From Paenibacillus tianjinensis (GTDB lineage: Bacteria; Bacillota; Bacilli; Paenibacillales; Paenibacillaceae), in NCBI RefSeq assembly GCF_017086365.1, contig NZ_CP070969.1:682001-746000 (forward strand): 64,000 nt of DNA, given 5' to 3'. A program made the position numbers and the translations under genes. The notes beneath the pieces were generated by a model that was not told where the DNA came from, ran no database searches, and saw only the letters and a program-made list of their open reading frames with translations. The stretch's first letter is position 1. Each line of letters opens with the position of its first letter. Below are positions 1-64,000 of the stretch, piece by piece.

Positions 1-1617
1 GAAGGCGTTGAATCCGCGATGGACATGATTCCTAAGCTGACCCGCGATACATTCCCGTGGTGGATGAACGAGATGTTAAACAGTGACCTGGTAAATGTAA
101 TAGACGTGGAGATGCTGCCGCCAGAAGCCGAAGCGGAAATTGAAACGTTTAAGTCTCATCAGATGAAGTCGCTGATCTCCATTACGGTAAGAAATAAAGG
201 GAGAATTATGGGGATTCTGTTCTTCGCATCCGTCAAAGCGGTGAAATCCTTGGGGGAAAATCATCAGAAGCTGCTGAGAATCCTGGCCAACTTATTGACA
301 GATGCGCTTGTAAAAGTGGAGGCTGAGAAGGAAATCCGCTACATGGCGTATTATGACGCTTTGACAGGGTTTCCTAACCATGCCATGTTTAAAAATCAGC
401 TGGAACAGGCGATCCATTCAGCCAGAGGAACCGGCAATCTCATTGGTGTGCTTTTCATAGATTTGGATGCTTTCAAATCCGTTAATGACACCATAGGCCA
501 CCTGGGTGGAGACGAGATGCTGCAACAAGTGGCAGTCAGGTTATCTAGGTGTTTGCGGGAACATGATATGGTGTCACGTTTTGGCGGGGATGAATTTTTG
601 ATCAAGCTCACTGGAATAGACCGGGTGGAGGACATTAAGAGGATTGCCGGAACAATGATGAGGTCGATCACTCAGCCCGTGATGGTCAAAGACCAGGAAT
701 TTTTCATTACCGCCAGTGCAGGGATTGCAGTATATCCAACAGACGGCGAAACTACAGAGGAATTAATTAAAAATGCCGATCTGGCGATGTACGCTTCGAA
801 GGAAAAGGGAAAGAACCAGTACACCTTATGCTCACCAGCGATGAAAGAAGAGGTGCTCCAAAAAACGCAACTGACAAACAGTCTGTACAGGGCACTGGAA
901 AGAAATGAGTTCGTGCTGCACTACCAGCCGCAAGTGAGTGTTTCAACCCAAGAAATCGTGGGGCTTGAGGCCTTGATCCGTTGGAATAACCCGGAGTTAG
1001 GAATGATTTCACCGGCGACCTTCATCCCCCTGGCAGAGCAGACCGGGCTGATTATCCCGATTGGCCAGTGGGTTCTCGAGACCGCTTGCCGGCAGATTAA
1101 GGAGTGGCAGGTAATGGGGCTGCCGCCCATCCGCATGGCAGTGAACCTATCGCTTGTACAGTTCCAGGAGCGGAATCTGCTTAGCCTTGTTGGCGGCATC
1201 CTAAATGAAACGGGCCTCGAAGCGAAATATCTTGAACTAGAAATCACTGAAAGTGCTGCAGCTGACGGGGAAGACGATATTGTCCATGTGCTTCATGAGC
1301 TGAAGGAGCTGGGAGTATCCCTTTCAATTGATGATTTCGGGTCCGGATATTCTTCCTTAAGCCGGTTAAAGACATTGCCTGTAGACCGGATCAAAATTGA
1401 CATGCAGTTTGTACGCGGTATTTCCACAGGGAACAAGGATGAAGCCATAGCCAAGACGATCATTCAGCTGGCCAAAAACTTAGAGCTTCAGGTCATTGCC
1501 GAAGGGGTTGAAACCGCATCCCAGGTTGAGTTCTTTAACACCTATAAATGCGATGAGATCCAAGGGTACTACTTCTATAAACCAATGCCAGCGTCAGAGG
1601 TAGAAGGGATTTTTTAA
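1..1617 (+). CDS. GGDEF-EAL c-di-GMP signalling protein, 5' end outside window
   Basis: The reading frame is open from base 1, so the true start lies upstream; the first Met inside the window is at 19. Numbering from that Met, residues 1-100 look like the end of a GAF-type sensor domain. A GGDEF domain follows at about 105-270 with an intact GGDEF at 189-193 and an RxxD product-inhibition site at 180-183. An EAL domain follows at about 285-530 with EALIRW near 317 and a DDFGSGYSSL motif. Both catalytic signatures are intact, so it could make c-di-GMP, degrade it, or have one domain act as a regulator of the other; sequence alone cannot decide. It ends at TAA 1615-1617. Domain calls are firm; the sensory input is unknown because the N-terminus is missing. 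Confidence 0.93.
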   Translation, partial: EGVESAMDMIPKLTRDTFPWWMNEMLNSDLVNVIDVEMLPPEAEAEIETFKSHQMKSLISITVRNKGRIMGILFFASVKAVKSLGENHQKLLRILANLLTDALVKVEAEKEIRYMAYYDALTGFPNHAMFKNQLEQAIHSARGTGNLIGVLFIDLDAFKSVNDTIGHLGGDEMLQQVAVRLSRCLREHDMVSRFGGDEFLIKLTGIDRVEDIKRIAGTMMRSITQPVMVKDQEFFITASAGIAVYPTDGETTEELIKNADLAMYASKEKGKNQYTLCSPAMKEEVLQKTQLTNSLYRALERNEFVLHYQPQVSVSTQEIVGLEALIRWNNPELGMISPATFIPLAEQTGLIIPIGQWVLETACRQIKEWQVMGLPPIRMAVNLSLVQFQERNLLSLVGGILNETGLEAKYLELEITESAAADGEDDIVHVLHELKELGVSLSIDDFGSGYSSLSRLKTLPVDRIKIDMQFVRGISTGNKDEAIAKTIIQLAKNLELQVIAEGVETASQVEFFNTYKCDEIQGYYFYKPMPASEVEGIF

Positions 1618-1655
1618 AGTGAATATGGAAGTGTGGTTGCGGAGAATCAATGCAG

Positions 1656-2063
1656 CTATTGAAAAGGATTTTGTATTAAGTCCTGCTTAAACTCCTCCCA
1701 CCAAGCGGCATTGTTATCAACTTCTTCATAGATGTGCATGGCTGCCGGATTGAGGCACAATCCGTCAGTGCCTTGGTTCAGCCAATACATGCCGACGCTC
1801 ACCATCTCTTCCCGGACTTTGGGATTATCAAAGTTTAAGTCAGGCATAGAATCAATAAACAAGCTGTAGTAAAAGTCTCCGGAACCAGGATACGTTTCAT
1901 ACCATACCTGTTGTCCCCAGGGTCCTTTTTCATTCAGGTCGGTGTTCGAGTCAGCCCAGATATAATAATCCCGGTACGGGCTGTTTTTATCCTTAGATGC
2001 TTCCTGAAACCAAGCATGTTGGCTGCTGGTGTGGTTAAGAGCAAGATCAATAGTCACTTTCAT
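1656..2063 (-). pseudogene. GH13 alpha-amylase-family fragment (decayed)
   Basis: A 135-codon frame resembles only the middle of a GH13 (alpha-amylase/oligo-1,6-glucosidase) catalytic barrel. It starts at conserved region I (DLALNHTSSQHAWF) and ends just after region II. Functional GH13 enzymes have G-F-R-L-D-A-A at region II, where the Asp is the nucleophile. Here it reads G-L-C-L-N-P-A, so the Arg and the nucleophile Asp are both lost. The remaining barrel, including the acid/base Glu, is absent. A GGGGGAG sequence precedes the ATG, but a complete enzyme cannot be made. It lies downstream of and on the same strand as the GH31 gene, so it is probably a relic of an alpha-glucan gene once in that operon. 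Confidence 0.7.
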
Positions 2064-2096
2064 CTCTCCCCCTTTGGGATTTGTGGAATATACAGC

Positions 2097-2130
2097 AAAC
2101 GGGTTGAAGCCGAAACGCTCCAGCCCGTTT
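2097..2130 (-). terminator. hairpin after GH31 gene
   Basis: AAACGGG (2097-2103) pairs with CCCGTTT (2124-2130), 33 bases past the GH31 stop codon on the minus strand. The T-run is short, so it is a weak candidate for an intrinsic terminator. Confidence 0.45.
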
Positions 2131-2163
2131 ACTGTTCTTATCCGGCAATGACCGTAAATCTTA

Positions 2164-4713
2164 TTACTGAATTTTTACTTTGTGGTTTTCGTTTACAGGG
2201 ATTTTGACATACAGAACGTGCTCTCCCGAATCGAAGTAATAACCACGTTCCTGTTTGTTCAATTCTTCTGCATTGCCGGCTTTGGCATATTTGTTATCAG
2301 CCGCTTGCACTTTCTTCGGTTCCTCGGCGTTGTGCAGTTTAAGCGTGTAGGACTTAATATCGGATGTATAGTTTTGCGTCTTTTTGTCCTGCTCGAACTC
2401 GATGCGGTTATCTTTCTCCTCCACATGGAAATCTGTAACATTGTATTCGCCTTGTTTGTAATCCAACGTTTCAGCATCGTCCTCGTAGAAGCTGTAGCTG
2501 GCTTTATCGTTCAGGTAAACGTCAAGAATCAGGTTTTCCAGCTTCTTCTCATCCGTATACTGCTCTACTTCCTGACGAGGAATAATGGAGTTGTTTTTTA
2601 CAAAGATAGGCAGCATTCCAAGATCAGCTTTTACTGTAATGGCCTGGTTACCGTCATACTCTTTTCCTGTCCAGTAATCCACCCATGTCTCGCCTGCCGG
2701 CAGATACACTTCACGGCTCGTTTGACCTTCTTGTACGACAGGTGCAAGCATGAGCGAATCACCGAACATGTACTGATCTTCAATGTTATAGGTTTTCGCA
2801 TCGTCCTGGAACTGGTAAACAAGCGGTTGCTGAACCGGTTGGCCATTATCGGCCGATTTCTTGAATTGATTGTACAAGTACGGCATCAGCTCATAACGCA
2901 TCGAAATGTATTTCCGGCTGATATCCTCAACTTCTTTGCCGAATTCCCAAGGTTCCTGTCCGCTTCCGAGTCCTGATTTTGCGCTATTGTCATAGTGGTC
3001 GCGGGCAAACGGCAGGAAGGCACCGACCTCGATCCATCTCGCGAACAGCTCAGGCGTCGGAACATTGCCCGGCGATTTGGCAAAGCCGCCGATATCATTT
3101 CCGACAAACGGAACTCCGGACAATCCGACGTTTGCGTTCATCGGAATCGACATTTGCAAATGCTCCCAGTTACTTACATTGTCCCCTGTCCAAAGTGCAG
3201 CATAACGCTGTGTTCCTGCGTACATGTCGCGGGTTAATACGAACGGACGGGTATTCGGTTTATGCTGCAGAGCACCGTTATAAGTCGCTTCCGCCTCATC
3301 GTGTCCGTAAAGATTGTGGTATTCCGTGTGCAATACCTTTTTACCGTTGTCATCTTCAAATACAGTGTCAAGCGGCATGGTATGGAATGGCCCATCAAAA
3401 ACAGCAGGCTCGTTCATGTCATTCCAGATGCCGTCCACCCCTTGATTATAGAGAGTAGCCAGATTGTCAGACCACCAATCGCGGACATCCTTCTTCAGGA
3501 AATTCGGAAAAGCGGATTTTCCCGGCCACACTTCACCGATGAAAGTAGAACCGTCCGGATTTTTCGCCCAATAGTCATTTTTGGTTCCTTCTTGATACAC
3601 ACTATAGTTCTCGTCCTGCTTGACAGCCGGATCATTGATCGTAATCGCGTGAAACCCCTCACCCTTCAGTGTCTGAAGTGCTTGCTTGTACTGATCGTTC
3701 CAGGTGAACACGCGGTAGCCATCCATGTAGTCGATATCAAAATGCATCGTATCGAGCGGAATTTGCTTTTCACGGTATTTATTGGCCACACTCACCAGCT
3801 CTTCCGGTGTATAGCCCCATTTACTTTGATGGAATCCCAGCGACCACATTGGAGGCGTTTCTGATTTTCCCGTAAGCTCGGTATATGTATCGATGACATC
3901 ACCGATTTCCGGGCCATTGATGAAGTAATAGGTCAGCGTGCCGCCGTTGGCGTAGAAATAGTAGTAGTCGTCTTTTTCGCTGGCCATTTCGTAGTAAGAG
4001 CGATACGTATTATCGAAGAAAATACCGTATGCCTTTTTATCTTTCAGTCCTATGAAGAATGGAATAGAGGTATAAAGATATTTTGTATCCTTGTTATAGG
4101 AATAGGCGTCCGTATTCCACATGCCAAGACTTTTGCCTCGCTTGTTCAGCCCGCCGGATTGCTCACCGAATCCATAGAAGTTTTCAGTCGTATCCGTTTT
4201 CTTGAATACATAAGGCTTGCCGTTCTCATAGCCTACACCTTGTGCCGCATCTTCGTTAATGACATTACCCTGCTTGTCCAAAAACTTGACGCCGAACGGG
4301 CTTTTATTAATTTTCACTGTGATTTCATTAGTGGATAGAGTGTAATCCTTATCTGTTTCTGTTGTTTTAAACTCAGGTGTAGTCCAATTCTTCTTGGCAA
4401 TTCCATGGGACTCGTATTCCGCTTCACCGTTCTTCACTACCGAGATTTTCGCCATGTCCTCTGTGAAGAGTCTGATATAGCCCTGATAGTCTCCTAAGTT
4501 CAGTTTTACGCCGTTTTCCAATGCTTCTAACGATTGTACGGATAATGGCTTAAGATTCTGTTTGTCTAGCGGAGTATCCGCTTCAGGCTGCGTTTCCGCA
4601 AAAGCCACGTTGACCGGAAGCACTGCCGTGACTGTTCCTGTCAGCAGACCCAGGCATATAGCAGTTTGTCCCAGTTTTTTTGACATGCTCAAAGTCCTTA
4701 ACTTTTTACGCAT
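2164..4713 (-). CDS. secreted GH31 alpha-glucosidase
   Basis: An 849-residue glycoside hydrolase family 31 enzyme that would release glucose or other alpha-linked units from the non-reducing ends of alpha-glucans. An N-terminal signal peptide (basic start, hydrophobic core, AFA-E type cleavage near residue 40) indicates export. The GIWNDMNEP motif carries the nucleophile Asp at about residue 432, and WTGD carries the probable acid/base Asp near 511. N-terminal beta-sandwich and C-terminal beta domains flank the barrel, and the length is normal. An in-frame ATG lies at 4728, but the GGGAGAG ribosome site overlaps it and fits the ATG at 4713. The gene is divergent from the GH66 gene. A cre-like site at 4873-4888 suggests catabolite repression. 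Substrate (dextran, pullulan or starch oligosaccharide) is not determined by the sequence. Confidence 0.93.
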   Translation of the reverse strand: MRKKLRTLSMSKKLGQTAICLGLLTGTVTAVLPVNVAFAETQPEADTPLDKQNLKPLSVQSLEALENGVKLNLGDYQGYIRLFTEDMAKISVVKNGEAEYESHGIAKKNWTTPEFKTTETDKDYTLSTNEITVKINKSPFGVKFLDKQGNVINEDAAQGVGYENGKPYVFKKTDTTENFYGFGEQSGGLNKRGKSLGMWNTDAYSYNKDTKYLYTSIPFFIGLKDKKAYGIFFDNTYRSYYEMASEKDDYYYFYANGGTLTYYFINGPEIGDVIDTYTELTGKSETPPMWSLGFHQSKWGYTPEELVSVANKYREKQIPLDTMHFDIDYMDGYRVFTWNDQYKQALQTLKGEGFHAITINDPAVKQDENYSVYQEGTKNDYWAKNPDGSTFIGEVWPGKSAFPNFLKKDVRDWWSDNLATLYNQGVDGIWNDMNEPAVFDGPFHTMPLDTVFEDDNGKKVLHTEYHNLYGHDEAEATYNGALQHKPNTRPFVLTRDMYAGTQRYAALWTGDNVSNWEHLQMSIPMNANVGLSGVPFVGNDIGGFAKSPGNVPTPELFARWIEVGAFLPFARDHYDNSAKSGLGSGQEPWEFGKEVEDISRKYISMRYELMPYLYNQFKKSADNGQPVQQPLVYQFQDDAKTYNIEDQYMFGDSLMLAPVVQEGQTSREVYLPAGETWVDYWTGKEYDGNQAITVKADLGMLPIFVKNNSIIPRQEVEQYTDEKKLENLILDVYLNDKASYSFYEDDAETLDYKQGEYNVTDFHVEEKDNRIEFEQDKKTQNYTSDIKSYTLKLHNAEEPKKVQAADNKYAKAGNAEELNKQERGYYFDSGEHVLYVKIPVNENHKVKIQ

Positions 4714-4872
4714 AGATTTCTCTCCCATTCCGAATTAGTTTAGTAAGCAGACATCCTTTTCCTAAAGCGAAAACTCCGGATTCCGGTGCCCTCTACAAAG
4801 TTAGCAAGTAAAAACGGCATGAACAATGGGGATAACCTCCTACGGGATGAACGAACAAGTCAATATACTTAA

Positions 4873-4888
4873 TAGAAAGCGTTTCCTA
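4873..4888. promoter_or_regulatory. cre-like site upstream of GH31
   Basis: The sequence around AGAAAGCGTTTCCT matches the CcpA operator core AANCGNWNNC, with two mismatches to WTGNAANCGNWNNCAW on the reverse strand. It lies about 160 bases before the GH31 start. Confidence 0.5.
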
Positions 4889-5232
4889 AATAATGCTTCA
4901 ACCTAAGCTAAACCAGCGCCGGGCATAGATTTGCGCTTAAACAGGTTATTTTTTTGGCGACTTCGCCTGTTGTCAAATCATTACCAATAATATGGATATA
5001 TATGGTTAAGTATGGTTCTATGGGGCTATAGGATAGCTCTTTAACAAAGCTCAGCGCCAAGAAGTCAACCTTTTTTATTGTTGCATTTCGCAAAATAGCA
5101 CACTTCAGTTGGTGGTTTTTGGAGTATTTAATATTTTTTATAAAGTCGGATGTTGATTTTCCGGATTTTAGGTAAAAAACAGGAGGGTGCAATATTTTAT
5201 GCGATTATGAAAATATAGGACACCTCACGGTT

Positions 5233-5246
5233 TGGGAGCGATTACA
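5233..5246. promoter_or_regulatory. cre-like site upstream of GH66
   Basis: TGGGAGCGATTACA matches 13 of 14 positions of TGNAANCGNWNNCA. It lies 43 bases before the GH66 start, next to a possible -10 (GATAAT, 5252-5257), a position from which bound CcpA would block transcription. Confidence 0.6.
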
Positions 5247-5288
5247 TAGTGGATAATGTTAAAAATCTATAGATAGGAGTGAGAGTGA

Positions 5289-7094
5289 ATGAGAACTAGC
5301 AGGATGATACGAACGGCCGCGGCCCTTGTAATCTGTACAGCTATTTGGACAACATCGGCCTGTGAGAAGGTTTCTGACAAAGTCTCTGGCCCTCAAAAAG
5401 TGGATGTTCAAATGCACAGAGGCTCCCTGCTTGAGGAGCTGTCTACGGATAAAGCGGCTTATAAACCCGGAGAGAGCGTCCAGTTTCACTTAAAATTAAA
5501 GAAGCCCGTTTCCGGCGGAGTGTTCCATATTCGTTATCTGCATATGGAACGGATTGTGGAGGAAGCGAGGCTGAAAACGAAAGGAAATCAGCTGACTTGG
5601 AGCTGGAATCCCCCCGAGGATGAAGGAAGAGGGTATATGGCCGAAGTGTTCTATGAGCAAAACGGCAAGACAGCCGATCAAATGAATATTGCTGTTGACG
5701 TCTCCTCTGAATGGGGCAAGTTCCCCCGTTACGGATATTTAGCCGATTTCCCTGCCATAAATCAGGGCGAGATGTCCCGAGTAATCGAACGACTAAACCG
5801 GTTCCATATCAATGGTATCCAGTTCTATGATTGGCAATATAAGCATCAACAGCCTATCCCCTTCGAAGACGGCAAGCCTTTGGCGGAATGGAAAGACATT
5901 GCTAACCGTCCTGTGGCATTCGAAACGGTGAAAGGCTATATCGACTTGTCGCACAAACGTGGCATGAAAGCCATGAACTACAATTTGCTCTTTGGGGCCT
6001 ATGCGGATGGGGAAAAGGAAGGTCTGAAGAAGGAATGGGGCTTATACAAGGATCCAACGCACGCTGAGCAGGATAAACACCCTCTTCCGAAAGAATGGGC
6101 AAGCGATATTTATATGTATGATCCCTCTAATCCGGAATGGCAGAACTACCTGATCGACCAGGAACTCAAGACGTTCGAGGCTCTGCCTTTTGACGGTTGG
6201 CATGTGGACCAGTTGGGAGACCGGGGCGCGCTTTGGACCTATGATGGCAAAAGCATCAACCTGGCTGAGACTTATCCTGCTTTCCTGAACACAGCCAAAG
6301 CGAGGCTTAATGTGGATTATGTGATGAACGCAGTCGGACAATTTGGTCAGGAAATTATTGCGCGTGAAGCTCCCGTCAAGTTTCTCTACACCGAGGTATG
6401 GGGGAATCATCCGGGTTATCAGAATTTGAAAGAAGTGATTGAAGAAAATTCGAAATACAGCGGGAACCGGCTAAACACGGTATTAGCCGCTTATATGAAT
6501 TATCATTTATCCGACTCACCGGGAAAGTTCAACACGCCGGGGATTCTGCTGACGGATGCGGTGATTTTCGCCTCTGGAGGATCTCATCTGGAGCTTGGGG
6601 AGAACATGCTGGCCAAAGAATATTTTCCTCATAAGAATCTAAGTCTGTCTCCGGATTTGGAAAAACAGCTGATCCATTATTACGATTTTCTGGTAGCTTA
6701 TCAGAATCTGCTGCGGGATCACACGGAAGCTTCCATACTGAGAGCCGAAGGAATGGGAGAACTTGCCGTTTCGGATCAAGCTGAGCAAGGTAAAGTATGG
6801 TCCTTCACTAAAAGGAAGGATGGGAAAGACATATTTCATTTCATCAATTTCACAGATGCTTCTACTATGGAATGGAATGACAGCAACGGAAAGCAGACAG
6901 AGCCGGCAGAGAGGCGGAATGTTGCCGTTTCTGTGAAAATGGAGAAACCGGTTGCCAAAGTGTGGTTCGCTTCCCCTGATTATAACCAGGGCTCACCCCA
7001 ATCTCTAGCGTTCTCGCAGCGGGACGGTGTATTGACATGGGAGCTGCCCAAGCTGAAATATTGGGACATGGCGGTTGTCGAGTATAAGGAATAG
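5289..7094 (+). CDS. GH66 dextranase / cycloisomaltooligosaccharide glucanotransferase-like lipoprotein
   Basis: A 601-residue protein of glycoside hydrolase family 66, whose members cleave alpha-1,6-glucan (dextran) or cyclise it. The family barrel is clear: GYLADF near 150, IQFYDWQYKHQ near 178, FDGWHVDQLGDRG with the probable nucleophile Asp at about 307, and FLYTEVWGNHPGY with the probable acid/base Glu at about 369. It begins with a hydrophobic segment ending TTSAC, an acceptable though not ideal lipobox, so it is probably membrane-anchored at Cys25. There is no CBM35 insertion of the kind seen in many CITases, and the length is nearer plain dextranases; product type is inference. AGGAGTGAGAG precedes the ATG. 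The gene leads a run with the kinase, regulator and binding protein. Confidence 0.85.
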   Translation: MRTSRMIRTAAALVICTAIWTTSACEKVSDKVSGPQKVDVQMHRGSLLEELSTDKAAYKPGESVQFHLKLKKPVSGGVFHIRYLHMERIVEEARLKTKGNQLTWSWNPPEDEGRGYMAEVFYEQNGKTADQMNIAVDVSSEWGKFPRYGYLADFPAINQGEMSRVIERLNRFHINGIQFYDWQYKHQQPIPFEDGKPLAEWKDIANRPVAFETVKGYIDLSHKRGMKAMNYNLLFGAYADGEKEGLKKEWGLYKDPTHAEQDKHPLPKEWASDIYMYDPSNPEWQNYLIDQELKTFEALPFDGWHVDQLGDRGALWTYDGKSINLAETYPAFLNTAKARLNVDYVMNAVGQFGQEIIAREAPVKFLYTEVWGNHPGYQNLKEVIEENSKYSGNRLNTVLAAYMNYHLSDSPGKFNTPGILLTDAVIFASGGSHLELGENMLAKEYFPHKNLSLSPDLEKQLIHYYDFLVAYQNLLRDHTEASILRAEGMGELAVSDQAEQGKVWSFTKRKDGKDIFHFINFTDASTMEWNDSNGKQTEPAERRNVAVSVKMEKPVAKVWFASPDYNQGSPQSLAFSQRDGVLTWELPKLKYWDMAVVEYKE

Positions 7095-7176
7095 ACGGCT
7101 CTTTTTCCTGTAATTAACATTGGTAATGAGTCTTTCATCTTGTACACTCTTAGGAAGAAATGAAATAGGAGGCACT

Positions 7177-8973
7177 ATGTTTCACAAATACAGAATATCA
7201 AATCGCTTCACCACCAAAATTATTCTGGTCCTCCTGCTCGTGATTTTAATCCCGACCATATTTACCAGCGGGTCCTTCTACTGGGTGGCCGACTCCATCC
7301 TGAAGAAAAACGTACGGGAATCCACCCTTCAAATCGCCGAACAAACGGCAGAGTCGCTCTCTTTTATTCTAAACGTGGGAGTAGATGCCTCCGATTTTAT
7401 TTCCAGCGATCCAAACATTCAACGCGCTGCGATGCAAGTTAACAGCAGTCCGTCGTACGAAGAGAACTGGAACTTTCAATATATTAATACTTTGCTGAAT
7501 AACTATGTCTATTCTAATTCTTTCATCAAAATCGTTTATTTATTGAAGGAGGAGGGAAGAGGGTGGGGCAGCGGCACCTTTTCCGACTCCGGACTTAAGC
7601 AGTTGCGTCTGTCAGATCTGGAATGGGTGAAGGAAGCCAAAAGAAAAGACGGAGAGCTGGTTTGGCAGGGCCTTCAGTACGACCATTTCAGCGGAGGCGG
7701 CGTCAATACGGATCTGGTTTTGCCTGTTGGAAGAGTGCTGAAGGATTTTAATACCATGCGGAACATCGGGCTGGTGCAGGTTCATTTGGACGGGCAGTCG
7801 ATTCTGAATACGATCCGGCAGCCGGAGCTCGGAGTTACGGGAAAGTTTTTCGTTGTGGATTCCAGAGGGAGAGTCATGATCGATTCCAATCTCGAAATGA
7901 TCAACCAGAAGGTGAATAATCCCGACTTGTATCAAAGGATTGTGGGCGATGATGCAGTGGAATTTGAGTTTGTCATGAACGGCATACCTTATTACGGGGT
8001 TAAGCAGCTGCTGAGCAACGGTTGGATGATTGTAGGGACAGTACCGGTTGATGAAATCAGCGGACAGCTGGAACGCCTCCAGACCTGGATATTATTATCT
8101 TCTGCAGTTTTCTCCATGATTGCTATCGGTATCGGGCTGTTCATTGCCGGATGGGTGACCAAACCCGTAAAACAACTAACCCAAAGTATGCTGCACGTTC
8201 AACAAGGAGACCTAAACGTAAGGGCAGTCATTCGAACCTCTGATGAAATCGGCTTTTTGAGCAAGCAGTTTAACATCATGCTGCATGAAATCGGGAATTT
8301 AATGCAGCAGGTGGAGGATGAACAAAGCGAAAAGCATCATGCAGAGCTTCGGGCTGTCATGCACCGGGTACATCCCCATTTCCTTTATAATACGCTTAGC
8401 ACGCTGCGGTGGCTTATTGATTCCGGCCAGAACGGCCGTGCATCTCAAGTTTTGCTCGCTCTAAACCATCTGCTGGAGGCTAACATGGGCAAAAGCGGGA
8501 GTATGATCACGGTGGAAGAGGAACTGGATATTATCCGGAAGTACCTGATCATTTTGGAGCTTCGTTATGAAAAAACCTTTGGTCTGAACCTGGACGTTGA
8601 GCCGGGTACGGAGAAGTTTATGATCCCCCGCATGCTGCTGCAGCAATTGGTGGAAAATTCCATATTTCATGGGATCGTACCGAAAAATGCGGGCGGACGG
8701 ATCTCGATAAGAATTCGGATGTGTGGAGGAGACTTGGAATTTGTAGTGGAAGATGATGGTTTAGGCATTGGGGATGAAAAGCTGAAAGCATTGAACAACC
8801 CGGGGACTGCTATTGAAAATGGAGAAGTTGGTATCGGTCTGCGCCATATTTATGACACGTTGCGGCTTTATTACGCCCGAAATTGGGAATGGTCTATTGT
8901 AAGCGGATTTGACCAAGGAACCACTGTACGCATTTTGTTAAGAAAATTTGAAGAATCGGCATCTGAGAATTAG
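7177..8973 (+). CDS. YesM-type sensor histidine kinase
   Basis: A 598-residue membrane kinase. A TM segment near residues 15-40 and another near 305-330 enclose a Cache-like extracellular sensor region. A HAMP domain follows (WVTKPVKQLTQSM), then a His_kinase domain with HPHFLYNTL; the usual Asn before PHF is His here. Next come LLQQLVENSIFHGI and an HATPase_c domain with DDGLGIG and GIGLRHI. Such kinases pair with AraC-type response regulators, and that gene follows directly at 8990. An upstream in-frame TTG at 7120 exists, but ATAGGAGG sits 4 bases before the ATG at 7177. Given its neighbours it probably senses an alpha-gluco-oligosaccharide, perhaps through the binding protein at 10584; the ligand is inference. 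Confidence 0.93.
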   Translation: MFHKYRISNRFTTKIILVLLLVILIPTIFTSGSFYWVADSILKKNVRESTLQIAEQTAESLSFILNVGVDASDFISSDPNIQRAAMQVNSSPSYEENWNFQYINTLLNNYVYSNSFIKIVYLLKEEGRGWGSGTFSDSGLKQLRLSDLEWVKEAKRKDGELVWQGLQYDHFSGGGVNTDLVLPVGRVLKDFNTMRNIGLVQVHLDGQSILNTIRQPELGVTGKFFVVDSRGRVMIDSNLEMINQKVNNPDLYQRIVGDDAVEFEFVMNGIPYYGVKQLLSNGWMIVGTVPVDEISGQLERLQTWILLSSAVFSMIAIGIGLFIAGWVTKPVKQLTQSMLHVQQGDLNVRAVIRTSDEIGFLSKQFNIMLHEIGNLMQQVEDEQSEKHHAELRAVMHRVHPHFLYNTLSTLRWLIDSGQNGRASQVLLALNHLLEANMGKSGSMITVEEELDIIRKYLIILELRYEKTFGLNLDVEPGTEKFMIPRMLLQQLVENSIFHGIVPKNAGGRISIRIRMCGGDLEFVVEDDGLGIGDEKLKALNNPGTAIENGEVGIGLRHIYDTLRLYYARNWEWSIVSGFDQGTTVRILLRKFEESASEN

Positions 8974-8989
8974 CAGACAGGGGGAGACC

Positions 8990-10546
8990 ATGTATAGAGT
9001 TCTTATTGTAGATGACGAGCCTGTTATCCGCAATGGTATCAGTGCATTTATCGATTGGGATAAGGAAGGGATGACGGTTGAAGACCATTACGCTAACGGT
9101 GTGGAGGCATTGTCTGCTTTAGAAAGTCTTTCCTTCGATATTCTGATCACAGATATCAAAATGCCTTTGCTGAACGGCATTCAACTGATGAAGCAGGCAC
9201 TGGCACTTTGTCCTTGGCTAAAGGTGATCCTGATCAGCAATTATAGTGACTTTGAATACGTAAAAGAAGGACTTAAGCTAGGCGCCGTTGATTATTTATT
9301 AAAGCTGACCTTGAAGCGGGAAGACCTTCTTGCCGTCCTTCACCGTAGTATTTCCATGCTGGAGGAGGAAAGGAGAAAGGATTCCGAACTTAATCATTAC
9401 CAGCAGGGGGCGCTCTATCTGGACCGAAAGCGTGTCGAACAGGAAATCAAAAGATACATCGCCCAAGAGCAGACCTTTCCCGAATCAACCGTTTGGGCTC
9501 CGGCATGGCTGGAAGAATCCTATGTCTGTGTTCATCTTATGCTGGATGCTGCTGAGGAGTGGAGAGAAAATTACGGATATTTGTATGTGCAGCTGTTGCT
9601 AGAGGAACTGCAGGAAGGGTTCTATGAACAGATGAGGGAAGGAAGCGCACTGCTGGTGGCTGAAAGCAGCCTGTTTCTCATCTTCCCGGATCTCGAAGGG
9701 GAGGTTGAAGAACAGCTCGACCAGTGGAAGCGGCTGCTCGAAGCCAAATGGGGAATTTCAACTTCATTGGGTTTCGCCCAGGAGCAAGGAGTGCGCAGAA
9801 TACTTAAGGGATATGCCGAGAGCAGATTGGCTTGCCAAAGACGATTTTTTGAAGGGCTTGGCGGCTTGTACCGATGGGGCGGATCGGAAGTCAATCATGT
9901 TCAAACGTTAACAGATACAGAAGCAAATCATGATTGGACACCCTTCTTTGAGATGATTCATAAGGGTGATCCGGCTTCATTCGCAATTGATTTTGCGCTT
10001 GAACGCTGGAAGAGCGGGATCTTGAGACCGGAACAAGTACAGCTGGAGGCGTGCAGCCTCCTTGCAGGTGCTTATCAGTCAAATGCTGACGCAGGACCCC
10101 TGCTCTCTGAACGGTACGAAATGCTTCGCAAGACAGAGACATTGGAACAACTGGCGTCATTCATGATTTGTGAGCTCGAGGAGATGGGGAAGTCCTTTGT
10201 TCCTAAATTGTCCGGCAACGGTTACGGCGGGCAGCTGATTACTAAGGCGCTGGAATATATAGCTGCTCATTATACCGAGAACTTGACGCTCCAATGCGTA
10301 GCGGATACCGTTCATCTCAGCAAAAGTTACTTCAGCCTTTTATTCAAAAAACAAACCGACATGAACTTTATCGATTACCTGATCGAGCTGCGGATTCGGG
10401 AAGCGAAGCGGCTGCTTGCGCAAAATGACAATCGGATTTACGATGTGGCCGGAGCCGCGGGATTTAAAGATGTAAAATATTTCAGCAAGGTGTTCAAAAA
10501 AATAACAGGACTTACTCCGGTAGAATATAGGGAAAACATGAAATGA
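8990..10546 (+). CDS. YesN-type response regulator (REC + AraC DNA-binding)
   Basis: A 518-residue regulator. An N-terminal receiver domain (MYRVLIVDDEP) has the phospho-acceptor Asp at about 55 in DILITDIKMP. A middle region of roughly 280 residues has no motif I recognise. A C-terminal AraC/XylS double helix-turn-helix occupies about 415-515 (LSKSYFSLLFKK, GFKDVKYFSKVFKKITGLTPVEYR). The ATG at 8990 follows AGGGGGAGACC; an upstream frame extension overlapping the kinase stop is rejected. It is the partner of the preceding kinase. Likely targets are the flanking GH66 and GH31 genes. Confidence 0.94.
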   Translation: MYRVLIVDDEPVIRNGISAFIDWDKEGMTVEDHYANGVEALSALESLSFDILITDIKMPLLNGIQLMKQALALCPWLKVILISNYSDFEYVKEGLKLGAVDYLLKLTLKREDLLAVLHRSISMLEEERRKDSELNHYQQGALYLDRKRVEQEIKRYIAQEQTFPESTVWAPAWLEESYVCVHLMLDAAEEWRENYGYLYVQLLLEELQEGFYEQMREGSALLVAESSLFLIFPDLEGEVEEQLDQWKRLLEAKWGISTSLGFAQEQGVRRILKGYAESRLACQRRFFEGLGGLYRWGGSEVNHVQTLTDTEANHDWTPFFEMIHKGDPASFAIDFALERWKSGILRPEQVQLEACSLLAGAYQSNADAGPLLSERYEMLRKTETLEQLASFMICELEEMGKSFVPKLSGNGYGGQLITKALEYIAAHYTENLTLQCVADTVHLSKSYFSLLFKKQTDMNFIDYLIELRIREAKRLLAQNDNRIYDVAGAAGFKDVKYFSKVFKKITGLTPVEYRENMK

Positions 10547-10583
10547 CTGTTCTCGCACACCGATTAAGGGAGGAGGATTACAG

Positions 10584-11849
10584 ATGGGCATCCGGTGGAT
10601 ATCCTTTTTACTGACTCTAGCGTTAACGGCCGGGTGCGGGAGTCCGTCCGTGATCTCGGATCCGAATCATGTTCAAACGCTCCACGAAAATGATAAAACG
10701 GTTATTACCTTCTGGCATACCTACAACGATGCAGAAACCCGGCTGTTAGTGCAGGAATTGATTCCGGATTTTGAACGCAAGAACCCGGACATTCGGGTCG
10801 ATTACATTAACTTAGCCAACAATAATGAATTAAAGTACAGTCTTATTGCGCGGGCCTCCTCCAACCGTGGTCCGGATGTGGTACGAATGGACATCGCTTG
10901 GGTGCCAGAGTTTTCACATCTGGGGCTCCTTGAACCGTTAACCGGGTTCCCAGACTTCGAACTTCTTCACAATGTGTTTCATCGTAAGGCCATGAGCGTT
11001 GGATTGTATAAGAATCAGTACTATTCTCTGCCGCTCAATTTATACACCAAGTCGGCCATCTTTAACCGGGAGCTTCTGGAGCGGGCGGGATATTCAGAAC
11101 CTCCACGCACCATGGATGAAGTTCTAGAGCTTGCTCTTGAGCATCACTTCACGATTGGACTGGGGGGATTGGAAGCTTGGGATACACTTCCATACCTTTT
11201 CAGCCTTGGAGGCTCATTTATGGATGAGAATTTCACCAGGGCTTCCGGATATTTGAACAGCAAAGGTTCCATACGTGCAGTGGAAAAGCTGGCCAGTCTA
11301 TATAAGGAAGACCTGATTCATCTTTCCTCGGTGCCCCTTAACGGCGATAACTGGAGGGAAGTTCGGAGCGGAAACATGATTTTAACGGATGAAGCACCGT
11401 GGTTCTACAGGTTGTTGAAAGATTCGGATATCAAACATGCTCTTAAGCAGACCTTACCTGTACCGTTTCCAAAGGGGAATGGCCCGTCTTCGATTATTGG
11501 CGGCGAAAATTTAGTCATTATGAAAGGCAGTAAACACCCTGCGGAGGCATGGGCTTTTATGAAATGGATGACGGGCAAGGAAGCACAGCTGATTATGGCA
11601 CAGGCCGGGTTAATCCCGGCTAACAGGGAGGCGATAAAAGCTCTGAGTGTGAATAAAGATTCATATCTTTATCCCTATGTCGAAGCAATGGATGATACCT
11701 TTTTGAGGCCGGCTGTGAAGAACTGGAGCAAAATTGAAGAAGTGTACAGCTTTTACCTGCACAAAATATTTCTGGGTGACCTGTCCGTTAGGGATGGATT
11801 AGATCGTGCAGCCGCTGAAATAGACAAACTCTTGGAAGATTCAGATTGA
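10584..11849 (+). CDS. extracellular sugar-binding lipoprotein (ABC type, MalE/MsmE-like)
   Basis: A 421-residue family 1 solute-binding protein. The start MGIRWISFLLTLALTAGC is a textbook lipoprotein signal (lipobox LTAGC, lipidated Cys18). The body has typical motifs: VITFWHTYND, DVVRMDIAWVPEF, LPLNLYTKSAIFNRELLERAGY, and the C-terminal AWAFMKWMTGKEAQ. No permease or ATPase genes follow; the transcript ends at a strong terminator at 11881. It could feed a transporter encoded elsewhere with a shared MsmK-like ATPase, or present ligand to the adjacent sensor kinase. GGAGGATTACAG precedes the ATG. Confidence 0.92.
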   Translation: MGIRWISFLLTLALTAGCGSPSVISDPNHVQTLHENDKTVITFWHTYNDAETRLLVQELIPDFERKNPDIRVDYINLANNNELKYSLIARASSNRGPDVVRMDIAWVPEFSHLGLLEPLTGFPDFELLHNVFHRKAMSVGLYKNQYYSLPLNLYTKSAIFNRELLERAGYSEPPRTMDEVLELALEHHFTIGLGGLEAWDTLPYLFSLGGSFMDENFTRASGYLNSKGSIRAVEKLASLYKEDLIHLSSVPLNGDNWREVRSGNMILTDEAPWFYRLLKDSDIKHALKQTLPVPFPKGNGPSSIIGGENLVIMKGSKHPAEAWAFMKWMTGKEAQLIMAQAGLIPANREAIKALSVNKDSYLYPYVEAMDDTFLRPAVKNWSKIEEVYSFYLHKIFLGDLSVRDGLDRAAAEIDKLLEDSD

Positions 11850-11880
11850 GAGCCCGGCTCCTCTGAACTCCCTAGTGATC

Positions 11881-11910
11881 ACCCGTGGCGATCTGCCACG
11901 GGTTTTTTTT
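11881..11910 (+). terminator. intrinsic terminator of dextran operon
   Basis: ACCCGTGGC pairs perfectly with GCCACGGGT across a 5-base loop, followed by eight T. It closes the run from GH66 to the binding protein. Confidence 0.9.
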
Positions 11911-11992
11911 ACTGCAAGATCCTTAGAAAAATCCGCCCCGATCCTTTATACTAGTTAAAGTCACAACTTATCTAAGGAGCCCCGAACCCATT

Positions 11993-13159
11993 ATGAATAA
12001 AAAAGAAGTAGCACACATACGCAAGCAGTTTAAGCTGGATCATGATTTGCTGAACCTATACGATATCCTTAACGTTTATATTATGAAGGACAGCAGCGAG
12101 GTTTATCATTGGGAGCGCCTGCCGTTTGGTATGGTGGACAGAGAGAAGCAGGAGCTCTATATGGGCAACTTCAAAAAATTGCTGACCGGCGAGCTTGACC
12201 ATAAGCTGTTTGAGCTGAAGTTTCAGGAGGAAGCCGAGGAACCGACAAAGGTCATGCTTCACCAAGGCCTGGTGACAGGTGATCCGGAGGAATGGCAGGA
12301 CCTGATGCTGATGCTGGTGGACAAGATGCTGGCCGATACCAAATATGAAAAGGATACAGTCATTACCTTTGTCCGCGGGCAATATCACCGGCCGACTAAG
12401 GCCAGAAATGATGAAGCGGAAGAGAGTGAGAAGAACGAGACCTTCGCGCATCAGTTTATCCTGTGCAGCGTGAATTCTACGGAACAGCAGCGTAAAAACC
12501 TCATGTTCGATTATGTGGAGCGGGAGTTCAAGTATAATGTTATCGTCGATCCCATTGTGAAGCTCAGCTCGCCGGAGCAGGGGTTCTTTTATCCGAGTGT
12601 GACGGACAACTATTCGGATGTGAACCGCATTCTATATTGCACGGGAAAATCTAATTTTCCGGACCCGCACTTTATTGAGCAGGTCTTGAATGCAGAAACT
12701 TCTGTAACTGCCCTGGAAGAGAGAGCCTATTTCGAGGATATCGTGAAGGAATTGGCAGGCGAACAGCTCGATACGACGACCATTGCCCAGGTATATGAGC
12801 AGATTCAGCAGGTCATCGAGGATGCCGCAGGGGAGGAAGAGCCGCCTACGCTGGATTTCAAGGATGTGGAACGCGTCCTGAAGGTGAGCGGCGTAGAGAA
12901 CGTGACGGCAGAAAAAGTGGAGCTGGCCTTCGAAACGATCATTGATGACCGGAACTATGAAATGAAGGCAAGCAGCGTGATTCCGAAATTTACGACCAAG
13001 TCGATTAAGATCGAGACCAAGGTGGCAACCATTTCCGTCAGCCCACAGGATCTGCGGTATTTGAAGCAGGTGAATTATCAGGGGAAACGCTGCATCATGA
13101 TCGAGGTGGACGAGGACGTTGTGATCGAGGGCTTTACGCTTAGTACGGAAATTTTGTAG
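11993..13159 (+). CDS. DUF4317 family protein
   Basis: A 388-residue soluble protein with the family's opening (MNKKEVAHIRKQFK followed by an NVYIMKD segment) and no signal peptide or membrane segment. The middle is acidic and rich in Glu. The family occurs mainly in Firmicutes and its function is unknown to me. AAGGAGCCCC precedes the ATG. It stands alone between a terminator and a convergent AraC gene. Confidence 0.8.
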   Translation: MNKKEVAHIRKQFKLDHDLLNLYDILNVYIMKDSSEVYHWERLPFGMVDREKQELYMGNFKKLLTGELDHKLFELKFQEEAEEPTKVMLHQGLVTGDPEEWQDLMLMLVDKMLADTKYEKDTVITFVRGQYHRPTKARNDEAEESEKNETFAHQFILCSVNSTEQQRKNLMFDYVEREFKYNVIVDPIVKLSSPEQGFFYPSVTDNYSDVNRILYCTGKSNFPDPHFIEQVLNAETSVTALEERAYFEDIVKELAGEQLDTTTIAQVYEQIQQVIEDAAGEEEPPTLDFKDVERVLKVSGVENVTAEKVELAFETIIDDRNYEMKASSVIPKFTTKSIKIETKVATISVSPQDLRYLKQVNYQGKRCIMIEVDEDVVIEGFTLSTEIL

Positions 13160-13270
13160 TTAACCGACTCAGAAACAGCGTACAATGCAAAGAGAGCCGT
13201 GCGCTAACACAACTCTCCGTTTGCAACAGCCGCTTTTAAGGGCGGAGGCTTGAAATAGGGTTTAGGCAGC

Positions 13271-13312
13271 AATAGACCGTCTCCTTTGACCAGGGCGGTC
13301 TATTTCTTTTTG
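13271..13312. terminator. probable bidirectional terminator
   Basis: AATAGACCG (13271-13279) pairs with CGGTCTATT (13296-13304), followed by TTCTTTTT. It lies between the convergent DUF4317 and AraC genes. A-rich sequence on the other side is limited, so it works best for the plus strand. Confidence 0.7.
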
Positions 13313-13316
13313 CGCC

Positions 13317-14264
13317 TCACACCCATCCCGTAAACTCCAAAATTGACGCCTTCGCCGATTGTGCTTCGGATTGTGCTCCTTTGCGCCATTCTTTGGGCGA
13401 TGTCCCCATAAGCCGGGAGAAGCTGCGGTTGAAGCTGGAGATGGAATGAAAGCCTGCCTGCTCGGAAATCGAAAGGATGGAAGCGTCTGTGCTCTTGAGC
13501 TGCTTGCACGCTTCCTCAATCCGGGTGCTGCTCAGGAAATCGAGAGGTGCCGTACCCATGATTTCATGGAATTTTCTGCGGAAATGGGTGGTGCTTAAAT
13601 GGCATAGCTCGGCCAGATAATCGATGGTGATGGGGGCCATATAGTTTTTGGTGATATACTCCAGCGCCGGAGAAATGACAAAATCCCCTTTAAGACTATG
13701 CTCTGTCTCTTGCTCTTGTTCAGTCAGCGCTTCATTGGTGGAATGGATTCTAAGGAGCTCTATATAGAGAGACAGCAATAGGCCGTAGGCACTTTCCTGA
13801 TAGTATGGCTGCTGCTGCTTCAGCTCCTCTACGACCGAGGTGGCGAGATAATGGAGCTTGGGATACTGATCTTTGTTCAAAATACAGTTTTTCCCCTGAA
13901 TCCGCCACAGGTTCGGCTCGAAGCTGTTGTAGGCGCTTTTGAGGGAAGGTTGAAACAGCTCCTCCGGCGAGAAAAAAAGATAAGACCACAGACTGGCGGT
14001 ACCGTGCGAGCTGTAAGTGGTATGGGGAAGATATCTGGGAAGAACCGTGACATCTCCGGCTTTAAAAGGGACGGCTTCCCCTTTGATCTCCATAATGCCG
14101 CCGTCTGAATAACAAATGCCAATCTCCAAGTGGTTATGGAAATGCAGATGCTCGCTTTTGATGTCGGAAATCCTCCAGCGCTCCCCGCTTAACAGCAGGA
14201 CGGGGAAGTTAATCGGCAGGCTGTAGTGGCGGTACTCGATGACGGGCTTCTTTTTTCTGGGCAT
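13317..14264 (-). CDS. AraC family transcriptional regulator (cupin + HTH)
   Basis: A 315-residue regulator. An N-terminal AraC-type cupin sugar-binding domain (HFHNHLEIGICYSDGG, then PRYLPHTTYS) is followed by a C-terminal double HTH (YLAELCHLSTTHFRRKFHEIMG and ISEQAGFHSISSFNRSFSRLMGTSPKEWR). A TTG at 14333 would add 23 residues, but CAGGAG is placed for the ATG at 14264. It is divergent from the GH105-GH112 pair, so it is the probable activator of that operon in response to a pectin-derived sugar. That role is inferred from position. Confidence 0.9.
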   Translation of the reverse strand: MPRKKKPVIEYRHYSLPINFPVLLLSGERWRISDIKSEHLHFHNHLEIGICYSDGGIMEIKGEAVPFKAGDVTVLPRYLPHTTYSSHGTASLWSYLFFSPEELFQPSLKSAYNSFEPNLWRIQGKNCILNKDQYPKLHYLATSVVEELKQQQPYYQESAYGLLLSLYIELLRIHSTNEALTEQEQETEHSLKGDFVISPALEYITKNYMAPITIDYLAELCHLSTTHFRRKFHEIMGTAPLDFLSSTRIEEACKQLKSTDASILSISEQAGFHSISSFNRSFSRLMGTSPKEWRKGAQSEAQSAKASILEFTGWV

Positions 14265-14403
14265 ATTCAGATGCTCCTGTTCCCATGACGAGAATTTGAG
14301 TTGATTATAAGTGAACGGTAGGTAAAATTCCAATTATATAGATTGTACTTAAACTTGAGATAAGGTAAAGGAGTGACGGAGGGGAATTTTGGAACTGTAG
14401 GAG

Positions 14404-14480
14404 CGTAGCGTCCGCCTTTGTCTTCGGATTTCAACCGCTAGTAGCGGTACAAATCAAGAAATCTGAAGACAACAGCGGCC
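14404..14480. repeat. palindromic intergenic repeat, copy 1
   Basis: A clover-like palindrome. The outer arms at 14418-14432 (TTGTCTTCGGATTTC) and 14458-14472 (GAAATCTGAAGACAA) pair over 15 positions with one G-T wobble. They enclose a second hairpin, ACCGCTA/TAGCGGT at 14434-14448. A related copy lies at 26120-26200. Confidence 0.75.
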
Positions 14481-14633
14481 GGAAGTCCAAACATTCTCTG
14501 TAGTTGCGACTGAGCCTTTACACTAAAACCTTAAGTCAATCTATACAGCCCTCAACAATAAATAGTCGAAATTGCGCAGTTTTGCTGCGAATGTGCCTAG
14601 ATGTATACCATTATACTGCTTACAATAGAAACT

Positions 14634-14647
14634 ATAAAGCGTTTACA
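14634..14647. promoter_or_regulatory. cre-like site upstream of GH105-GH112
   Basis: ATAAAGCGTTTACA matches 12 of 14 positions of TGNAANCGNWNNCA, 58 bases before the GH105 start. Confidence 0.45.
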
Positions 14648-14704
14648 ATAAGACGGACGGCTCTCAATCGCCTTTGGGGGCGTGCGGACGAGAGGGGAAT
14701 AAGG

Positions 14705-15724
14705 ATGCTTCAATTGGATTATGACAGAGAACAGATTTTACAGGTCATTGACAAGGTCACCCGCAAAACATTGGCTATGGACTTAACGTGGGACTGGCCT
14801 TGCGGAGTGGCTTATTATGGAGTTTCCAGAGCCTATAAGACCACAGGGAATAAAGATTACCTGAATATGCTTATCCAGTGGGCAGATGAATATATTGAGC
14901 TTGGATTACCGGACTGGACGGTCAACACTTGTGCCATGGGTCATGTGATGATCATGCTGTACGAAGAGACCGGCAACCAGAAATATTGGGATATCGTGAT
15001 GAGCAAGGTGGATTATCTCCAGAATCATGCGCTGAGGTTCGGAGACCATGTGCTTCAGCATACCGTATCTGTGGCGAATGATTTTCCGGAGCAGGCTTGG
15101 GCGGATACGCTGTTTATGGCGGCCTTTTTCCTGCTGCGCGTCGGAAGCAAATTGAATGATCAGGCGATGATCCAGGATGCCCTCAATCAGTATTACTGGC
15201 ATATCAAATATCTGCAGGATCCTGGTACAGGCTTCTGGTTCCACGGCTACAACAATGTGAAGCAGGATCACATGTCCGGATTGTACTGGGGCAGGGCCAA
15301 TGCCTGGGGCGCTTATACCATGTCACAGGTCAAACCGCTGCTGAAGGACTGGTATCTGTATCCGCAGTGTATGGATGTGGAGTGTTCGCTGCGAGATCAG
15401 CTGGCGGCGCTGAAGCTGGTGCAGACAGAGAACGGCCTGTGGCGGACCGTGCTGGATGACGAGGAATCTTATGAAGAGGTTTCTGCCTCCTGCGGAATTG
15501 CCGCAGCGATGATCAATAACGGCAATCCGCTGCATACCAAATATGTGCAAAAAGCGCTGGGGGGCATCCTGAAGAATATCAGCGAAGACGGACGGGTGCT
15601 GGGTGTGTCGGGCGGAACTGCCGTGATGAAGGACCGTGAAGGCTACCGCAACATTCCGAAAGACTGGATTCAGGGCTGGGGACAAGGCTTAGCGCTAGCT
15701 TTTCTGTCCGACATGATTAAATAG
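14705..15724 (+). CDS. GH105 unsaturated rhamnogalacturonyl hydrolase
   Basis: A 339-residue intracellular enzyme of GH105 (YteR/YesR-like), an alpha6/alpha6 barrel that removes the unsaturated galacturonic acid left on rhamnogalacturonan oligosaccharides by lyases. Family motifs seen are DLTWDWPCGVAYYG, NTCAMGH, PEQAWADTLFMAAFFLLRVG (the probable catalytic Asp at about 134), GLYWGRANAWGAY and the C-terminal WIQGWGQGLALAFL. There is no signal peptide. GAGAGGGGAATAAGG precedes the ATG. It lies 12 bases before the GH112 gene, so the two are co-transcribed. Confidence 0.9.
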   Translation: MLQLDYDREQILQVIDKVTRKTLAMDLTWDWPCGVAYYGVSRAYKTTGNKDYLNMLIQWADEYIELGLPDWTVNTCAMGHVMIMLYEETGNQKYWDIVMSKVDYLQNHALRFGDHVLQHTVSVANDFPEQAWADTLFMAAFFLLRVGSKLNDQAMIQDALNQYYWHIKYLQDPGTGFWFHGYNNVKQDHMSGLYWGRANAWGAYTMSQVKPLLKDWYLYPQCMDVECSLRDQLAALKLVQTENGLWRTVLDDEESYEEVSASCGIAAAMINNGNPLHTKYVQKALGGILKNISEDGRVLGVSGGTAVMKDREGYRNIPKDWIQGWGQGLALAFLSDMIK

Positions 15725-15736
15725 GAGGGGAACAAG

Positions 15737-17896
15737 TTGGCCAAACCGACTAAGGGAGCTTTTACCCTGCCGGGTGAATCCGGTTATGAGGCATTGACCC
15801 TGGAACTGGCGGAACGCTGGGGTGCCGATGTGATCCGTGACAGTGACGGCACGAAGTTGTCCGATGAGATTATTCATGCCGGATACGGGATCTATTCTAC
15901 GATCTGTATCATCAGAGATCACAATGAGTGGGCATCGCAGAATCTGGATAAGCTGCAGCAGTGCTTCCTGATCACCAATCCGAAGGTAGCGGTACAGGAT
16001 TACTTATCCGTCTATCTGATGGAAGATTTCTTCACGGAACAGTTCAGAGTCAATGATTCCAAGGAAGCGTTCAAATACTGGCAGGTTATCGACCGGACAA
16101 CCGGGGAAGAAGTTCCTAGAGAACAGTGGAATTATGACCGCGAATCGGGGAATGTGGTCCTGACCGGAATTGTGCCTTGGCATAAATACACGGTTAGCTT
16201 CATGGCTTACCGGATTTGGGAAGAGATCTCCATGTACAACCACACCACGAATAACTGGGACAAAGAGCATCTGATGCAGATTGATCCCATGTACCCGGAG
16301 ACGCAGGCGTATATCCTGGAATGGATGGAGTATTGGTGCGGGGAGCATAAGGAAACCACTGTAGTCCGCTTTACCTCGTTATTCTATAATTTCGCCTGGA
16401 TCTGGGGCAGCAGTGAACGCAACCGCCATCTGTTCTCGGACTGGGGTTCCTATGATTTTACGGTGAGTGCCAGAGCGCTTGATTTGTTCGCCAAAAAGGC
16501 GGGCTATCCGCTGACGGCTGAGGACTTCGTAAACGGCGGTAAATACCGCGTCAGTCATATTCCGGCGGAGCAGCGCAAGCTCGACTGGATGGCTTTTATA
16601 AATGACTTTGTGATCGGGTTCAGCAAGCAGCTCATTGACATTGTACATAAGCACGGCAAGCTGGCGTATGTTTTTTATGATGACAGCTGGGTGGGCATGG
16701 AGCCTTATAATGACCGGTTCGGGGAGTTTGGCTTCGACGGGATGATCAAATGCGTATTCTCAGGGTATGAAGCACGGATGTGTTCAGGGGTAAAAGTGGA
16801 CACGCATGAGATCCGGCTGCATCCTTACTTGTTCCCGGTGGGCCTGGGCGGTGCGCCTACCTTTATGGAGGGCGGAGACCCTACCCTGGATGCCAAAAAA
16901 TACTGGATCAACATCCGGCGTGCGCTGCTGCGGGAGCCGATTGACCGGATCGGCCTCGGGGGCTACCTGCATCTGGTTGAGCCTTACCCGGATTTCTGTG
17001 ACTACATCGAGAAGATTGCCGATGAGTTCAGGGAGATTAAAGAGCTGCATCAGCAAGGTAAGCCATATCTGATCAAGACCAAGGTAGCGGTTCTGCACAG
17101 CTGGGGCAAGCTGAGATCGTGGACGCTGTCCGGCCATTTCCATGAGACGTTCATGCATGACCTGATTCATATCAATGAAGCTTTATCCGGATCACCGGTG
17201 GAAGTGCAGTTTATTGATTTTGAGGATATCCGTCAAGGAGTCCTGCAGAAAGTTGATGTAGTGATCAATGCCGGTGCGGCAGGTTCAGCCTGGAGCGGCG
17301 GTAGGCACTGGGAGGACAGCAAAGTAGTAGACCTTCTGACCAAATGGGTATACGAAGGCGGCACGTTCATCGGGGTTAACCAGCCTTCGGCGGTGGAAGG
17401 TTACGATACCTACTTCAGAATGGCCCATGTTCTTGGTGTGGATGAAGATACCGGCGCCAGAGTCGTTCATGGCAGATGGGCTTTTGAAGCTAAGGATGAG
17501 CTGGGTCTGCTGCCTGAAGGGGCAAGCATTGAAGCCAAGCAGGGGATCTATCTTACCGATGGAGCGGCCTCCGTAGTGCAGCAATCCGGCGGCAGAATTA
17601 CACTGTCCACGAATACCTTCGGCAAAGGCAAGGGGATCTACTTTCCTTCGTTCGAATTCAATCTGGAGAATACCAGACTGCTGCTGAACCTGATCCGCTA
17701 TGCGGGCAATGAACTGCAGGACAACAAGTACATCACGGATAACCTCTACACAGAGTGCGCCTACTATCCGGAGAGCAAGACTCTGGTTGTGATTAACAAC
17801 AGCGCTGAGCCGCAGAAGACCTCCGTTGAGACGGAGTACGGCCTGCAGACGCTGGAGCTGGCTCCTTTTGATACGGTGATTACTACTTTAAAATAA
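15737..17896 (+). CDS. GH112 beta-galactoside phosphorylase (probable galactosyl-rhamnose phosphorylase)
   Basis: A 719-residue cytoplasmic protein of family GH112. These enzymes phosphorolyse Gal-beta-1,3-HexNAc or Gal-beta-1,4-L-rhamnose to galactose 1-phosphate. The YDDSWVGMEPYNDRFGEFGFDG segment matches the family active site, with the catalytic acid Asp at about 316. Further signatures are FTSLFYNFAWIWGSSERNRHLFSDWGSYDFTVS in pieces and the RIGLGGYLHLVEPYPDF segment. The start is TTG with AGGAGGGG six bases upstream. Co-transcription with GH105 favours D-galactosyl-beta-1,4-L-rhamnose, a rhamnogalacturonan I side-chain disaccharide, as substrate over galacto-N-biose. That specificity is inference from context. 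Confidence 0.88.
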   Translation: MAKPTKGAFTLPGESGYEALTLELAERWGADVIRDSDGTKLSDEIIHAGYGIYSTICIIRDHNEWASQNLDKLQQCFLITNPKVAVQDYLSVYLMEDFFTEQFRVNDSKEAFKYWQVIDRTTGEEVPREQWNYDRESGNVVLTGIVPWHKYTVSFMAYRIWEEISMYNHTTNNWDKEHLMQIDPMYPETQAYILEWMEYWCGEHKETTVVRFTSLFYNFAWIWGSSERNRHLFSDWGSYDFTVSARALDLFAKKAGYPLTAEDFVNGGKYRVSHIPAEQRKLDWMAFINDFVIGFSKQLIDIVHKHGKLAYVFYDDSWVGMEPYNDRFGEFGFDGMIKCVFSGYEARMCSGVKVDTHEIRLHPYLFPVGLGGAPTFMEGGDPTLDAKKYWINIRRALLREPIDRIGLGGYLHLVEPYPDFCDYIEKIADEFREIKELHQQGKPYLIKTKVAVLHSWGKLRSWTLSGHFHETFMHDLIHINEALSGSPVEVQFIDFEDIRQGVLQKVDVVINAGAAGSAWSGGRHWEDSKVVDLLTKWVYEGGTFIGVNQPSAVEGYDTYFRMAHVLGVDEDTGARVVHGRWAFEAKDELGLLPEGASIEAKQGIYLTDGAASVVQQSGGRITLSTNTFGKGKGIYFPSFEFNLENTRLLLNLIRYAGNELQDNKYITDNLYTECAYYPESKTLVVINNSAEPQKTSVETEYGLQTLELAPFDTVITTLK

Positions 17897-17906
17897 CCTT
17901 TGACAA

Positions 17907-17946
17907 GCTCAAGCCTGCGGCTGAATGCCCGGTGCTTGGGCTTTTT
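17907..17946 (+). terminator. terminator after GH112
   Basis: GCTCAAGC (17907-17914) pairs with GCTTGGGC (17934-17941) with one wobble, followed by TTTTT. Confidence 0.65.
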
Positions 17947-18056
17947 GCGTCGAGCAACTCTCCGCTGGTAATGATGAATGGAAGCCGGTGAGCGTGAAAA
18001 TATGATAGGATAAGGAGACATTTATTATCCCCGAGGGGACTAGAAAAGGGAGTATC

Positions 18057-18845
18057 ATGAGAATCATTATTTCGCCTGCCAAAAAGATGAAGACAGACAC
18101 AGATATCTTTACGGAGCGCCAGACGCCGCAATTTCTAAGCGAATCGGAGACTCTGCTGGCCGCTTTAAAACAACTGAGCTACGAGGAACTAAAAGCCATA
18201 TGGAAATGCAATGATGCAATCGCCACGCTGAATCTTGAGCGAATTCGGGATATGGATTTAACCCGGAACCTGACGCCGGCCCTTTTATCCTACGAAGGCA
18301 TTCAATATCAATACATGGCACCGGGCGTGCTGCAAATGGAGGAGCTGGAGTACCTGCAGGAGCATTTGCGGATATTGTCCGGGTTCTATGGGATGCTCCG
18401 GCCGTTTGACGGGGTGGTTCCCTACCGCCTAGAAATGCAGGCCAAGCTGGCCGGGCCCGGATTCAGTTCGCTCTATGGATTTTGGAACAGAAGACTGGCG
18501 GACCAGCTTGTCTCGGAGAGTAAGTATATCCTGAATTTAGCCTCCAAGGAATATAGCAAATGTATCTCCCCTTATCTGGGCAAGGATGTCCGGATGGTTA
18601 CTTGTGTGTTCGGGCAGGAAATCGGCGGTAAGGTAGTTGAAAAAGCGACTTTCGCCAAGATGGCCAGAGGTGAGATGGTACGCTTCATGGCTGAGCGGCA
18701 AATCCGGCATGTGGAGGAGATTAAGGGCTTCACCGGACTGGAATTCAGTTATGCTGATGAGTTGTCGAGTGAGAGTACCTATGTGTTTATACAAAAAACG
18801 GGCAATGGCGGTCAGTCTTCTCATAGATTGTCCAGCGATAAATAG
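18057..18845 (+). CDS. yaaA: YaaA peroxide stress protein (DUF328)
   Basis: A 262-residue protein of the YaaA/UPF0246 family. The conserved opening MRIIISPAKKMK and the LSGFYGMLRPFDGVVPYRLEM, YGFWN and LNLASKEYSK segments are present, and the length is normal. E. coli YaaA limits free iron and oxidative DNA damage and binds DNA; the same role here is by homology. AAAGGGAGTATC precedes the ATG. It is a single gene closed by the terminator at 18885. Confidence 0.93.
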   Translation: MRIIISPAKKMKTDTDIFTERQTPQFLSESETLLAALKQLSYEELKAIWKCNDAIATLNLERIRDMDLTRNLTPALLSYEGIQYQYMAPGVLQMEELEYLQEHLRILSGFYGMLRPFDGVVPYRLEMQAKLAGPGFSSLYGFWNRRLADQLVSESKYILNLASKEYSKCISPYLGKDVRMVTCVFGQEIGGKVVEKATFAKMARGEMVRFMAERQIRHVEEIKGFTGLEFSYADELSSESTYVFIQKTGNGGQSSHRLSSDK

Positions 18846-18884
18846 AGATTTGCCAGCATTCCGGGTTGCTGCTCTTATGCAGAG

Positions 18885-18911
18885 CCGTCCTTTCACAGGA
18901 CGGTTTTTTAT
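18885..18911 (+). terminator. terminator after yaaA
   Basis: CCGTCCT pairs with AGGACGG over a 5-base loop, followed by TTTTTTATTTT. Confidence 0.88.
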
Positions 18912-18982
18912 TTTGGGATTTATCCAATTAGATGGACAACTTCTATAAAAATTGGGAATGAATCTTTAATTTGCTAACTTCA

Positions 18983-19006
18983 TTGTAAGCGCTTGCGAAT
19001 TATAAT
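18983..19006 (+). promoter_or_regulatory. cre site and -10 of xylanase promoter
   Basis: TTGTAAGCGCTTGCGA (18983-18998) matches 15 of 16 positions of the cre consensus WTGNAANCGNWNNCAW. It directly precedes a consensus -10 TATAAT (19001-19006). CcpA bound here would overlap the promoter, so glucose repression of the xylanase is predicted. Confidence 0.75.
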
Positions 19007-19146
19007 TTACTCGGAAAGGAGGTGAAATCAAGTTTTTGGAAGTTAAGGCGATAAGTTAGGAGCACTAGGTTGAATCAGCCGGACCAGCCGGTAAGTAGTG
19101 TAAGGTAAGCAGTAACCAACAACAAAACACTTTAGGAGGTAAGGGT

Positions 19147-19782
19147 ATGTTTAAGTTTAATAAGAAATTGTTAACGGCCTTATTTGCAGCTTCAATGAGT
19201 TTTAGCTTATTTGCAGCAACCTCAAATGCAGCGACAGACTATTGGCAGAATTGGACCGATGGCGGCGGGACAGTAAATGCTACTAACGGATCTGGCGGAA
19301 ACTACAGTGTGAACTGGTCCAATACCGGGAATTTTGTTGTTGGTAAAGGCTGGACTACCGGATCACCGACTAGAACCATCAACTATAATGCAGGCGTCTG
19401 GGCGCCGTCCGGGAATGGATATTTGACACTCTATGGATGGACAAGAAACTCACTGATCGAATACTACGTTGTGGATAGCTGGGGTACTTACAGACCTACC
19501 GGAACCTATAAAGGGACCGTGACCAGTGATGGGGGCACATACGATATTTATACAGCCACACGAACCAATGCACCTTCCATTGATGGAACGGCTACCTTCA
19601 CTCAGTTCTGGAGTGTACGGCAGTCGAAGAGAGCGACCGGAAGCAACGTTGCCATCACTTTTAGCAACCACGTGAATGCATGGAAGAATTATGGGATGAA
19701 TTTGGGCAGCAGCTGGTCTTACCAGGTGCTGGCGACCGAGGGGTATCAAAGCAGCGGCAGTTCTAACGTAACCGTGTGGTAA
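19147..19782 (+). CDS. secreted GH11 endo-1,4-beta-xylanase
   Basis: A 211-residue family 11 xylanase that cuts internal beta-1,4 bonds of xylan outside the cell. The signal peptide ends near ATSNA with mature protein starting [11 protein letters not shown]. Catalytic residues are intact: nucleophile Glu105 in [11 protein letters not shown] and acid/base Glu198 in [10 protein letters not shown]. The Pro-Ser thumb loop ([10 protein letters not shown]) and the [12 protein letters not shown] strand are also present. No carbohydrate-binding module is attached. AGGAGGTAAGGGT precedes the ATG. It is a single gene under the cre site at 18983. Confidence 0.97.
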
Positions 19783-19901
19783 CCGTTCAGCTGTCAACAG
19801 GGCAGCAGACAGTTTCATTGATTTGACCAGGGCCTGCCGGCCTTACAGCCGGGGGCCTAATATTTTTTACCTTTTCCAATTCGCTTAAAGGAGAACTATC
19901 C

Positions 19902-20759
19902 ATGAGAAAATTATTGATTTTCTTTATCATAGCCGTCATTGGCGTTGTCACCGCTTGTTCGCAGGCCGAGCCTGATCAGAACGAAAAGCCTGAATCCAAG
20001 GATAACCTGGTATTCGTCCAGGGCGGGAGCTTTATAAACACCAAGTCCAATTACTATGGGAAAAATGTAATACTGGCGGATTTTTATATCAGCCCATATG
20101 AGGTAACACAGCAAGAGTGGATTGAAGTCATGGGGAGTAACCCTTCCTACTTCCAAGGCAGTAATCTGCCGGTAGAAATGGTAAGCTGGTATGACGCTGT
20201 GGAGTACTGTAACCGCCGGAGTATACAAGAAGGTCTGGAACCTTACTACAATATTAACAAGGCTGCACAAGATCCGGAGAATAAGAGCAGTAACGATAAT
20301 ATAAAGTGGACAGTAAAGATCAACGAGGGAGTGAATGGTTACCGGCTGCCGACAGAAGCGGAGTGGGAATATGCTGCAGGCGGAGGCCAGTTGAGCAAGA
20401 GCTACACCTACAGCGGAAGCAACAATGCCGATGAAGTTGCCTGGTATTGGAGAAATGCCGGGGATCAATATTTATCTGGAGAATGGAACTGGCCCATCAT
20501 TGAAAACAACAATAATGCAACCCACTCTGCGGGGATCAAGAAGCCCAATGAGCTGGGGCTTTACGATATGTCAGGCAACGTAAGGGAATGGTGCTGGAAC
20601 TGGTACGGTGACTCGGATAGTACGGAAGGTTCTTACCGGGTTGTAAAGGGCGGGGGCTGGATTGGAGGCGTCAATAATAACGAATCCTCTTTCCGGGGCA
20701 AGTTTGAGGGCAGCGGCGTAGGTCCTGATCAGGGGTTCCGTGTGCTCCGCAGTGAGTAA
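19902..20759 (+). CDS. SUMF1/FGE-sulfatase-domain lipoprotein
   Basis: A 285-residue lipoprotein (lipobox VVTAC, Cys19) with one formylglycine-generating-enzyme-like domain at about 33-283. Signatures are FVQGGSF, PYEVTQQEWIEVMGSNPSYF, LPVEMVSWYDAVEYCNRRS, YRLPTEAEWEYAAGG, DMSGNVREWCWNWY and GFRVLRSE. In true sulfatase activators two C-terminal Cys residues bind copper. Here the only Cys in that half is in REWCWN, so formylglycine formation is unlikely. Such domains often serve as binding modules on the cell surface. There is no sulfatase nearby. AAAGGAG precedes the ATG. Function unknown. Confidence 0.85.
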   Translation: MRKLLIFFIIAVIGVVTACSQAEPDQNEKPESKDNLVFVQGGSFINTKSNYYGKNVILADFYISPYEVTQQEWIEVMGSNPSYFQGSNLPVEMVSWYDAVEYCNRRSIQEGLEPYYNINKAAQDPENKSSNDNIKWTVKINEGVNGYRLPTEAEWEYAAGGGQLSKSYTYSGSNNADEVAWYWRNAGDQYLSGEWNWPIIENNNNATHSAGIKKPNELGLYDMSGNVREWCWNWYGDSDSTEGSYRVVKGGGWIGGVNNNESSFRGKFEGSGVGPDQGFRVLRSE

Positions 20760-20959
20760 TGTGATAACCCTGCCCAGGTGCTAAGCAATTCGCCTTCTGC
20801 TCTTGTCCCCTTAAATATCAAAGAATCCCCGGCAAATGCACAAATTGTACATGTAGGCTTCAATTTGTACATAGGACATAGATTTTTTAAAGGGGATGGA
20901 TTGGCAGATGGAGAATAAAAGCTGATTGGATAAATTAGAACTGGTGAAGGCGGGGACTT

Positions 20960-23900
20960 ATGATGTTCAAAAAAGATCTATTAGATAAAAAGAGTTTACT
21001 CAAAGAATTAGATTCACTGGGACATTCAGACAGAATCCGTACGGTGGCCATGCTGGGCCGTAATCATATGAAATCAGCCGAGTACCCGGAATTGCTCGCT
21101 TCATTACTGAAGGGGGGAGTCTACGAGGCTCAGCTTGCCATTATTGGCGCTATTGCCACACAGAATGCCAACATCATTGTGTCAGCATTAAAGCATCCTA
21201 AGGCTACTATTCGACATCAGGCTGCTGGTCTTCTAGCCAAAGTGGCTTCAAATATTGAGATTGAACGTGAACTCCCGGATTTATCACAGGAGGGACGCCG
21301 TAAATTGCTGCGCAATATTTCATTTGTTAACCGTCAGGAATTGGCGGAGCGGCTGCTGCCTGTTGTCTTTGCCCGGTGGGGGGCGGCGGAGGCCTCCATT
21401 TTACTGCCAGCATGTCATCAGGAAACAGTCAGTAAATGGCTTACCGATATTGGATATGCTGTTGGAAATTGGGGTAAGTTGGCCAGCCGTCATCTGGATG
21501 TGGTTGCAGCGTATTTCAGAACGACTCTAGAAGGTACACCCCCCAGGGAAAAGGGATCTGTCTGGTGGAGGTTTGCTTCTGCAATCGAAGCTTTATGCAA
21601 GGCAAAGCCGGATTTGGTGCTCGAATGTGCTATGAATCATGGACCCATGGGGGTCATCCATCCTGAACTGAAGAAACATCTGGGCATTTTAGTCCGCGTA
21701 AATCCCGATGCCGTATACAGGCTGCTAACCCGGCAGGAGTCACGAAGCGGTCTGCTTTCTCATGGGGTGCCGGAAGGCATATTAAATAGAAAAAAATACT
21801 TTTCTATCGCTCAGTGGATAGAAATAGCCAAATTACTTGCAGATACTCCCGTCCATCTGGCGAAATTACTGGACAGTATCGCTCCTTCAAGCCGTAAAGT
21901 GATTTTCGAGGCGGTATATGAAGAGGATAAGCGTCAAGAGCGTATTTTTCCGGAACGGTTACTGCAGCAGCTGCCGCATGTTGTTCGCGATCAGGAAGCC
22001 ACCCGGATGCTGGGTCTGCGTGAAATTTGTGATAGCCGGGAAAACACGATTAGGATTACAGCTTACCGTTCGATTCATCATTCCAGAGAGCCCCTGGAAC
22101 AAGCCGCATATGCATCTAATGCAGACGAACGTGCAATGGCACTCGTTCAGCTGATTAAGAGCACTGCGTTATCAAGAGAGGGTATGAATGAGACTCTGGT
22201 CTTTCTGGGACGCATCAAAAATGATCAGGATCCGGTACGGTGTGCGGTAATGACTGAGCTGGCTGGTACACCTGCGTCTATGTTTACGGATGAGAATGTA
22301 GAAGGGCTTACGGTTCTGGTTGATAGTGTCGTGGAGGCAAGAGATACTTCGTATGCTACAAGGTCTGCAACTCAGGCATTAGCATGTGTAATCATGCGGT
22401 TTAATGCAGGGCATCCCGGAAGCGGGATCTTTAAGTTTGCTTTAAGCACGATCGTAAAGTTAGCCAAGCACAGCGGGCAGCTTACCCTGCCATCCCTACA
22501 GGACAATTTCCCCCGGGGGATAGAAGAACGTTTGTTTGAAGAGATTTATCCGCTGGCGGCGGCGTCCAATCGCAGAGAAGAATACAATCTGCTGTTCAGC
22601 TTGGCGAACTCTTTTGGCAAAAGGGGTTATGGCATCTCAAAGCTTCAGAGCTTGCTAAAGGAAGCGGTAAAGGCGAAAACAGCGGCTACCTCAGCACGAG
22701 CGACAAGATATTGGCTTGCCTCTCCTGCAACAAGGGATGAAAGAGTAAGAGAACTATTAACCCTAGACAAATCGTTTATCACTATATATGAAGTGTTCCG
22801 GCATATACATCTTAAACGCCAGGAATGGCTGGATCCGTTTATTTCGGGAACTGCTATTAAAGGCAAGTTTTTAACAGGGAAAACCATTTATATGGTGCCG
22901 GCTGCGGATGGGTTTGGCAGGTGGCTGCCGCGTCAGCAAGAGTCCTTCCGGTCTCTCATTGAAAGAGTTGCTTCTGATGCCAAACGGAGTTTACAGGAGC
23001 GCTCTACAGCGATAAAGGTAATGGCAGCAATGCCTGAACTCAACACGGATAAGCTGGCTGAGTTTTTGGAAGATGAGAACATAGCTATAGTGGAAGCGGC
23101 TCTTTACGCACATTCATTATTAGAGGAGCCCGAAAAGGCACTTCTTGTTCTAATGGCGAATTTGGATGGAGACAGAGCCCGTGTGGCCATGTACTCCATT
23201 CCCAGATGCATCCGCAGAGTGAATCCGGTCGTATTGGCTTCCGTGCTTAAAGAACTGTTAGACCGCGACAAGCTGAAAATCACTGTCAGAAAGGAAGCGA
23301 TCCGGCTACTCGGTGCTTATAGAAGCAGTGACAGCATACCGGTATTGATGAATGAGATCGAAAAACCAAATGCGCATAAGGACGTAATCATTGCCATAGG
23401 GCACGCAGCGAGACAATTGTTAGATGATGAACGCGCCTGGGAGATTTTAAGCAGAATGGCTTCTTCCTCACAGAGTGATATTGCGAAAAGTATATTATTT
23501 CAACAGCCGAATGAGCTTCCCGCAGACTATAGATCAAGATATCTGGAATTAATTATTAAGATTGCAGGCCATTCCGACCCGGATACCGGAAGGCTTGCCC
23601 TGAACAGTATGATCCGCTGGTCCAACGGAAATGAAGGGGTCATCGCGCAGGCCACTGCGAAGGTTATTGTGGATTTGGCAGATAGCTCAAGATGGAATAC
23701 TGCAATGAACACGTTAACCGAAATATGCCGTGATGGTGTAGTCAATGAGCTGGTAATAGGTGTGTTCAAGCACTTGGCCAGTGTCACTATAAGTGACGAT
23801 TGGAATGCCAATGCCAAAAAAGATTTGCCCCACCGCCAACGCCTATTGAAATTTGCAGACAAACTGGCGGCACTGCCGAAGAACACACGCGTAAACCTTG

Positions 23901-24325
23901 TGCCATTATATAAAGGGATAATTGACTGTCTGGCACCGGATGAGACATTGAAGCAGCCTGTAATGAAATTATATGTAGCTTCCATTGATTGGAATGATGT
24001 AATGGAATCCGTGGCTTACTTGACTATCCTCGTGGATTGCGTCTCCAATCAGCGGCGTCTTTTGGACATTGCCTGTAAGCAGATTGCCCAAAATCTGAAA
24101 GACAGCAGGGGGTATTGGACTCCGGGGGCGATACTAGAAATTGTAGAGGTGTTATGGTCTCAAGGCAGTTACGAAGCTCAATGGCTTGGACTATCCTTGC
24201 TTGAAGTTGCTGGGGGCGAGTTGTTGTGGAGCCTTGAATGTACCCGCCTATTGAGACTATATAGAAATCATCCAAACGTTGAGCTTCGTTCACTTGCGTT
24301 AGATATTTGGACGGTAATGGAGTAG
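20960..24325 (+). CDS. large HEAT-like helical repeat protein, function unknown
   Basis: A 1121-residue cytoplasmic protein with no signal peptide or membrane segment. It is built almost wholly of short paired helices of HEAT or armadillo type; examples are HPKATIRHQAAGLLAKV (about 78-95), RKEAIRLLGAYRSSDSIPVLMNEI (about 785-810) and AQATAKVIVDLADSSRWNTAMNTL. No catalytic motif is visible. Proteins of this shape are scaffolds or peptide/nucleic-acid binders. AAGGCGGGG precedes tandem ATGs at 20960 and 20963. It stands alone; an insertion sequence begins 12 bases after its stop, so any downstream partner gene has been separated from it. The two TTGTACAT copies upstream (about 20848-20876) may belong to its promoter. 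Confidence 0.75.
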   Translation: MMFKKDLLDKKSLLKELDSLGHSDRIRTVAMLGRNHMKSAEYPELLASLLKGGVYEAQLAIIGAIATQNANIIVSALKHPKATIRHQAAGLLAKVASNIEIERELPDLSQEGRRKLLRNISFVNRQELAERLLPVVFARWGAAEASILLPACHQETVSKWLTDIGYAVGNWGKLASRHLDVVAAYFRTTLEGTPPREKGSVWWRFASAIEALCKAKPDLVLECAMNHGPMGVIHPELKKHLGILVRVNPDAVYRLLTRQESRSGLLSHGVPEGILNRKKYFSIAQWIEIAKLLADTPVHLAKLLDSIAPSSRKVIFEAVYEEDKRQERIFPERLLQQLPHVVRDQEATRMLGLREICDSRENTIRITAYRSIHHSREPLEQAAYASNADERAMALVQLIKSTALSREGMNETLVFLGRIKNDQDPVRCAVMTELAGTPASMFTDENVEGLTVLVDSVVEARDTSYATRSATQALACVIMRFNAGHPGSGIFKFALSTIVKLAKHSGQLTLPSLQDNFPRGIEERLFEEIYPLAAASNRREEYNLLFSLANSFGKRGYGISKLQSLLKEAVKAKTAATSARATRYWLASPATRDERVRELLTLDKSFITIYEVFRHIHLKRQEWLDPFISGTAIKGKFLTGKTIYMVPAADGFGRWLPRQQESFRSLIERVASDAKRSLQERSTAIKVMAAMPELNTDKLAEFLEDENIAIVEAALYAHSLLEEPEKALLVLMANLDGDRARVAMYSIPRCIRRVNPVVLASVLKELLDRDKLKITVRKEAIRLLGAYRSSDSIPVLMNEIEKPNAHKDVIIAIGHAARQLLDDERAWEILSRMASSSQSDIAKSILFQQPNELPADYRSRYLELIIKIAGHSDPDTGRLALNSMIRWSNGNEGVIAQATAKVIVDLADSSRWNTAMNTLTEICRDGVVNELVIGVFKHLASVTISDDWNANAKKDLPHRQRLLKFADKLAALPKNTRVNLVPLYKGIIDCLAPDETLKQPVMKLYVASIDWNDVMESVAYLTILVDCVSNQRRLLDIACKQIAQNLKDSRGYWTPGAILEIVEVLWSQGSYEAQWLGLSLLEVAGGELLWSLECTRLLRLYRNHPNVELRSLALDIWTVME

Positions 24326-24429
24326 GTTTGAAGAAAAGGGACTGTCCCATAAGTAGATTTTTTCGAGTAGAGACAGACCCTTTTCATTATTCAAAACCGA
24401 AAAATGTCAACAATGAAGCGATTCTCCTG

Positions 24430-25989
24430 TTATTGGAGGATCGCTGCTCTGCGTTTTTGGTCGTTTGCAGCTTGCTTCAGTAGATTGTGGGCAAGGGAAA
24501 GCCATCCGACTTCAAGCGTCACTTTTTCCATGCCGCGAAGCAGAAACCGCCGGAAACCCCGGTTGTTCTTTAGTTGTCCAAATACACTTTCTGGTTCTGT
24601 CATTCGACGTACGGCCAAAGTGAAGCCTTCCTCGCTTTGCAAAATTGCCCGAGCTTGTTTCTGGTACCGCAGTCGTTCCAGACTGACAACCACTTCCCGA
24701 TTTCCTTCGGCTTTCGTACATCTTTCCTTCAGTGGACAGCCCACGCAGCTCTGGCTACGGTAATGACGTTTTCGGATTTCATATCCACTCTCTAACGTTT
24801 CCTTGCTTTCTTTGCGAAAATGCAGCGTTTGTCCGGCGGGGCATGTCCATGTATCTACGGCTTCGTCGTACGTCCAGTTCTCAATCTTTCCGATATTCTC
24901 TTTCCACGCTTTGCTCTTTTCTTTGTGGTAGCTGCCGTATTTGACCACGGCCTTCACGTGTTCGTTTTCCAAATAGGCATAATTTTCTTCACTGCCGTAG
25001 CCGGCATCCGCGATCACCGCCCTCGGAAGTCTCCCTAGGATCTGCCGCACCTTTTCTAAGTGCGGCTGTAAACAACGCGTATCCGTCGGTCTTTGGTGTA
25101 GACTGTACGCCAAAATAAACTGGTTTTCGGTGCCGATCTGTACATTGTAGCCGGGTTTGAGTTGACCGTTTCGCATGTGATCTTCCTTCATCCGCATGAA
25201 GGTGGCATCCGGGTCCGTCTTACTAAAGCTGTTTCGGTCCCCGAGCAGGTTTTGGTATTGCTCATATTTCAGCAGTCTCGGAAACAGATCCTTACGGAGC
25301 CTCCGAACCGCTTTTTTCAATGGCTTGTTCTTGGGCTTCTTCAGCAGTTGCGACTCTAACGACTGGGTCATTTGTTCAAGTTTCTCACTGTCGATCTCGG
25401 CGGACTCGCCAAGTTCGCTCAGATCCTGGCCGCGGTGTTCCTGTTCTTCTTGTTTCTCTACAGCCTCAATGTCGGCAAACAATGCATGTACCTTTTCTTG
25501 CAGCTTGGCTTTATGCTTACTAACGGCTTTACCCCACACGAAGGTATAGCGATTCGCATTTGCCTCTATTTTTGTGCCATCTACAAAATAATGCTCGAAG
25601 GAGATGTATTTCTCGTCCGCCAGAAACTGAAGCACGGCGGTAAATACCATTTCTAGGACGTCCTTCATCCGCTGAGAACGAAAGCGGTTGAGCGTGCGGA
25701 AATCCGGGCGTTGTCGTCCCGCTAGCCACATGAAGGGAATGTTTTCTCGGACCGCTTTGGCGATTTGCCGGGAGGAATAAATGCGCTGCGTATACGCATA
25801 GATAATGACTTTGGTGAGCATTTTAGGGTGGTAGCTGTCACGGCCGCCACCGGGATAGGCAGCGTCAAAGATGGTGTCGTCTAGCCGATTGACGGCTGCG
25901 TTAACGACACGAACGAGGTGGTTTTCGGGAATATCTTCTTCCAGATCCATTGGCAAGCAAAGTTGGTCCATGGTATATTGAATGTACAA
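24430..25989 (-). CDS. IS1182-family DDE transposase
   Basis: A 519-residue transposase. The opening YIQYTMDQLCLPMDLEEDIP, the DSYHPKMLTKVIIYAY segment, FVDGTKIEANANRYTFVW and IADAGYGSEENY, and the C-terminal Cys-containing SCVGCPLKERC plus QLKNNRGFRRFLLRG are typical of IS1182-type transposases. The probable start is TTG at 25989 with AAAGGAGAGG upstream; a longer open frame reaches ATG 26082 but lacks a ribosome site. No frameshift or stop interrupts it, so it may still be active. Confidence 0.9.
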   Translation of the reverse strand: MYIQYTMDQLCLPMDLEEDIPENHLVRVVNAAVNRLDDTIFDAAYPGGGRDSYHPKMLTKVIIYAYTQRIYSSRQIAKAVRENIPFMWLAGRQRPDFRTLNRFRSQRMKDVLEMVFTAVLQFLADEKYISFEHYFVDGTKIEANANRYTFVWGKAVSKHKAKLQEKVHALFADIEAVEKQEEQEHRGQDLSELGESAEIDSEKLEQMTQSLESQLLKKPKNKPLKKAVRRLRKDLFPRLLKYEQYQNLLGDRNSFSKTDPDATFMRMKEDHMRNGQLKPGYNVQIGTENQFILAYSLHQRPTDTRCLQPHLEKVRQILGRLPRAVIADAGYGSEENYAYLENEHVKAVVKYGSYHKEKSKAWKENIGKIENWTYDEAVDTWTCPAGQTLHFRKESKETLESGYEIRKRHYRSQSCVGCPLKERCTKAEGNREVVVSLERLRYQKQARAILQSEEGFTLAVRRMTEPESVFGQLKNNRGFRRFLLRGMEKVTLEVGWLSLAHNLLKQAANDQKRRAAILQ

Positions 25990-26119
25990 AAGAAACCTCT
26001 CCTTTGAAATGGTTGTGTGGTAACTCCATTTTACCAAAGGATGGTTTCTTTTTTGTGCGATTTTTAAAGATTGTAGATCCATTTCCCGCTTAAACAGCGG
26101 AGAGGACGGAACGATTGTG

Positions 26120-26200
26120 GAAAAGCGGCAGCGGTCGCCTTGGTCTCCGGATTTTCACCGCTAAGGGGAATGAAAAAAATCTGGAGAGCACAGCGATTGG
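26120..26200. repeat. palindromic intergenic repeat, copy 2
   Basis: Arms TCTCCGGATTTT (26144-26155) and AAAATCTGGAGA (26176-26187) align with the arms of the copy at 14404-14480, and the flanking GCGGTCGCCTT and CAGCG blocks also align. The central hairpin is degenerate. It lies inside the span between the IS inverted repeats. Confidence 0.65.
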
Positions 26201-26262
26201 AACAACGGTCCGTTCGCGGAGCGTCCACCCAAGTGCTCACGTTGATCCTACTTAAAAAAACA

Positions 26263-26312
26263 GGGGCTATCCCAAGCAGCCATTTCATGGCTTTTGGGAC
26301 AGCCCCGTTTTT
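26263..26312 (+). terminator. terminator-like hairpin at IS right end, intron insertion target
   Basis: GGGGCTATCCCAAGC (26263-26277) folds onto GCTTTTGGGACAGCCCC (26290-26306) and is followed by GTTTTT. The 3' arm is also the right inverted repeat of the IS. The group II intron begins directly after it. Confidence 0.75.
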
Positions 26313-26727
26313 GTGGTACGCCCAGCATGGGCGTCATCTCTAGGGTGAAAGTCCCGAGCGGGGGCTGGCAAGCGCCTACCGTTAGCCAAGGGCAAGGGTG
26401 TCCACCATGAGGCGGAATCTGAAGGAAGCCGGAGGCAAAAGCACGACCTGAGGTACACGAATCCAATTTGAGGCGGTTGCAGCCGGATGAGTCACCCATA
26501 CATGACAAAATCCAAAGCTGCCAAGGGCTGCAGCCGTAAACTTGGGCAGGTGCGGGCGGAAAGATGACGTTCTTATCTGGGGAGGCCTGCCGGAGGGGCA
26601 AGGAAAAAAAAAACTTGTAACCGTAGCCGAGAGGCTGCGCTGAACCGGCAGGAGTCAGCAGAGGCCATAGTACGTAAACTGCTGCAGCGTTTACGGAAGG
26701 GCTGAACCGAAAGGAGAGAGGAAACCG

Positions 26728-28119
26728 ATGCGTTCGCATGAAGTGCAAAGACAGCAGAATATCTCGCAAGAGAGCTTACGGCAAAGAGAAGCGGTGAAGC
26801 CGCCAGGGTATGCCGGAGCGCCGAGTTCTTCGTCGGCACAAATCGCCCCTTCCTCTCGCGAAGCAGAGAGCAACTTGCTGGAGCGAATGCTCGAAGGAGA
26901 CAACCTTCGGCTCGCGTATAAACGAGTGGTACAAAACGGAGGAGCGCCCGGTGTGGACAATGTAACGGTAGCGAATCTACAAGCTTATTTGAAAACACAT
27001 TGGGAATCGGTGAAAGCCGAACTTCTAGCGGGGGCTTACAGACCTGCGTCAGTCAAACGGGTGGAAATCCCCAAACCCGGAGGCGGTGTAAGGCTACTAG
27101 GCATCCCAACCGTTATGGACCGTTTTCTCCAGCAGGCGCTTCTACAAGTCATGAACCCGATCTTTGACGCAGAGTTCTCCTGGTATAGCTATGGCTTTCG
27201 ACCGGGGAAAAGTGCACATGACGCCGTGAAACAAGCGCAAAGATATATCCAAAGTGGCCTCCGGTGGGTCATAGACCTCGATCTGGAGAAATTCTTTGAC
27301 CGGATAAACCACGACATGCTGATGGCAAGAGTGGCGCGGAAAGTGACAGACAAAAGAGTACTGATCCTGATTCGTGCGTATCTGAACGCCGGAGTTATGG
27401 TGAACGGAAAGCTGGAACGTAGCCGGGAAGGAACGCCCCAAGGCGGTCCGCTCAGTCCGCTTTTGGCAAACATTCTACTGGACGATCTGGATAAGGAATT
27501 GGCCGGACGCGGGCTGCGTTTTGTACGCTATGCGGACGACTGTAATATCTTTGTGGCGAGTAAACGAGCGGGCGAACGGGTCATGGAATCGGTTAGCCGA
27601 TTTGTAGAAGGAAAGCTGAAACTGAAAGTGAACCGGGATAAAAGTGCGGTAGCAAGACCGTGGCACCGAAAGTTCTTAGGTTTCAGTTTCCTGAGTCAGA
27701 AGCAGGCAACGATTCGATTAGCTCCGAAAACAATCTCGCGATTCAAGGAAAGAATCCGTGAACTAACGAATCGAACGTGGTCCATTTCCATGGAAGAGCG
27801 AATTCGCCAAGTGAACCGGTATGTGATGGGGTGGCTTGGCTATTTCCATCTGGCGTCGGCGAAGAAACACCTCCAAACGCTGGACCAATGGATTCGGAGG
27901 AGGCTGCGAATGTGCCTGTGGAAACAATGGAAACGAGTGCGCACACGAATCCGCGAACTCCGGGCGCTTGGGGTGCCCGAGTGGGCCTGTTTCACAATGG
28001 CAAACTCACGGCGAGGCGCATGGGAAATGTCCCGGAACACAAATAATGCCCTTCCCACTTCCTACTGGGAAGGGAAAGGGCTGAAAAGTTTGCTTTCACG
28101 TTACTTGGAGCTTTGTTAA
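26728..28119 (+). CDS. group II intron reverse transcriptase/maturase
   Basis: A 463-residue intron-encoded protein. The reverse transcriptase domain has GAPGVDNVTV, RLLGIPTVMDRFLQQAL, SYGFRPGKSAHDAV, the GTPQGGPLSPLLANILLDDLD block and the catalytic YADD (FVRYADDCNIFV, near residue 270). A maturase (GIIM-like) domain follows at about 350-430 (YVMGWLGYFHLASAKKHLQTLDQWIRRRLR in pieces). No C-terminal HNH endonuclease is present, as is normal for class C. The frame is intact, so the intron may be mobile. GGAGAGAGGAAACCG precedes the ATG. Confidence 0.95.
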   Translation: MRSHEVQRQQNISQESLRQREAVKPPGYAGAPSSSSAQIAPSSREAESNLLERMLEGDNLRLAYKRVVQNGGAPGVDNVTVANLQAYLKTHWESVKAELLAGAYRPASVKRVEIPKPGGGVRLLGIPTVMDRFLQQALLQVMNPIFDAEFSWYSYGFRPGKSAHDAVKQAQRYIQSGLRWVIDLDLEKFFDRINHDMLMARVARKVTDKRVLILIRAYLNAGVMVNGKLERSREGTPQGGPLSPLLANILLDDLDKELAGRGLRFVRYADDCNIFVASKRAGERVMESVSRFVEGKLKLKVNRDKSAVARPWHRKFLGFSFLSQKQATIRLAPKTISRFKERIRELTNRTWSISMEERIRQVNRYVMGWLGYFHLASAKKHLQTLDQWIRRRLRMCLWKQWKRVRTRIRELRALGVPEWACFTMANSRRGAWEMSRNTNNALPTSYWEGKGLKSLLSRYLELC

Positions 28120-28125
28120 CCTTTT

Positions 28126-28167
28126 GGAACCGCCGTATGCGGACCCGCATGTACGGTGGTGTGAGAG
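28126..28167 (+). ncRNA. intron domain V (catalytic RNA hairpin)
   Basis: GGAACCGCCGTATGCGG followed by ACCCGCATGTACGGTGGT forms the short conserved hairpin of domain V (CCGCCGTATGCGG pairs with CCGCATGTACGGTGG) just after the maturase stop. Confidence 0.8.
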
Positions 28168-28260
28168 GACGGGGGCTCGCCGCCCCCTCCTACTCGATTG
28201 TACGGTGGAAAGTAAGTTGCAGTATTCGGCCGATTTGAACCAAAAGTACTCTTATGTATT

Positions 28261-28458
28261 TTAATTTTCTGTTATTAAATTGTCCACCTGTAATAGAGTA
28301 TAAAAGACAATACGCCCGGGTATTTTTACCTTACCAAAGATTCCTCCATTCTTATCTGTTAGAATCATGTTTACATTGGGCTTGTAGATTTGAACCGTGT
28401 GGTCTGACTCATCCAAAGACAATAACGTAAACAAGTTTTCAGATAATTGTGTTATGAG
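28261..28458 (-). pseudogene. unrecognised protein fragment on minus strand
   Basis: The only coding-like signal in the 314 bases after the intron. Read on the minus strand, 65 codons give a natural sequence containing ENLFTLLSLDESDHTVQIYK and later NGGIFGKVKIPGRIVFYTLL, ending at TAA 28261-28263. An upstream stop (28459-28461) and the lack of a start or ribosome site suggest a gene remnant. A neighbouring frame gives a short MNNVAHNTII piece just upstream, consistent with a frameshift. Its style resembles part of a secreted Paenibacillus protein, but I cannot name a family. Confidence 0.4.
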
Positions 28459-28512
28459 CTACATTATTCATATCTCTGAGACTTTTAGCGCAGGGAGAAA
28501 TTCATCTTCAAC

Positions 28513-28935
28513 CTATCTCTCCGTCTGCTCCGTCATCAGTCCCCAGCGGAAGCCAAACTTATCAACGACTGAAGCCATACATGAACTGTAGGTTGTGCTG
28601 CGCAAGGGATGAATGACGCTGCCGCCGTCCGTTAGAACCTGGTATGCCTGTTTTACCTGATCCGCAGTTTCAAAAGTCACGGTAAGGAAAAGAGAGGTGC
28701 TCTTTGATGCATCCAGCCCGATTTCATCTGCAAGCATGAAACGCTGACTGCCGATATAACCCTCTGAGTGGTATACATACGCTTGCTGTTCTGGAGTTAA
28801 GCTGACGTTCCAGTCGCGCGGATCTGCATCAGAGTAATGCAGTATGTAACTGGTTTTTAGGTTAAAAGCCTTTTGGTACAAGCCGATGGCTTCTTCACAT
28901 TGTCCGTAAAAGTGCAGCGTAGGGGTCACGATCAT
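28513..28935 (-). CDS. VOC superfamily protein (PhnB-like glyoxalase fold)
   Basis: A 140-residue protein with the PhnB/DUF1428-type VOC pattern: VTPTLHFYGQCEEAIGLYQKAF at the start, SEGYIGSQRFMLAD in the middle and a C-terminal DKFGFRWGLM. These small beta-alpha-beta-beta-beta proteins include metal-dependent glyoxalase-type enzymes and antibiotic-binding proteins; many are uncharacterised. AAGGGAGCTGAAGAAC lies before the ATG. There is no partner in operon. Confidence 0.85.
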   Translation of the reverse strand: MIVTPTLHFYGQCEEAIGLYQKAFNLKTSYILHYSDADPRDWNVSLTPEQQAYVYHSEGYIGSQRFMLADEIGLDASKSTSLFLTVTFETADQVKQAYQVLTDGGSVIHPLRSTTYSSCMASVVDKFGFRWGLMTEQTER

Positions 28936-28974
28936 TGTTCTTCAGCTCCCTTGGGTATTCTCCTGAATCAAATG

Positions 28975-29227
28975 TTAGTTCAGCAAGAAAGACTCCTCTT
29001 TAAGATACTTTTGACAATAGTGTTCGATGACATAGGGGATGGTGCGGGACAAATCTTCCTGCTCCGGCGGATTTACAGAGAGGAAGGCAAAGTTTCTTTA
29101 GAATAGTCCAAATGAAATAGCGCTCGAGCAGATTCACATGACCAGGTAAATCCAGCTCAGTGATCCCCAAATCGTATTTCTTCAACGCTTCCTGCGCAAT
29201 GATTGCATAGTCGCTTTCCGTAAACAC
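28975..29227 (-). pseudogene. short gene with single-base frameshift, function unknown
   Basis: A GTG start at 29227 (TTGGAGC upstream) opens a frame MFTESDYAIIAQEALKKYD continuing to LLERYFIWTIL. After an AAAGAAA run at about 29097-29103 that frame turns unnatural, while the adjacent frame continues sensibly (FAFLSVNPPEQEDLSRTIPY ... EESFLLN) to TAA 28975-28977. Removing one A would join them into about 83 residues. Either a real inactivating mutation or a sequencing error. I do not recognise the family. Confidence 0.55.
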
Positions 29228-29253
29228 TTAACCAGCTCCAATATTATCCGTTT

Positions 29254-29793
29254 TCAATATTCTACCATATCATCCTTGGAATACAGGTGCTTTTTCCACT
29301 TTCTGATTTTTGCCCGGAAGCTCTTAAACGGCGCAGCCGAATTGATGTGAATCCAGCGGGCCATCGGCCAGTTGTCCTTGCTGCCTGTCCACCCGCGGAT
29401 GCCTTGGGTAAATAATTCTTCTTCGGTTAACGTGCCGATCCAAGCCAGCCACTGCTGTTCCGCCTGCCGGAATAATTCCCGGAGCTCAGCTAGTGAATAT
29501 ACGGCATACTCTGAGTAAAAGGATTGGTACAGACCTCCAAGCTGGTTCCATTTATAGAGCGGAGATGGCATACATACAGCACGCCCTTCAAGCTCCGCCT
29601 TGTCCCAGCCCATCACCAAATGAAGCCAGCCCAGCTGATAGGCGATCATCTCGGCAGGTGTCCGATCCACTTCGGGTATCCGCAAATCTTTGTGACTGTC
29701 ATTGATTTCTGCAAATTCAGCGTCCAGCAACAGGTAATGGGTATGAATGGTTTCCACTAAATTCTGTTTGGATGTGTATTCATAGCTTGCCAT
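29254..29793 (-). CDS. ClbS/DfsB family four-helix bundle protein (DUF1706)
   Basis: A 179-residue soluble protein with the family pattern: SKQNLVETIHTHYLLLDAEF, RTPAEMIAYQLGWLHLVMGWD, then WNQLGGLYQSFYSEY and FTQGIRGWTG with the closing NSAAPFKSFRAKIRKWKK. ClbS, the best studied member, protects producers from colibactin by acting on its cyclopropane. Most homologues, including this one, have no known substrate. AGGAGGGA fits the ATG at 29793 better than the GTG at 29802. Confidence 0.88.
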   Translation of the reverse strand: MASYEYTSKQNLVETIHTHYLLLDAEFAEINDSHKDLRIPEVDRTPAEMIAYQLGWLHLVMGWDKAELEGRAVCMPSPLYKWNQLGGLYQSFYSEYAVYSLAELRELFRQAEQQWLAWIGTLTEEELFTQGIRGWTGSKDNWPMARWIHINSAAPFKSFRAKIRKWKKHLYSKDDMVEY

Positions 29794-29964
29794 AACACGC
29801 ACTCCCTCCTGATCTTGATTTAGTTATAACATATGGCTGTGACAGCTGTATGTCTAGTTCATGCGGACATTCATTTAATCTTCAGGTTGGGTAACTATAA
29901 TACGTTTATTAAACTGAAGGATGGATAGTTTAAGGGTTTTTGATTGTGCTAGAGGAGGTATTTC

Positions 29965-31524
29965 ATGGTACGGAGAATTCAAAAATCAATGTATGTCATA
30001 CTCGCGTTATTCATGGGACTGTTTATGGTGTCCTGCTTTTTTATCAGGGCGAAGTATAGCTATTTCGTATACGGAGATACGCCGGTGCTGGAGAAGCAGG
30101 AGCTGGGGCTCTTTATTCTGGTCATTGCGGTAGTGCTGGCACTAAGCGTTGCGCTGTATAAAATAAGTCTGAAGCTTAACAAATTCAGCAGAAAAGTCGT
30201 CATTCCAGTTGTACTGCTATGTTCCTTTACTGTTCAGCTCGCGATCATCTTCCTGTTCCCCCGCCTGCCGACGGATGATTCACAGACAGTGCTGTCACTG
30301 GCGCTCGATATGCTGTACCGGGGGGATTATTCATCCTTTGACACGAGCGGTTATCTGCATATGTTTCCGTTTAATTTCTCGACCGTCTTGTACTTGAAAA
30401 TGCTGCTGTTTGCCTTCCCGGACAATTACCTGACCCTCAAAATATTCAATATTCTGTTTACACTCGTTACAACGCTAATGATCTATCTGCTGTACAAAGA
30501 ACTCAATTACAAATCCAAAGAACAGGACTATGGGATCTTAGTTTTTGCCGCAACCTATATTCCCTCCTTATTGATGAGCAATTTCATCTATAACGATGTG
30601 ATCGCAACGGCCTTTCTGACGAGCGCTGTATATTGTGCCGTGAAATTTATCAAAAAAAGATCGCTCAAGGATATTATCTTCGCAGCAATTCTGCTGGCCG
30701 TAGGGAACTACTTCCGGAGTATCGGCGTTATTTTTCTGATTACGATCCTCCTTAGTCTGCTGTTCAGCATACGTACGATAGGGGTGAAGAAGGGCGTAAC
30801 CGCGTTATTCGTCACGGCTATTGTATTTAATGTTCCCGGCTGGACTCAGAATGCAGTGTTGCAGGCGGCGAATGTCGTTGATGAACCGGTTAATGCAAAC
30901 TCTGCGCCCGTCTATATGTGGCTGAATATGGGAATCAATCTGGAGACGTTCGGCTTCTGGGACAACCGGGAGAGCTATAGGATCTATCAGCAGGATGCCA
31001 ACTATAATAAAGCTGAAAGTACGGAGCTGTTTAAAGAGGAAATCAGCAATAAGCTCTCTGGGGCGAGCCTGGGCGATTTAGTGAACATGTATTACAAGAA
31101 AATCATCTGGACCTGGACGGAAGGCACTTATCAGGTGGAACGGTACGGGCTTGGAAATGACGGATCCTCCGGCAACAGCGGAAGAATGATTGGGGCTGTT
31201 ATGGATAGCTACAGTTACACGAATGCTGCTACAGATTTGTTTAAGGGTGATTCCAATTACCGGAGCGGACTGCTGTGGCTGCTATATGTCCTGAACTTCC
31301 TGATGTACGGCGGTATCCTCATCCGTCTGGTTGGCGGAATTAGAGCCGGAAGGTTTGAGGAAGACCCTGTTATTCTAGTGGTTCTTGGATTTATCGGCTT
31401 CTATCTCCTGTGGGAAATCAAGTCCCGGTATATATATCCGGTGTACCCGATGCTGCTTGTGTTGTCCTACATGGGCTTCAAAGACATATACGAATATATG
31501 TTGAAACGATATTTCACTAGATGA
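29965..31524 (+). CDS. polytopic membrane glycosyltransferase, GT39/ArnT-like
   Basis: A 519-residue integral membrane protein with about 11-12 hydrophobic segments. After two TM helices a loop carries FPRLPTDDSQTVLSLALDML. The Asp-Asp in this first large loop is the expected catalytic site of GT-C enzymes (PMT/ArnT type). These transfer sugar from polyprenyl-phosphate donors to proteins or wall polymers outside the membrane. A C-terminal soluble stretch at about 320-420 precedes the last helices. GAGGAGG precedes the ATG. The Gly-rich lipoprotein gene follows 54 bases later and may be co-transcribed. Acceptor and donor are unknown. Confidence 0.78.
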   Translation: MVRRIQKSMYVILALFMGLFMVSCFFIRAKYSYFVYGDTPVLEKQELGLFILVIAVVLALSVALYKISLKLNKFSRKVVIPVVLLCSFTVQLAIIFLFPRLPTDDSQTVLSLALDMLYRGDYSSFDTSGYLHMFPFNFSTVLYLKMLLFAFPDNYLTLKIFNILFTLVTTLMIYLLYKELNYKSKEQDYGILVFAATYIPSLLMSNFIYNDVIATAFLTSAVYCAVKFIKKRSLKDIIFAAILLAVGNYFRSIGVIFLITILLSLLFSIRTIGVKKGVTALFVTAIVFNVPGWTQNAVLQAANVVDEPVNANSAPVYMWLNMGINLETFGFWDNRESYRIYQQDANYNKAESTELFKEEISNKLSGASLGDLVNMYYKKIIWTWTEGTYQVERYGLGNDGSSGNSGRMIGAVMDSYSYTNAATDLFKGDSNYRSGLLWLLYVLNFLMYGGILIRLVGGIRAGRFEEDPVILVVLGFIGFYLLWEIKSRYIYPVYPMLLVLSYMGFKDIYEYMLKRYFTR

Positions 31525-31537
31525 ATTATTTTCACCC

Positions 31538-31570
31538 GGAAAGGGGGAAAGGGGGAAAGGGGGAAAGGAG
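31538..31570 (+). repeat. GGGGGAAA tandem repeat over a ribosome binding site
   Basis: Three perfect 8-base GGGGGAAA units (31543-31550, 31551-31558, 31559-31566), preceded by GGAAA and followed by GGAG, giving a pure purine tract. The last unit runs into the AGGAG ribosome site of the gene at 31579. Confidence 0.85.
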
Positions 31571-31578
31571 ATAGGGCG

Positions 31579-31827
31579 ATGCGGACCAAACGATATCTTG
31601 CTTTGATTATAGCCGTGCTAAGCTGCTCGATGGTGCTCGTCTCCTGTGATGCCATCACTGCCCAGAAGATATCAAGTACCGATTCCGGCTCTAGGGGGAA
31701 CGGGGGACAGGGCTTCAAGGGAGGCCGGGGCATGGATGGCGGCGGGTTTCCCGGCATGAACGGTGGCTCGAGAAGAAACGGTGGGCAGGGGACGAACGGC
31801 GGTGGAGGGCCACTCGGGCGGAATTGA
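31579..31827 (+). CDS. small Gly-rich lipoprotein
   Basis: An 82-residue lipoprotein: signal MRTKRYLALIIAVLSCSMVLVSC with lipobox LVSC, then a short linker and about 45 residues made of GGQGFKGGRG, FPGMNGG and NGGQGTNGGGG blocks. Such low-complexity tails are disordered or wall-associated. AGGAG lies 8 bases before the ATG. I do not recognise a family. It may act with the preceding membrane glycosyltransferase, for example as its acceptor or partner, but only adjacency supports that. Confidence 0.65.
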   Translation: MRTKRYLALIIAVLSCSMVLVSCDAITAQKISSTDSGSRGNGGQGFKGGRGMDGGGFPGMNGGSRRNGGQGTNGGGGPLGRN

Positions 31828-31949
31828 ACAATAAGCCTCAAAATAGTGGGGAAATATTACCGGCCAGGAAAGCCTTAATAACCGGGATAACTATAAGGTT
31901 CAGGTAGGAAACGGCAGCACCCGGTATACGGAAATGGCCAAAAAGAAGC

Positions 31950-31990
31950 AAAAGCCAGGCGCAGCTCCCTTGGGGCTGTGCCTGGCTTTT
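31950..31990. terminator. strong bidirectional terminator
   Basis: AAAAGCCAGGC (31950-31960) pairs perfectly with GCCTGGCTTTT (31980-31990), with a further inner GCAGC/GCTGT pairing. The A-run and T-run make it usable from either side. Confidence 0.88.
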
Positions 31991-32025
31991 GGTTAATTTT
32001 GTTCTCGCTGCGCTCGTCCAGCTGG

Positions 32026-32158
32026 GCGAAATGAACGGTAAAAATCCCGTTGATTCCGGCGCAGACGGGTAATTTGACGGAATCAACGGTAAAAATCCCG
32101 TTGATTCCGGCGCAGACAGGCAATTTGGCGAAATGAACGGTAAAAATCCCGTTGATTC
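32026..32158. repeat. three 51-bp tandem units, each with a small palindrome
   Basis: The block AACGGTAAAAATCCCGTT recurs at 32034, 32085 and 32136, an exact 51-base period, joined by near-identical GATTCCGGCGCAGAC spacers. In the middle unit GAATCAACGG and CCGTTGATTC form a perfect 10-bp stem around TAAAAATC. The outer units have GAAATGAACGG in place of the left arm. Confidence 0.85.
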
Positions 32159-32190
32159 AAGCCGCCGGTGGGCCGAACGCTTGAATCAAC
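32151..32190 (-). terminator. hairpin downstream of ABC exporter operon
   Basis: GTTGATTCAAGC (32151-32162) pairs perfectly with GCTTGAATCAAC (32179-32190) over a 16-base loop, 25 bases past the stop of the exporter gene on the minus strand. It may slow or end transcription, although no T-run follows on that strand. Confidence 0.55.
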
Positions 32191-32214
32191 CCGGCGACAT
32201 TGCTTCAGTGCTCC

Positions 32215-33990
32215 TTAGGCTTCCATTTTCTGCGCCGTATAGAGCCGGTAGTAAAGGCCGCGGCTTGCGATCAGCTCATCATGGGAGCCGCTTTCCGCGA
32301 TACCTTTGTTCGACACATACATAATGCGGTCGCAGTTTTTCACGGTAGACAGGCGGTGCGCGATAATGAACGAGGTGCGCCCCTTGAGCAGTTCGTTAAG
32401 GCCCTTCTGCAGCAGCCGCTCGGTCTTGGCGTCGATGGAGGAGGTGGCTTCGTCCAGAATCAGAATACGCGGGTCAGCCAGCAGCGTTCTGGCGAAGGAG
32501 ATGAGCTGCCGTTGGCCTTGCGAGAGCTTGGAGCCGCGCTCATTCACCTCCGTCATATACCCGTGTTCGAACTCGCGGATGAATTCGTCCGCACAGACCG
32601 TCTTCGCCGCAGCAATAACCTCTTCCTCGGTTGCATCGAGTTTGCCGTAACGGATATTGTCCAGGATCGTCCCGGAGAAGATAAAGCTGTCCTGCAGCAT
32701 AATTCCCATCTGGCTGCGCAGGGATTTCATGGTGACCTGCGAGATATCCTGGCCATCAATCAGGATGCTGCCGCCGGTAAGATTATAGAAGCGGGAGATC
32801 AGGTTGACGACCGTTGTTTTGCCCGCGCCGGTCGGTCCGACAAGGGCGACACTCTCACCTGCCTGAACATTAAAGGAGATATTCTCCAGGATGTTCAGTC
32901 CAGGATCATAGGCAAAGGTTACGTCGTCGAAGGTGACCTGGCCCCGAACAGGCAGCAGTTCCTCCGCACCGGGGATATCGCTTACCGTAACCGGTTCATC
33001 CAGCGTTTCAAAGATACGCTCCAGATAGGCGACAGCATTTATGAAGTTGTTATACAGGTTCGAGAGATTCAGGATCGGCTGCCAGAAGCGGGCGGCGTAG
33101 GTGCTCATGGCGAGAATGACGCCGAAGGTGGCATCTTGCGGGCTCAGCGTGAGCAGGCCTACCAAAAAGATCAGTGTTGTAACGATCGTTGCCAGATTGT
33201 CGACAGAGAACGGAATCAGCGCGTTAAAACGCAAGGCCCGCATCCACTCTGTCCGGAAATTGCCGGCCAGACGGGTGAAGATGCCTTCATTGCGCTGTTC
33301 CCGTGAGAACATCTGGGTGACACCGATTCCGCTGATGCTCTCCTGCAGGTAGGCATTCAGGTTGGAGCTCTTATTGGATACCGCTTGCCATGCCCGGCGC
33401 TGCCGGGTTTTGATCAGCAGCATGATGCCGAGGAATACAGGCAGTCCGGCCAGTGTCACGAAGGAGAGCCGGACATCAACGGCGAACATGAAGGCGGCAA
33501 TGAACACCAGATTCACGATTTCCAGAATAAAGTTGATAATACCGTTGGACAGCACATCGGAAACCGAGTTGACGTAGTTGACAACCCGGATGAGGATTTT
33601 TCCCTGCGGGCGGTCGTCATAATATTTGAAGGGCAGTTCCTGCAGATGCTTGAACAAATCCGTACGGATGTCAAAAATAATGTCCTGCCCGACGCTCGTC
33701 ATAATGCGTGAACGGATGGTCGCCAGAATGACGCTGACCACGATGGTCAGCAGCATCAGCACCGACCAGCCGACCAGCGCAAGCTTCGCTTTTGCCGGAA
33801 TGGTTACATCCACGACATGCTGCATAATCAGCGGGGCCGACAGCGAAATGGCGGCGGATAAGGCGCTGAGAATGAACGCAATAATCATCGGTTTCTGCTT
33901 CCGTTTGATGTACACCATTGCACGCCGGAAGTGTTTGATATTAAATGGAGATTCCAGATTTTCGTCGACGTCGAATTTATTCCTTGCCAT
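32215..33990 (-). CDS. ABC exporter half-transporter with canonical nucleotide site
   Basis: A 591-residue type I ABC exporter subunit: six TM helices at about 35-325, then an ATPase domain. Walker A is GPTGAGKTTVVNL (near 385), signature LSQGQRQLISFARTL, Walker B ILILDEATSSID with the catalytic Glu, and switch His in IIAHRLST. All catalytic residues are canonical. It overlaps the partner gene by 14 bases (33977-33990), indicating translational coupling and a heterodimer like Bacillus BmrC/BmrD or Lactococcus LmrC/LmrD. The substrate, probably a drug or lipid, is unknown. Confidence 0.93.
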   Translation of the reverse strand: MARNKFDVDENLESPFNIKHFRRAMVYIKRKQKPMIIAFILSALSAAISLSAPLIMQHVVDVTIPAKAKLALVGWSVLMLLTIVVSVILATIRSRIMTSVGQDIIFDIRTDLFKHLQELPFKYYDDRPQGKILIRVVNYVNSVSDVLSNGIINFILEIVNLVFIAAFMFAVDVRLSFVTLAGLPVFLGIMLLIKTRQRRAWQAVSNKSSNLNAYLQESISGIGVTQMFSREQRNEGIFTRLAGNFRTEWMRALRFNALIPFSVDNLATIVTTLIFLVGLLTLSPQDATFGVILAMSTYAARFWQPILNLSNLYNNFINAVAYLERIFETLDEPVTVSDIPGAEELLPVRGQVTFDDVTFAYDPGLNILENISFNVQAGESVALVGPTGAGKTTVVNLISRFYNLTGGSILIDGQDISQVTMKSLRSQMGIMLQDSFIFSGTILDNIRYGKLDATEEEVIAAAKTVCADEFIREFEHGYMTEVNERGSKLSQGQRQLISFARTLLADPRILILDEATSSIDAKTERLLQKGLNELLKGRTSFIIAHRLSTVKNCDRIMYVSNKGIAESGSHDELIASRGLYYRLYTAQKMEA

Positions 33991-35752
33991 GCTGGCTCAC
34001 CTGCCTTCCAATGCCCTCGTTCTGCAGCATAAACACGTCGTAATAATAACCCCGCTTCGCCAGAAGCTCGGCATGGGTGCCTTCCTCGATCAGACGGCCG
34101 CGGTCCAGGATCAGGATACGGTCGGCTTCACAGGTTGTGGATACCCGCTGTGCAATAATGATCTTCGTGCAAGGGTATTCCAGCTCGCGCAGACTGCGCT
34201 GAATATGCTCCTCTGTCTCCAGATCGACCGCAGAGGTCGTATCGTCCAGAATCAGGATCGGACGGCGGACGGCCATCGCCCGCGCCAGCGCGATACGCTG
34301 CTTTTGCCCGCCAGACAGGCCGACACCGCGTTCCCCGACAACCGTATCGTAGCCTTCGGGCATTTTGGTGATGAATTCATGGGCGGCTGCGAGCCGGGCG
34401 TAATCCATCACCTCTTCCTCCGGAAGCTCAGGATCACCATAAGCGATGTTTCCGTCAATCGTATCGGAGAATAGGAGCACATCCTGGGTAGCCATGCCGA
34501 TATTGCCCCGCAGCTCATCAAGCTCCAGTTCCCGCACATCAACGCCATCCACGAGTACACGTCCCGAAGTTACATCGTAGAACCGGGGGATCAGATTGAC
34601 GATGGTTGTCTTGCCCGCACCCGTTGAGCCCATAATGGCTACGGTTTCACCAGGCTCCACCGTGAAGCTGACATCGTCCAGTACGACGGCACTGTCGTAT
34701 TTGAAGCTGACATTCTGAAACTCGATACGGCCCTCATAACGGCGTTTATCAACAGGATTGTGCTCGTTTGCAATCGCCGGCCGGGCATAGTAAATATCGA
34801 CGATTTTGGATAGACTGGCAAAAAAACGCTGGATATCATTGATAATAATACCGATATTGCGCATCGGGTTCGAAATGGCCCAGATGAGTGAGGAGAAGGC
34901 TGCGAATTCACCAAAGGTAATCCGGCCGTCCATCAGATAAAGTCCGCCGGCGATCATCAGAATAACGTTGAAGCCTTGAGCGAAGGTCTCCAGGTAAGGG
35001 AAATAATCAAGCCAGACGAGTGCGGCTTTCTTATTGGCTACCGAATAGTTCACATTCTTGTCTGTGAATTTCTCAATTTCGAATTCCTCGCGGGCGAACG
35101 CCTTGACGACCCGGTTGCCGGAGATATTCTCCTGGGTAGTCGTGTTAAGCTGGGACAGCCGCTCGCGCAGATCAATATACATCGGGCGGACGCGCCGCGC
35201 AAATATGTAGGCCACAATAAAAATCGGCGGCGAAAGAATCAGCATCCACAGCGTCAGCTCCGCATCAATCGTGAAGAAATAGATGACGGCAGCAGCAAAA
35301 ATCGTCAGTGATTCGATGATTGTTTTGAAAATCCATGCCATCGAGTGCCGGACCATGTCCAGATCCCCTGTCATCTTGGTCATAAGGTCACCGGTGCGGT
35401 TATGGTCGTAATACTCCCTGTCCTGTCCCTGAATCTTGTTGTACAGATAAATACGGATGTTGTACATCATGTTTTGCGAGGAACGCTCGTACTGCATCGT
35501 TGTCAGATAAGCAAGACCGGTTCGCAGCAGGGAAAAGCCGATCATGCCCAGACAAAGCGCAATCAGAAGCCCGCGTTCCTCTGTCAGATTCTGCACTGCA
35601 TTATCGCCGGCTATAAACGTATCGACAATGCGCTGACTGATGTACGGATTCACGATCGTAAGAGCTGAGCCTACCACCGAGAGGCAGAGTGCCACAATAT
35701 ACCTCGTCCGGTTCCCCTTGAGGTTCTGCCACAGCCATTTAAGCTCGAACAT
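33977..35752 (-). CDS. ABC exporter half-transporter with degenerate nucleotide site
   Basis: A 591-residue partner of the previous protein: six TM helices, then Walker A GSTGAGKTTIVNL, signature LSGGQKQRIALARAM, Walker B ILILDDTTSAVD and switch region IIAQRVST. The catalytic Glu after Walker B is Asp, and the switch His is Gln. This is the pattern of the non-hydrolysing site in asymmetric heterodimeric exporters. It is first in the operon. The 330 bases upstream hold its promoter. Confidence 0.93.
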   Translation of the reverse strand: MFELKWLWQNLKGNRTRYIVALCLSVVGSALTIVNPYISQRIVDTFIAGDNAVQNLTEERGLLIALCLGMIGFSLLRTGLAYLTTMQYERSSQNMMYNIRIYLYNKIQGQDREYYDHNRTGDLMTKMTGDLDMVRHSMAWIFKTIIESLTIFAAAVIYFFTIDAELTLWMLILSPPIFIVAYIFARRVRPMYIDLRERLSQLNTTTQENISGNRVVKAFAREEFEIEKFTDKNVNYSVANKKAALVWLDYFPYLETFAQGFNVILMIAGGLYLMDGRITFGEFAAFSSLIWAISNPMRNIGIIINDIQRFFASLSKIVDIYYARPAIANEHNPVDKRRYEGRIEFQNVSFKYDSAVVLDDVSFTVEPGETVAIMGSTGAGKTTIVNLIPRFYDVTSGRVLVDGVDVRELELDELRGNIGMATQDVLLFSDTIDGNIAYGDPELPEEEVMDYARLAAAHEFITKMPEGYDTVVGERGVGLSGGQKQRIALARAMAVRRPILILDDTTSAVDLETEEHIQRSLRELEYPCTKIIIAQRVSTTCEADRILILDRGRLIEEGTHAELLAKRGYYYDVFMLQNEGIGRQVSQHGKE

Positions 35753-36101
35753 TTGATCACCTGTTTCTGTGTGTTCTTACACTCTTGCTGGCGAAGAGTG
35801 AATAAATCAAAGTGATTATAACACATTAAGCGGCCGCCACCCGCTGCTGTGAAGATTTCTTGTTACAATCGCTTGAACTGGAAGCTTGCACCTGCCTGGC
35901 ATATAACTTCCAGTGAAAAACCCGGCGGATTCCGGCATATTACCATAATCGCAAAGTTTCCGCATGAACACCATGTGGAGAATATTTATAAATAAAGTTT
36001 CCCTTGCATATTTAAGAGAGCGTATTCAGTATTAAAATGGTAAAAATACCAATTGAACTGTCTGTACGGCAATATTCCGGATGGCAGATAGGAGACGATG
36101 T
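35753..36101. other. intergenic region between ABC exporter and GNAT gene
   Basis: About 350 bases with divergent promoters and no supported gene. A short inverted pair, CTGGAAG (about 35878) and CTTCCAG (about 35908), is the only structure noticed. Confidence 0.5.
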
Positions 36102-37010
36102 TTGTTGATCAAAGAGTTTGTGATCCGAAATGTGCGGGATGGAGAGGAAGAGAAGCTTGAGAAATTCGGTTTTGTGCTCAAAATGCTCTATCTGTATCAC
36201 GGGGATCTGGATAAGAGAAATATGTTCCTGGCTGTAAAAGATGAGGAAGTGGTGGCCGTTGCCCATCTCATGCCCCATGATACATTTGATGCAGAAGGGC
36301 ATGACGAAGACCCGGGCTTTGTCCGCTATCTAATCAGTGAAATCAGGTTTGCTGATGAGGATGAGGATGAGGCGATCAAAGATGCCTTGCTGGATGCGAT
36401 GATTGTCCGCGCCCAAGAGATCAAGGCACAGCATCCGGATAAGCGGATTGTGATCGCCCAATATACGGATACGGATGACCTCCCGGAGCTAAGCTATTAC
36501 CTGAAACGCGGGTTTACGGTTTACGATACCATTGTCGTATTCAAATATGACCTGAGCCGGGAGATTCCGCAGTATCCTTTGCCTGAGGGGGTGCAGATAC
36601 GCCCCTATATGCTGGATAACAACGAAGCCCGGGAACAATATCATCAGGCAGAGCTCGCCTCCTTCGACGGTGTAACCTGGAGCATGAACCAGCTGGCCTG
36701 GATGCAGGGGGCAGAGGAAATGACGAACTTCTGCGCGTTTAGCGGGGATCGGTTCCTGGGCAACACCTCAACCTGGAGAATTGCTGAAGGTCATAGTGCA
36801 ACGGAAAATGTATTCGTCATCCCGGAATGGCAGAAACAAGGGATTGCCCGGAACCTCGTTTATACCGCGCTGCAATACCTGAAAGATCAGGGCAAAACCA
36901 TCGCCACCCTGGGCACCCATGGGACCAATAAAAAAGCCATCCGGCTCTATACTCAAATCGGCTACGAGCTGGACGGATTCAGGCTGACCCTGGGGTATGC
37001 GATTGATTAA
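36102..37010 (+). CDS. GNAT family N-acetyltransferase
   Basis: About 302 residues with two GNAT-like halves. The C-terminal one is canonical: NVFVIPEWQKQGIARNLVYTALQYLKDQGKTI contains the acetyl-CoA-binding Q-x-x-G-I-A/G loop, then ATLGTHGTNKKAIRLYTQIGY. The N-terminal half (VVAVAHLMPHDTF, KRIVIAQYTDTDDL, YYLKRGFTVYDTIVVF) looks like a decayed duplicate, as in tandem GNAT proteins. An ATG at 36081 is in frame, but GGAGA lies inside it and suits tandem TTG codons at 36102/36105. The choice is uncertain. Substrate unknown. The APH-like gene follows after 44 bases. Confidence 0.82.
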   Translation: MLIKEFVIRNVRDGEEEKLEKFGFVLKMLYLYHGDLDKRNMFLAVKDEEVVAVAHLMPHDTFDAEGHDEDPGFVRYLISEIRFADEDEDEAIKDALLDAMIVRAQEIKAQHPDKRIVIAQYTDTDDLPELSYYLKRGFTVYDTIVVFKYDLSREIPQYPLPEGVQIRPYMLDNNEAREQYHQAELASFDGVTWSMNQLAWMQGAEEMTNFCAFSGDRFLGNTSTWRIAEGHSATENVFVIPEWQKQGIARNLVYTALQYLKDQGKTIATLGTHGTNKKAIRLYTQIGYELDGFRLTLGYAID

Positions 37011-37054
37011 CCTTCCGGGAAATATATAAACGCTAAATATGGAAGGAGTCATAA

Positions 37055-37897
37055 ATGGCAAGCATCCTAAGCAATATTGACTGGACCGGGAGAAGCAGTC
37101 TGCTTGAAAAGCTGCTGAAAGAACAGGAGCCGCTTGTCACGCAGGCCATGGCTCACGGGTTTGAAGCTGAGGTGATGAAGATCGTGTCCGGGCAGGAAAG
37201 CTTCGTGCTGAAACTCTGGAACAAAAGCTCCAGACCGGATATCGGTGCCCAGTATCATTTATTGAAGGAACTGTTTGAACGGGGGATAGCCGTCTCAGAG
37301 CCTCTGGGCTGGGGAATAGATGCTAACGGGGATAAGGTGCTGTTAACGACCTTTGACGGGACGCCCGTGAAAAAAGTGAATGCGCGGAAGCTTGCGGATA
37401 TGCTGGCGAAGCTGCATCAGGTTAAAGTAAAAGACTTGCAGGGGACACATCTGCCTTTTAATGATTTTATGAAGTACTTTTTCCCGGGGGCAGAAGAGTA
37501 CGCCGATATCTCCCGATTATTGATCCCCCTTATTCAGAGGGCCCAAATGAAACAGGATAGCATAATACACGGCGACTTCCATATGAACAACATTGTAGAG
37601 AAGAACGGACGCTATACGGTCATAGATTGGACGAACGGGCAGGCAGGAGATCCAGGGTATGATTTTGCCTGGAGCGTTGTACTGCTGAGAGTATATGCTT
37701 CAGCGCCGTATGCAGCAACGTTTCGTTCCGCCTACTTACAGCGATATAATATTGGGCCCGAAAAGCTTAAGATATATAAAGCGCTGGCGGTTCTCAGATG
37801 GATGCTGCTTCAGCGCAGCGGCGGTGTGCCTGTAAAGCAGGATACATTCCAGCGCATAACGGGTATTGCTGAACATAATCCGTTTCTGCAGGGATGA
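37055..37897 (+). CDS. aminoglycoside phosphotransferase-like kinase
   Basis: A 280-residue APH/choline-kinase-fold protein. The catalytic loop IIHGDFHMNNIV (probable base Asp near 174) and the metal-binding VIDWTNGQAGDPGYDFAW are intact. The N-lobe has FVLKLWN as the ATP-binding Lys. Such proteins phosphorylate small molecules such as antibiotics, sugars or choline; resistance is not implied by the family alone. GGAAGGAGTC precedes the ATG. It is the last gene before a strong terminator. Confidence 0.85.
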   Translation: MASILSNIDWTGRSSLLEKLLKEQEPLVTQAMAHGFEAEVMKIVSGQESFVLKLWNKSSRPDIGAQYHLLKELFERGIAVSEPLGWGIDANGDKVLLTTFDGTPVKKVNARKLADMLAKLHQVKVKDLQGTHLPFNDFMKYFFPGAEEYADISRLLIPLIQRAQMKQDSIIHGDFHMNNIVEKNGRYTVIDWTNGQAGDPGYDFAWSVVLLRVYASAPYAATFRSAYLQRYNIGPEKLKIYKALAVLRWMLLQRSGGVPVKQDTFQRITGIAEHNPFLQG

Positions 37898-37914
37898 CGA
37901 TTGAACAAGCTAAT

Positions 37915-37951
37915 AGGACTGTGTCAACCTTGACCGGGTTGACACAGTCCT
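37915..37951. terminator. strong terminator, convergent genes
   Basis: AGGACTGTGTCAACC pairs with GGTTGACACAGTCCT over 15 bases with a 7-base loop, followed by TTGTT. It lies between the APH-like gene and the convergent DUF4003 gene. Confidence 0.88.
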
Positions 37952-37979
37952 TTGTTATGAGGCAAACCTGCAATAATGA

Positions 37980-38969
37980 TTAATGGGAAGCGGACGAGGC
38001 GGCAGCAGCTGAGGACGTGGCGGCTACGGCAATAGCTGTCTGCTGGGCGATAACAATATTGGTCAGGCTGGTGGAAAGCGCCGTCGTTAAAACACCGTTT
38101 TTCAACTCGTCGATCTGCTTATAGGCAACCAGTGCAGCCGAAAGCAGCAGCAGCTCCTGCTTAGTAATAGACCAGCTGCCGAAGCCCTTTTTGGTCCGCA
38201 GTGATTCATAGGTGTCAGAGATGTTTTGCACGAGTGTTTCGTGGCCGGCAGGCAGTAACGACAGTACACCTAGTGACGAAAGGGTGTATTCCTTATCCAG
38301 CCGGATGTTCCGGCTGCGGAAAGCATCCCGCAGGGCGAGGACACGTGCGGCTGCCTCCGGAGTATCTTCACCAAGCACCAGTACCTGTGTCAGCGCCTGC
38401 ACGCTGTTGCCCGACAGGAATTCCGGTTTCAGTTCAGCATAGAGCTGTTCCATTCGGGCTGTTCCGCGTTCAGGCTCAAGATCTGACAGTGCTAGCATAG
38501 CAGAGAAGATATAGTCGTCCTGTCCGGTGAGAAAACGGTGGTTCGCCTTCATGCTGTCGTAGAAATGCCGTGCTCTCTCTGCCGTCCGCTCATATTGATC
38601 CGGAGTCGTATGCGCGGCGATCTGGTAGGCGGCTACCACAAGATAATCTGAGGCCCGGAATTTCAGTCCCTTCAGCAGGTCATACACATGAAGTGTGTTT
38701 GCCAGCAGGGCTTCCTTGCCGCCTGAAAGCGACAGCATTGCTGCGATACAGACGGACAGGTTACCCCGGAAGGTAGAAAAGGGGCCGGTGGTGCTCTTGA
38801 TCAAGTCACTGCTCCTGCGGATGGCATCTACATCCACCGTTTTATTCTCTGCTGTGTACAGCAGGGCGGCCAAACGGTTGATCTGTCCGCTTTTCCAGGC
38901 AAAAGCCTTCTTTACGGCCTGCGTATTCTGGGCGAATAATTCAAGCCGTGCTTCAAACTGTGCGTTCAT
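37980..38969 (-). CDS. DUF4003 family protein
   Basis: A 329-residue largely helical soluble protein matching the DUF4003 pattern (GPFSTFRGNLSVCIAAMLSLS, SDYLVVAAYQIA, FLTGQDDYIFSAMLAL, GFGSWSITKQELLLLSAALV). It ends in an Ala/Ser-rich tail. The family is common in Bacillales and has no known function. AGGAGCACT precedes the ATG. Confidence 0.82.
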   Translation of the reverse strand: MNAQFEARLELFAQNTQAVKKAFAWKSGQINRLAALLYTAENKTVDVDAIRRSSDLIKSTTGPFSTFRGNLSVCIAAMLSLSGGKEALLANTLHVYDLLKGLKFRASDYLVVAAYQIAAHTTPDQYERTAERARHFYDSMKANHRFLTGQDDYIFSAMLALSDLEPERGTARMEQLYAELKPEFLSGNSVQALTQVLVLGEDTPEAAARVLALRDAFRSRNIRLDKEYTLSSLGVLSLLPAGHETLVQNISDTYESLRTKKGFGSWSITKQELLLLSAALVAYKQIDELKNGVLTTALSTSLTNIVIAQQTAIAVAATSSAAAASSASH

Positions 38970-39159
38970 ATAGTGCTCCTCTCATAAGCCAGGTATAGTC
39001 TCACATAGATATTCTACTATAATTAACCAGCATGCATCCAAAAAAAATGGAAGTCGGTATATTTGAAAATTTATATATTCAGACATTACGGATATGCTAG
39101 AATAAGAGGGCTGCCGGAAGCCGCAGCAAGGAACTTAAGTACGAATGGAGAAATGAATA

Positions 39160-39501
39160 ATGAATGAATTGCCGAATTGTCCGCAATGCAGCTCAGTATA
39201 CACTTATGAGGATGGAGCGCAGCTGGTCTGTCCGGAATGCGGGCATGAGTGGACTGCCGGTGCAGAGAACGGGAACAGTGAAGACCTTAAGGTTGTGAAG
39301 GATGCCAACGGCAATGTCCTGAGCGACGGAGATGCTGTAACCATCATTAAGGATTTGAAGGTCAAGGGAAGCTCCTCGGTGCTGAAGATCGGCACAAAGG
39401 TGAAGAACATCCGGCTGGTTGAAGGCGATCATGACATCGACTGCAAAATTGACGGCTTTGGCGCAATGAAGCTGAAATCGGAGTTCGTCCGAAAAGCATA
39501 G
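39160..39501 (+). CDS. yjdM: YjdM (PhnA) zinc-ribbon protein
   Basis: A 113-residue protein with an N-terminal zinc ribbon, CPQC ... CPECGHEW, and a C-terminal SH3-like barrel ([31 protein letters not shown] in pieces, then [13 protein letters not shown]). This is the YjdM family, historically called PhnA but not a phosphonoacetate hydrolase. The physiological role is unclear. The length is typical. It is monocistronic with a terminator right after. Confidence 0.92.
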
Positions 39502-39520
39502 AACGGTAAGCATTGAAGGA

Positions 39521-39551
39521 AAGCTGCGGATATTTGCCGCGGCTTTTTTTG
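39521..39551 (+). terminator. terminator after yjdM
   Basis: AAGCTGCGG pairs with CCGCGGCTT with one wobble, then seven T. Confidence 0.85.
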
Positions 39552-39721
39552 TTTGAGATAAAGGAAACTGAGCCCGCGTGAGACATCTCAAGTGAAGTGA
39601 TAATATGAAACAATGGTATTTTGATCCAAAATTATATACTATAATGGTCTTCAAGGTGAACTATCATTCGGATATCTGGAAGAACAAAGCGACTCTATCT
39701 TATTGTATAGGAGCTAACCTA

Positions 39722-41665
39722 ATGAGTGATTTATCCAAGCTTAACAAGCAAAAATACATCTACTGGTTAAAGCAGAAAAGAAAATCAAATGGGGAACTAT
39801 ATTCCGATAATACAGTGAATTCGTACGCCTCATCATTATCGACCGCACCTGCCAGACTTTCAGGAATTGAATTGGAGAATACAGATGTTTACGGGATCAC
39901 TTCAGCTAATTACTTTCATGAGATTAGACAGCGTATGGAAAGGGCGGAGAATTTCGAAGAGATTAACATCAAGGCTGGCAACAAAGCTTTTCAATATGCT
40001 CTTGAGTACTATGAGGATTTCTTGCGTGAACAGGAAAAGGGGAATGAATCAGTTGGTGATGCCGATGGAAGTACTTTGAACTATTCGATAACGAGCACGC
40101 CTATAAAATTTACAGCTGCTGCTGGACTGCCTACCGCACTCCTTGATAAAAATATTATTTTATATGGCCCTCCAGGTACAGGCAAAACCTACAATACGGT
40201 CACATATGCAGTCGCAATCATTGAGAACAAGCCCTTACATAACATTATGTATGAAGTAAGAACCAGAGGTTATGAAGTAATCCAGGAACGCTACCGTTCT
40301 TACAAAGAAAAGGGACTTATTGAGTTCACAACATTCCATCAATCCTATGGCTATGAGGAGTTTATTGAAGGGATTAAGCCGAAGCTTCAGCAGGGTGACG
40401 AGACAGGTCATATTGGCGATAATGTTGCGTACGAGATAAAGCCGGGAGTGTTTAAACAATTCTGTGAAAAAGCGCAGACTCCAGTTATTCAGGACAGTAA
40501 TACGTACGGAATTCGTAATGAACCAGTCATATGGAAGGTCTCACTCGGCGGTTCGGGCCAAAGTGATGTGAAACAGGATTGCTTTGATAATGATAGAATC
40601 CGGATCGGGTGGGACTCTTACGGAGAACGGATTACAGATGAGACGGACTTCAGAGAATATGGCGGAGCGACGATCCTGTCCCGGTTCATGAGCGAGATGG
40701 TGATCGGTGATATTGTCCTGATTCTCCATGATGAAAAAACTATTGATGCCATCGGTGTCGTTACAGGTGAATATGAATGGCTCAATCAAATGGAGGATTA
40801 CAAACGTTCCCGCAATGTAAAATGGCTTGCCAAAGATATCCGGGAGGATATTTATGCGCTCAATGGAAATAAGGTTATGACACTGGGCTCAGTATACAGG
40901 CTGAACAGAATCACGCTTGCGGATGTACTGGTCATGCTAAAAGCGAATAGCAATGTTCATAGTACAGCAATTCAGGAGAATGCAAACAATTACGTGTTTA
41001 TTATCGATGAAATCAACCGCGGCAATATCTCGAAAATTCTCGGGGAGTTAATTACGCTGATTGAGCCGTCCAAACGTATTGGACAAGCAGAAGAAATCAG
41101 ACTGAGGCTGCCTTACTCACAAGAAGTGTTCGGTGTTCCGGGCAATGTCTATCTGCTTGCCACAATGAACACTGCTGACCGTTCGATTGCCAGGCTGGAC
41201 ACTGCGCTGCGCCGCCGTTTTCATTTTGCGGAAATGATGCCGTGTCCGGAAGTGCTTGATAGTATACAGGTTGGTAATGAGGTCATTGAGTTGTCGGCCA
41301 TGCTGGAAATGATGAATCGTCGTATCGAGGTACTATATGACAGGGAGCATATGATCGGGCATGCTTACTTTATGTCATTAAACAATCACTCTGCTCTGGA
41401 TGATCTGGCTCACATTTTCCGCAATACGATTATCCCGCTGCTGCAGGAGTACTTTTATGAAGACTATGACAAGATCCGGCTCGTACTTGGTGACAATAAC
41501 AAACCTGAGAGTGAACAGTTTATTCTGGCCAAAAAGACGGATATAACGGAGCTGTTTGGGAATATGAACGATTTTGAGTTTGATGACGAAGCAGCCTACG
41601 TGCTTAATGAAGAAGCGTTTGAAAATGCCCAAGCCTACCGCAAAATATACAGTCGCAGCTCATGA
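39722..41665 (+). CDS. mcrB: McrB-like restriction AAA+ GTPase with inserted PUA/EVE-like domain
   Basis: A 647-residue motor subunit of a McrBC-type modification-dependent restriction system. Residues 1-105 are a helical N-terminal region (YIYWLKQKRKSNGELYSDNT) reminiscent of integrase SAM-like domains. The AAA+ core has Walker A GPPGTGKT at 149-156, Walker B FIIDEINRG at 426-434 and the McrB hallmark MNTADRSIARLDTALRRRF at 482-500. Between Walker A and B, about residues 268-405 form an extra domain (WKVSLGG, RIRIGWDSYG, GDIVLILHDEKTIDAIGVVTGEYEW, RNVKWL) resembling EVE/PUA modified-base readers. AGGAGCTAACCT fits the ATG at 39722, not the longer frame from 39605. It overlaps mcrC by 4 bases. 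Confidence 0.9.
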   Translation: MSDLSKLNKQKYIYWLKQKRKSNGELYSDNTVNSYASSLSTAPARLSGIELENTDVYGITSANYFHEIRQRMERAENFEEINIKAGNKAFQYALEYYEDFLREQEKGNESVGDADGSTLNYSITSTPIKFTAAAGLPTALLDKNIILYGPPGTGKTYNTVTYAVAIIENKPLHNIMYEVRTRGYEVIQERYRSYKEKGLIEFTTFHQSYGYEEFIEGIKPKLQQGDETGHIGDNVAYEIKPGVFKQFCEKAQTPVIQDSNTYGIRNEPVIWKVSLGGSGQSDVKQDCFDNDRIRIGWDSYGERITDETDFREYGGATILSRFMSEMVIGDIVLILHDEKTIDAIGVVTGEYEWLNQMEDYKRSRNVKWLAKDIREDIYALNGNKVMTLGSVYRLNRITLADVLVMLKANSNVHSTAIQENANNYVFIIDEINRGNISKILGELITLIEPSKRIGQAEEIRLRLPYSQEVFGVPGNVYLLATMNTADRSIARLDTALRRRFHFAEMMPCPEVLDSIQVGNEVIELSAMLEMMNRRIEVLYDREHMIGHAYFMSLNNHSALDDLAHIFRNTIIPLLQEYFYEDYDKIRLVLGDNNKPESEQFILAKKTDITELFGNMNDFEFDDEAAYVLNEEAFENAQAYRKIYSRSS

Positions 41666-42972
41666 TAAACCGGACGAAATATACCATTAAGGAATATGAT
41701 TCATTCACTAAAAATCAGGATGTGAAGCTCCCGAACCTTCATTATATGCCTGAACCTGTTTTTGACTGTCTGGAGCAGTTTGTGTTGTCCAATCGACAGG
41801 TGTCAGATACGGATCCATTGGAGCTGATGGTGGTAACGAGCAAAAGAGGGATCGGCAAAGTTATCAGCGCCCGTAACTATGTAGGTGTGATCACCATGAA
41901 TAGTGGGGTACAGATTGAGATCCTGCCTAAACTATATTCACGGAATGCGGAGAGCTCTGAGAGGGAAACCAAACAGGTTTTCCTGAAAATGCTGAAATCA
42001 CTCCTACGGATACCTTTTAAGCATTTTAATTTCTCCAGTCTGAACCAGGAGAAATACAGCATTCTGGATATTTTCATCCGGATGTTCGTTGAAGAAGCCT
42101 ATATTCTGGTCAAACGGGGATTGAAGTCCGCGTATACCGGACACGAGGACAACGAGTATTTCTATAAAGGCAAACTCAAATTTGCTGAACATATCCGGCT
42201 AAATGCGGTGCATAAGGAGCGCTTTTACATCGAATATGATGTATTCAGTGCAGATCGACCGGAGAACAGATTGATTAAATCAACGATCAGAGTTCTGCAG
42301 AAGGTCTGCTCCAGCAGAAAACTACAGAAGGATCTGTACACCCTGTCCACTGCATTTGAGTCTGTAGAGTTCTCGGCAGATTACAGCCAGGACTTTGCCA
42401 AAGTCACAGATGATCGGAATATGAGTGAATATGCAATAGTTCTGCAGTGGTGCAGAGTGTTTCTGTACAGAAATAGCTTTACGCCGTTTATAGGAAACGG
42501 GGTAGCATATGCTCTATTGTTTTCTATGGAAAAGGTTTTTGAAAGCTATCTTGCCGGACAATTGAAGAAAAAGCTGGCTCACCCCAAGTATTCGCTGATG
42601 ACGCAACACCGGCTGTACCATCTTTTTGATGAGCCCGGGCAGCGCTTCATGCTAAAACCGGATATCGTAGTTACCTGTGCTCAGGGTACGGTTGTCCTGG
42701 ATACCAAGTGGAAGAAGCTTACACCGGATGGGAATCATGGAATTTCGCAATCTGACATGTATCAGGCCTATGCCTATCATAAGAAATACTCTGCTCAAAC
42801 TGTAATTCTTGTATATCCTTGGACATCAGAGGTAGCGGAGATAAAAGATCCAATCATATATAGAAGCAAGGACGGGGTTACGGTTCAGGTACATTTTGTG
42901 TATTTAGGTGAGGATACTGATGGTGTAGGGGAGTTAAGCGGTTTAATTGAGGCGGCACTTGCCGGCTTCTGA
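41662..42972 (+). CDS. mcrC: McrC-like nuclease subunit
   Basis: A 436-residue partner of McrB, overlapping it by ATGA. An N-terminal region is followed by IEILPKLYSR and the helical body. The C-terminal PD-(D/E)xK nuclease core is visible as LKPDIVVTCAQGTVVLDTKWKKL, with Asp and the D-x-K dyad in place. In E. coli McrC stimulates McrB GTP hydrolysis and cuts DNA carrying modified cytosines. The modification recognised here would depend on the McrB reader domains. The gene is intact. Confidence 0.92.
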   Translation: MINRTKYTIKEYDSFTKNQDVKLPNLHYMPEPVFDCLEQFVLSNRQVSDTDPLELMVVTSKRGIGKVISARNYVGVITMNSGVQIEILPKLYSRNAESSERETKQVFLKMLKSLLRIPFKHFNFSSLNQEKYSILDIFIRMFVEEAYILVKRGLKSAYTGHEDNEYFYKGKLKFAEHIRLNAVHKERFYIEYDVFSADRPENRLIKSTIRVLQKVCSSRKLQKDLYTLSTAFESVEFSADYSQDFAKVTDDRNMSEYAIVLQWCRVFLYRNSFTPFIGNGVAYALLFSMEKVFESYLAGQLKKKLAHPKYSLMTQHRLYHLFDEPGQRFMLKPDIVVTCAQGTVVLDTKWKKLTPDGNHGISQSDMYQAYAYHKKYSAQTVILVYPWTSEVAEIKDPIIYRSKDGVTVQVHFVYLGEDTDGVGELSGLIEAALAGF

Positions 42973-43022
42973 ACGAGCCTTATTGTTCCAAAACGAAGTT
43001 TTGGCAGGTGATTGATTACACA

Positions 43023-43054
43023 CCTCTATCTACCAAGTTAGATAGGGGACTTTT
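43023..43054 (+). terminator. terminator after mcrBC
   Basis: CCTCTATCTA pairs with TAGATAGGGG (one wobble) over a 6-base loop, followed by ACTTTT. Confidence 0.7.
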
Positions 43055-43167
43055 CCTGCCCCGAAGCGTACGTTTATAACTCAACCCGCGAAGCACAATT
43101 GCCGATAAGTAATAACAGGCGCACGTTAATTTTGCTATACATATCGCATTTAATGGGGGAAACATCA

Positions 43168-44868
43168 ATGAAAAGGATTATTGGTTTGTTGCTGGTGCTG
43201 TTAATGGTAACACCGGCCTTTGGCACCGCTACCTATGCAAGTAACACGGTGAAGGCCACGGTGATCGGGAGCAGTACCTATTTTAACGGGGAAGAAAAGA
43301 GCTCTAACGGCTTCAATATCGCGGGCAGCAATTATTTCAATCTGCGGGATCTGGCCCGGAATTTCTCGGGAACCCCGAGCCAGTTCGATATTACCTGGAA
43401 TCAGGAGAATAAGGCCATCGAAATCGTAACAGGCAGGGCGTATACGCCTCAAGGGACGGAAGACAGTATGTATTTCAGCCGGAGCCGAGCTTATCCTGCC
43501 ACGCTGTCCACCTCCAAGGTAATGATCGACGGGGTGCTGCAGTCTATTAAGGCCTACAATATTGAGGGGAGCAATTACTTTCAATTAAGAGATTTGGCCG
43601 GCAAAATCCCCTTCGAGCTGGAGTATGACAGTCAGTTGAACCGGCTGGTGATGTTCTCCAGAACACCGGACAATGCGTATCGTACCCAAGCATCCGGGGA
43701 AGCGGTGAATAATGCCGAGTCTGCTTACTTTCCAAGATGGAAAAGTACAGTGTCGTCGTACCTTGTCAGTAACTCAGACGGGACGGTAAGTGTCGTAGAG
43801 GCGGGCAAAGAGGTCACGATTGACACGTACAATGCAAACTATGAACGAACTGCAACGCAAAAGATTCCCTATGAGCTTCCGCTGTTCGGCGGCTTTTATA
43901 GCGGTGAGCAATATAATTATATTGCGTATGGACAAGAGAACCGGGAAGAGAACGACAGCAAAGAAGTAATCCGTATTGTTAAATACGATAAAAGCTTCAA
44001 CAGAATCAGCAGTGTCTCTATTACGGGCGGTCAGAGCTACACCATAATACCTTTTGAAGCTGGGTCCGGAAGAATGTCCGAGTCAGGGGATACTCTGGTG
44101 TTCCATACCTCGCGTAAAAGATACACCACAGAGGACAAATTGAATCATCAATCCCAGCTTACAATTATCGTAAATACCTCTAGCATGACCGTAACCAATG
44201 ATCTGGGACGCTTCCAGAAAAATCATGTGAGCCACTCTTTTGATCAATACGTGCTGTTTGACGGGGGTGCACAGGTACTTGTGGATCATGGGGATGCTTA
44301 TCCCCGTTCGGTTGTTCTGCATAAAGGAGACGGAAAGAGTTACAGCGAGGTGGATTTGTTCAATATCCCGGGTAGAATCGGAGCGAATACAACCGGGGTT
44401 TCCATTGGCGGGTTTGAGATGTCCTCAAGCAGCTATATTACCGCTATGAATTCAATTGACCATTCGTTGGTCAGCGAGTATACCTCTTATGAGATGGTGG
44501 GTCTGGAGACGGATCAGCGGGATGTCATTCTGAGTGTGTTGCCAAAAAGCAGCTTGAACAGAGCCTCCGTTCATACGATTACACTGGCTAAATATGTGGG
44601 CACGGACCGGATAGCGTCCATTCCTAAGCTTGTTCCGATAGCGGATGACCGAATGATGGTGCTGTGGCAGGAGTTCGATAAAGAAAATCATCCCGGTGAT
44701 GTGAAATATGTGTTTATCGATGGAAACGGCAAAGCTGCCGGGGATATTCAGAGTATCAAATATTTTGCACTGTCTGAATGCAATCCGGTGGTCAGCGGCG
44801 GCAAGGTTATCTGGTACACTAACAGCAATGGGTCCCGGATGTTTTATACGATTCCTGTGAAGGGATAA
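43168..44868 (+). CDS. secreted protein with two copper amine oxidase-like 'stalk' domains
   Basis: A 566-residue exported protein (signal MKRIIGLLLVLLMVTPAFGTA with ATYA cleavage). Two copies of the stalk motif follow: FNIAGSNYFNLRDLARNF at about 48-65 and YNIEGSNYFQLRDLAGKI at about 130-147. These modules are common on Paenibacillus surface proteins and carry no amine oxidase activity. The remaining 400 residues look like beta-propeller-style repeats with no recognised family. GGGGGAAACATCA precedes the ATG; an upstream frame start at 43099 is rejected. Function unknown, probably envelope-associated. Confidence 0.82.
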   Translation: MKRIIGLLLVLLMVTPAFGTATYASNTVKATVIGSSTYFNGEEKSSNGFNIAGSNYFNLRDLARNFSGTPSQFDITWNQENKAIEIVTGRAYTPQGTEDSMYFSRSRAYPATLSTSKVMIDGVLQSIKAYNIEGSNYFQLRDLAGKIPFELEYDSQLNRLVMFSRTPDNAYRTQASGEAVNNAESAYFPRWKSTVSSYLVSNSDGTVSVVEAGKEVTIDTYNANYERTATQKIPYELPLFGGFYSGEQYNYIAYGQENREENDSKEVIRIVKYDKSFNRISSVSITGGQSYTIIPFEAGSGRMSESGDTLVFHTSRKRYTTEDKLNHQSQLTIIVNTSSMTVTNDLGRFQKNHVSHSFDQYVLFDGGAQVLVDHGDAYPRSVVLHKGDGKSYSEVDLFNIPGRIGANTTGVSIGGFEMSSSSYITAMNSIDHSLVSEYTSYEMVGLETDQRDVILSVLPKSSLNRASVHTITLAKYVGTDRIASIPKLVPIADDRMMVLWQEFDKENHPGDVKYVFIDGNGKAAGDIQSIKYFALSECNPVVSGGKVIWYTNSNGSRMFYTIPVKG

Positions 44869-44905
44869 CGGATAGCGGACACCGACACGGAGGATTTAAA
44901 CCACC

Positions 44906-46141
44906 TTGAACAAGTTAATCAAAGCAGCTTCCATGATCGTATTGCCCTTATTGTTAATGGTACTTACTTATCTGGCTTATAAGAACGTGCAGACCTTGTC
45001 CGTTCCGCAGCTGGAGTTGCTGAAGCTGGCACCCTACGCCGTTTTTCTGACCGGGGGTGTCCTCGCCTGGAAATTTAACCGCAGCCGGGAATTTTTCCTG
45101 ATAGTTATTTTTACGCTGGCTGCTGCTTCGCTGCAGTATTTACCGGAGCTTCCGGGAACGGGCGCAGCCATGGCGCTACCTGATCTGTACGTTATCCTGT
45201 GTGTGCTGCTGCCGGTGAATATTCTGATCTTTTCCTTCTTCAAGGAACGGGGAATATTCAGCTTATGGGGATGGATCCGGCTGGGGTTGATTGCGGCAGA
45301 AGCGGCGGCAGCCGTCTGGGCGATGCTCCCGGAGAGGCGCGGTCTGCTGGAGCAGCTGCAGCTGGAGCTGCTTCCTGTGAACTTGCAGGGGCTGACGCCT
45401 TTGTCCCAGCTGTCCCTGATGATCTTCATAATCACCTTTATCCGGCTGCTGATCCGGCAAATGTCCTACAGGTCTTCGCAGGATGTTGCTTTTATGGCGG
45501 TGCTGCTGGGGATGCTCTACGTACTGTGCCTAGATCATGATCCAGTCGCCTACGCCTTGCTGTGGACAATGTCAGGCATCATTCTGATTACCTCGATTAT
45601 TCAAGATTCATATGCCATGGCTTTCTCCGATGAGCTTACCGGCCTGCCTTCCAGACGGGCATTGAAGCAGGACATGCTGAAGCTGGGGATGAACTATGCG
45701 ATTGCCATGCTGGACATTGACCATTTCAAAAAATTCAATGATACCTATGGCCACGATACTGGAGACGAGGTGCTGAAGCTGGTGGCTTCGATTGTTAAGG
45801 ACGTGACCGGGGGAGGCAGAGCCTTCCGCTATGGCGGGGAGGAGTTCACCATTTTGTTCCCGGGCAAAAGCATCCAGGAGGCTATGCCGCATCTGGAACA
45901 GCTAAGAGAGAAGGTCGCCAAGCGCGGGTTCACAGTAAGGGCGCAGAGCCGGGGCAAAGGGAAGGCTAAACGCAAATCAAAATCGCGCAGCGGGGGAGCA
46001 GGCAAACAAATCTATATCACGATCAGCATCGGGATTGCCCAAAAGAACGAGAAGAGCAAAACCCCGGATGCAGTCATGAAAGCGGCGGATACCGCCTTAT
46101 ACCGGGCAAAGAAGAAGGGCAGAAACTGCGTCAGCAAGTAG
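44906..46141 (+). CDS. membrane-bound diguanylate cyclase (GGDEF)
   Basis: A 411-residue protein. About seven hydrophobic segments at residues 8-235 are followed by a GGDEF domain at about 245-408. The active site RYGGEEFTILF lies near 310, with the DELTGLPSRRALKQD and DIDHFKKFNDTYGHDTGDEVL blocks complete, so it should make c-di-GMP. No RxxD inhibitory site precedes it (TGGG occupies the position). An unusual basic insertion, RGKGKAKRKSKSRSGGAGK, sits at about 348-366 before the ITISIGIA strand. The start is TTG with CGGAGGATT upstream. It follows the stalk protein closely and may be co-transcribed. Confidence 0.92.
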   Translation: MNKLIKAASMIVLPLLLMVLTYLAYKNVQTLSVPQLELLKLAPYAVFLTGGVLAWKFNRSREFFLIVIFTLAAASLQYLPELPGTGAAMALPDLYVILCVLLPVNILIFSFFKERGIFSLWGWIRLGLIAAEAAAAVWAMLPERRGLLEQLQLELLPVNLQGLTPLSQLSLMIFIITFIRLLIRQMSYRSSQDVAFMAVLLGMLYVLCLDHDPVAYALLWTMSGIILITSIIQDSYAMAFSDELTGLPSRRALKQDMLKLGMNYAIAMLDIDHFKKFNDTYGHDTGDEVLKLVASIVKDVTGGGRAFRYGGEEFTILFPGKSIQEAMPHLEQLREKVAKRGFTVRAQSRGKGKAKRKSKSRSGGAGKQIYITISIGIAQKNEKSKTPDAVMKAADTALYRAKKKGRNCVSK

Positions 46142-46200
46142 CTGTATACATAAATCATTTAGGAAACAGGATCATTTTAGCTGAAGACTTTTAAGCACAA

Positions 46201-46236
46201 CTGGGTCGTCCCTTCGTAAAGGGGTGGCCCAGCTTT
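46201..46236 (+). terminator. terminator after diguanylate cyclase
   Basis: CTGGGTCGTCCC pairs with GGGGTGGCCCAG with several G-T wobbles, followed by CTTT. Confidence 0.6.
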
Positions 46237-46343
46237 ATGTTTAGCAAGCGGGATTATGGTTACATAAAGAGAGTCAAAGCGTTTCTAATATTAATTGACC
46301 CATAGTCATTACCAAGGTGGAAATCACAGAGGAGGAATGCACA

Positions 46344-47240
46344 ATGAGCGATCAATATAAGATTCAGGATCCTGCGACCCAATATCCCAAAGCAACACCG
46401 GAATATCAGCAGCAGCAGCCAGCCCCAGGACTGGAAACCGCGATGCATCCGAAGCCGGATGATGGTGCGGAGACCTATCGCGGCAGCGGGCGGCTTACCG
46501 GACGTAAAGCGGTGGTCACTGGAGCAGACAGCGGGATTGGCCGCGCGGTGGCGATAGCTTTTGCCCGTGAAGGGGCCGATGTGCTTCTGGCTTATATGCC
46601 GGAGGAAGAGGCTGATGCACGGGAAGTAGTGAAGCTTGTGGAGGAAGCTGGACGTAAGGCGGTTGCCATGCCGGGCGATCTCAAAGACGAGCAGTACTGC
46701 GAACAGCTGATTGCTGCCGCTGTGGAGCAGCTCGGCGGGATCGATATTCTGGCGAATATCGCGGGCATGCAGCAATTTGTGCCGGATATCGCTGATCTGA
46801 CGACAGAGCAATTCGATGCCACCTTCAAGACCAATGTATATTCGCTGTTCTGGCTCTGCAAGGCGGCTATTAAGCATATGAAGCCGGGCAGCACCATTAT
46901 CAATACATCCTCCATCCAGGCCTATACGCCTGCACCGATCCTGCTGGATTATGCAACGACAAAGGCAGCGATTAACACCTTCAGTAAATCGCTTGCCCAG
47001 CAGGTTGCCGAAAAGGGGATCCGCGTGAATGTGGTGGCTCCCGGACCGGTATGGACTCCGCTGCAGGTGAGCGGCGGCCAGCCGGTAGAGGCGCTGAAGG
47101 ACTTCGGCGCCAAAACGCCGCTCAGCCGTCCCGGCCAGCCGGCCGAAATGGCTCCGGCCTACGTGTTCCTGGCCAGTCAGGAATCCAGCTATATCAGCGG
47201 CGAAACGCTGAATGCGAACGGCGGCATGCCGACGCCTTAA
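46344..47240 (+). CDS. SDR family oxidoreductase (YhdF/YhxC type)
   Basis: A 298-residue short-chain dehydrogenase of the extended-N-terminus type common in Bacillus. A disordered Gln/Pro-rich leader ([16 protein letters not shown]) precedes the Rossmann fold with [16 protein letters not shown], the catalytic Ser in INTSSIQAY, Tyr-x-x-x-Lys as YATTK, and the PGPVWTPL segment follow. The cofactor is probably NADP(H). These are general stress proteins or glucose/alcohol dehydrogenase-like enzymes; substrate unknown. AGGAGGAATGCACA fits the ATG at 46344. Confidence 0.93.
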
Positions 47241-47297
47241 GGGAATAGCTGGAATTGTCCCGTGATGATAAACTAAATATAACCAGCAATGAAGTTG

Positions 47298-47330
47298 GCG
47301 CGTGCCGGTTCCTAACCGGTACGCGCTGTT
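47298..47330 (+). terminator. hairpin after SDR gene
   Basis: GCGCGTGCCGGT pairs with ACCGGTACGCGC (one wobble) over a 5-base loop, followed by TGTTTGCTT. Confidence 0.65.
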
Positions 47331-47355
47331 TGCTTAGCGGAAGGGGAAGTCTGGC

Positions 47356-49821
47356 ATGGGACAAAGAGCGAATCTGATTATAGTCAGAGAACAGGCTTAT
47401 GAGTTGTATTATAGTCACTGGTGTGCGAATACTTTGCCGGCTGATTTATTCTGGGGGCCGGAGTATGCTCTGTCATTCATAGAAAGGCAGACCCGGGCGG
47501 TGGAATCCGGACCGGGATGGCTGAATGAGGTGTGGGCGGAAGGCGGCGCAGTAATAGATTTGGAGAAGAGGAAGCTGGTATTTTACGGCGGCGAAGATAT
47601 TCTCCTGGATATCCCCCTGCGAACCCTCTTTTTAAGGCTTATGGGAAGTATCTGGCAGGGGTGGGAGATCACCTGGGCCTATGAAGGCATAGTTGATCTT
47701 GCATCCTATGTAGGCTATCCCCAAGAAGCACTGTTAGCGGAACGTGAAGCATATACCGGTGATATGACTCTGGCTCCCTCATCACCAAGGGAATGGGTTG
47801 ACCTGGTTGCAAGTGTGAAATTTGCCGATGATGACCTGCTGTTATTCCCTTTGGCCGGAGAGCTTGCAGCTTATCTGTTGAGCGGTCCCGCGTTCATTAA
47901 CCGCATAAATAAGTCATATGGTTACCGAAGTTTAGCGCTAAGCGAATGGACGGAGGATTTTCCGGCTGCAGGCTTTCATATTGACGTTACGCAAAAAAGG
48001 ATCGAGATCTGGCATGCCAAAGATTTTGCGGCAGCTCAAACCCGGATTCAGTCTGAATGGCCGGGCTGGGAGGTCATTGATCATTGCGGCGATTACGAAT
48101 CGCAAGTCAGGGGAACCGGAGGTGCTTTGAAATTACAGGTCGCAGATGAGCAGCACTTGATGGATCGACTGCGAAACCTGTTACTGAAGGACTTCGTGTC
48201 CAATCCTGTGGATACGCTCACTTACTTTGCACAGAGGGAAGCAGAGGCAGGGAAAACCGTAGAAATTAATCCCTATGCCTTGAAGTATGATACATACCGG
48301 TTACCCGGAGAACGAAAAGTTGAGCTGTGGGATTCTGCAGTCAGTAAGCTCCGGATGCACAACCAGCAATTGTTAAAAGGATTACCCGAAGATCACGGCC
48401 TATCTTGCCGTACACTGCTGGACTTCTTCTCGCAAATCGAACAGTCGGCTCTCGCCGTCAACACCTTCATACTGCTGCAGGACGGGGTGGTTACGTCAGC
48501 ATTTGCCCGGGCTCCTTATCGTCTGGATCAGCCGCAGCTGCTGTATTCTCTGAGCAAAAGTATCACCTCTATAGCAGTTGGGATTGCCATTGACGAAGGG
48601 CTTTTGACGCTTGCGGACACCGTCATATCCTTCTTTCCGGCGAAACTTCCAGGGAACATTTCACCCAATCTGGCCCGGATGACGGTACACCATCTGCTGT
48701 CGATGAACGCAGGCCATCACGATAATATTTACGGCGCTGTGGCGCAGGAAGAAGACTGGGTGCGGGCTTTTCTGGCGCAGGAGGTTCCGCATGAGCCGGG
48801 AAGTCATTATGTATACAGTACCCACTGCACTTATATGCTGTCCGCGATTATTGAGCAGGTTTCCGGCCAGAGTCTGGTTGATTTTTTGCAGCCGCGCTTG
48901 TTTGAACCTTTGGAGATCCCAAGACCTGTGTGGGAAACCTGTCCGTTGGGGATTACGGCTGGAGGAATGGGCCTGAGCCTGTCTACCGAAAGTATCGCCA
49001 AATTCGGCCAGATGCTGCTGAATAAAGGAGAGTACGCCGGAAAAAGAATCGTATCTGAGCGTTATCTCGCCTTAGCTACCTCGGAACAGAGCGATAACCG
49101 CCTGTCTGCCCCGAAAGACCGTACCGATTCCGCCCAGGGATACGGATATCAGTTTCACCTGTGCCGCAGGGGCTGCTACAGAGGGGACGGTTCTTTTGGC
49201 CAGCTCTGTCTGGTCGCTCCCCGGGAACAAATTGTCATAGCGGCAACGGCCGCGTTCGGGAGCATGCAGCAGCTGCAGACACTGCTAGATTTCATCTATG
49301 AATATATTATTGACCGGTTAGACCGCGAGGAAGCTTATAACCATGCAGATACACTTGAACTGCAAAACAAATTAGCCGCTTGGACTTATCCTCTTCCACC
49401 GGTTCAGCCCGTTCCAAGCCCGGCTTTTTATTGTGGCCGCAAAGGTTACCGCCTGGCTGACAATCCTCATGGGCTGAGGGAGATCGTATTGGAGATACAG
49501 GAAAATCGGCTGACGGTTCAGCTGAGCTATGGGGATGAGCGGGATAATGTGCTGCCGTTCAGTTTTACAGAAATGCTGCACGCGCAGGATGTTTTCTACA
49601 AAGATCTGTCTCTGCACCGGCAAGAGGTAGTTACTTCGGCGGCCTGGCAGGATCGGCACACCCTCCAGCTCACCCTGTTGTACATCGAGACTCCTTACGT
49701 AGTTACCTATACATTCGGATTCCGTGAAGAGGAAATCGATGTGGAGTTCCAGATTAATGTGTCTTTGAATATTCCGGAGTACAGCACAACCGGCGTAATC
49801 GTGCTGAACGAAGGTTCATAA
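47356..49821 (+). CDS. serine hydrolase (beta-lactamase family) fused to unknown N-terminal domain
   Basis: An 821-residue cytoplasmic protein without a signal peptide. Residues 1-310 (MGQRANLIIVREQAYELYYSHW, then WCANTLPADLFWGPEYAL) form an aromatic-rich domain of a type I know only as uncharacterised stand-alone proteins. From about 340 it is a class C beta-lactamase/esterase-type fold. SxxK is SLSK at 398-401; the Tyr motif reads Y-S-T where Y-x-N is usual; then ITAGGMGLSLSTESIAKFGQMLLNKG and a C-terminal beta domain at about 690-820. It is likely an esterase or peptidase, not a resistance enzyme, because it is not exported. No frameshift joins the halves. AAGGGGAAG precedes the ATG. Confidence 0.82.
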   Translation: MGQRANLIIVREQAYELYYSHWCANTLPADLFWGPEYALSFIERQTRAVESGPGWLNEVWAEGGAVIDLEKRKLVFYGGEDILLDIPLRTLFLRLMGSIWQGWEITWAYEGIVDLASYVGYPQEALLAEREAYTGDMTLAPSSPREWVDLVASVKFADDDLLLFPLAGELAAYLLSGPAFINRINKSYGYRSLALSEWTEDFPAAGFHIDVTQKRIEIWHAKDFAAAQTRIQSEWPGWEVIDHCGDYESQVRGTGGALKLQVADEQHLMDRLRNLLLKDFVSNPVDTLTYFAQREAEAGKTVEINPYALKYDTYRLPGERKVELWDSAVSKLRMHNQQLLKGLPEDHGLSCRTLLDFFSQIEQSALAVNTFILLQDGVVTSAFARAPYRLDQPQLLYSLSKSITSIAVGIAIDEGLLTLADTVISFFPAKLPGNISPNLARMTVHHLLSMNAGHHDNIYGAVAQEEDWVRAFLAQEVPHEPGSHYVYSTHCTYMLSAIIEQVSGQSLVDFLQPRLFEPLEIPRPVWETCPLGITAGGMGLSLSTESIAKFGQMLLNKGEYAGKRIVSERYLALATSEQSDNRLSAPKDRTDSAQGYGYQFHLCRRGCYRGDGSFGQLCLVAPREQIVIAATAAFGSMQQLQTLLDFIYEYIIDRLDREEAYNHADTLELQNKLAAWTYPLPPVQPVPSPAFYCGRKGYRLADNPHGLREIVLEIQENRLTVQLSYGDERDNVLPFSFTEMLHAQDVFYKDLSLHRQEVVTSAAWQDRHTLQLTLLYIETPYVVTYTFGFREEEIDVEFQINVSLNIPEYSTTGVIVLNEGS

Positions 49822-49946
49822 AATTAAGGATTAGAACTGAAGGGTAGGCAGCGTCGGTCTTGGAACTAGCCGGGTTTTTATCCAGCGGGTATGTGAAGCA
49901 TTTGGAATGGCCCCGAAATAAGCTGCGAGGAAGGAGGATAGCTAAC

Positions 49947-50240
49947 GTGGACAAAAGGTTCATTAAAGCTCATATAAGTTGGAAAAAAGACCCCAGTAAG
50001 TTTCCGGTGAACGAGTGGATGCGTGATATAGTTGTACACTATGGTGAAATCAAGGATAAGATACTTTATGGTGATACATGGACTGTGCTAGTAAGGATAA
50101 CAAGACATATTGAGGGTACATGGGATACATATGCCGATGTGGCATTCATAGTTGACGAAGCACCTTGGGAATTGCTTGAGACAGGTTATCGCTTTAATCT
50201 TTGGGCGGGAAAGGATATTGCAATAGTCACGATTATCTAA
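49947..50240 (+). CDS. small hypothetical protein, possible EF-Tu-type barrel
   Basis: A 97-residue protein. The GTG at 49947 follows an AAGGAGGATAGCTAAC site; the longer frame from 49860 is rejected. The sequence (FIKAHISWKKD, TYADVAFIVDEAPWELLETG, FNLWAGKDIAIVTII) suggests a small beta barrel like the third domain of elongation factor Tu, a feature of some bacterial immunity-like or orphan proteins. This resemblance is weak. No operon partner is certain. Confidence 0.55.
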   Translation: MDKRFIKAHISWKKDPSKFPVNEWMRDIVVHYGEIKDKILYGDTWTVLVRITRHIEGTWDTYADVAFIVDEAPWELLETGYRFNLWAGKDIAIVTII

Positions 50241-50375
50241 GTGTAAGTCTTCTTTGAACAAACAATATCGGCAGACCACAGCTTGAGACATGAGCGGTCT
50301 GTTTTGCTGTGTAACGCGGGCTATACACCAAGATTCATGCTATAGTTAGTCCGAATAGCTTGTTTCCCAATTTAC

Positions 50376-51047
50376 ATGAAAAAGATGGTGGCCATGCAGA
50401 TTCAACTCGAAGATCAAACTTTCACCCTTAGTGTCCAATACAGTAAACGCAAAAAAATTTCTCTGCAAATCGATGGAGCAGGCCGGATCACCGTGAAGGC
50501 TCCGAAGGGAACAACTGAAGAAGTTATTCTAAGTGCAGTACAGGGGCACAGCGGATGGATTACGGAGAAGCTGCGCGAACAGGCTGCGGCCCGGCAGGTA
50601 CCGAAGGCGAAGGAATATCAGGAGGAGGGCAGCTTTCTGTACCTCGGTAAGGAGTTCCCGCTGCATGAACTGATTACAACCGGTGAGCGGGATGCCGAGG
50701 CACTGAAGGCGGAGCTGAAGAAGTTCTATTTTAACAGCCTGAAGAAAATAGTAAACGAGCGGATGCCCCAGTATCAGAACCAGCTGAAAGTAAAACCGAA
50801 GTCGTTCGAGATCGTAGAATCCCGGACCAAGTGGGGGAGCTGCAGCAGCGATAAGAAGCTGACCTTCAATTACCGTCTGGCGATGGCGCCGCCCGAGGTT
50901 ATTGATTATGTAATTATTCATGAGCTGTGCCATCTTCTGCATATGAATCATGACCGGTCCTTTTGGCGGCGGCTCGGGAGTGTTATGCCGGATTACAAAA
51001 GACAGGAAGAATTTCTGGCCCGCTTCGGTCAGTTTATGACGCTCTGA
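50376..51047 (+). CDS. YgjP-like zinc metallopeptidase (DUF45)
   Basis: A 223-residue protein of the M48-like DUF45/YgjP family. The zinc site HELCHLLHMNHDRSFW supplies HExxH and the third ligand region. Upstream KWGSCSSDKKLTFNYRLAMAPPEVIDYVIIHE is the family core, and the N-terminus carries SVQYSKRKKISLQID. The family occurs widely, sometimes beside type I restriction genes. The start may be ATG 50376 or ATG 50394. It is convergent with the HD-GYP gene. Confidence 0.88.
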   Translation: MKKMVAMQIQLEDQTFTLSVQYSKRKKISLQIDGAGRITVKAPKGTTEEVILSAVQGHSGWITEKLREQAAARQVPKAKEYQEEGSFLYLGKEFPLHELITTGERDAEALKAELKKFYFNSLKKIVNERMPQYQNQLKVKPKSFEIVESRTKWGSCSSDKKLTFNYRLAMAPPEVIDYVIIHELCHLLHMNHDRSFWRRLGSVMPDYKRQEEFLARFGQFMTL

Positions 51048-51101
51048 GCTGCCAAGAACAAAAACAAGGGGATCCGCCGTCTGATGTCCCTTGATAAATG
51101 T

Positions 51102-52100
51102 TCAAATAAATACTTCTTTAATATGGATTTGATGATCTTTGCTGGAATCGAGAAAAGTTCCATTCTCCAGCTGAAAAATAGCATCTTGCTCATAAGGATA
51201 CACATAGACAACCTTACACATGGTCCCATCCAGGAGTTCAACCTGTTGTCCTATCAGGCGTCTGATCATATTGGTATGAAATACAGATAAAATTTTGGGA
51301 TCCATTTCACCGTAGGCACTTGCTCGCATGTGGTTTATTACTTCATAAAAGGGCATTACTTCATGGTAGGACCGCTTTGAGGACATTGCGTGGTACACAT
51401 CCGCTACCATAACAATTTTGCTGTGATAATGAATTTTATTTTTCCGGATTCCATAGGGATAGCCCTTCCCATTTCCTTTTTCATGATGCTGCAAAGCCAC
51501 AAGTGAAACATTACTATTTTGGCCAAAACTCTCCTTTAACAGGTCATATCCAATGATGGTATGGCTTTTAATGAGGTCAAACTCTTCCACAGTCAGCTTA
51601 CCTGGTTTATTGAGTATCTCGCTCGGGATGTTCAGTTTCCCAACATCATGCATTGTCCCGGCTAAGGTAAGCGAAGAAAGCTCATCCTCATCCAGCTTCA
51701 GCCAATTTCCAATAAGGGTAGCGATAGCTCCTACGGCGATATTGTGACGATAAGTATAGTCATCCTGATATTTTAACGTTTCAAGTAACTCATAAACGTT
51801 AGTATTATTCACAAATTCACGTAATTGAGGAACTAGCTTTGTAGTAAGATCCTTCACAGGAATTTCTGAAGTATATTTGATGGAATGGAACAACTCTTCG
51901 GACTGTTTTACAATTTCATTAACTTGGTTTTTCCTTTGTTCCATCTTGTCCGGATAAAGGAAAATCGATTGACGGTCCGCTTTGTGGTTGGCAATAAGGT
52001 GAAGATGTTGTTCAGTTAGAATGGTTTCAGCGGGTATGATCGTCAAGCCGTTAGGGGACACAATATCTCGTTTAAGTTTTCTTCCCAATATTTCTCGCAT
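51102..52100 (-). CDS. HD-GYP domain c-di-GMP phosphodiesterase
   Basis: A 332-residue soluble protein. A variable N-terminal region of about 105 residues precedes an HD-GYP domain. The metal site HDVGK (His151-Asp152) and HHEKGNGKGYPYG (205-217, GYP at 213-215) are intact, so hydrolysis of c-di-GMP to GMP is expected. DVYHAMSSKRSYHE completes the set. AGAGGGAGATTT precedes the ATG. A perfect hairpin sits immediately upstream of that site (52119-52137). No receiver or sensor domain is recognisable. Confidence 0.92.
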   Translation of the reverse strand: MREILGRKLKRDIVSPNGLTIIPAETILTEQHLHLIANHKADRQSIFLYPDKMEQRKNQVNEIVKQSEELFHSIKYTSEIPVKDLTTKLVPQLREFVNNTNVYELLETLKYQDDYTYRHNIAVGAIATLIGNWLKLDEDELSSLTLAGTMHDVGKLNIPSEILNKPGKLTVEEFDLIKSHTIIGYDLLKESFGQNSNVSLVALQHHEKGNGKGYPYGIRKNKIHYHSKIVMVADVYHAMSSKRSYHEVMPFYEVINHMRASAYGEMDPKILSVFHTNMIRRLIGQQVELLDGTMCKVVYVYPYEQDAIFQLENGTFLDSSKDHQIHIKEVFI

Positions 52101-52118
52101 AAATCTCCCTCTTCTTAC

Positions 52119-52137
52119 GGGGAGTATCGTACTCCCC
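52119..52137 (-). promoter_or_regulatory. perfect hairpin in HD-GYP 5' leader
   Basis: GGGGAGTA-TCG-TACTCCCC is an 8-bp perfect stem with a 3-base loop, ending 18 bases before the start codon and about 10 bases before the ribosome site. It could be an operator or a translation-modulating RNA hairpin. Confidence 0.55.
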
Positions 52138-52697
52138 TGAAACTTTTACTAATCCAATCCAGCCCCAAAATACCAAATGCCTGGTTTAGTTGACTTATAT
52201 TCAATTCGAAGGGAACAATTGGCAAGGAGTTAATATATCCACTAACAAATGAAAAATAAGACATTATATACATCTCAACTGTGTGATTAAGAGTCTTCCT
52301 CCTGAGGAAACGTGTGAATAATTCGATGTATGGCTAAAGCAAGGGGCGAGAAGAGGATATCTTGTTCAGATCATACTTTTTATTTTAATCCTACGGATGG
52401 GAAATAATGAATTCTTTACCAGATTTTTAATTACCATGTAATGCAAATAACAAACGTGATAATAACATTTTTTTAAAACTATTAAAAGTAAAATTTTTGT
52501 AAAATTTACTTTTGAAGTAAATTTACGAAAATATTATGTCATAAGCATATTGGACCCCGATCATCGAAGCAATAAATAGGATATGGGCCGTAAAATCATA
52601 GCCCTTTATAGCTCATAATTAACCTCCCGGGGATTCTGTCTGAATTTTTCCTTCTATTATAAGTGCTGCATTAATACGCCACATCATAAGTACTGCA
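52138..52697. other. 560-base AT-rich non-coding region
   Basis: No frame with coding character. It holds the HD-GYP promoter region and an AT-rich inverted pair, AAAAGTAAA (52484-52492) with TTTACTTTT (52505-52513). I looked for a c-di-GMP (GEMM) riboswitch core and did not find one. Confidence 0.55.
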
Positions 52698-52710
52698 TTA
52701 ATACTCCACG
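52659..52710. repeat. 27-bp tandem duplication at end of GNAT gene
   Basis: ATAAGTGCTGCATTAATACG and ATAAGTACTGCATTAATACT begin at 52659 and 52686, a period of 27, each followed by CCAC. The second copy contains the stop codon of the GNAT gene (52698-52700) and the first is a non-coding duplicate. Confidence 0.75.
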
Positions 52711-53282
52711 CCCCGCACCTTGGCAAAAATCATGGTATCCCGCAGCTTGCCATCCACATCACATTTGTCATTTCGCAGAATACCTTCCAGTGTAAAGCCG
52801 GAACGTTCGGCAACCCGTGCGCTAGGCGTATTGCGTGTGTCGCAACGGATTTCAATCCGGTTCGCCCGCAGCTCTTGAACGGCGTAGTTCGTAATCGCAT
52901 GGACCGCCTCCGTGATATAGCCCTGTCTGCTGTAAGAGGTACGCACCCAATAGCCGATTTCGAATTTCCGTGTCTGCCAGTCAATCCGGTGCAGGCCGCT
53001 GCTGCCTATGAGTTCCCCGGAGGTTTTGTGTAACAGGAGGAGTCTAAGGTCTTTACGCTCCAGGAACTCCAGTCGGGATTTTCTAATAATGGCTTCGGCT
53101 TGTTCAGGCGTAGGGAGCAGCCTGGCCCAAGGCATCCAGGGACGCAGTTCATCAAGGCTTTCCAGTACCGCTGTATTCACAGCAGCCCCGTCTCCCCATA
53201 AGGGCGCCCTTATCAGGAGCCGTTCACTTTCGAAGCTTTCCGGAAAAGATAACAGAATAGGATGGGCAACAGCATTTTCCAT
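52698..53282 (-). CDS. GNAT acetyltransferase, RimJ/RimL type
   Basis: A 194-residue acetyltransferase_3 family protein: LSFPESFESERLLIRAPLWGDG at the start, IGSSGLHRIDWQTRKFEIGYWVRTSYSRQGYITEAV (acetyl-CoA loop R/Q-x-x-G-Y-I/A) and the NTPSARVAERSGFTLEGILRN signature. Members acetylate the N-terminal residue of ribosomal proteins or small molecules. AGGAGG lies 8 bases before the ATG. It is divergent from the lasso peptide cluster. Confidence 0.9.
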   Translation of the reverse strand: MENAVAHPILLSFPESFESERLLIRAPLWGDGAAVNTAVLESLDELRPWMPWARLLPTPEQAEAIIRKSRLEFLERKDLRLLLLHKTSGELIGSSGLHRIDWQTRKFEIGYWVRTSYSRQGYITEAVHAITNYAVQELRANRIEIRCDTRNTPSARVAERSGFTLEGILRNDKCDVDGKLRDTMIFAKVRGVEY

Positions 53283-53442
53283 AGAATCAGCCTCCTAAAA
53301 AATATTAACAATAACATATCATGTAAAATACACGACTGTACATGAAGAAAAATCTGTACGACTATTTCGGCCTGTCTGTATACCACATAAGTGCACTCAG
53401 GTCAATACGCTAAAGGATAACGAAATTTACTCCTTGGTGTAA

Positions 53443-53501
53443 TTCACATTCAGCAGCAAGCGCGTTATCTTATATAGTAAGAAATGTTCTTTATAAAGAA
53501 C
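53443..53501 (+). promoter_or_regulatory. probable promoter and operator of lasso peptide operon
   Basis: TTCACA (53443-53448) and TATCTT (53466-53471) are spaced 17 bases, a fair SigA promoter. A perfect 16-bp palindrome, GTTCTTTATAAAGAAC, lies at 53486-53501, just past the expected transcription start, where a bound repressor would block elongation. The cyclase ATG follows at 53522 after AGGTGGAGG. Confidence 0.6.
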
Positions 53502-53521
53502 CAACAGGTGGAGGCCTTCCT

Positions 53522-55453
53522 ATGAGTGCAATCGCCGGTATCTACCATCTACAGCAGCATAATTTGGACCCTGAGCAGGGACCGGATTTGATGAAGCAGC
53601 TTAACCGTTACCCGGCTGACGATGCCAGGGGCTGGCAGAGTAAGAGTGTTTTTCTCGGATGCCGGTCACAGTGGATTACACCACAATCTATAAATGAGCA
53701 ACTGCCTTACTATGATCCCGAGCGGAAACTGGCCATTACAGCTGATGCGATCATTGATAATAGAAGTGAATTATTAAATACACTGCGCGTACCCGCCCCA
53801 GACAGGGAATCTATACCCGATAGTCTGCTGATCCTGCTGGCTTATGAGAAGTGGGGGGAGCAGGCACCGGTATATCTGGTGGGTGATTTTGCATTTATGA
53901 TCTGGGATGAGCGGCAGCATAAACTGTTTGGGGCAAGGGATTTCTCCGGCAACCGGACGCTTTATTTCCACAGATCCCAGAGCAGCTTTACTTTCTGCAC
54001 AGTTATTCATCCGCTGCTGTCGCTGGCGGGTGTGGGGAATGAACTAAGCGAACAATGGGTTTCTGAATTTTTGGCGATTCCGAATAGAGTAGATGCTACG
54101 GACTGCTTCTCGACAGTGTACCGGTCGATCGAACAGCTCCCTCCTTCACATTCTATCTCCATAACCGGAGGGAACATTACCTTCTCCCGTTATTGCACAC
54201 TGCTAGCGCCTCCGGAATTGCGTCTTAGCTCCAATGGGGAATATGAAGAGGCTTTCCGTGAAGTCTTCGGACGGGCAGTGAAGGACCGGCTTCGCACCCA
54301 CCTGGCAGCAGGGGCTAACTTAAGCGGCGGACTGGATTCCGGCTCTGTCGTCAGCTTCGCAGCTGAAGAACTCCGGCACCGCGGCCAGCCGCTCTATACG
54401 TTCAGTTCTTATCCTGTAGACGGCTTTGCCGGATTCAATCTCGGGAAAAGGGTTGCTGATGAACGTCCCTACATTCAGGAGACGATCGATTATGTAGGAA
54501 ACATTCAGCCCAGTCTGCTGAACTTTCCCGAACGCAGCCCGTACAGTGAGATTGATGAGTGGCTGGATATCATGGAGATGCCGTATAAATTTATCGAAAA
54601 TTCCTACTGGCTGAAGGGAATCTATGAGCAGGCACAGCAGAAGGACATTGGCGTGCTGCTCAGCGGACAAAGAGGGAACTGGAGTATTTCCTGGGGACCC
54701 GCTCTGGATTACCAGGCCAAGCTGATCCGTGAATTCCGGTGGCTTACCTTTTATCGTGAGAACAAGGGCTATACCCAGTCCATGGAGGCGAACCGCCGGA
54801 AGGTGCTGCAGATTGTCGGCAAAAAAGCTTTCCCTTCACTAGGCAGACTGCTGCCCCGCCAGCAGGAGACGGTGCCTGAGCTGATTGATCCCGGCTTCGC
54901 CAAGCGGACGGAAGTGCATGAACGGCTCCGGGAGTTCAATGGGCCCGTGGGCGCTTCTTCGCCGACTGTCTATGATATCCGAAGGAAACATTTCGAACAG
55001 CCGCATATCTGGAATGTTAACGGAACCGTCGCCACTAAGCTGTCGCTGAAATACCGGATATGGGACCGGGATCCAACGAATGATCTGCGAGTCATCCGTT
55101 TCTGCCTGTCTGTTCCGGAAGAACAGTACGTTCAGAACGGGGTAGACCGCTCGCTGATCCGCCGTGCGATGGCGGGCCGGTTGCCGGATAACGTCAGGCT
55201 GAACCGGAAGCGGCGCGGAGTGCAGGGGGCGGATGGTATCCACCGGATGATTCCGCAGTGGGGCGCCTTTCTGAGCGAGCTCCGGGAAATGACTCAGGAT
55301 GCCCGCGCAGCTGCCTATTTGAATAGTGCCGGGCTCGCCGGATGTTTGGACCGGCTGGGTAGTGAGCCCGCACCAAGCTTGATCTTTAATGCGGATTTTC
55401 GCCTTTTGACACGCGGACTTGTCTTTTACCGTTTCTTGAAGCGTCTGTCTTAA
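53522..55453 (+). CDS. padeC: lasso peptide macrolactam cyclase (asparagine synthetase homologue)
   Basis: A 643-residue asparagine-synthetase-like protein that would adenylate the ring Asp of the core peptide and join it to the N-terminal amine. Residues 1-210 form the glutaminase-like domain, but position 2 is Ser instead of the catalytic Cys (MSAIAGIY), as in lasso cyclases that need no glutamine. The synthetase domain has the PPi loop NLSGGLDSGSVVSFAAEEL near 265-283 and the later DLRVIRFCLSVPEEQYVQNGVDRSLIRRAM region. It is first in the operon; the precursor starts 29 bases after its stop. The neighbours make the assignment firm. Confidence 0.95.
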   Translation: MSAIAGIYHLQQHNLDPEQGPDLMKQLNRYPADDARGWQSKSVFLGCRSQWITPQSINEQLPYYDPERKLAITADAIIDNRSELLNTLRVPAPDRESIPDSLLILLAYEKWGEQAPVYLVGDFAFMIWDERQHKLFGARDFSGNRTLYFHRSQSSFTFCTVIHPLLSLAGVGNELSEQWVSEFLAIPNRVDATDCFSTVYRSIEQLPPSHSISITGGNITFSRYCTLLAPPELRLSSNGEYEEAFREVFGRAVKDRLRTHLAAGANLSGGLDSGSVVSFAAEELRHRGQPLYTFSSYPVDGFAGFNLGKRVADERPYIQETIDYVGNIQPSLLNFPERSPYSEIDEWLDIMEMPYKFIENSYWLKGIYEQAQQKDIGVLLSGQRGNWSISWGPALDYQAKLIREFRWLTFYRENKGYTQSMEANRRKVLQIVGKKAFPSLGRLLPRQQETVPELIDPGFAKRTEVHERLREFNGPVGASSPTVYDIRRKHFEQPHIWNVNGTVATKLSLKYRIWDRDPTNDLRVIRFCLSVPEEQYVQNGVDRSLIRRAMAGRLPDNVRLNRKRRGVQGADGIHRMIPQWGAFLSELREMTQDARAAAYLNSAGLAGCLDRLGSEPAPSLIFNADFRLLTRGLVFYRFLKRLS

Positions 55454-55482
55454 TGAAGATCGCCTGAAAGGGGGTGACAAAC

Positions 55483-55608
55483 ATGAAAAAGGAATACAGC
55501 AAGCCTGCTTTGGAAGTGCTCGACGTGAAGATGACTATGGCTGGACCCGGAATAGCTATTGCCGACTCCTTCCAAGATGATCCGGATGAGATCGTACATT
55601 ATTCCTAA
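55483..55608 (+). CDS. padeA: lasso peptide precursor, paeninodin-like
   Basis: A 41-residue peptide preceded by an excellent AGGGGGTGA ribosome site. The leader MKKEYSKPALEVLDVKMTM carries the Y-x-x-P-x-L motif read by PqqD-like recognition proteins and the conserved Thr at -2. The core is residues 20-41 (22 aa): it begins AGPGIAIAD, has Asp at core position 9, continues with an acidic DDPDE stretch and ends HYS. By analogy with paeninodin, Ala1 is joined to Asp9 and the C-terminal Ser22 is phosphorylated. It differs from paeninodin, as I recall it, at core positions 5-8, 10, 13, 18 and in lacking the penultimate Asp. It is shorter than usual gene-calling limits. Confidence 0.93.
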   Translation: MKKEYSKPALEVLDVKMTMAGPGIAIADSFQDDPDEIVHYS

Positions 55609-55626
55609 AATTTTGTGGTTCGCGCG

Positions 55627-55670
55627 GCCCTCATCCCCCTGTGCTTGCTGGAGGGGGATCAGGGCTATTT
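55627..55670 (+). terminator. hairpin between precursor and kinase, possible attenuator
   Basis: GCCCTCATCCCCCT (55627-55640) pairs with AGGGGGATCAGGGC (55652-55665) with one C-C mismatch over an 11-base loop, followed by TATTT. The T-run is weak, so partial termination or 3'-end protection of the upstream mRNA is likelier than a full stop. Confidence 0.65.
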
Positions 55671-55720
55671 CCATCATCCGGACTATTCCGGGTGACAAAT
55701 TGGCTTAGGGAGGGAATCTG

Positions 55721-56656
55721 ATGGCGAGTACCGTTCAAGGCCTGGCTTATAAAGCCTTCGGCCTGCAAATATTCAGTGAATTCCCCTTGCCGGAGCTTCC
55801 CCTTACAGATGAGCCGGGATTGATCGGCAGCGTGGTTGTGATTCGCGGCGATCTTGCGGAGCGCTGGCAGGCGATTCCCAAGGTGACTCCAAGTCTTGGT
55901 GTGCTGGGCAGCGAGGTGATGTTCGAAGCGAAGGATACGGCTATTTTTTCAATTCAGGACGGGATTAGGATTACGGTATCGCCTGCGGCTGGAGCAGATA
56001 TGGACTGTGTCCGGCTGTATATCCTGGGGAGCTGCATGGGTGTCCTGCTGATGCAGAAAAAGATTCTCCCGCTGCATGGCAGCGCGTTAGTACTCGATAA
56101 CAAAGCTTATGCGCTTGTTGGACGTTCAGGAGCGGGCAAATCGACACTCGCCTCGTATTTGATGGATCAGGGACATCTGCTGGTCAGCGACGACGTTATT
56201 CCCGTTATGGTGCAAGAAGGGCAGCCGCTTGCAGTTCCAGGTTATCCGCAGCAGAAGCTGTGGCAGCAAAGCCTGGACTATATGGGAATGAATTCGTCCC
56301 TCTACCGTCCGCTTTTTGAAAGAGAAACCAAGTTTGCTGTTCCGGTGCATGACCGCTTCCAGACAGAGCCGCTGCCGCTTGCCGGTGTGTTTGAACTGGC
56401 GGTGTCTGAAGAGGAAGGCCCCGTAACCGTGCAGCCCATCAATGGGATGGAGCGTTTCCATACATTATTCAATCATACCTACCAGAAGGCGATTGTCGAC
56501 CGGATCGGGATCCGGGAATGGCATTTCGGCATGCTGGCATCCTTCGTGAACCGGCTGCCGATGTACCGGCTGACCCGGCCGAAACAGGGCTTTAGTGCTC
56601 CTCAGCAGACCTCGCTGATTTTTGAAACGATTAAGCCACAAATGGAGGAGAGATAA
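55721..56656 (+). CDS. padeK: lasso peptide tailoring kinase (HPr kinase homologue)
   Basis: A 311-residue HPr-kinase-like protein. The P-loop ALVGRSGAGKSTLASYL lies at about 131-147, followed by HLLVSDDVIPV; the C-terminal RLPMYRLTRP closes the fold. The N-terminal 110 residues are the extra domain typical of lasso kinases. In the paeninodin system this enzyme phosphorylates the C-terminal Ser of the precursor, and the precursor here also ends in Ser. GGAGGGAATCTG precedes the ATG. Only 3 bases separate its stop from the next gene. Confidence 0.92.
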   Translation: MASTVQGLAYKAFGLQIFSEFPLPELPLTDEPGLIGSVVVIRGDLAERWQAIPKVTPSLGVLGSEVMFEAKDTAIFSIQDGIRITVSPAAGADMDCVRLYILGSCMGVLLMQKKILPLHGSALVLDNKAYALVGRSGAGKSTLASYLMDQGHLLVSDDVIPVMVQEGQPLAVPGYPQQKLWQQSLDYMGMNSSLYRPLFERETKFAVPVHDRFQTEPLPLAGVFELAVSEEEGPVTVQPINGMERFHTLFNHTYQKAIVDRIGIREWHFGMLASFVNRLPMYRLTRPKQGFSAPQQTSLIFETIKPQMEER

Positions 56657-56659
56657 ACG

Positions 56660-56959
56660 ATGAATACAGCAGATGTGTTGTCGCTTCAAACAGTGCTCGT
56701 TAAGCGTCCGGGCAATATCGCCAGCGATATGGACGGCGAGAAGGTCATGCTGAATGTGAAGAACGGCAAATATTACAATCTGGGTGAGGTCGGCGGAGAA
56801 ATCTGGTCTGCTCTGGATGAGCCGGTCTCCATTAACCGGATTGTGCAGGTTATTCAGGAAACGTTCGATGTTCCGGCAGAGACAGCAGAACAGGACGTAT
56901 TCGAATTCGTGCAAAGCCTGCTGGCTGAGGATCTGGTTGCCATTGACAGCGGGTCATGA
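56660..56959 (+). CDS. padeB1: lasso B1 protein, PqqD-like RiPP recognition element
   Basis: A 99-residue winged-helix RRE protein: SDMDGEKVMLNVKNGKYYNLGEVGGEIWSAL (in pieces) and the INRIVQVIQETFDV helix are the PqqD pattern. It would bind the precursor leader and deliver it to the B2 protease and the cyclase. GAGGAGAGATAAACG precedes the ATG. It overlaps B2 by 4 bases (ATGA), so the pair is translationally coupled. Confidence 0.93.
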   Translation: MNTADVLSLQTVLVKRPGNIASDMDGEKVMLNVKNGKYYNLGEVGGEIWSALDEPVSINRIVQVIQETFDVPAETAEQDVFEFVQSLLAEDLVAIDSGS

Positions 56960-57411
56960 CAGCAATGCGGCGGTTTCGTCTGTTGCTTAATGACCGGGCC
57001 GTTGTAGCGCTGCTTCCGGAAGCCTTATGGCGTCTGTTCCTGGCGAGAATCCGGCTGCTGTTCCCGTTCGATAAAACGGCGCCTCAGCTCGGGGCTCAGT
57101 CGCAGGAAACTGCTGAGGTGTCCAAGGCCGCCGATGCGCCGAAGATCCGCCAGATTACCCGGGCCATCCGGGTAGGGAGCAAAGTGACTCCCTGGAAAAG
57201 CACCTGCATGGTCAGGGCGGTTGCAGGCCTCAAAATGCTTGAAAAACGCGGAATTGACAGCACACTGTACATGGGTGTCGCCAAAGACAAGCAGGGCCGG
57301 ATGATTGCTCATGCCTGGCTGCGCAGCGGGTCTTATTACGTCTCCGGTGACGATGTGATGAAGGGTTTTGTTGTGGTGGAGAAGTTCGCGAAGGTGATAC
57401 AAGCCGAGTAA
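56956..57411 (+). CDS. padeB2: lasso B2 leader peptidase (transglutaminase-like)
   Basis: A 151-residue cysteine protease of the transglutaminase_3 type. The triad is visible: Cys84 in KSTCMVRAVAGL, His119 in IAHAWL, and Asp132/133 in VSGDD. With the B1 protein it would cut the leader after Met19, two residues past the conserved Thr, freeing Ala1 for ring closure. The size is normal for split (B1+B2) systems. Confidence 0.93.
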   Translation: MTAMRRFRLLLNDRAVVALLPEALWRLFLARIRLLFPFDKTAPQLGAQSQETAEVSKAADAPKIRQITRAIRVGSKVTPWKSTCMVRAVAGLKMLEKRGIDSTLYMGVAKDKQGRMIAHAWLRSGSYYVSGDDVMKGFVVVEKFAKVIQAE

Positions 57412-57424
57412 TCGAGGTGTGCTC

Positions 57425-59224
57425 ATGCAAGCAATAATCTATTATATCCGGCAGCTTCAGCGCTTGTCCGGAGTGAAGCTGTATCTGAATCTGCTGGGCA
57501 TGGTGATCAGCGGCCTGCTGGAGAGCTCGGCAATTCTGCTGCTTGTGCCGATGCTGGGCATGGCGGGGCTGCAGCTGGGCGGAACAGGAGCTGTGTACAA
57601 TCTTCCTGTGCTCGGGTTCATATCGGAGCTGCCGCAGACATCAGCACTTGGGCTGGTGCTCGGCGCATACGTCCTTATCGTACTCTGCCAGAATTTAATT
57701 TCACGGTTTGTTGCAGTCCGCAACGTGGAGATTCAGCAGAGCTACAGCCGGCAGCTGCGATATGAAGTTTATAGTGCTCTGCTGCGGGCAGAGTGGTCCT
57801 TTTTCCTGAAGAAACGCACCTCAGACCTGATCAATATCATGACTACGGAGATGGCGCGGGTGCTTGCCGGTATCAGCTGCTTCCTGCAGTTTCTTACCTC
57901 GCTGCTGTTCACTATGGTACAGATCGCTTTTGCCTTCTGGCTGTCTCCGAAGATGACCCTCGCTGTACTGGTCTGTGCGGTGCTGCTTTCCTTATTCTCC
58001 CGCAGATTTATCCGCAAGGCCAAGAAGCTGGGCAGCCGCAGTTCCCTGCTCGGCCAAATGTATCTGGCCGGAATTTCCGACCAGCTGAACGGAATCAAGG
58101 ATATCAAGAGCAACAATCTGGAGCAGTCCCGGCTGGACTGGCTGCATGAATTTACCGGTGAGGTGAAGAACGAACAGCTGGATTATACACGTCTGCGTTC
58201 AAACTCCCAATTGCTCTACAAAATGTCCTCCACACTGCTGATTGCAGTGTTCATTTTCGTTTCTTTCCGCTTTCTGCACGCGGAAGGGCCGAATCTGCTG
58301 CTGGTCATTCTTGTATTTGCCCGGCTGTGGCCGACCTTTGCCACGCTGCAGTCGCTGATGGAACAGCTCGCCTCCGTGCTGCCTTCCTTCAAGCAATTGA
58401 AGCAGCTGGAGGAGGAATGTCTGCAGGCTGCCGAACAAGGTACTCCAGATGGAACCGGAGTGCCGGTTAAGGCTATTACCTTGAAGCAGAGCCTGGAAGC
58501 GAGAGATGTCTATTTCCGTTATCAGCCGCAGGAGCCGCACTATTCGCTGCAGGGGGTCAATGTCACGATTCCGGCTAACCGGATGACGGCCATTGTCGGA
58601 CGCTCAGGCGCAGGAAAAAGCACGCTCGTTGATCTGCTCATGGGACTGATGCAGTCTGAGTCGGGCGACATTCTGGCCGACGGCAAGCCGATTACGGGAG
58701 AACGGCGGCTGTCTTACCGCCGCTCGATCGGTTATGTGGCGCAGGACCCGTTCCTGTATAATGCCACAATCCGGGATAATCTGACGATGATCAAACCGGA
58801 TGCCAGCGAGGAAGAGCTGTGGGAAGCGCTGGAGTTTGCCTCTTCGGTCGACTTTGTCCGCAGGCTGCCGCAGGGGCTGGACACGCTGATCGGCGACCGG
58901 GGCATCCGCTTATCCGGCGGCGAGCGGCAGCGGCTGGTGCTGGCGCGGGCGATTATCCGCAAGCCGTCCATCCTGGTACTGGATGAGGCGACAAGTGCAC
59001 TCGATACCGAGAACGAGAAGCGGATTCAGGAGGCGCTCGACCGGCTGAAGCACTCCGTCACGCTGATCGTCATCGCCCACCGCTTGTCCACGATCCGTGG
59101 TGCGGATCAGATTCTGGTTATCGACCAGGGCCGCGTAATTCAGCAGGGGGTTTTCGGCGGACTGGCCTCCGACAAAGGCGGCATGTTCAGCCGGCTGCTC
59201 AGCAGCCAGGAAGAGGCGATGTAA
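57425..59224 (+). CDS. ABC exporter, probable lasso peptide transporter/immunity
   Basis: A 599-residue half-type ABC exporter: six TM helices at about 15-310, then an ATPase domain with Walker A GRSGAGKSTLVDLL near 393, signature LSGGERQRLVLARAI, Walker B ILVLDEATSAL and switch His in VIAHRLST. All sites are canonical, so a homodimer is expected. It follows the B2 gene by 13 bases and should export the mature lasso peptide, which may also give self-protection. No peptidase C39 domain is present, consistent with cleavage by B2. The ATG at 57425 is preferred over the GTG at 57419 because GAGGTG is placed for it. Confidence 0.93.
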   Translation: MQAIIYYIRQLQRLSGVKLYLNLLGMVISGLLESSAILLLVPMLGMAGLQLGGTGAVYNLPVLGFISELPQTSALGLVLGAYVLIVLCQNLISRFVAVRNVEIQQSYSRQLRYEVYSALLRAEWSFFLKKRTSDLINIMTTEMARVLAGISCFLQFLTSLLFTMVQIAFAFWLSPKMTLAVLVCAVLLSLFSRRFIRKAKKLGSRSSLLGQMYLAGISDQLNGIKDIKSNNLEQSRLDWLHEFTGEVKNEQLDYTRLRSNSQLLYKMSSTLLIAVFIFVSFRFLHAEGPNLLLVILVFARLWPTFATLQSLMEQLASVLPSFKQLKQLEEECLQAAEQGTPDGTGVPVKAITLKQSLEARDVYFRYQPQEPHYSLQGVNVTIPANRMTAIVGRSGAGKSTLVDLLMGLMQSESGDILADGKPITGERRLSYRRSIGYVAQDPFLYNATIRDNLTMIKPDASEEELWEALEFASSVDFVRRLPQGLDTLIGDRGIRLSGGERQRLVLARAIIRKPSILVLDEATSALDTENEKRIQEALDRLKHSVTLIVIAHRLSTIRGADQILVIDQGRVIQQGVFGGLASDKGGMFSRLLSSQEEAM

Positions 59225-59240
59225 CACTAACACAACTTAA

Positions 59241-59285
59241 AACGCACCCGGTCTCCACGAGCAGTGGGGATCGGGTGCGTTTGTT
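59241..59285 (+). terminator. terminator of lasso operon
   Basis: AACGCACCCG (59241-59250) pairs perfectly with CGGGTGCGTT (59272-59281), with a further inner pairing GTCTCCAC/GTGGGGAT, followed by TGTTT. Confidence 0.88.
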
Positions 59286-59717
59286 TAGTTATATCGTGCT
59301 ACTCAAATTCTCTGCTTGTCGGCTGCTCAAGCGTGATGCGTAAGTACTTCGCTAAACGTGCTATTCAAGCTGGACATGCACAGGCTTCCCTGCCTGCATC
59401 CGCGCTAAGTGTATTTCGTGCAGTTATTTTCTTGCTTTTGTAACTCTTTTTGAGTTTAGTTGCACATTGTACAATTGGAAATGCCGGATTGCTGATATTC
59501 TGCCGAATGCTTACAGATTAGATGTACGAAGTGCAGCTAAATCCTGTTTTGCCCGGAAATCTTGAATTGTAGTTGTACGAAATACAGTTATTCCGCCGAT
59601 CGTACGCTAATTAAGCGCTGGAACGAAGCACGAATCTATCATTTATATATCTATTGTTTCATCTCTCAGAGATCTGCTATTATTGAATGCGCCTAATCGA
59701 TTCTACGGCAGTAACTA
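59286..59717. repeat. non-coding region with four copies of a 19-20 bp element
   Basis: No gene. TGTACGAAGTGCAGCTAAAT (59523) and TGTACGAAATACAGTTATT (59574) lie on the plus strand. An inverted relative (TTTAGTTGCACATTGTACA, 59455-59473) and TGTATTTCGTGCAGTTATT (59410), whose middle is inverted relative to the third, make up a cluster between convergent operons. Confidence 0.65.
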
Positions 59718-60905
59718 TCAGGATTCCCCCCGGCCGGTTACCTTCCGCCAAGCCCACAGGAAAGGGCGAAGCGGGAAGTAGAGTACATGCAGCGGCTTCG
59801 GGAGCGGAAGCGTTTTGGCATCCGCCGCATACGGATATAAGAAGCCAGCTACGTACAGGAACTGATGCCACGGCGTCAGGATCGCCGGCTGATAATACCT
59901 GAAATGCCGCTTCACTTCCGGCGCAAGCGGCGGATTGTGCAGATTGACCATCCGGGATACATAGAATAACGCAAGCTGTGCCAGACGGCGGGCCTTCGGT
60001 TTGTCCGCCAGAGCAGACAGCCTGGAGTCAACCGGCGTGTCCAGCAAATCGCTGGCAAGGATCAGCGTCTGCCCGGCGGCAGCTTCATAGTTGTACCGTT
60101 TAAGCAGCTTGGCCAGCACCGCGCAGTCTGGCTGCTGAAGCAGCAGCTGTCTGATATCAAGCAGCCATCTCAGCCGTGACCAGCCATGCCGCGAACCGTG
60201 CGCCGCCAGGAACAGGAACAAATCCTCCCTGCCCAAATAATGCACATCCGGGCCCATTAGCTTGCTTGTCCGCGCATGCTGCCATAGCTCCTCGAAATTC
60301 GGCTCTGTGGATGGACCGGGACTTAATCTCCAGTGTACCTCAACTTTGATTTTGCTGTCTTCATGATTGAAGGTTGTATGATGCTCCCGCCACTTCCAGT
60401 CGCCCAGGATACTTTCGAAGTCTTCCTCCTTCACATACCCCAGGCGGAGCAGCAGTGCTTCTGCCTCGTGAAGCTGCTTCATCGGTACCAGGAAATCAAG
60501 ATCACGCGAGGTGCGCAGCGATATGTCGCCATACAGATCCTCCGCCAGCACGGGGCCTTTTAGAAAAAGGGACCGTATCCCCGACTTGGCAAGCTCTCCG
60601 CCGATACGCCCCATTTCTCCGCTGAGCTGAAGCATCTGGACCGTATTTCTGCGGTATTCCCGCTGTAAACGTTCGCTGACCCGCGCAGGAACAAGTTCAT
60701 TTTGCATCCGGCTAAGCTTGGGATATATGAAAGGATACACCCGGTGATGCAGGGTAAGCAGGACAAACTGCTCCCAGTTGATCTCCGCGAACCGCTCCGG
60801 GCTGCGCTGTGCCAGCTCATCAATAGAATCGGTTGTTAAAAAGGCAAGAAGAAGCAATATTTCCTTAGATAAGCTCCCTTTATCAAGGGTATACCGGTCA
60901 GTCAT
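59718..60905 (-). CDS. nucleotidyltransferase family protein (lasso-associated)
   Basis: A 395-residue protein of the uncharacterised nucleotidyltransferase group (NTP_transf_5 type). The hallmark is SLFLKGPVLAEDLYGDISLRTSRDLDFLVP at about 110-140 (in pieces FLKGPVLAEDLYGD and RTSRDLDFLV, the Asp pair binding metal). HHTTFNHEDSKIKVEVHWRL and HGSRHGWSRLRWLLDI follow. Such genes often accompany lasso peptide clusters of Firmicutes, and their role is unknown; a peptide modification or immunity function is possible. Here it is on the opposite strand, convergent with the operon and separated by the terminator and repeats. Confidence 0.85.
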   Translation of the reverse strand: MTDRYTLDKGSLSKEILLLLAFLTTDSIDELAQRSPERFAEINWEQFVLLTLHHRVYPFIYPKLSRMQNELVPARVSERLQREYRRNTVQMLQLSGEMGRIGGELAKSGIRSLFLKGPVLAEDLYGDISLRTSRDLDFLVPMKQLHEAEALLLRLGYVKEEDFESILGDWKWREHHTTFNHEDSKIKVEVHWRLSPGPSTEPNFEELWQHARTSKLMGPDVHYLGREDLFLFLAAHGSRHGWSRLRWLLDIRQLLLQQPDCAVLAKLLKRYNYEAAAGQTLILASDLLDTPVDSRLSALADKPKARRLAQLALFYVSRMVNLHNPPLAPEVKRHFRYYQPAILTPWHQFLYVAGFLYPYAADAKTLPLPKPLHVLYFPLRPFLWAWRKVTGRGES

Positions 60906-61095
60906 AGGGACTCTCCTTACTTGAATTTAGATGCGAATGGAGCAGGTATGTTCTATTCAAAGAACGAATGCACACAGAGCGTAACATCGGCAGCAGAATG
61001 TTGTCAATTTCAATATAGTAATAGTTAGAAAAAATGATAGACGATGGGATATAATGGTCCAAACTGGAACTTCATTTTTTTTACCCGGAGGGAAT

Positions 61096-61848
61096 ATGCG
61101 AACTGAACTATTTCTTGAACAAATCCGGATATTGCTGCACATGTATGCTGACGGGCTTCTGGGCGGGGAAGTTATGCCGGAGGATGCGCTGCTTGGGGTT
61201 GTTCCGGCTGCTGAGCTGCCGAATGTGCTGACAATGGCGATGTCGCTTAATTATCAGAGGAATGCCTATGCTCTCTGGCAGTCGGTGGCCAAAGCTTATA
61301 TAGATGAGAATACCCGGTGGGTTTTTGATCCGCACGCCGCTTCTCTAAGTGATCCGGTTGCCCTGCAGACAGCGCTGCTGCTGCATCGTGTAGCCCTACA
61401 GCCTAACCGGCATCCGCAGATTTGGCAGCGGGTCGCCGGGGGAATTGTCCACTCCTCCGCGAATGGCGATGTAGCCGGGATGATCAAAGCAGCACAGTCC
61501 GACATTGCAATCCTGAAAAATATAATGCAGCATACACGCAAATCTGAATTTCCCTATCTGTCCGGTCCGAAAATTTTCAATTACTGGCTGTATGTGATGG
61601 AGAGCTATGCGGGGATTGTCTGGAAGTCGCGTGAGCTGATTACGATTGCTCCAGATACGCATATTTTGCAGGCCAGTGTGAAGCTGGGAATTTGCTCTGA
61701 AGGCGTGCTGAACGGTACCGCCGAAGACAGACATTATGTAGCTGAAGCATGGGAGACAGCGCTTAGAGGTTCGGGTCTGGCGCCGATTGATGTACATACC
61801 CCGCTGTGGTTATGGAGCCGGGCCGGTTTTCCGCCGCTTATCGCATAA
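61096..61848 (+). CDS. hypothetical protein with HhH-GPD-like features
   Basis: A 250-residue soluble protein. CCGGAGGGAAT fixes the ATG at 61096. The C-terminal half has FPYLSGPKIFNYWLYVMESYAG, which resembles a helix-hairpin-helix with a Lys, then ITIAPDTHILQASVKLGI. An Asp-Thr-His after a Pro, before an ASxKLGI helix, is the layout of HhH-GPD DNA glycosylases (Lys/Asp active site). The N-terminal half is helical and unrecognised. The glycosylase-like reading is tentative. It is followed by an APH-like gene after 38 bases. Confidence 0.55.
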   Translation: MRTELFLEQIRILLHMYADGLLGGEVMPEDALLGVVPAAELPNVLTMAMSLNYQRNAYALWQSVAKAYIDENTRWVFDPHAASLSDPVALQTALLLHRVALQPNRHPQIWQRVAGGIVHSSANGDVAGMIKAAQSDIAILKNIMQHTRKSEFPYLSGPKIFNYWLYVMESYAGIVWKSRELITIAPDTHILQASVKLGICSEGVLNGTAEDRHYVAEAWETALRGSGLAPIDVHTPLWLWSRAGFPPLIA

Positions 61849-61886
61849 GGACTTAATCATTGAGTTGGATATGGAGGGTGAAAATC

Positions 61887-62804
61887 ATGACAGATACCCG
61901 CATCGAAGGAATACCGGGAGCAGAAACATGGCGGATGATTGAGCCTGTACTCAAGGGCTGGTCGGATGACCAAAAGTATTACATAGAGGATAAGGAAGAT
62001 AACAAGTTACTGCTCCGGTTGTCGGCCGGGAAAAGCTTTGCCCGTAAGCAGGATGAATTTGCGCTCATCAAGCGGTTTAATGAACTGGATTTTCCGATGT
62101 CGCAGGCTCTTGGTTTCGGGACTTGCAGTGCGGCAGGCCGGGAAGAGCAAGTGTATATGCTGTTGACTTGGGTGGAGGGAGTTCCGCTGGAGGACCGTCT
62201 AACCGTACTTGCGCCGGAGGAACAGTATAAGCTCGGGATAGAGGCTGGCCGAATTCTTAAGAAGATACATAGTATCCCATGCAGCAACGACTTGTCCGGC
62301 TGGGAAATGAGCATGCAGACCAAGATGCTGAGGCGGATCAAGGAATATGAGGATTGTCCATATCATCTGGACGGTGATGAACAGGCCATTCATTATGTGA
62401 AAGAGAATATCAGCCTTATTCATAATGTGGAGAAAGTCTGGCACCATGGTGATTTCCACGTTGGTAATCTTATTTATACCCCCGAGGGCGGGATCGGCGT
62501 TATTGATTTCAACCGCTGGGACACCGGTGATTATGCAGAGGAGTTCTACAAAGTCCAGTTCTTTGACCGGGAGCTGAGTATCCCCTTTGCCAAGGGCAAG
62601 CTGGACGGTTATTTTGCAGGATCACCACCGGAGGCCTTCTGGCGGAGACAGGCATTGTATGTGGCATACAGCTCGCTTTTTTCGATTAAATGGGCAATCC
62701 CCTTTGGCATGGACGAGATTCAGGGGATGCTGGCCCGGGGCAGGCAGGCGTTTCAGGACTATGATGCTTTTCATAGGTACATTCCGCGCTGGTATACCGA
62801 ATAG
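61887..62804 (+). CDS. aminoglycoside phosphotransferase-like kinase
   Basis: A 305-residue APH-fold kinase. The ATP Lys is in LLLRLSAGKSF, MLLTWVEGVPLEDRL is the hinge, the catalytic loop VWHHGDFHVGNLIY has the probable base Asp, and the metal-binding DFNRWDTGDYAEEF follows. GGAGGGTGAAAATC precedes the ATG at 61887. It resembles the kanamycin-kinase-like group common in Bacillales; substrate unknown and resistance cannot be assumed. Confidence 0.85.
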   Translation: MTDTRIEGIPGAETWRMIEPVLKGWSDDQKYYIEDKEDNKLLLRLSAGKSFARKQDEFALIKRFNELDFPMSQALGFGTCSAAGREEQVYMLLTWVEGVPLEDRLTVLAPEEQYKLGIEAGRILKKIHSIPCSNDLSGWEMSMQTKMLRRIKEYEDCPYHLDGDEQAIHYVKENISLIHNVEKVWHHGDFHVGNLIYTPEGGIGVIDFNRWDTGDYAEEFYKVQFFDRELSIPFAKGKLDGYFAGSPPEAFWRRQALYVAYSSLFSIKWAIPFGMDEIQGMLARGRQAFQDYDAFHRYIPRWYTE

Positions 62805-62887
62805 AGAACATTGCGTTTAAGGATTGCCCCCGGACTCCGGTCTGGGGGTGTTTGGCATGGATTGACAGAAGCGGACAGGCATGTGAG

Positions 62888-62914
62888 AATATAGTTAATC
62901 AGACTAACTATATT
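62888..62914. promoter_or_regulatory. perfect inverted repeat, probable MarR operator
   Basis: AATATAGTTA (62888-62897) and TAACTATATT (62905-62914) are perfect inverted copies separated by 7 bases, 13 bases before the MarR gene start. A consensus -35 TTGACA lies at 62862-62867, so binding would cover the -10 region and suggests autorepression. Confidence 0.75.
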
Positions 62915-62927
62915 GAGGGGGGAGACC

Positions 62928-63359
62928 ATGAAGGAACATATTAGCAGAAGCGCAGATATCGTAGGCTTATTTTGCCGGCTGCAGATGAATACCAAGAAGG
63001 ATATACCTGTAAGATCCAGTGAGATGGGGGTCCTTATATATACGGAGAAGCAGGAAGGTCTTGTGACCCCGCTGATGGTAAGTAATTTTTTTAGAGTATC
63101 TAAGCCATCTGTCACGGCTATGATTAACTCCCTGGTTCGTCAAGGGTATCTCTGCAAAACCTCGTCGGCTACAGACGGCAGAAGCTACACCATTTCACTT
63201 ACCGTCCTTGGCGCAGAACTGGTGAAGTCTACCTCAGCCGAGTATTTCCGCAATCTGGAACGGCTTGAAGAGAAGATGGGCAGTGAGGATTTCGGACAGT
63301 TTATACAGTTAATGCAGCAGGCTACTGAAATATTAAGTGTGGAGGGCGGCCGTTCATGA
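62928..63359 (+). CDS. MarR family transcriptional regulator
   Basis: A 143-residue winged-helix regulator: EMGVLIYTEK, VTPLMVSNFFRVSKPSVTAMINSLVRQGYL (recognition helix SKPSVTAMINSL) and a wing with SATDGRSYTISLTVLG. AGGGGGGAGACC precedes the ATG at 62928. It overlaps the following NmrA-like gene by 4 bases, so the pair is an operon likely controlled through the inverted repeat at 62888-62914. The inducer is unknown. Confidence 0.93.
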   Translation: MKEHISRSADIVGLFCRLQMNTKKDIPVRSSEMGVLIYTEKQEGLVTPLMVSNFFRVSKPSVTAMINSLVRQGYLCKTSSATDGRSYTISLTVLGAELVKSTSAEYFRNLERLEEKMGSEDFGQFIQLMQQATEILSVEGGRS

Positions 63360-64000
63360 GCATTTTGGTTACCGGCGCTTCAGGAAATGTAGGAGCTCAT
63401 GTAATAGAAGAATTAAGCAGAATGGGTGAACAGATTGTGGCAGCAGGGACAGATGTCCACAGGCTGCGCGAGAAATTTAGTACTCGGGCGAAGTGTGTGT
63501 ATTTGGATTTTACCGATAGCAGCTCCTTTGAACAGGTCCTTGAAGAGGTGGACAGAGTGTTCTTGATGCGTCCGCCCCATTTGGGCAAGCCGGAGGATTT
63601 GTATCCGTTTATTGATGCGTTGAAGGCCCGCGGGATCCGGCTGGCTGCTTTCCTCTCACTGATGGGGATTGAGAAGAATCCGATTCCTCCTCACCACAAG
63701 ATTGAAAAATATCTGGAGGCTGCAGGAATACCATTTGCCCACATCCGGCCAGGGTTTTTCATGCAGAATCTATCCGGTATTCACGCCGAGGAGATCAGGA
63801 GGCAGAACCAAATCTTTATTCCAGCCGGGAAGAGCCGGACAAGCTTTATTGATGCAGCGGATATTGGATTTGCCGCAGCGGTACTGCTCCGCGAGCCCGA
63901 AAGGTACGCAAACACGGCTCACACCCTAACGGGAGCGGAGTCTTTGAACTATTATCAGGCGGCTGAGATACTAAGCGAGTTTACCGGCCGCAGGATCACC
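63356..64000 (+). CDS. NmrA-like NAD(P)-binding protein, 3' end outside window
   Basis: The frame is open from ATG 63356 to the last base (215 codons), so the gene continues beyond the window. It is an atypical SDR of the NmrA/QOR2 type: MSILVTGASGNVGAHVIEEL is the dinucleotide-binding motif (GASGNVG), then VFLMRPPHLG, PHHKIEKYLEAAGIPFAHIRPGFFMQNL and SFIDAADIGFAAAVLL. Family members reduce quinones or sense NADP redox state. Co-transcription with MarR fits a redox or electrophile response. Confidence 0.92.
   Translation, partial: MSILVTGASGNVGAHVIEELSRMGEQIVAAGTDVHRLREKFSTRAKCVYLDFTDSSSFEQVLEEVDRVFLMRPPHLGKPEDLYPFIDALKARGIRLAAFLSLMGIEKNPIPPHHKIEKYLEAAGIPFAHIRPGFFMQNLSGIHAEEIRRQNQIFIPAGKSRTSFIDAADIGFAAAVLLREPERYANTAHTLTGAESLNYYQAAEILSEFTGRRIT

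Follow-up and report, generated by a model that had tools for sequence, protein, structure and literature searches.

A putative SinR-type operator shared by two convergent promoters suggests that paeninodin-type lasso peptides are switched on with the biofilm

Main finding

A stretch of 64,000 nucleotides of Paenibacillus tianjinensis (assembly GCF_017086365.1, contig NZ_CP070969.1, positions 682,001 to 746,000), hereafter the window, probably carries a paeninodin-type phospho-lasso cluster organized as two transcription units that converge and have a SinR-type operator in common, its product being modified by a kinase (K) and a nucleotidyltransferase (N) and its expression being controlled together with the matrix. 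As the promoters bear a sequence found before the biofilm-matrix genes of relatives, it is suggested that these lasso peptides are switched on with the biofilm, and we propose on these sequence grounds that the SinR biofilm regulon includes paeninodin-type peptides.

The lasso peptide operon and its predicted product

The operon (53522-59224, plus strand) comprised six genes ordered C-A-K-B1-B2-D, all of which had been placed in one operon by a previous sequence-only reading of this DNA and all of which were recovered by family searches. Gene C (53522..55453) encodes an asparagine-synthase-like lasso cyclase of 643 aa, which scored above the Asn_synthase cut-off and reached 380 bits with the lass_lactam_cya model, under the model cut-off of 525, the remaining marks of a lasso cluster being present, with split B1 and B2 genes, the cyclase and an exporter in one operon. 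The precursor gene A (55483..55608), the kinase gene K (55721..56656), the PqqD-like leader-binding protein B1 (56660..56959; above the NF033536 cut-off and matching the PbaB1 structure 9x90 with an E-value of 3.5e−25), the transglutaminase-like leader peptidase B2 (56956..57411; above the NF033537 cut-off) and the ABC exporter D (57419..59224) lie on the same strand, B2 presumably relying on the Cys-His-Asp residues assigned from its sequence. After D, a terminator-like stem-loop of 19 pairs (59240..59282, plus strand) was the longest stem listed in a scan of the region that gave 10 sites against 7.2 expected, little above chance. A further stem-loop in the A-K spacer (55628..55667, plus strand) was dropped as a proven RNA element for its fold z-score of only −1.85, with 10 of 200 shuffles folding equally well, and is suggestive only. 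Complementary arms were visible by eye in the A-K spacers of related loci.

The precursor has 41 residues, a leader of 19 (MKKEYSKPALEVLDVKMTM) and a core of 22 (AGPGIAIADSFQDDPDEIVHYS) with Ala1, Asp9 and Ser22, and it matched the paeninodin family NF033524 (E-value of 8.5e−17; 60.6 bits, cut-off 27), so that homology bore out the paeninodin-type assignment made earlier. Its leader YSKP, Thr at −2, Ala1 and Asp9 agree with the motif given for lasso precursors in PMC13381572 (leader YxxP, Thr at −2, Ala1 or Gly1, and Asp or Glu at ring position 8 or 9). A total of 60 loci were fetched in the genus, 57 of which had a precursor by tblastn, while L090, L091 and L092 (genomes G181, G190 and G253), fetched at N for want of a listed precursor place, had none and were dropped. 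Each of the 58 genus precursors aligned (57 loci and the window) has a Thr at −2, Asp9 and the final Ser, and 57 of them the core start AGPG; in the whole family Paenibacillaceae, 239 of 394 genomes carried paeninodin-type precursors. The window precursor is identical to those of two other genomes of other species (L057 in G162 and L058 in G196), which rules out the unique new precursor that had been announced, and an Asp before the last Ser, whose lack had been noted as a difference from paeninodin, was absent from all 58 precursors compared. The paeninodin core used for comparison in that reading was correct (table in PMC12427821), and its masses were reproduced, the neutral monoisotopic values being 2298.0441 Da for the cyclised core and 2378.0104 Da with one phosphate. 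We infer the product, the ring closure between Ala1 and Asp9 and the phosphorylation of Ser22 from the sequence; the chemistry of the cluster is ordinary.

The kinase K (311 aa) gave a partial match to Hpr_kinase_C (E-value of 8.5e−07; 29.1 bits, under the cut-off of 33.3), and its best solved relatives were HPr kinases. Residues H119, K140, D157 and D158, which we read as the four residues (H-K-D-D) of the literature motif, did not vary in any of the 38 kinases aligned, namely that of the window and 37 out of 105 collected, and the partner precursors ended in Ser in 58 of 58 cases, as in the PadeK/ThcoK type. K appears to be a lasso-tailoring HPr-like kinase of that type, with putative activity, and the novelty claimed for it did not hold, the type being known. 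Searches of a plasmid collection with the kinase and the cyclase returned mostly distant matches, the exceptions being one Priestia plasmid and one Paenibacillus record.

A convergent nucleotidyltransferase gene

Behind the operon, the sequence-only reading had placed a nucleotidyltransferase-family gene. This gene, N (59718..60905), is present, with 213 bits against PF14907 (NTP_transf_5; cut-off 31.2), but it is no further gene of the operon, lying convergent to it on the minus strand, 494 nt past the exporter. A profile of N found no relative by sequence among solved structures. The NTP_transf_5 family and its link to kinase-type lasso clusters point to the kind of PsmN, the pseudomycoidin enzyme, which is itself known only as a “nucleotidyltransferase” in reviews. 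The 62 precursor-bearing genomes of the genus were divided into 42 of type 1 (C-A-K-B1-B2-D contiguous), 17 of type 2 (C-A-K only) and three untyped. As N stood convergent behind D in 39 of 41 type-1 clusters, it probably belongs to the lasso system, as a tailoring enzyme of the PsmN kind. By analogy with pseudomycoidin, N should add a hexose to phospho-Ser22, giving 2540.06 Da or more. The phosphopeptide predicted earlier as end product is therefore probably one step short, since N had not been read as a tailoring enzyme.

It is nevertheless conceivable, if rather unlikely, that the phosphopeptide (2378.01 Da) is the end product and that N has another role or none in the pathway. This would suit the separate convergent unit formed by N, the occurrence of a PF14907 gene in 17 of 38 genus genomes lacking a paeninodin precursor, and the pseudomycoidin sections of two reviews (PMC9266682, PMC8498205), which report no in vitro work on PsmN. 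Against it, a PF14907 gene was present in all 62 precursor-bearing genomes, the placement behind D was nearly constant, the catalytic-type residues of N were invariant in 49 of 49 aligned proteins (48 of the 94 collected plus that of the window), and several loci, of Bacillaceae and of Paenibacillus, have N inside the operon, often between B2 and D. Moreover, N carries its own operator copy, which together with the 62 genomes and the placement also led to the rejection of N as an unrelated housekeeping gene. An apparent natural interruption of N in P. ihuae was discarded, the gap being a run of the letter N in the assembly sequence.

Operators at both promoters

The half-site GTTCTYT of SinR is described as binding best as an inverted repeat (PMC3163267). 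In the window, such a repeat was perfect in the palindrome GTTCTTTATAAAGAAC (53486..53501), 14 nt past the second hexamer of the lasso operon promoter, and had one mismatch in a near copy, GTTCTATTCAAAGAAC (plus strand, 60950..60965), 44 nt from the start codon of N. The operon promoter is a scanned promoter-like pair, TTCACA-17-TATCTT (53443..53471, plus strand), whose first base is where the sequence-only reading had begun the cluster; the operator common to both promoters was absent from that reading. The scan alone is no evidence, since it gave 7 sites against 6.1 expected, little above chance; but when 37 type-1 upstream regions were combined into a consensus, ATTCACA and TATCTTA remained at 80% or higher. 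The pair assigned to N, TTGACA-18-TACGCT (60978..61007, minus strand), was read by eye and is absent from the scan's list. The whole 6.27-Mb genome has four places with at most one mismatch to the operator, two of which are the two promoters of this cluster. The other two (3400675 and 3427191) were rejected as further targets, both being inside open reading frames; the one around 3427191 resembles an HTH protein by eye.

Across the genus, operator arms matching at least 10 of 12 positions were found before C in 37 of 40 type-1 loci and before N in 21 of 39 (the other 18 scoring below 10), compared with about 1.4% of shuffles and 0 of 17 type-2 loci; in this count the upstream region of L088 is incomplete, and G237, assigned to type 1 from L149, is not included. 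The exact form occurred in 54 of 100 genus genomes. Among the 78 operator places listed, 53 had a SinR-like gene no more than 6 kb away, 21 were at a lasso precursor and four were at neither, one of which (G212) is the operator of lasso cluster L088; altogether, 75 of the 78 listed copies were at lasso clusters or at most 6 kb from a sinR-like gene. A total of 15 of the 17 operator loci opened lay before tapA-sipW-tasA-like (TapA-like/SipW) operons, the family models having been run on one copy, L156, where SipW and Peptidase_M73 were above the cut-off, the TasA model was below it and TapA-like was assigned by gene order only.

In a further set, 26 of 47 loci entered the test, with the type-1 loci of the same genus (L093-L110, L112 and L114) and one locus of Bacteroidota (L137) left out and L135 having neither C nor N to score. 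The operator stood before C or N in 10 of 10 Bacillaceae loci tested, although the copies on the Priestia plasmid scored only 10 of 12. Not all paeninodin-type clusters have it, however: of the 15 Paenibacillaceae loci with other layouts that could be scored, 14 lacked it.

The SinR-like regulator and the matrix operon

A SinR-like gene was present in 41 of 42 type-1 and 0 of 17 type-2 genomes of the genus, an association uncorrected for kinship among related loci whose operator motif was first chosen from the window and its relatives. The genus protein aligned with B. subtilis SinR with an E-value of 9e−36. SinR-like genes were found within lasso loci L062, L073, L161 and L170, and SinI-like genes near the lasso clusters of L227 and L111. 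The genome that holds the window lacks a sinR-like gene at an E-value of 1e−12, a TapA-like gene and any trace of the stretch that flanks it; sinR and the matrix operon were lost there in a 140-kb deletion. Likewise, no PF08671 (SinI) domain was found in this genome at the loose limit of an E-value of 1, the same search being positive in 11 of 14 control genomes.

The palindrome could instead be a real operator for a regulator other than SinR, XRE-type or unrelated, that shares the targets of SinR, which we consider unlikely. The window strain retains two good operators without sinR, and its genome encodes further HTH proteins of weak similarity (at best 42% over 68 residues, E-value of 2e−7). 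However, the half-sites and their spacing fit the SinR site as published in PMC3163267, the sequence precedes the TapA-like/SipW operon and lies near the SinR-like gene, that gene follows the type-1 layout, and SinI-like genes lie near two lasso clusters. That the palindromes act in RNA instead, as 5′ leader hairpins affecting stability or translation, is very improbable: they are probably transcribed, as they lie behind the second promoter hexamer, but their distance to the start codon of C varies from 20 to 90 nt (loci scoring at least 10), and the sequence itself, beyond its pairing, is found again in different genera as well as ahead of the TapA-like gene. An ordinary constitutive cluster with chance or functionless palindromes is the least credible reading and hardly worth retaining, for although 16-bp patterns are in themselves not uncommon once a mismatch is allowed (a control pattern occurred twice in the genome, and 4 of 100 window shuffles gave three matches at two mismatches), the operator is conserved in position among loci of the genus and in every Bacillaceae locus tested, and its reversed control was found in 0 of 100 genomes.

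Proposed mechanism

Judging from homologues, the leader of the precursor would be held by B1 and its terminal Ser22 phosphorylated by K; B2 would remove the 19-residue leader, C would join Ala1 to Asp9, N would add a hexose to the phosphate and D would export the product. Both units would be kept off by a SinR-like repressor sitting directly downstream of the two promoters, where the sequence places the operators. The peptide and the matrix would be made together, because SinI-like antagonists would release the repressor when the tapA-sipW-tasA-like matrix operon is switched on. In the window's strain, the cluster may be constitutive or under another regulator, since sinR and the matrix operon are deleted there. 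More broadly, it is plausible, though short of probable, that the kinase-type lasso peptides of many Bacillota, from Paenibacillus to Gracilibacillus, form a built-in SinR/SinI biofilm branch, with clusters that bear SinR operators and in some cases include a SinR- or SinI-like gene themselves, and in which the phosphorylated and probably glycosylated peptide acts in or on the matrix, either as one of its components or as a signal, any antibiotic role being secondary.

Comparison with known systems

One paper of 2026 (PMC13381572) gives the function of paeninodin-like peptides as unknown and calls a part in biofilm formation tempting speculation; the word SinR does not occur in that paper, and our literature search found no paper joining the SinR biofilm regulon with lasso peptides. 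Independent evidence for this idea comes from the operator in common with the matrix operon, and this operator also tells when the product should be sought, namely under matrix-forming conditions, at predicted masses of 2378.01, 2540.06 or 2702.12 Da.

The paeninodin cluster of Paenibacillus dendritiformis C454 has the same C-A-K-B1-B2-D order (PMC5067487), with a kinase described as phosphorylating the C-terminal Ser of the precursor, as is predicted in the window (PMC9266682), and its core shares the AGPG start, Asp9 and the final Ser (PMC12427821). The two cores differ (AGPGIAIADSFQDDPDEIVHYS in the window, AGPGTSTPDAFQPDPDEDVHYDS in paeninodin), and the window has in addition the separate convergent N gene and the SinR-type operators, a feature known from the window side only. 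The pseudomycoidin cluster of Bacillus pseudomycoides DSM 12442 resembles the window, by the description in reviews, in having a kinase and a nucleotidyltransferase-family gene, and its terminal Ser is reported to receive a phosphate and then one or two hexoses (PMC9266682, PMC8498205); in that case the nucleotidyltransferase gene belongs to the cluster itself, whereas N of the window forms a convergent unit under a promoter of its own. Linear polyphosphorylated peptides (LPP) have kinase, RRE, NTP transferase and exporter types in common with paeninodin-type clusters but, as described in PMC13381572, no cyclase and a SipW-like peptidase, unlike the window; an LPP partner in the window's genome was rejected, as the search, at its limit, gave a single PqqD-type RRE. 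Finally, the SinR/SinI regulon of B. subtilis has the GTTCTYT inverted repeats and the tapA-sipW-tasA target (PMC3163267, PMC7911366) also seen in the window's relatives, whereas a lasso peptide operon and, apart from it, a tailoring gene are among the targets proposed here.

Lasso cluster and its precursor

The lasso operon was placed by gene calls and family searches at window positions 53522-59224 (forward strand), comprising a cyclase (C), a 41-aa precursor (A), an HPr-kinase-like gene (K), a PqqD-like B1, a leader peptidase (B2) and an ABC exporter (D), and was followed by an NTP_transf_5 gene (N) on the reverse strand (59718-60905). The precursor fits the NCBI paeninodin family (E = 8.5e-17), and its leader presents, as YSKPAL, the YxxP motif that is bound by B1 proteins according to PMC13381572; the window B1 matches structure 9x90, which is PbaB1 of that paper. 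Such precursors were present in 239 of the 394 Paenibacillaceae genomes searched and in 62 of 100 genus genomes (count of rows). Comparison of the window precursor with those of 57 loci gave 36 distinct cores among the 58, with Asp9, a terminal Ser and a Thr at -2 in every one. The precursor was considered new in the sequence-only reading, but the same letters recur in two other genomes; the masses proposed there for the cyclised core, with and without phosphate, were exact when recomputed. The closest named relatives listed, all Paenibacillus, were P. ihuae and P. auburnensis, whose kinases are 98% and 96% alike, respectively, in a listing that may omit records very close to the window. Given how common the precursors are, their invariant residues and the repetition of this one, the window peptide is an unremarkable example of an established type, with known paeninodin-type chemistry.

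Moreover, a GC-rich stem-loop between the precursor and kinase genes (55628-55667), recurring by eye in related spacers, may curb transcription and leave the precursor in excess over the enzyme. Elsewhere in the window (39605-42972), two adjoining genes resemble by eye an McrB-type ATPase and its McrC-type partner, a type that restricts modified DNA.

Two layouts in the genus

The 57 fetched precursor-bearing genus loci comprised 40 with contiguous C-A-K-B1-B2-D (type 1) and 17 with C-A-K only (type 2), the C and K of the latter being about half alike. The type-2 genomes opened had B1, B2 and N elsewhere nearby, and D in two out of four; in G184, a stretch of ~13 kb separated A from B1, B2 and N, which lay on the opposite strand. 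Likewise, C-A-K and B1-B2-N were seen on opposite strands several kb apart in the type-2 locus pairs L034/L140, L033/L141 and L043/L143, with D visible in L140 and L143. A kinase, N and B1-like set ~25-31% alike was also seen on a Bacteroidota contig (L137, a MAG named Bacteroidetes bacterium). Furthermore, four loci with B1, B2 and a sinR-like gene (L144, L145, L161 and L170) appeared in genus genomes without a paeninodin precursor match, with N copies nearby in L144 and L145 and glycosyltransferase genes in L144; no cyclase was found in the fetched stretches, and they perhaps represent another peptide or a decayed cluster.

The N gene and the expected product

In 39 of 41 type-1 loci (window counted), N lay downstream of D in the convergent orientation, at a distance of 85 to 2573 nt, while the other two (L062 and L073) had a SinR-like gene directly after D. 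A PF14907 gene appeared in all 62 precursor-bearing genus genomes versus 17 of the 38 others. The K-G-P, D-x-D and later Glu of N were conserved in 49 of 49 aligned copies, which we take to fit a working nucleotidyltransferase-type enzyme. For pseudomycoidin, PMC9266682 describes a kinase phosphorylating the terminal Ser and a subsequent PsmN step placing one or two hexoses there, with PsmN perhaps itself the glycosyltransferase. On this precedent, window products of 2540.06 and 2702.12 Da would be expected.

A candidate operator at both promoters

A perfect palindrome, GTTCTTTATAAAGAAC, was found at 53486, following a promoter-like TATCTT by 14 nt. A one-mismatch copy at 60950 precedes N by 44 nt and follows a promoter-like TACGCT by 12 nt; this TACGCT was read by eye and is absent from the promoter scan listing. 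The 6.27-Mb genome had four places within one mismatch, two being these sites (control pattern, two places). Among type-1 loci, arms scoring at least 10/12 preceded C in 37 of 40 and N in 21 of 39, and those scoring at least 11/12 preceded C in 29 of 40 and N in 10 of 39; none of the 17 type-2 loci reached 10. The motif was picked from these same, related loci, so that the shares are descriptive. Dinucleotide shuffles reached 10 in 1.4-1.5% and 11 in 0.05-0.1%.

SinR and the matrix operon

According to PMC3163267, SinR recognises GTTCTYT half-sites and binds them best when they form an inverted repeat. The exact form GTTCTTWATNAAGAAC was present in 54 of 100 genus genomes (reversed control, 0 of 100). 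Of at least 78 places, those listed comprised 53 with a SinR-like gene no more than 6 kb away, 21 at lasso precursors and four at neither. One of these four (G212:C1:895925) lies 675 bases before stretch L088, whose start falls inside a lasso cyclase, and thus ~80 nt before that gene as estimated from the usual A-to-C distance, so that 75 of the listed 78 are accounted for.

Seventeen further operator loci were opened, of which 15 had TapA-like and SipW-like genes behind the operator, the TapA-like call resting on gene order, and 14 of these a TasA-like gene within the printed range; the other two were B1-B2-sinR loci. In L161 and L170, the operator precedes B1, and B1-B2 is followed by a SinR-like gene. 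Family models were run for the L156 copies only, with SipW over the NCBIfam cut-off, Peptidase_M73 over and the TasA model below its own. In the matrix operon, the operator lies 14 nt behind a promoter-like TATGAT, a spacing equal to that of the lasso promoter. Among the places listed, it was often doubled before the TapA-like operon, 148-149 bp apart (G182, 498596/498745; G206, 202085/202233; also G211, G223, G237, G240, G242, G243, G245 and G250), a spacing that could allow a tetrameric repressor to form a loop.

The SinR-like protein aligned with B. subtilis SinR over residues 1-106 (E = 9e-36), with HTH and SinI-type domains. Its gene was present in 64 of 100 genus genomes; by layout, it was present in 41 of 42 type-1 versus 0 of 17 type-2 genomes (Fisher P = 6e-14, uncorrected for kinship) and, among the three untyped precursor-bearing genomes, in G181 and G253 but not in G190.

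Searches of the window's own genome found neither sinR nor the TapA-like gene nor the flanking gene. Comparing its positions ~457956-459021 with 431795-572156 of its relative G196, ~140 kb were missing, including the sinR-like, TapA-like/SipW/TasA-like and odhA-side genes, with the junction inside a gene presumed from its sequence to be odhB-like. Since sinR is missing, the operators here stand without their presumed repressor, and we infer from relatives that the lasso cluster would belong to a SinR regulon.

Beyond the genus and comparison with known systems

In Bacillus, Oceanobacillus, Neobacillus, Priestia, Gracilibacillus and Cytobacillus, the operator scored 11 or 12 out of 12 in 10 of 10 loci, each equalled by at most 0.25% of 400 shuffles, before C or, where N comes first (three Gracilibacillus), before N. 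Fifteen Paenibacillaceae loci with other layouts could be scored, of which 14 were below 10 and one, from P. zanthoxyli, reached 11. On a Priestia plasmid, the lasso cyclase was preceded at 1.5 to 1.8 kb by two genes carrying an anti-repressor SinI annotation, and the operator copies of this plasmid scored just 10/12. In Bacillus FJAT-14578, a SinI-like ORF separates the first operator from C and is 59% alike over 32 residues to one of these plasmid SinI proteins.

In the literature searched, which includes a minority of subscription papers, no publication was found that links lasso peptides to SinR, SinI or TasA; in PMC12455637, a candidate for such a lasso-TasA link, the match for TasA was an author name. 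PMC13381572 calls the roles of these peptides unknown and a biofilm role a tempting, untested speculation. Overall, this is a known kind of cluster in an apparently new regulatory setting, whose point of interest is a candidate SinR-type operator that the lasso operon and the separate N gene have in common with the matrix operon in related genomes.
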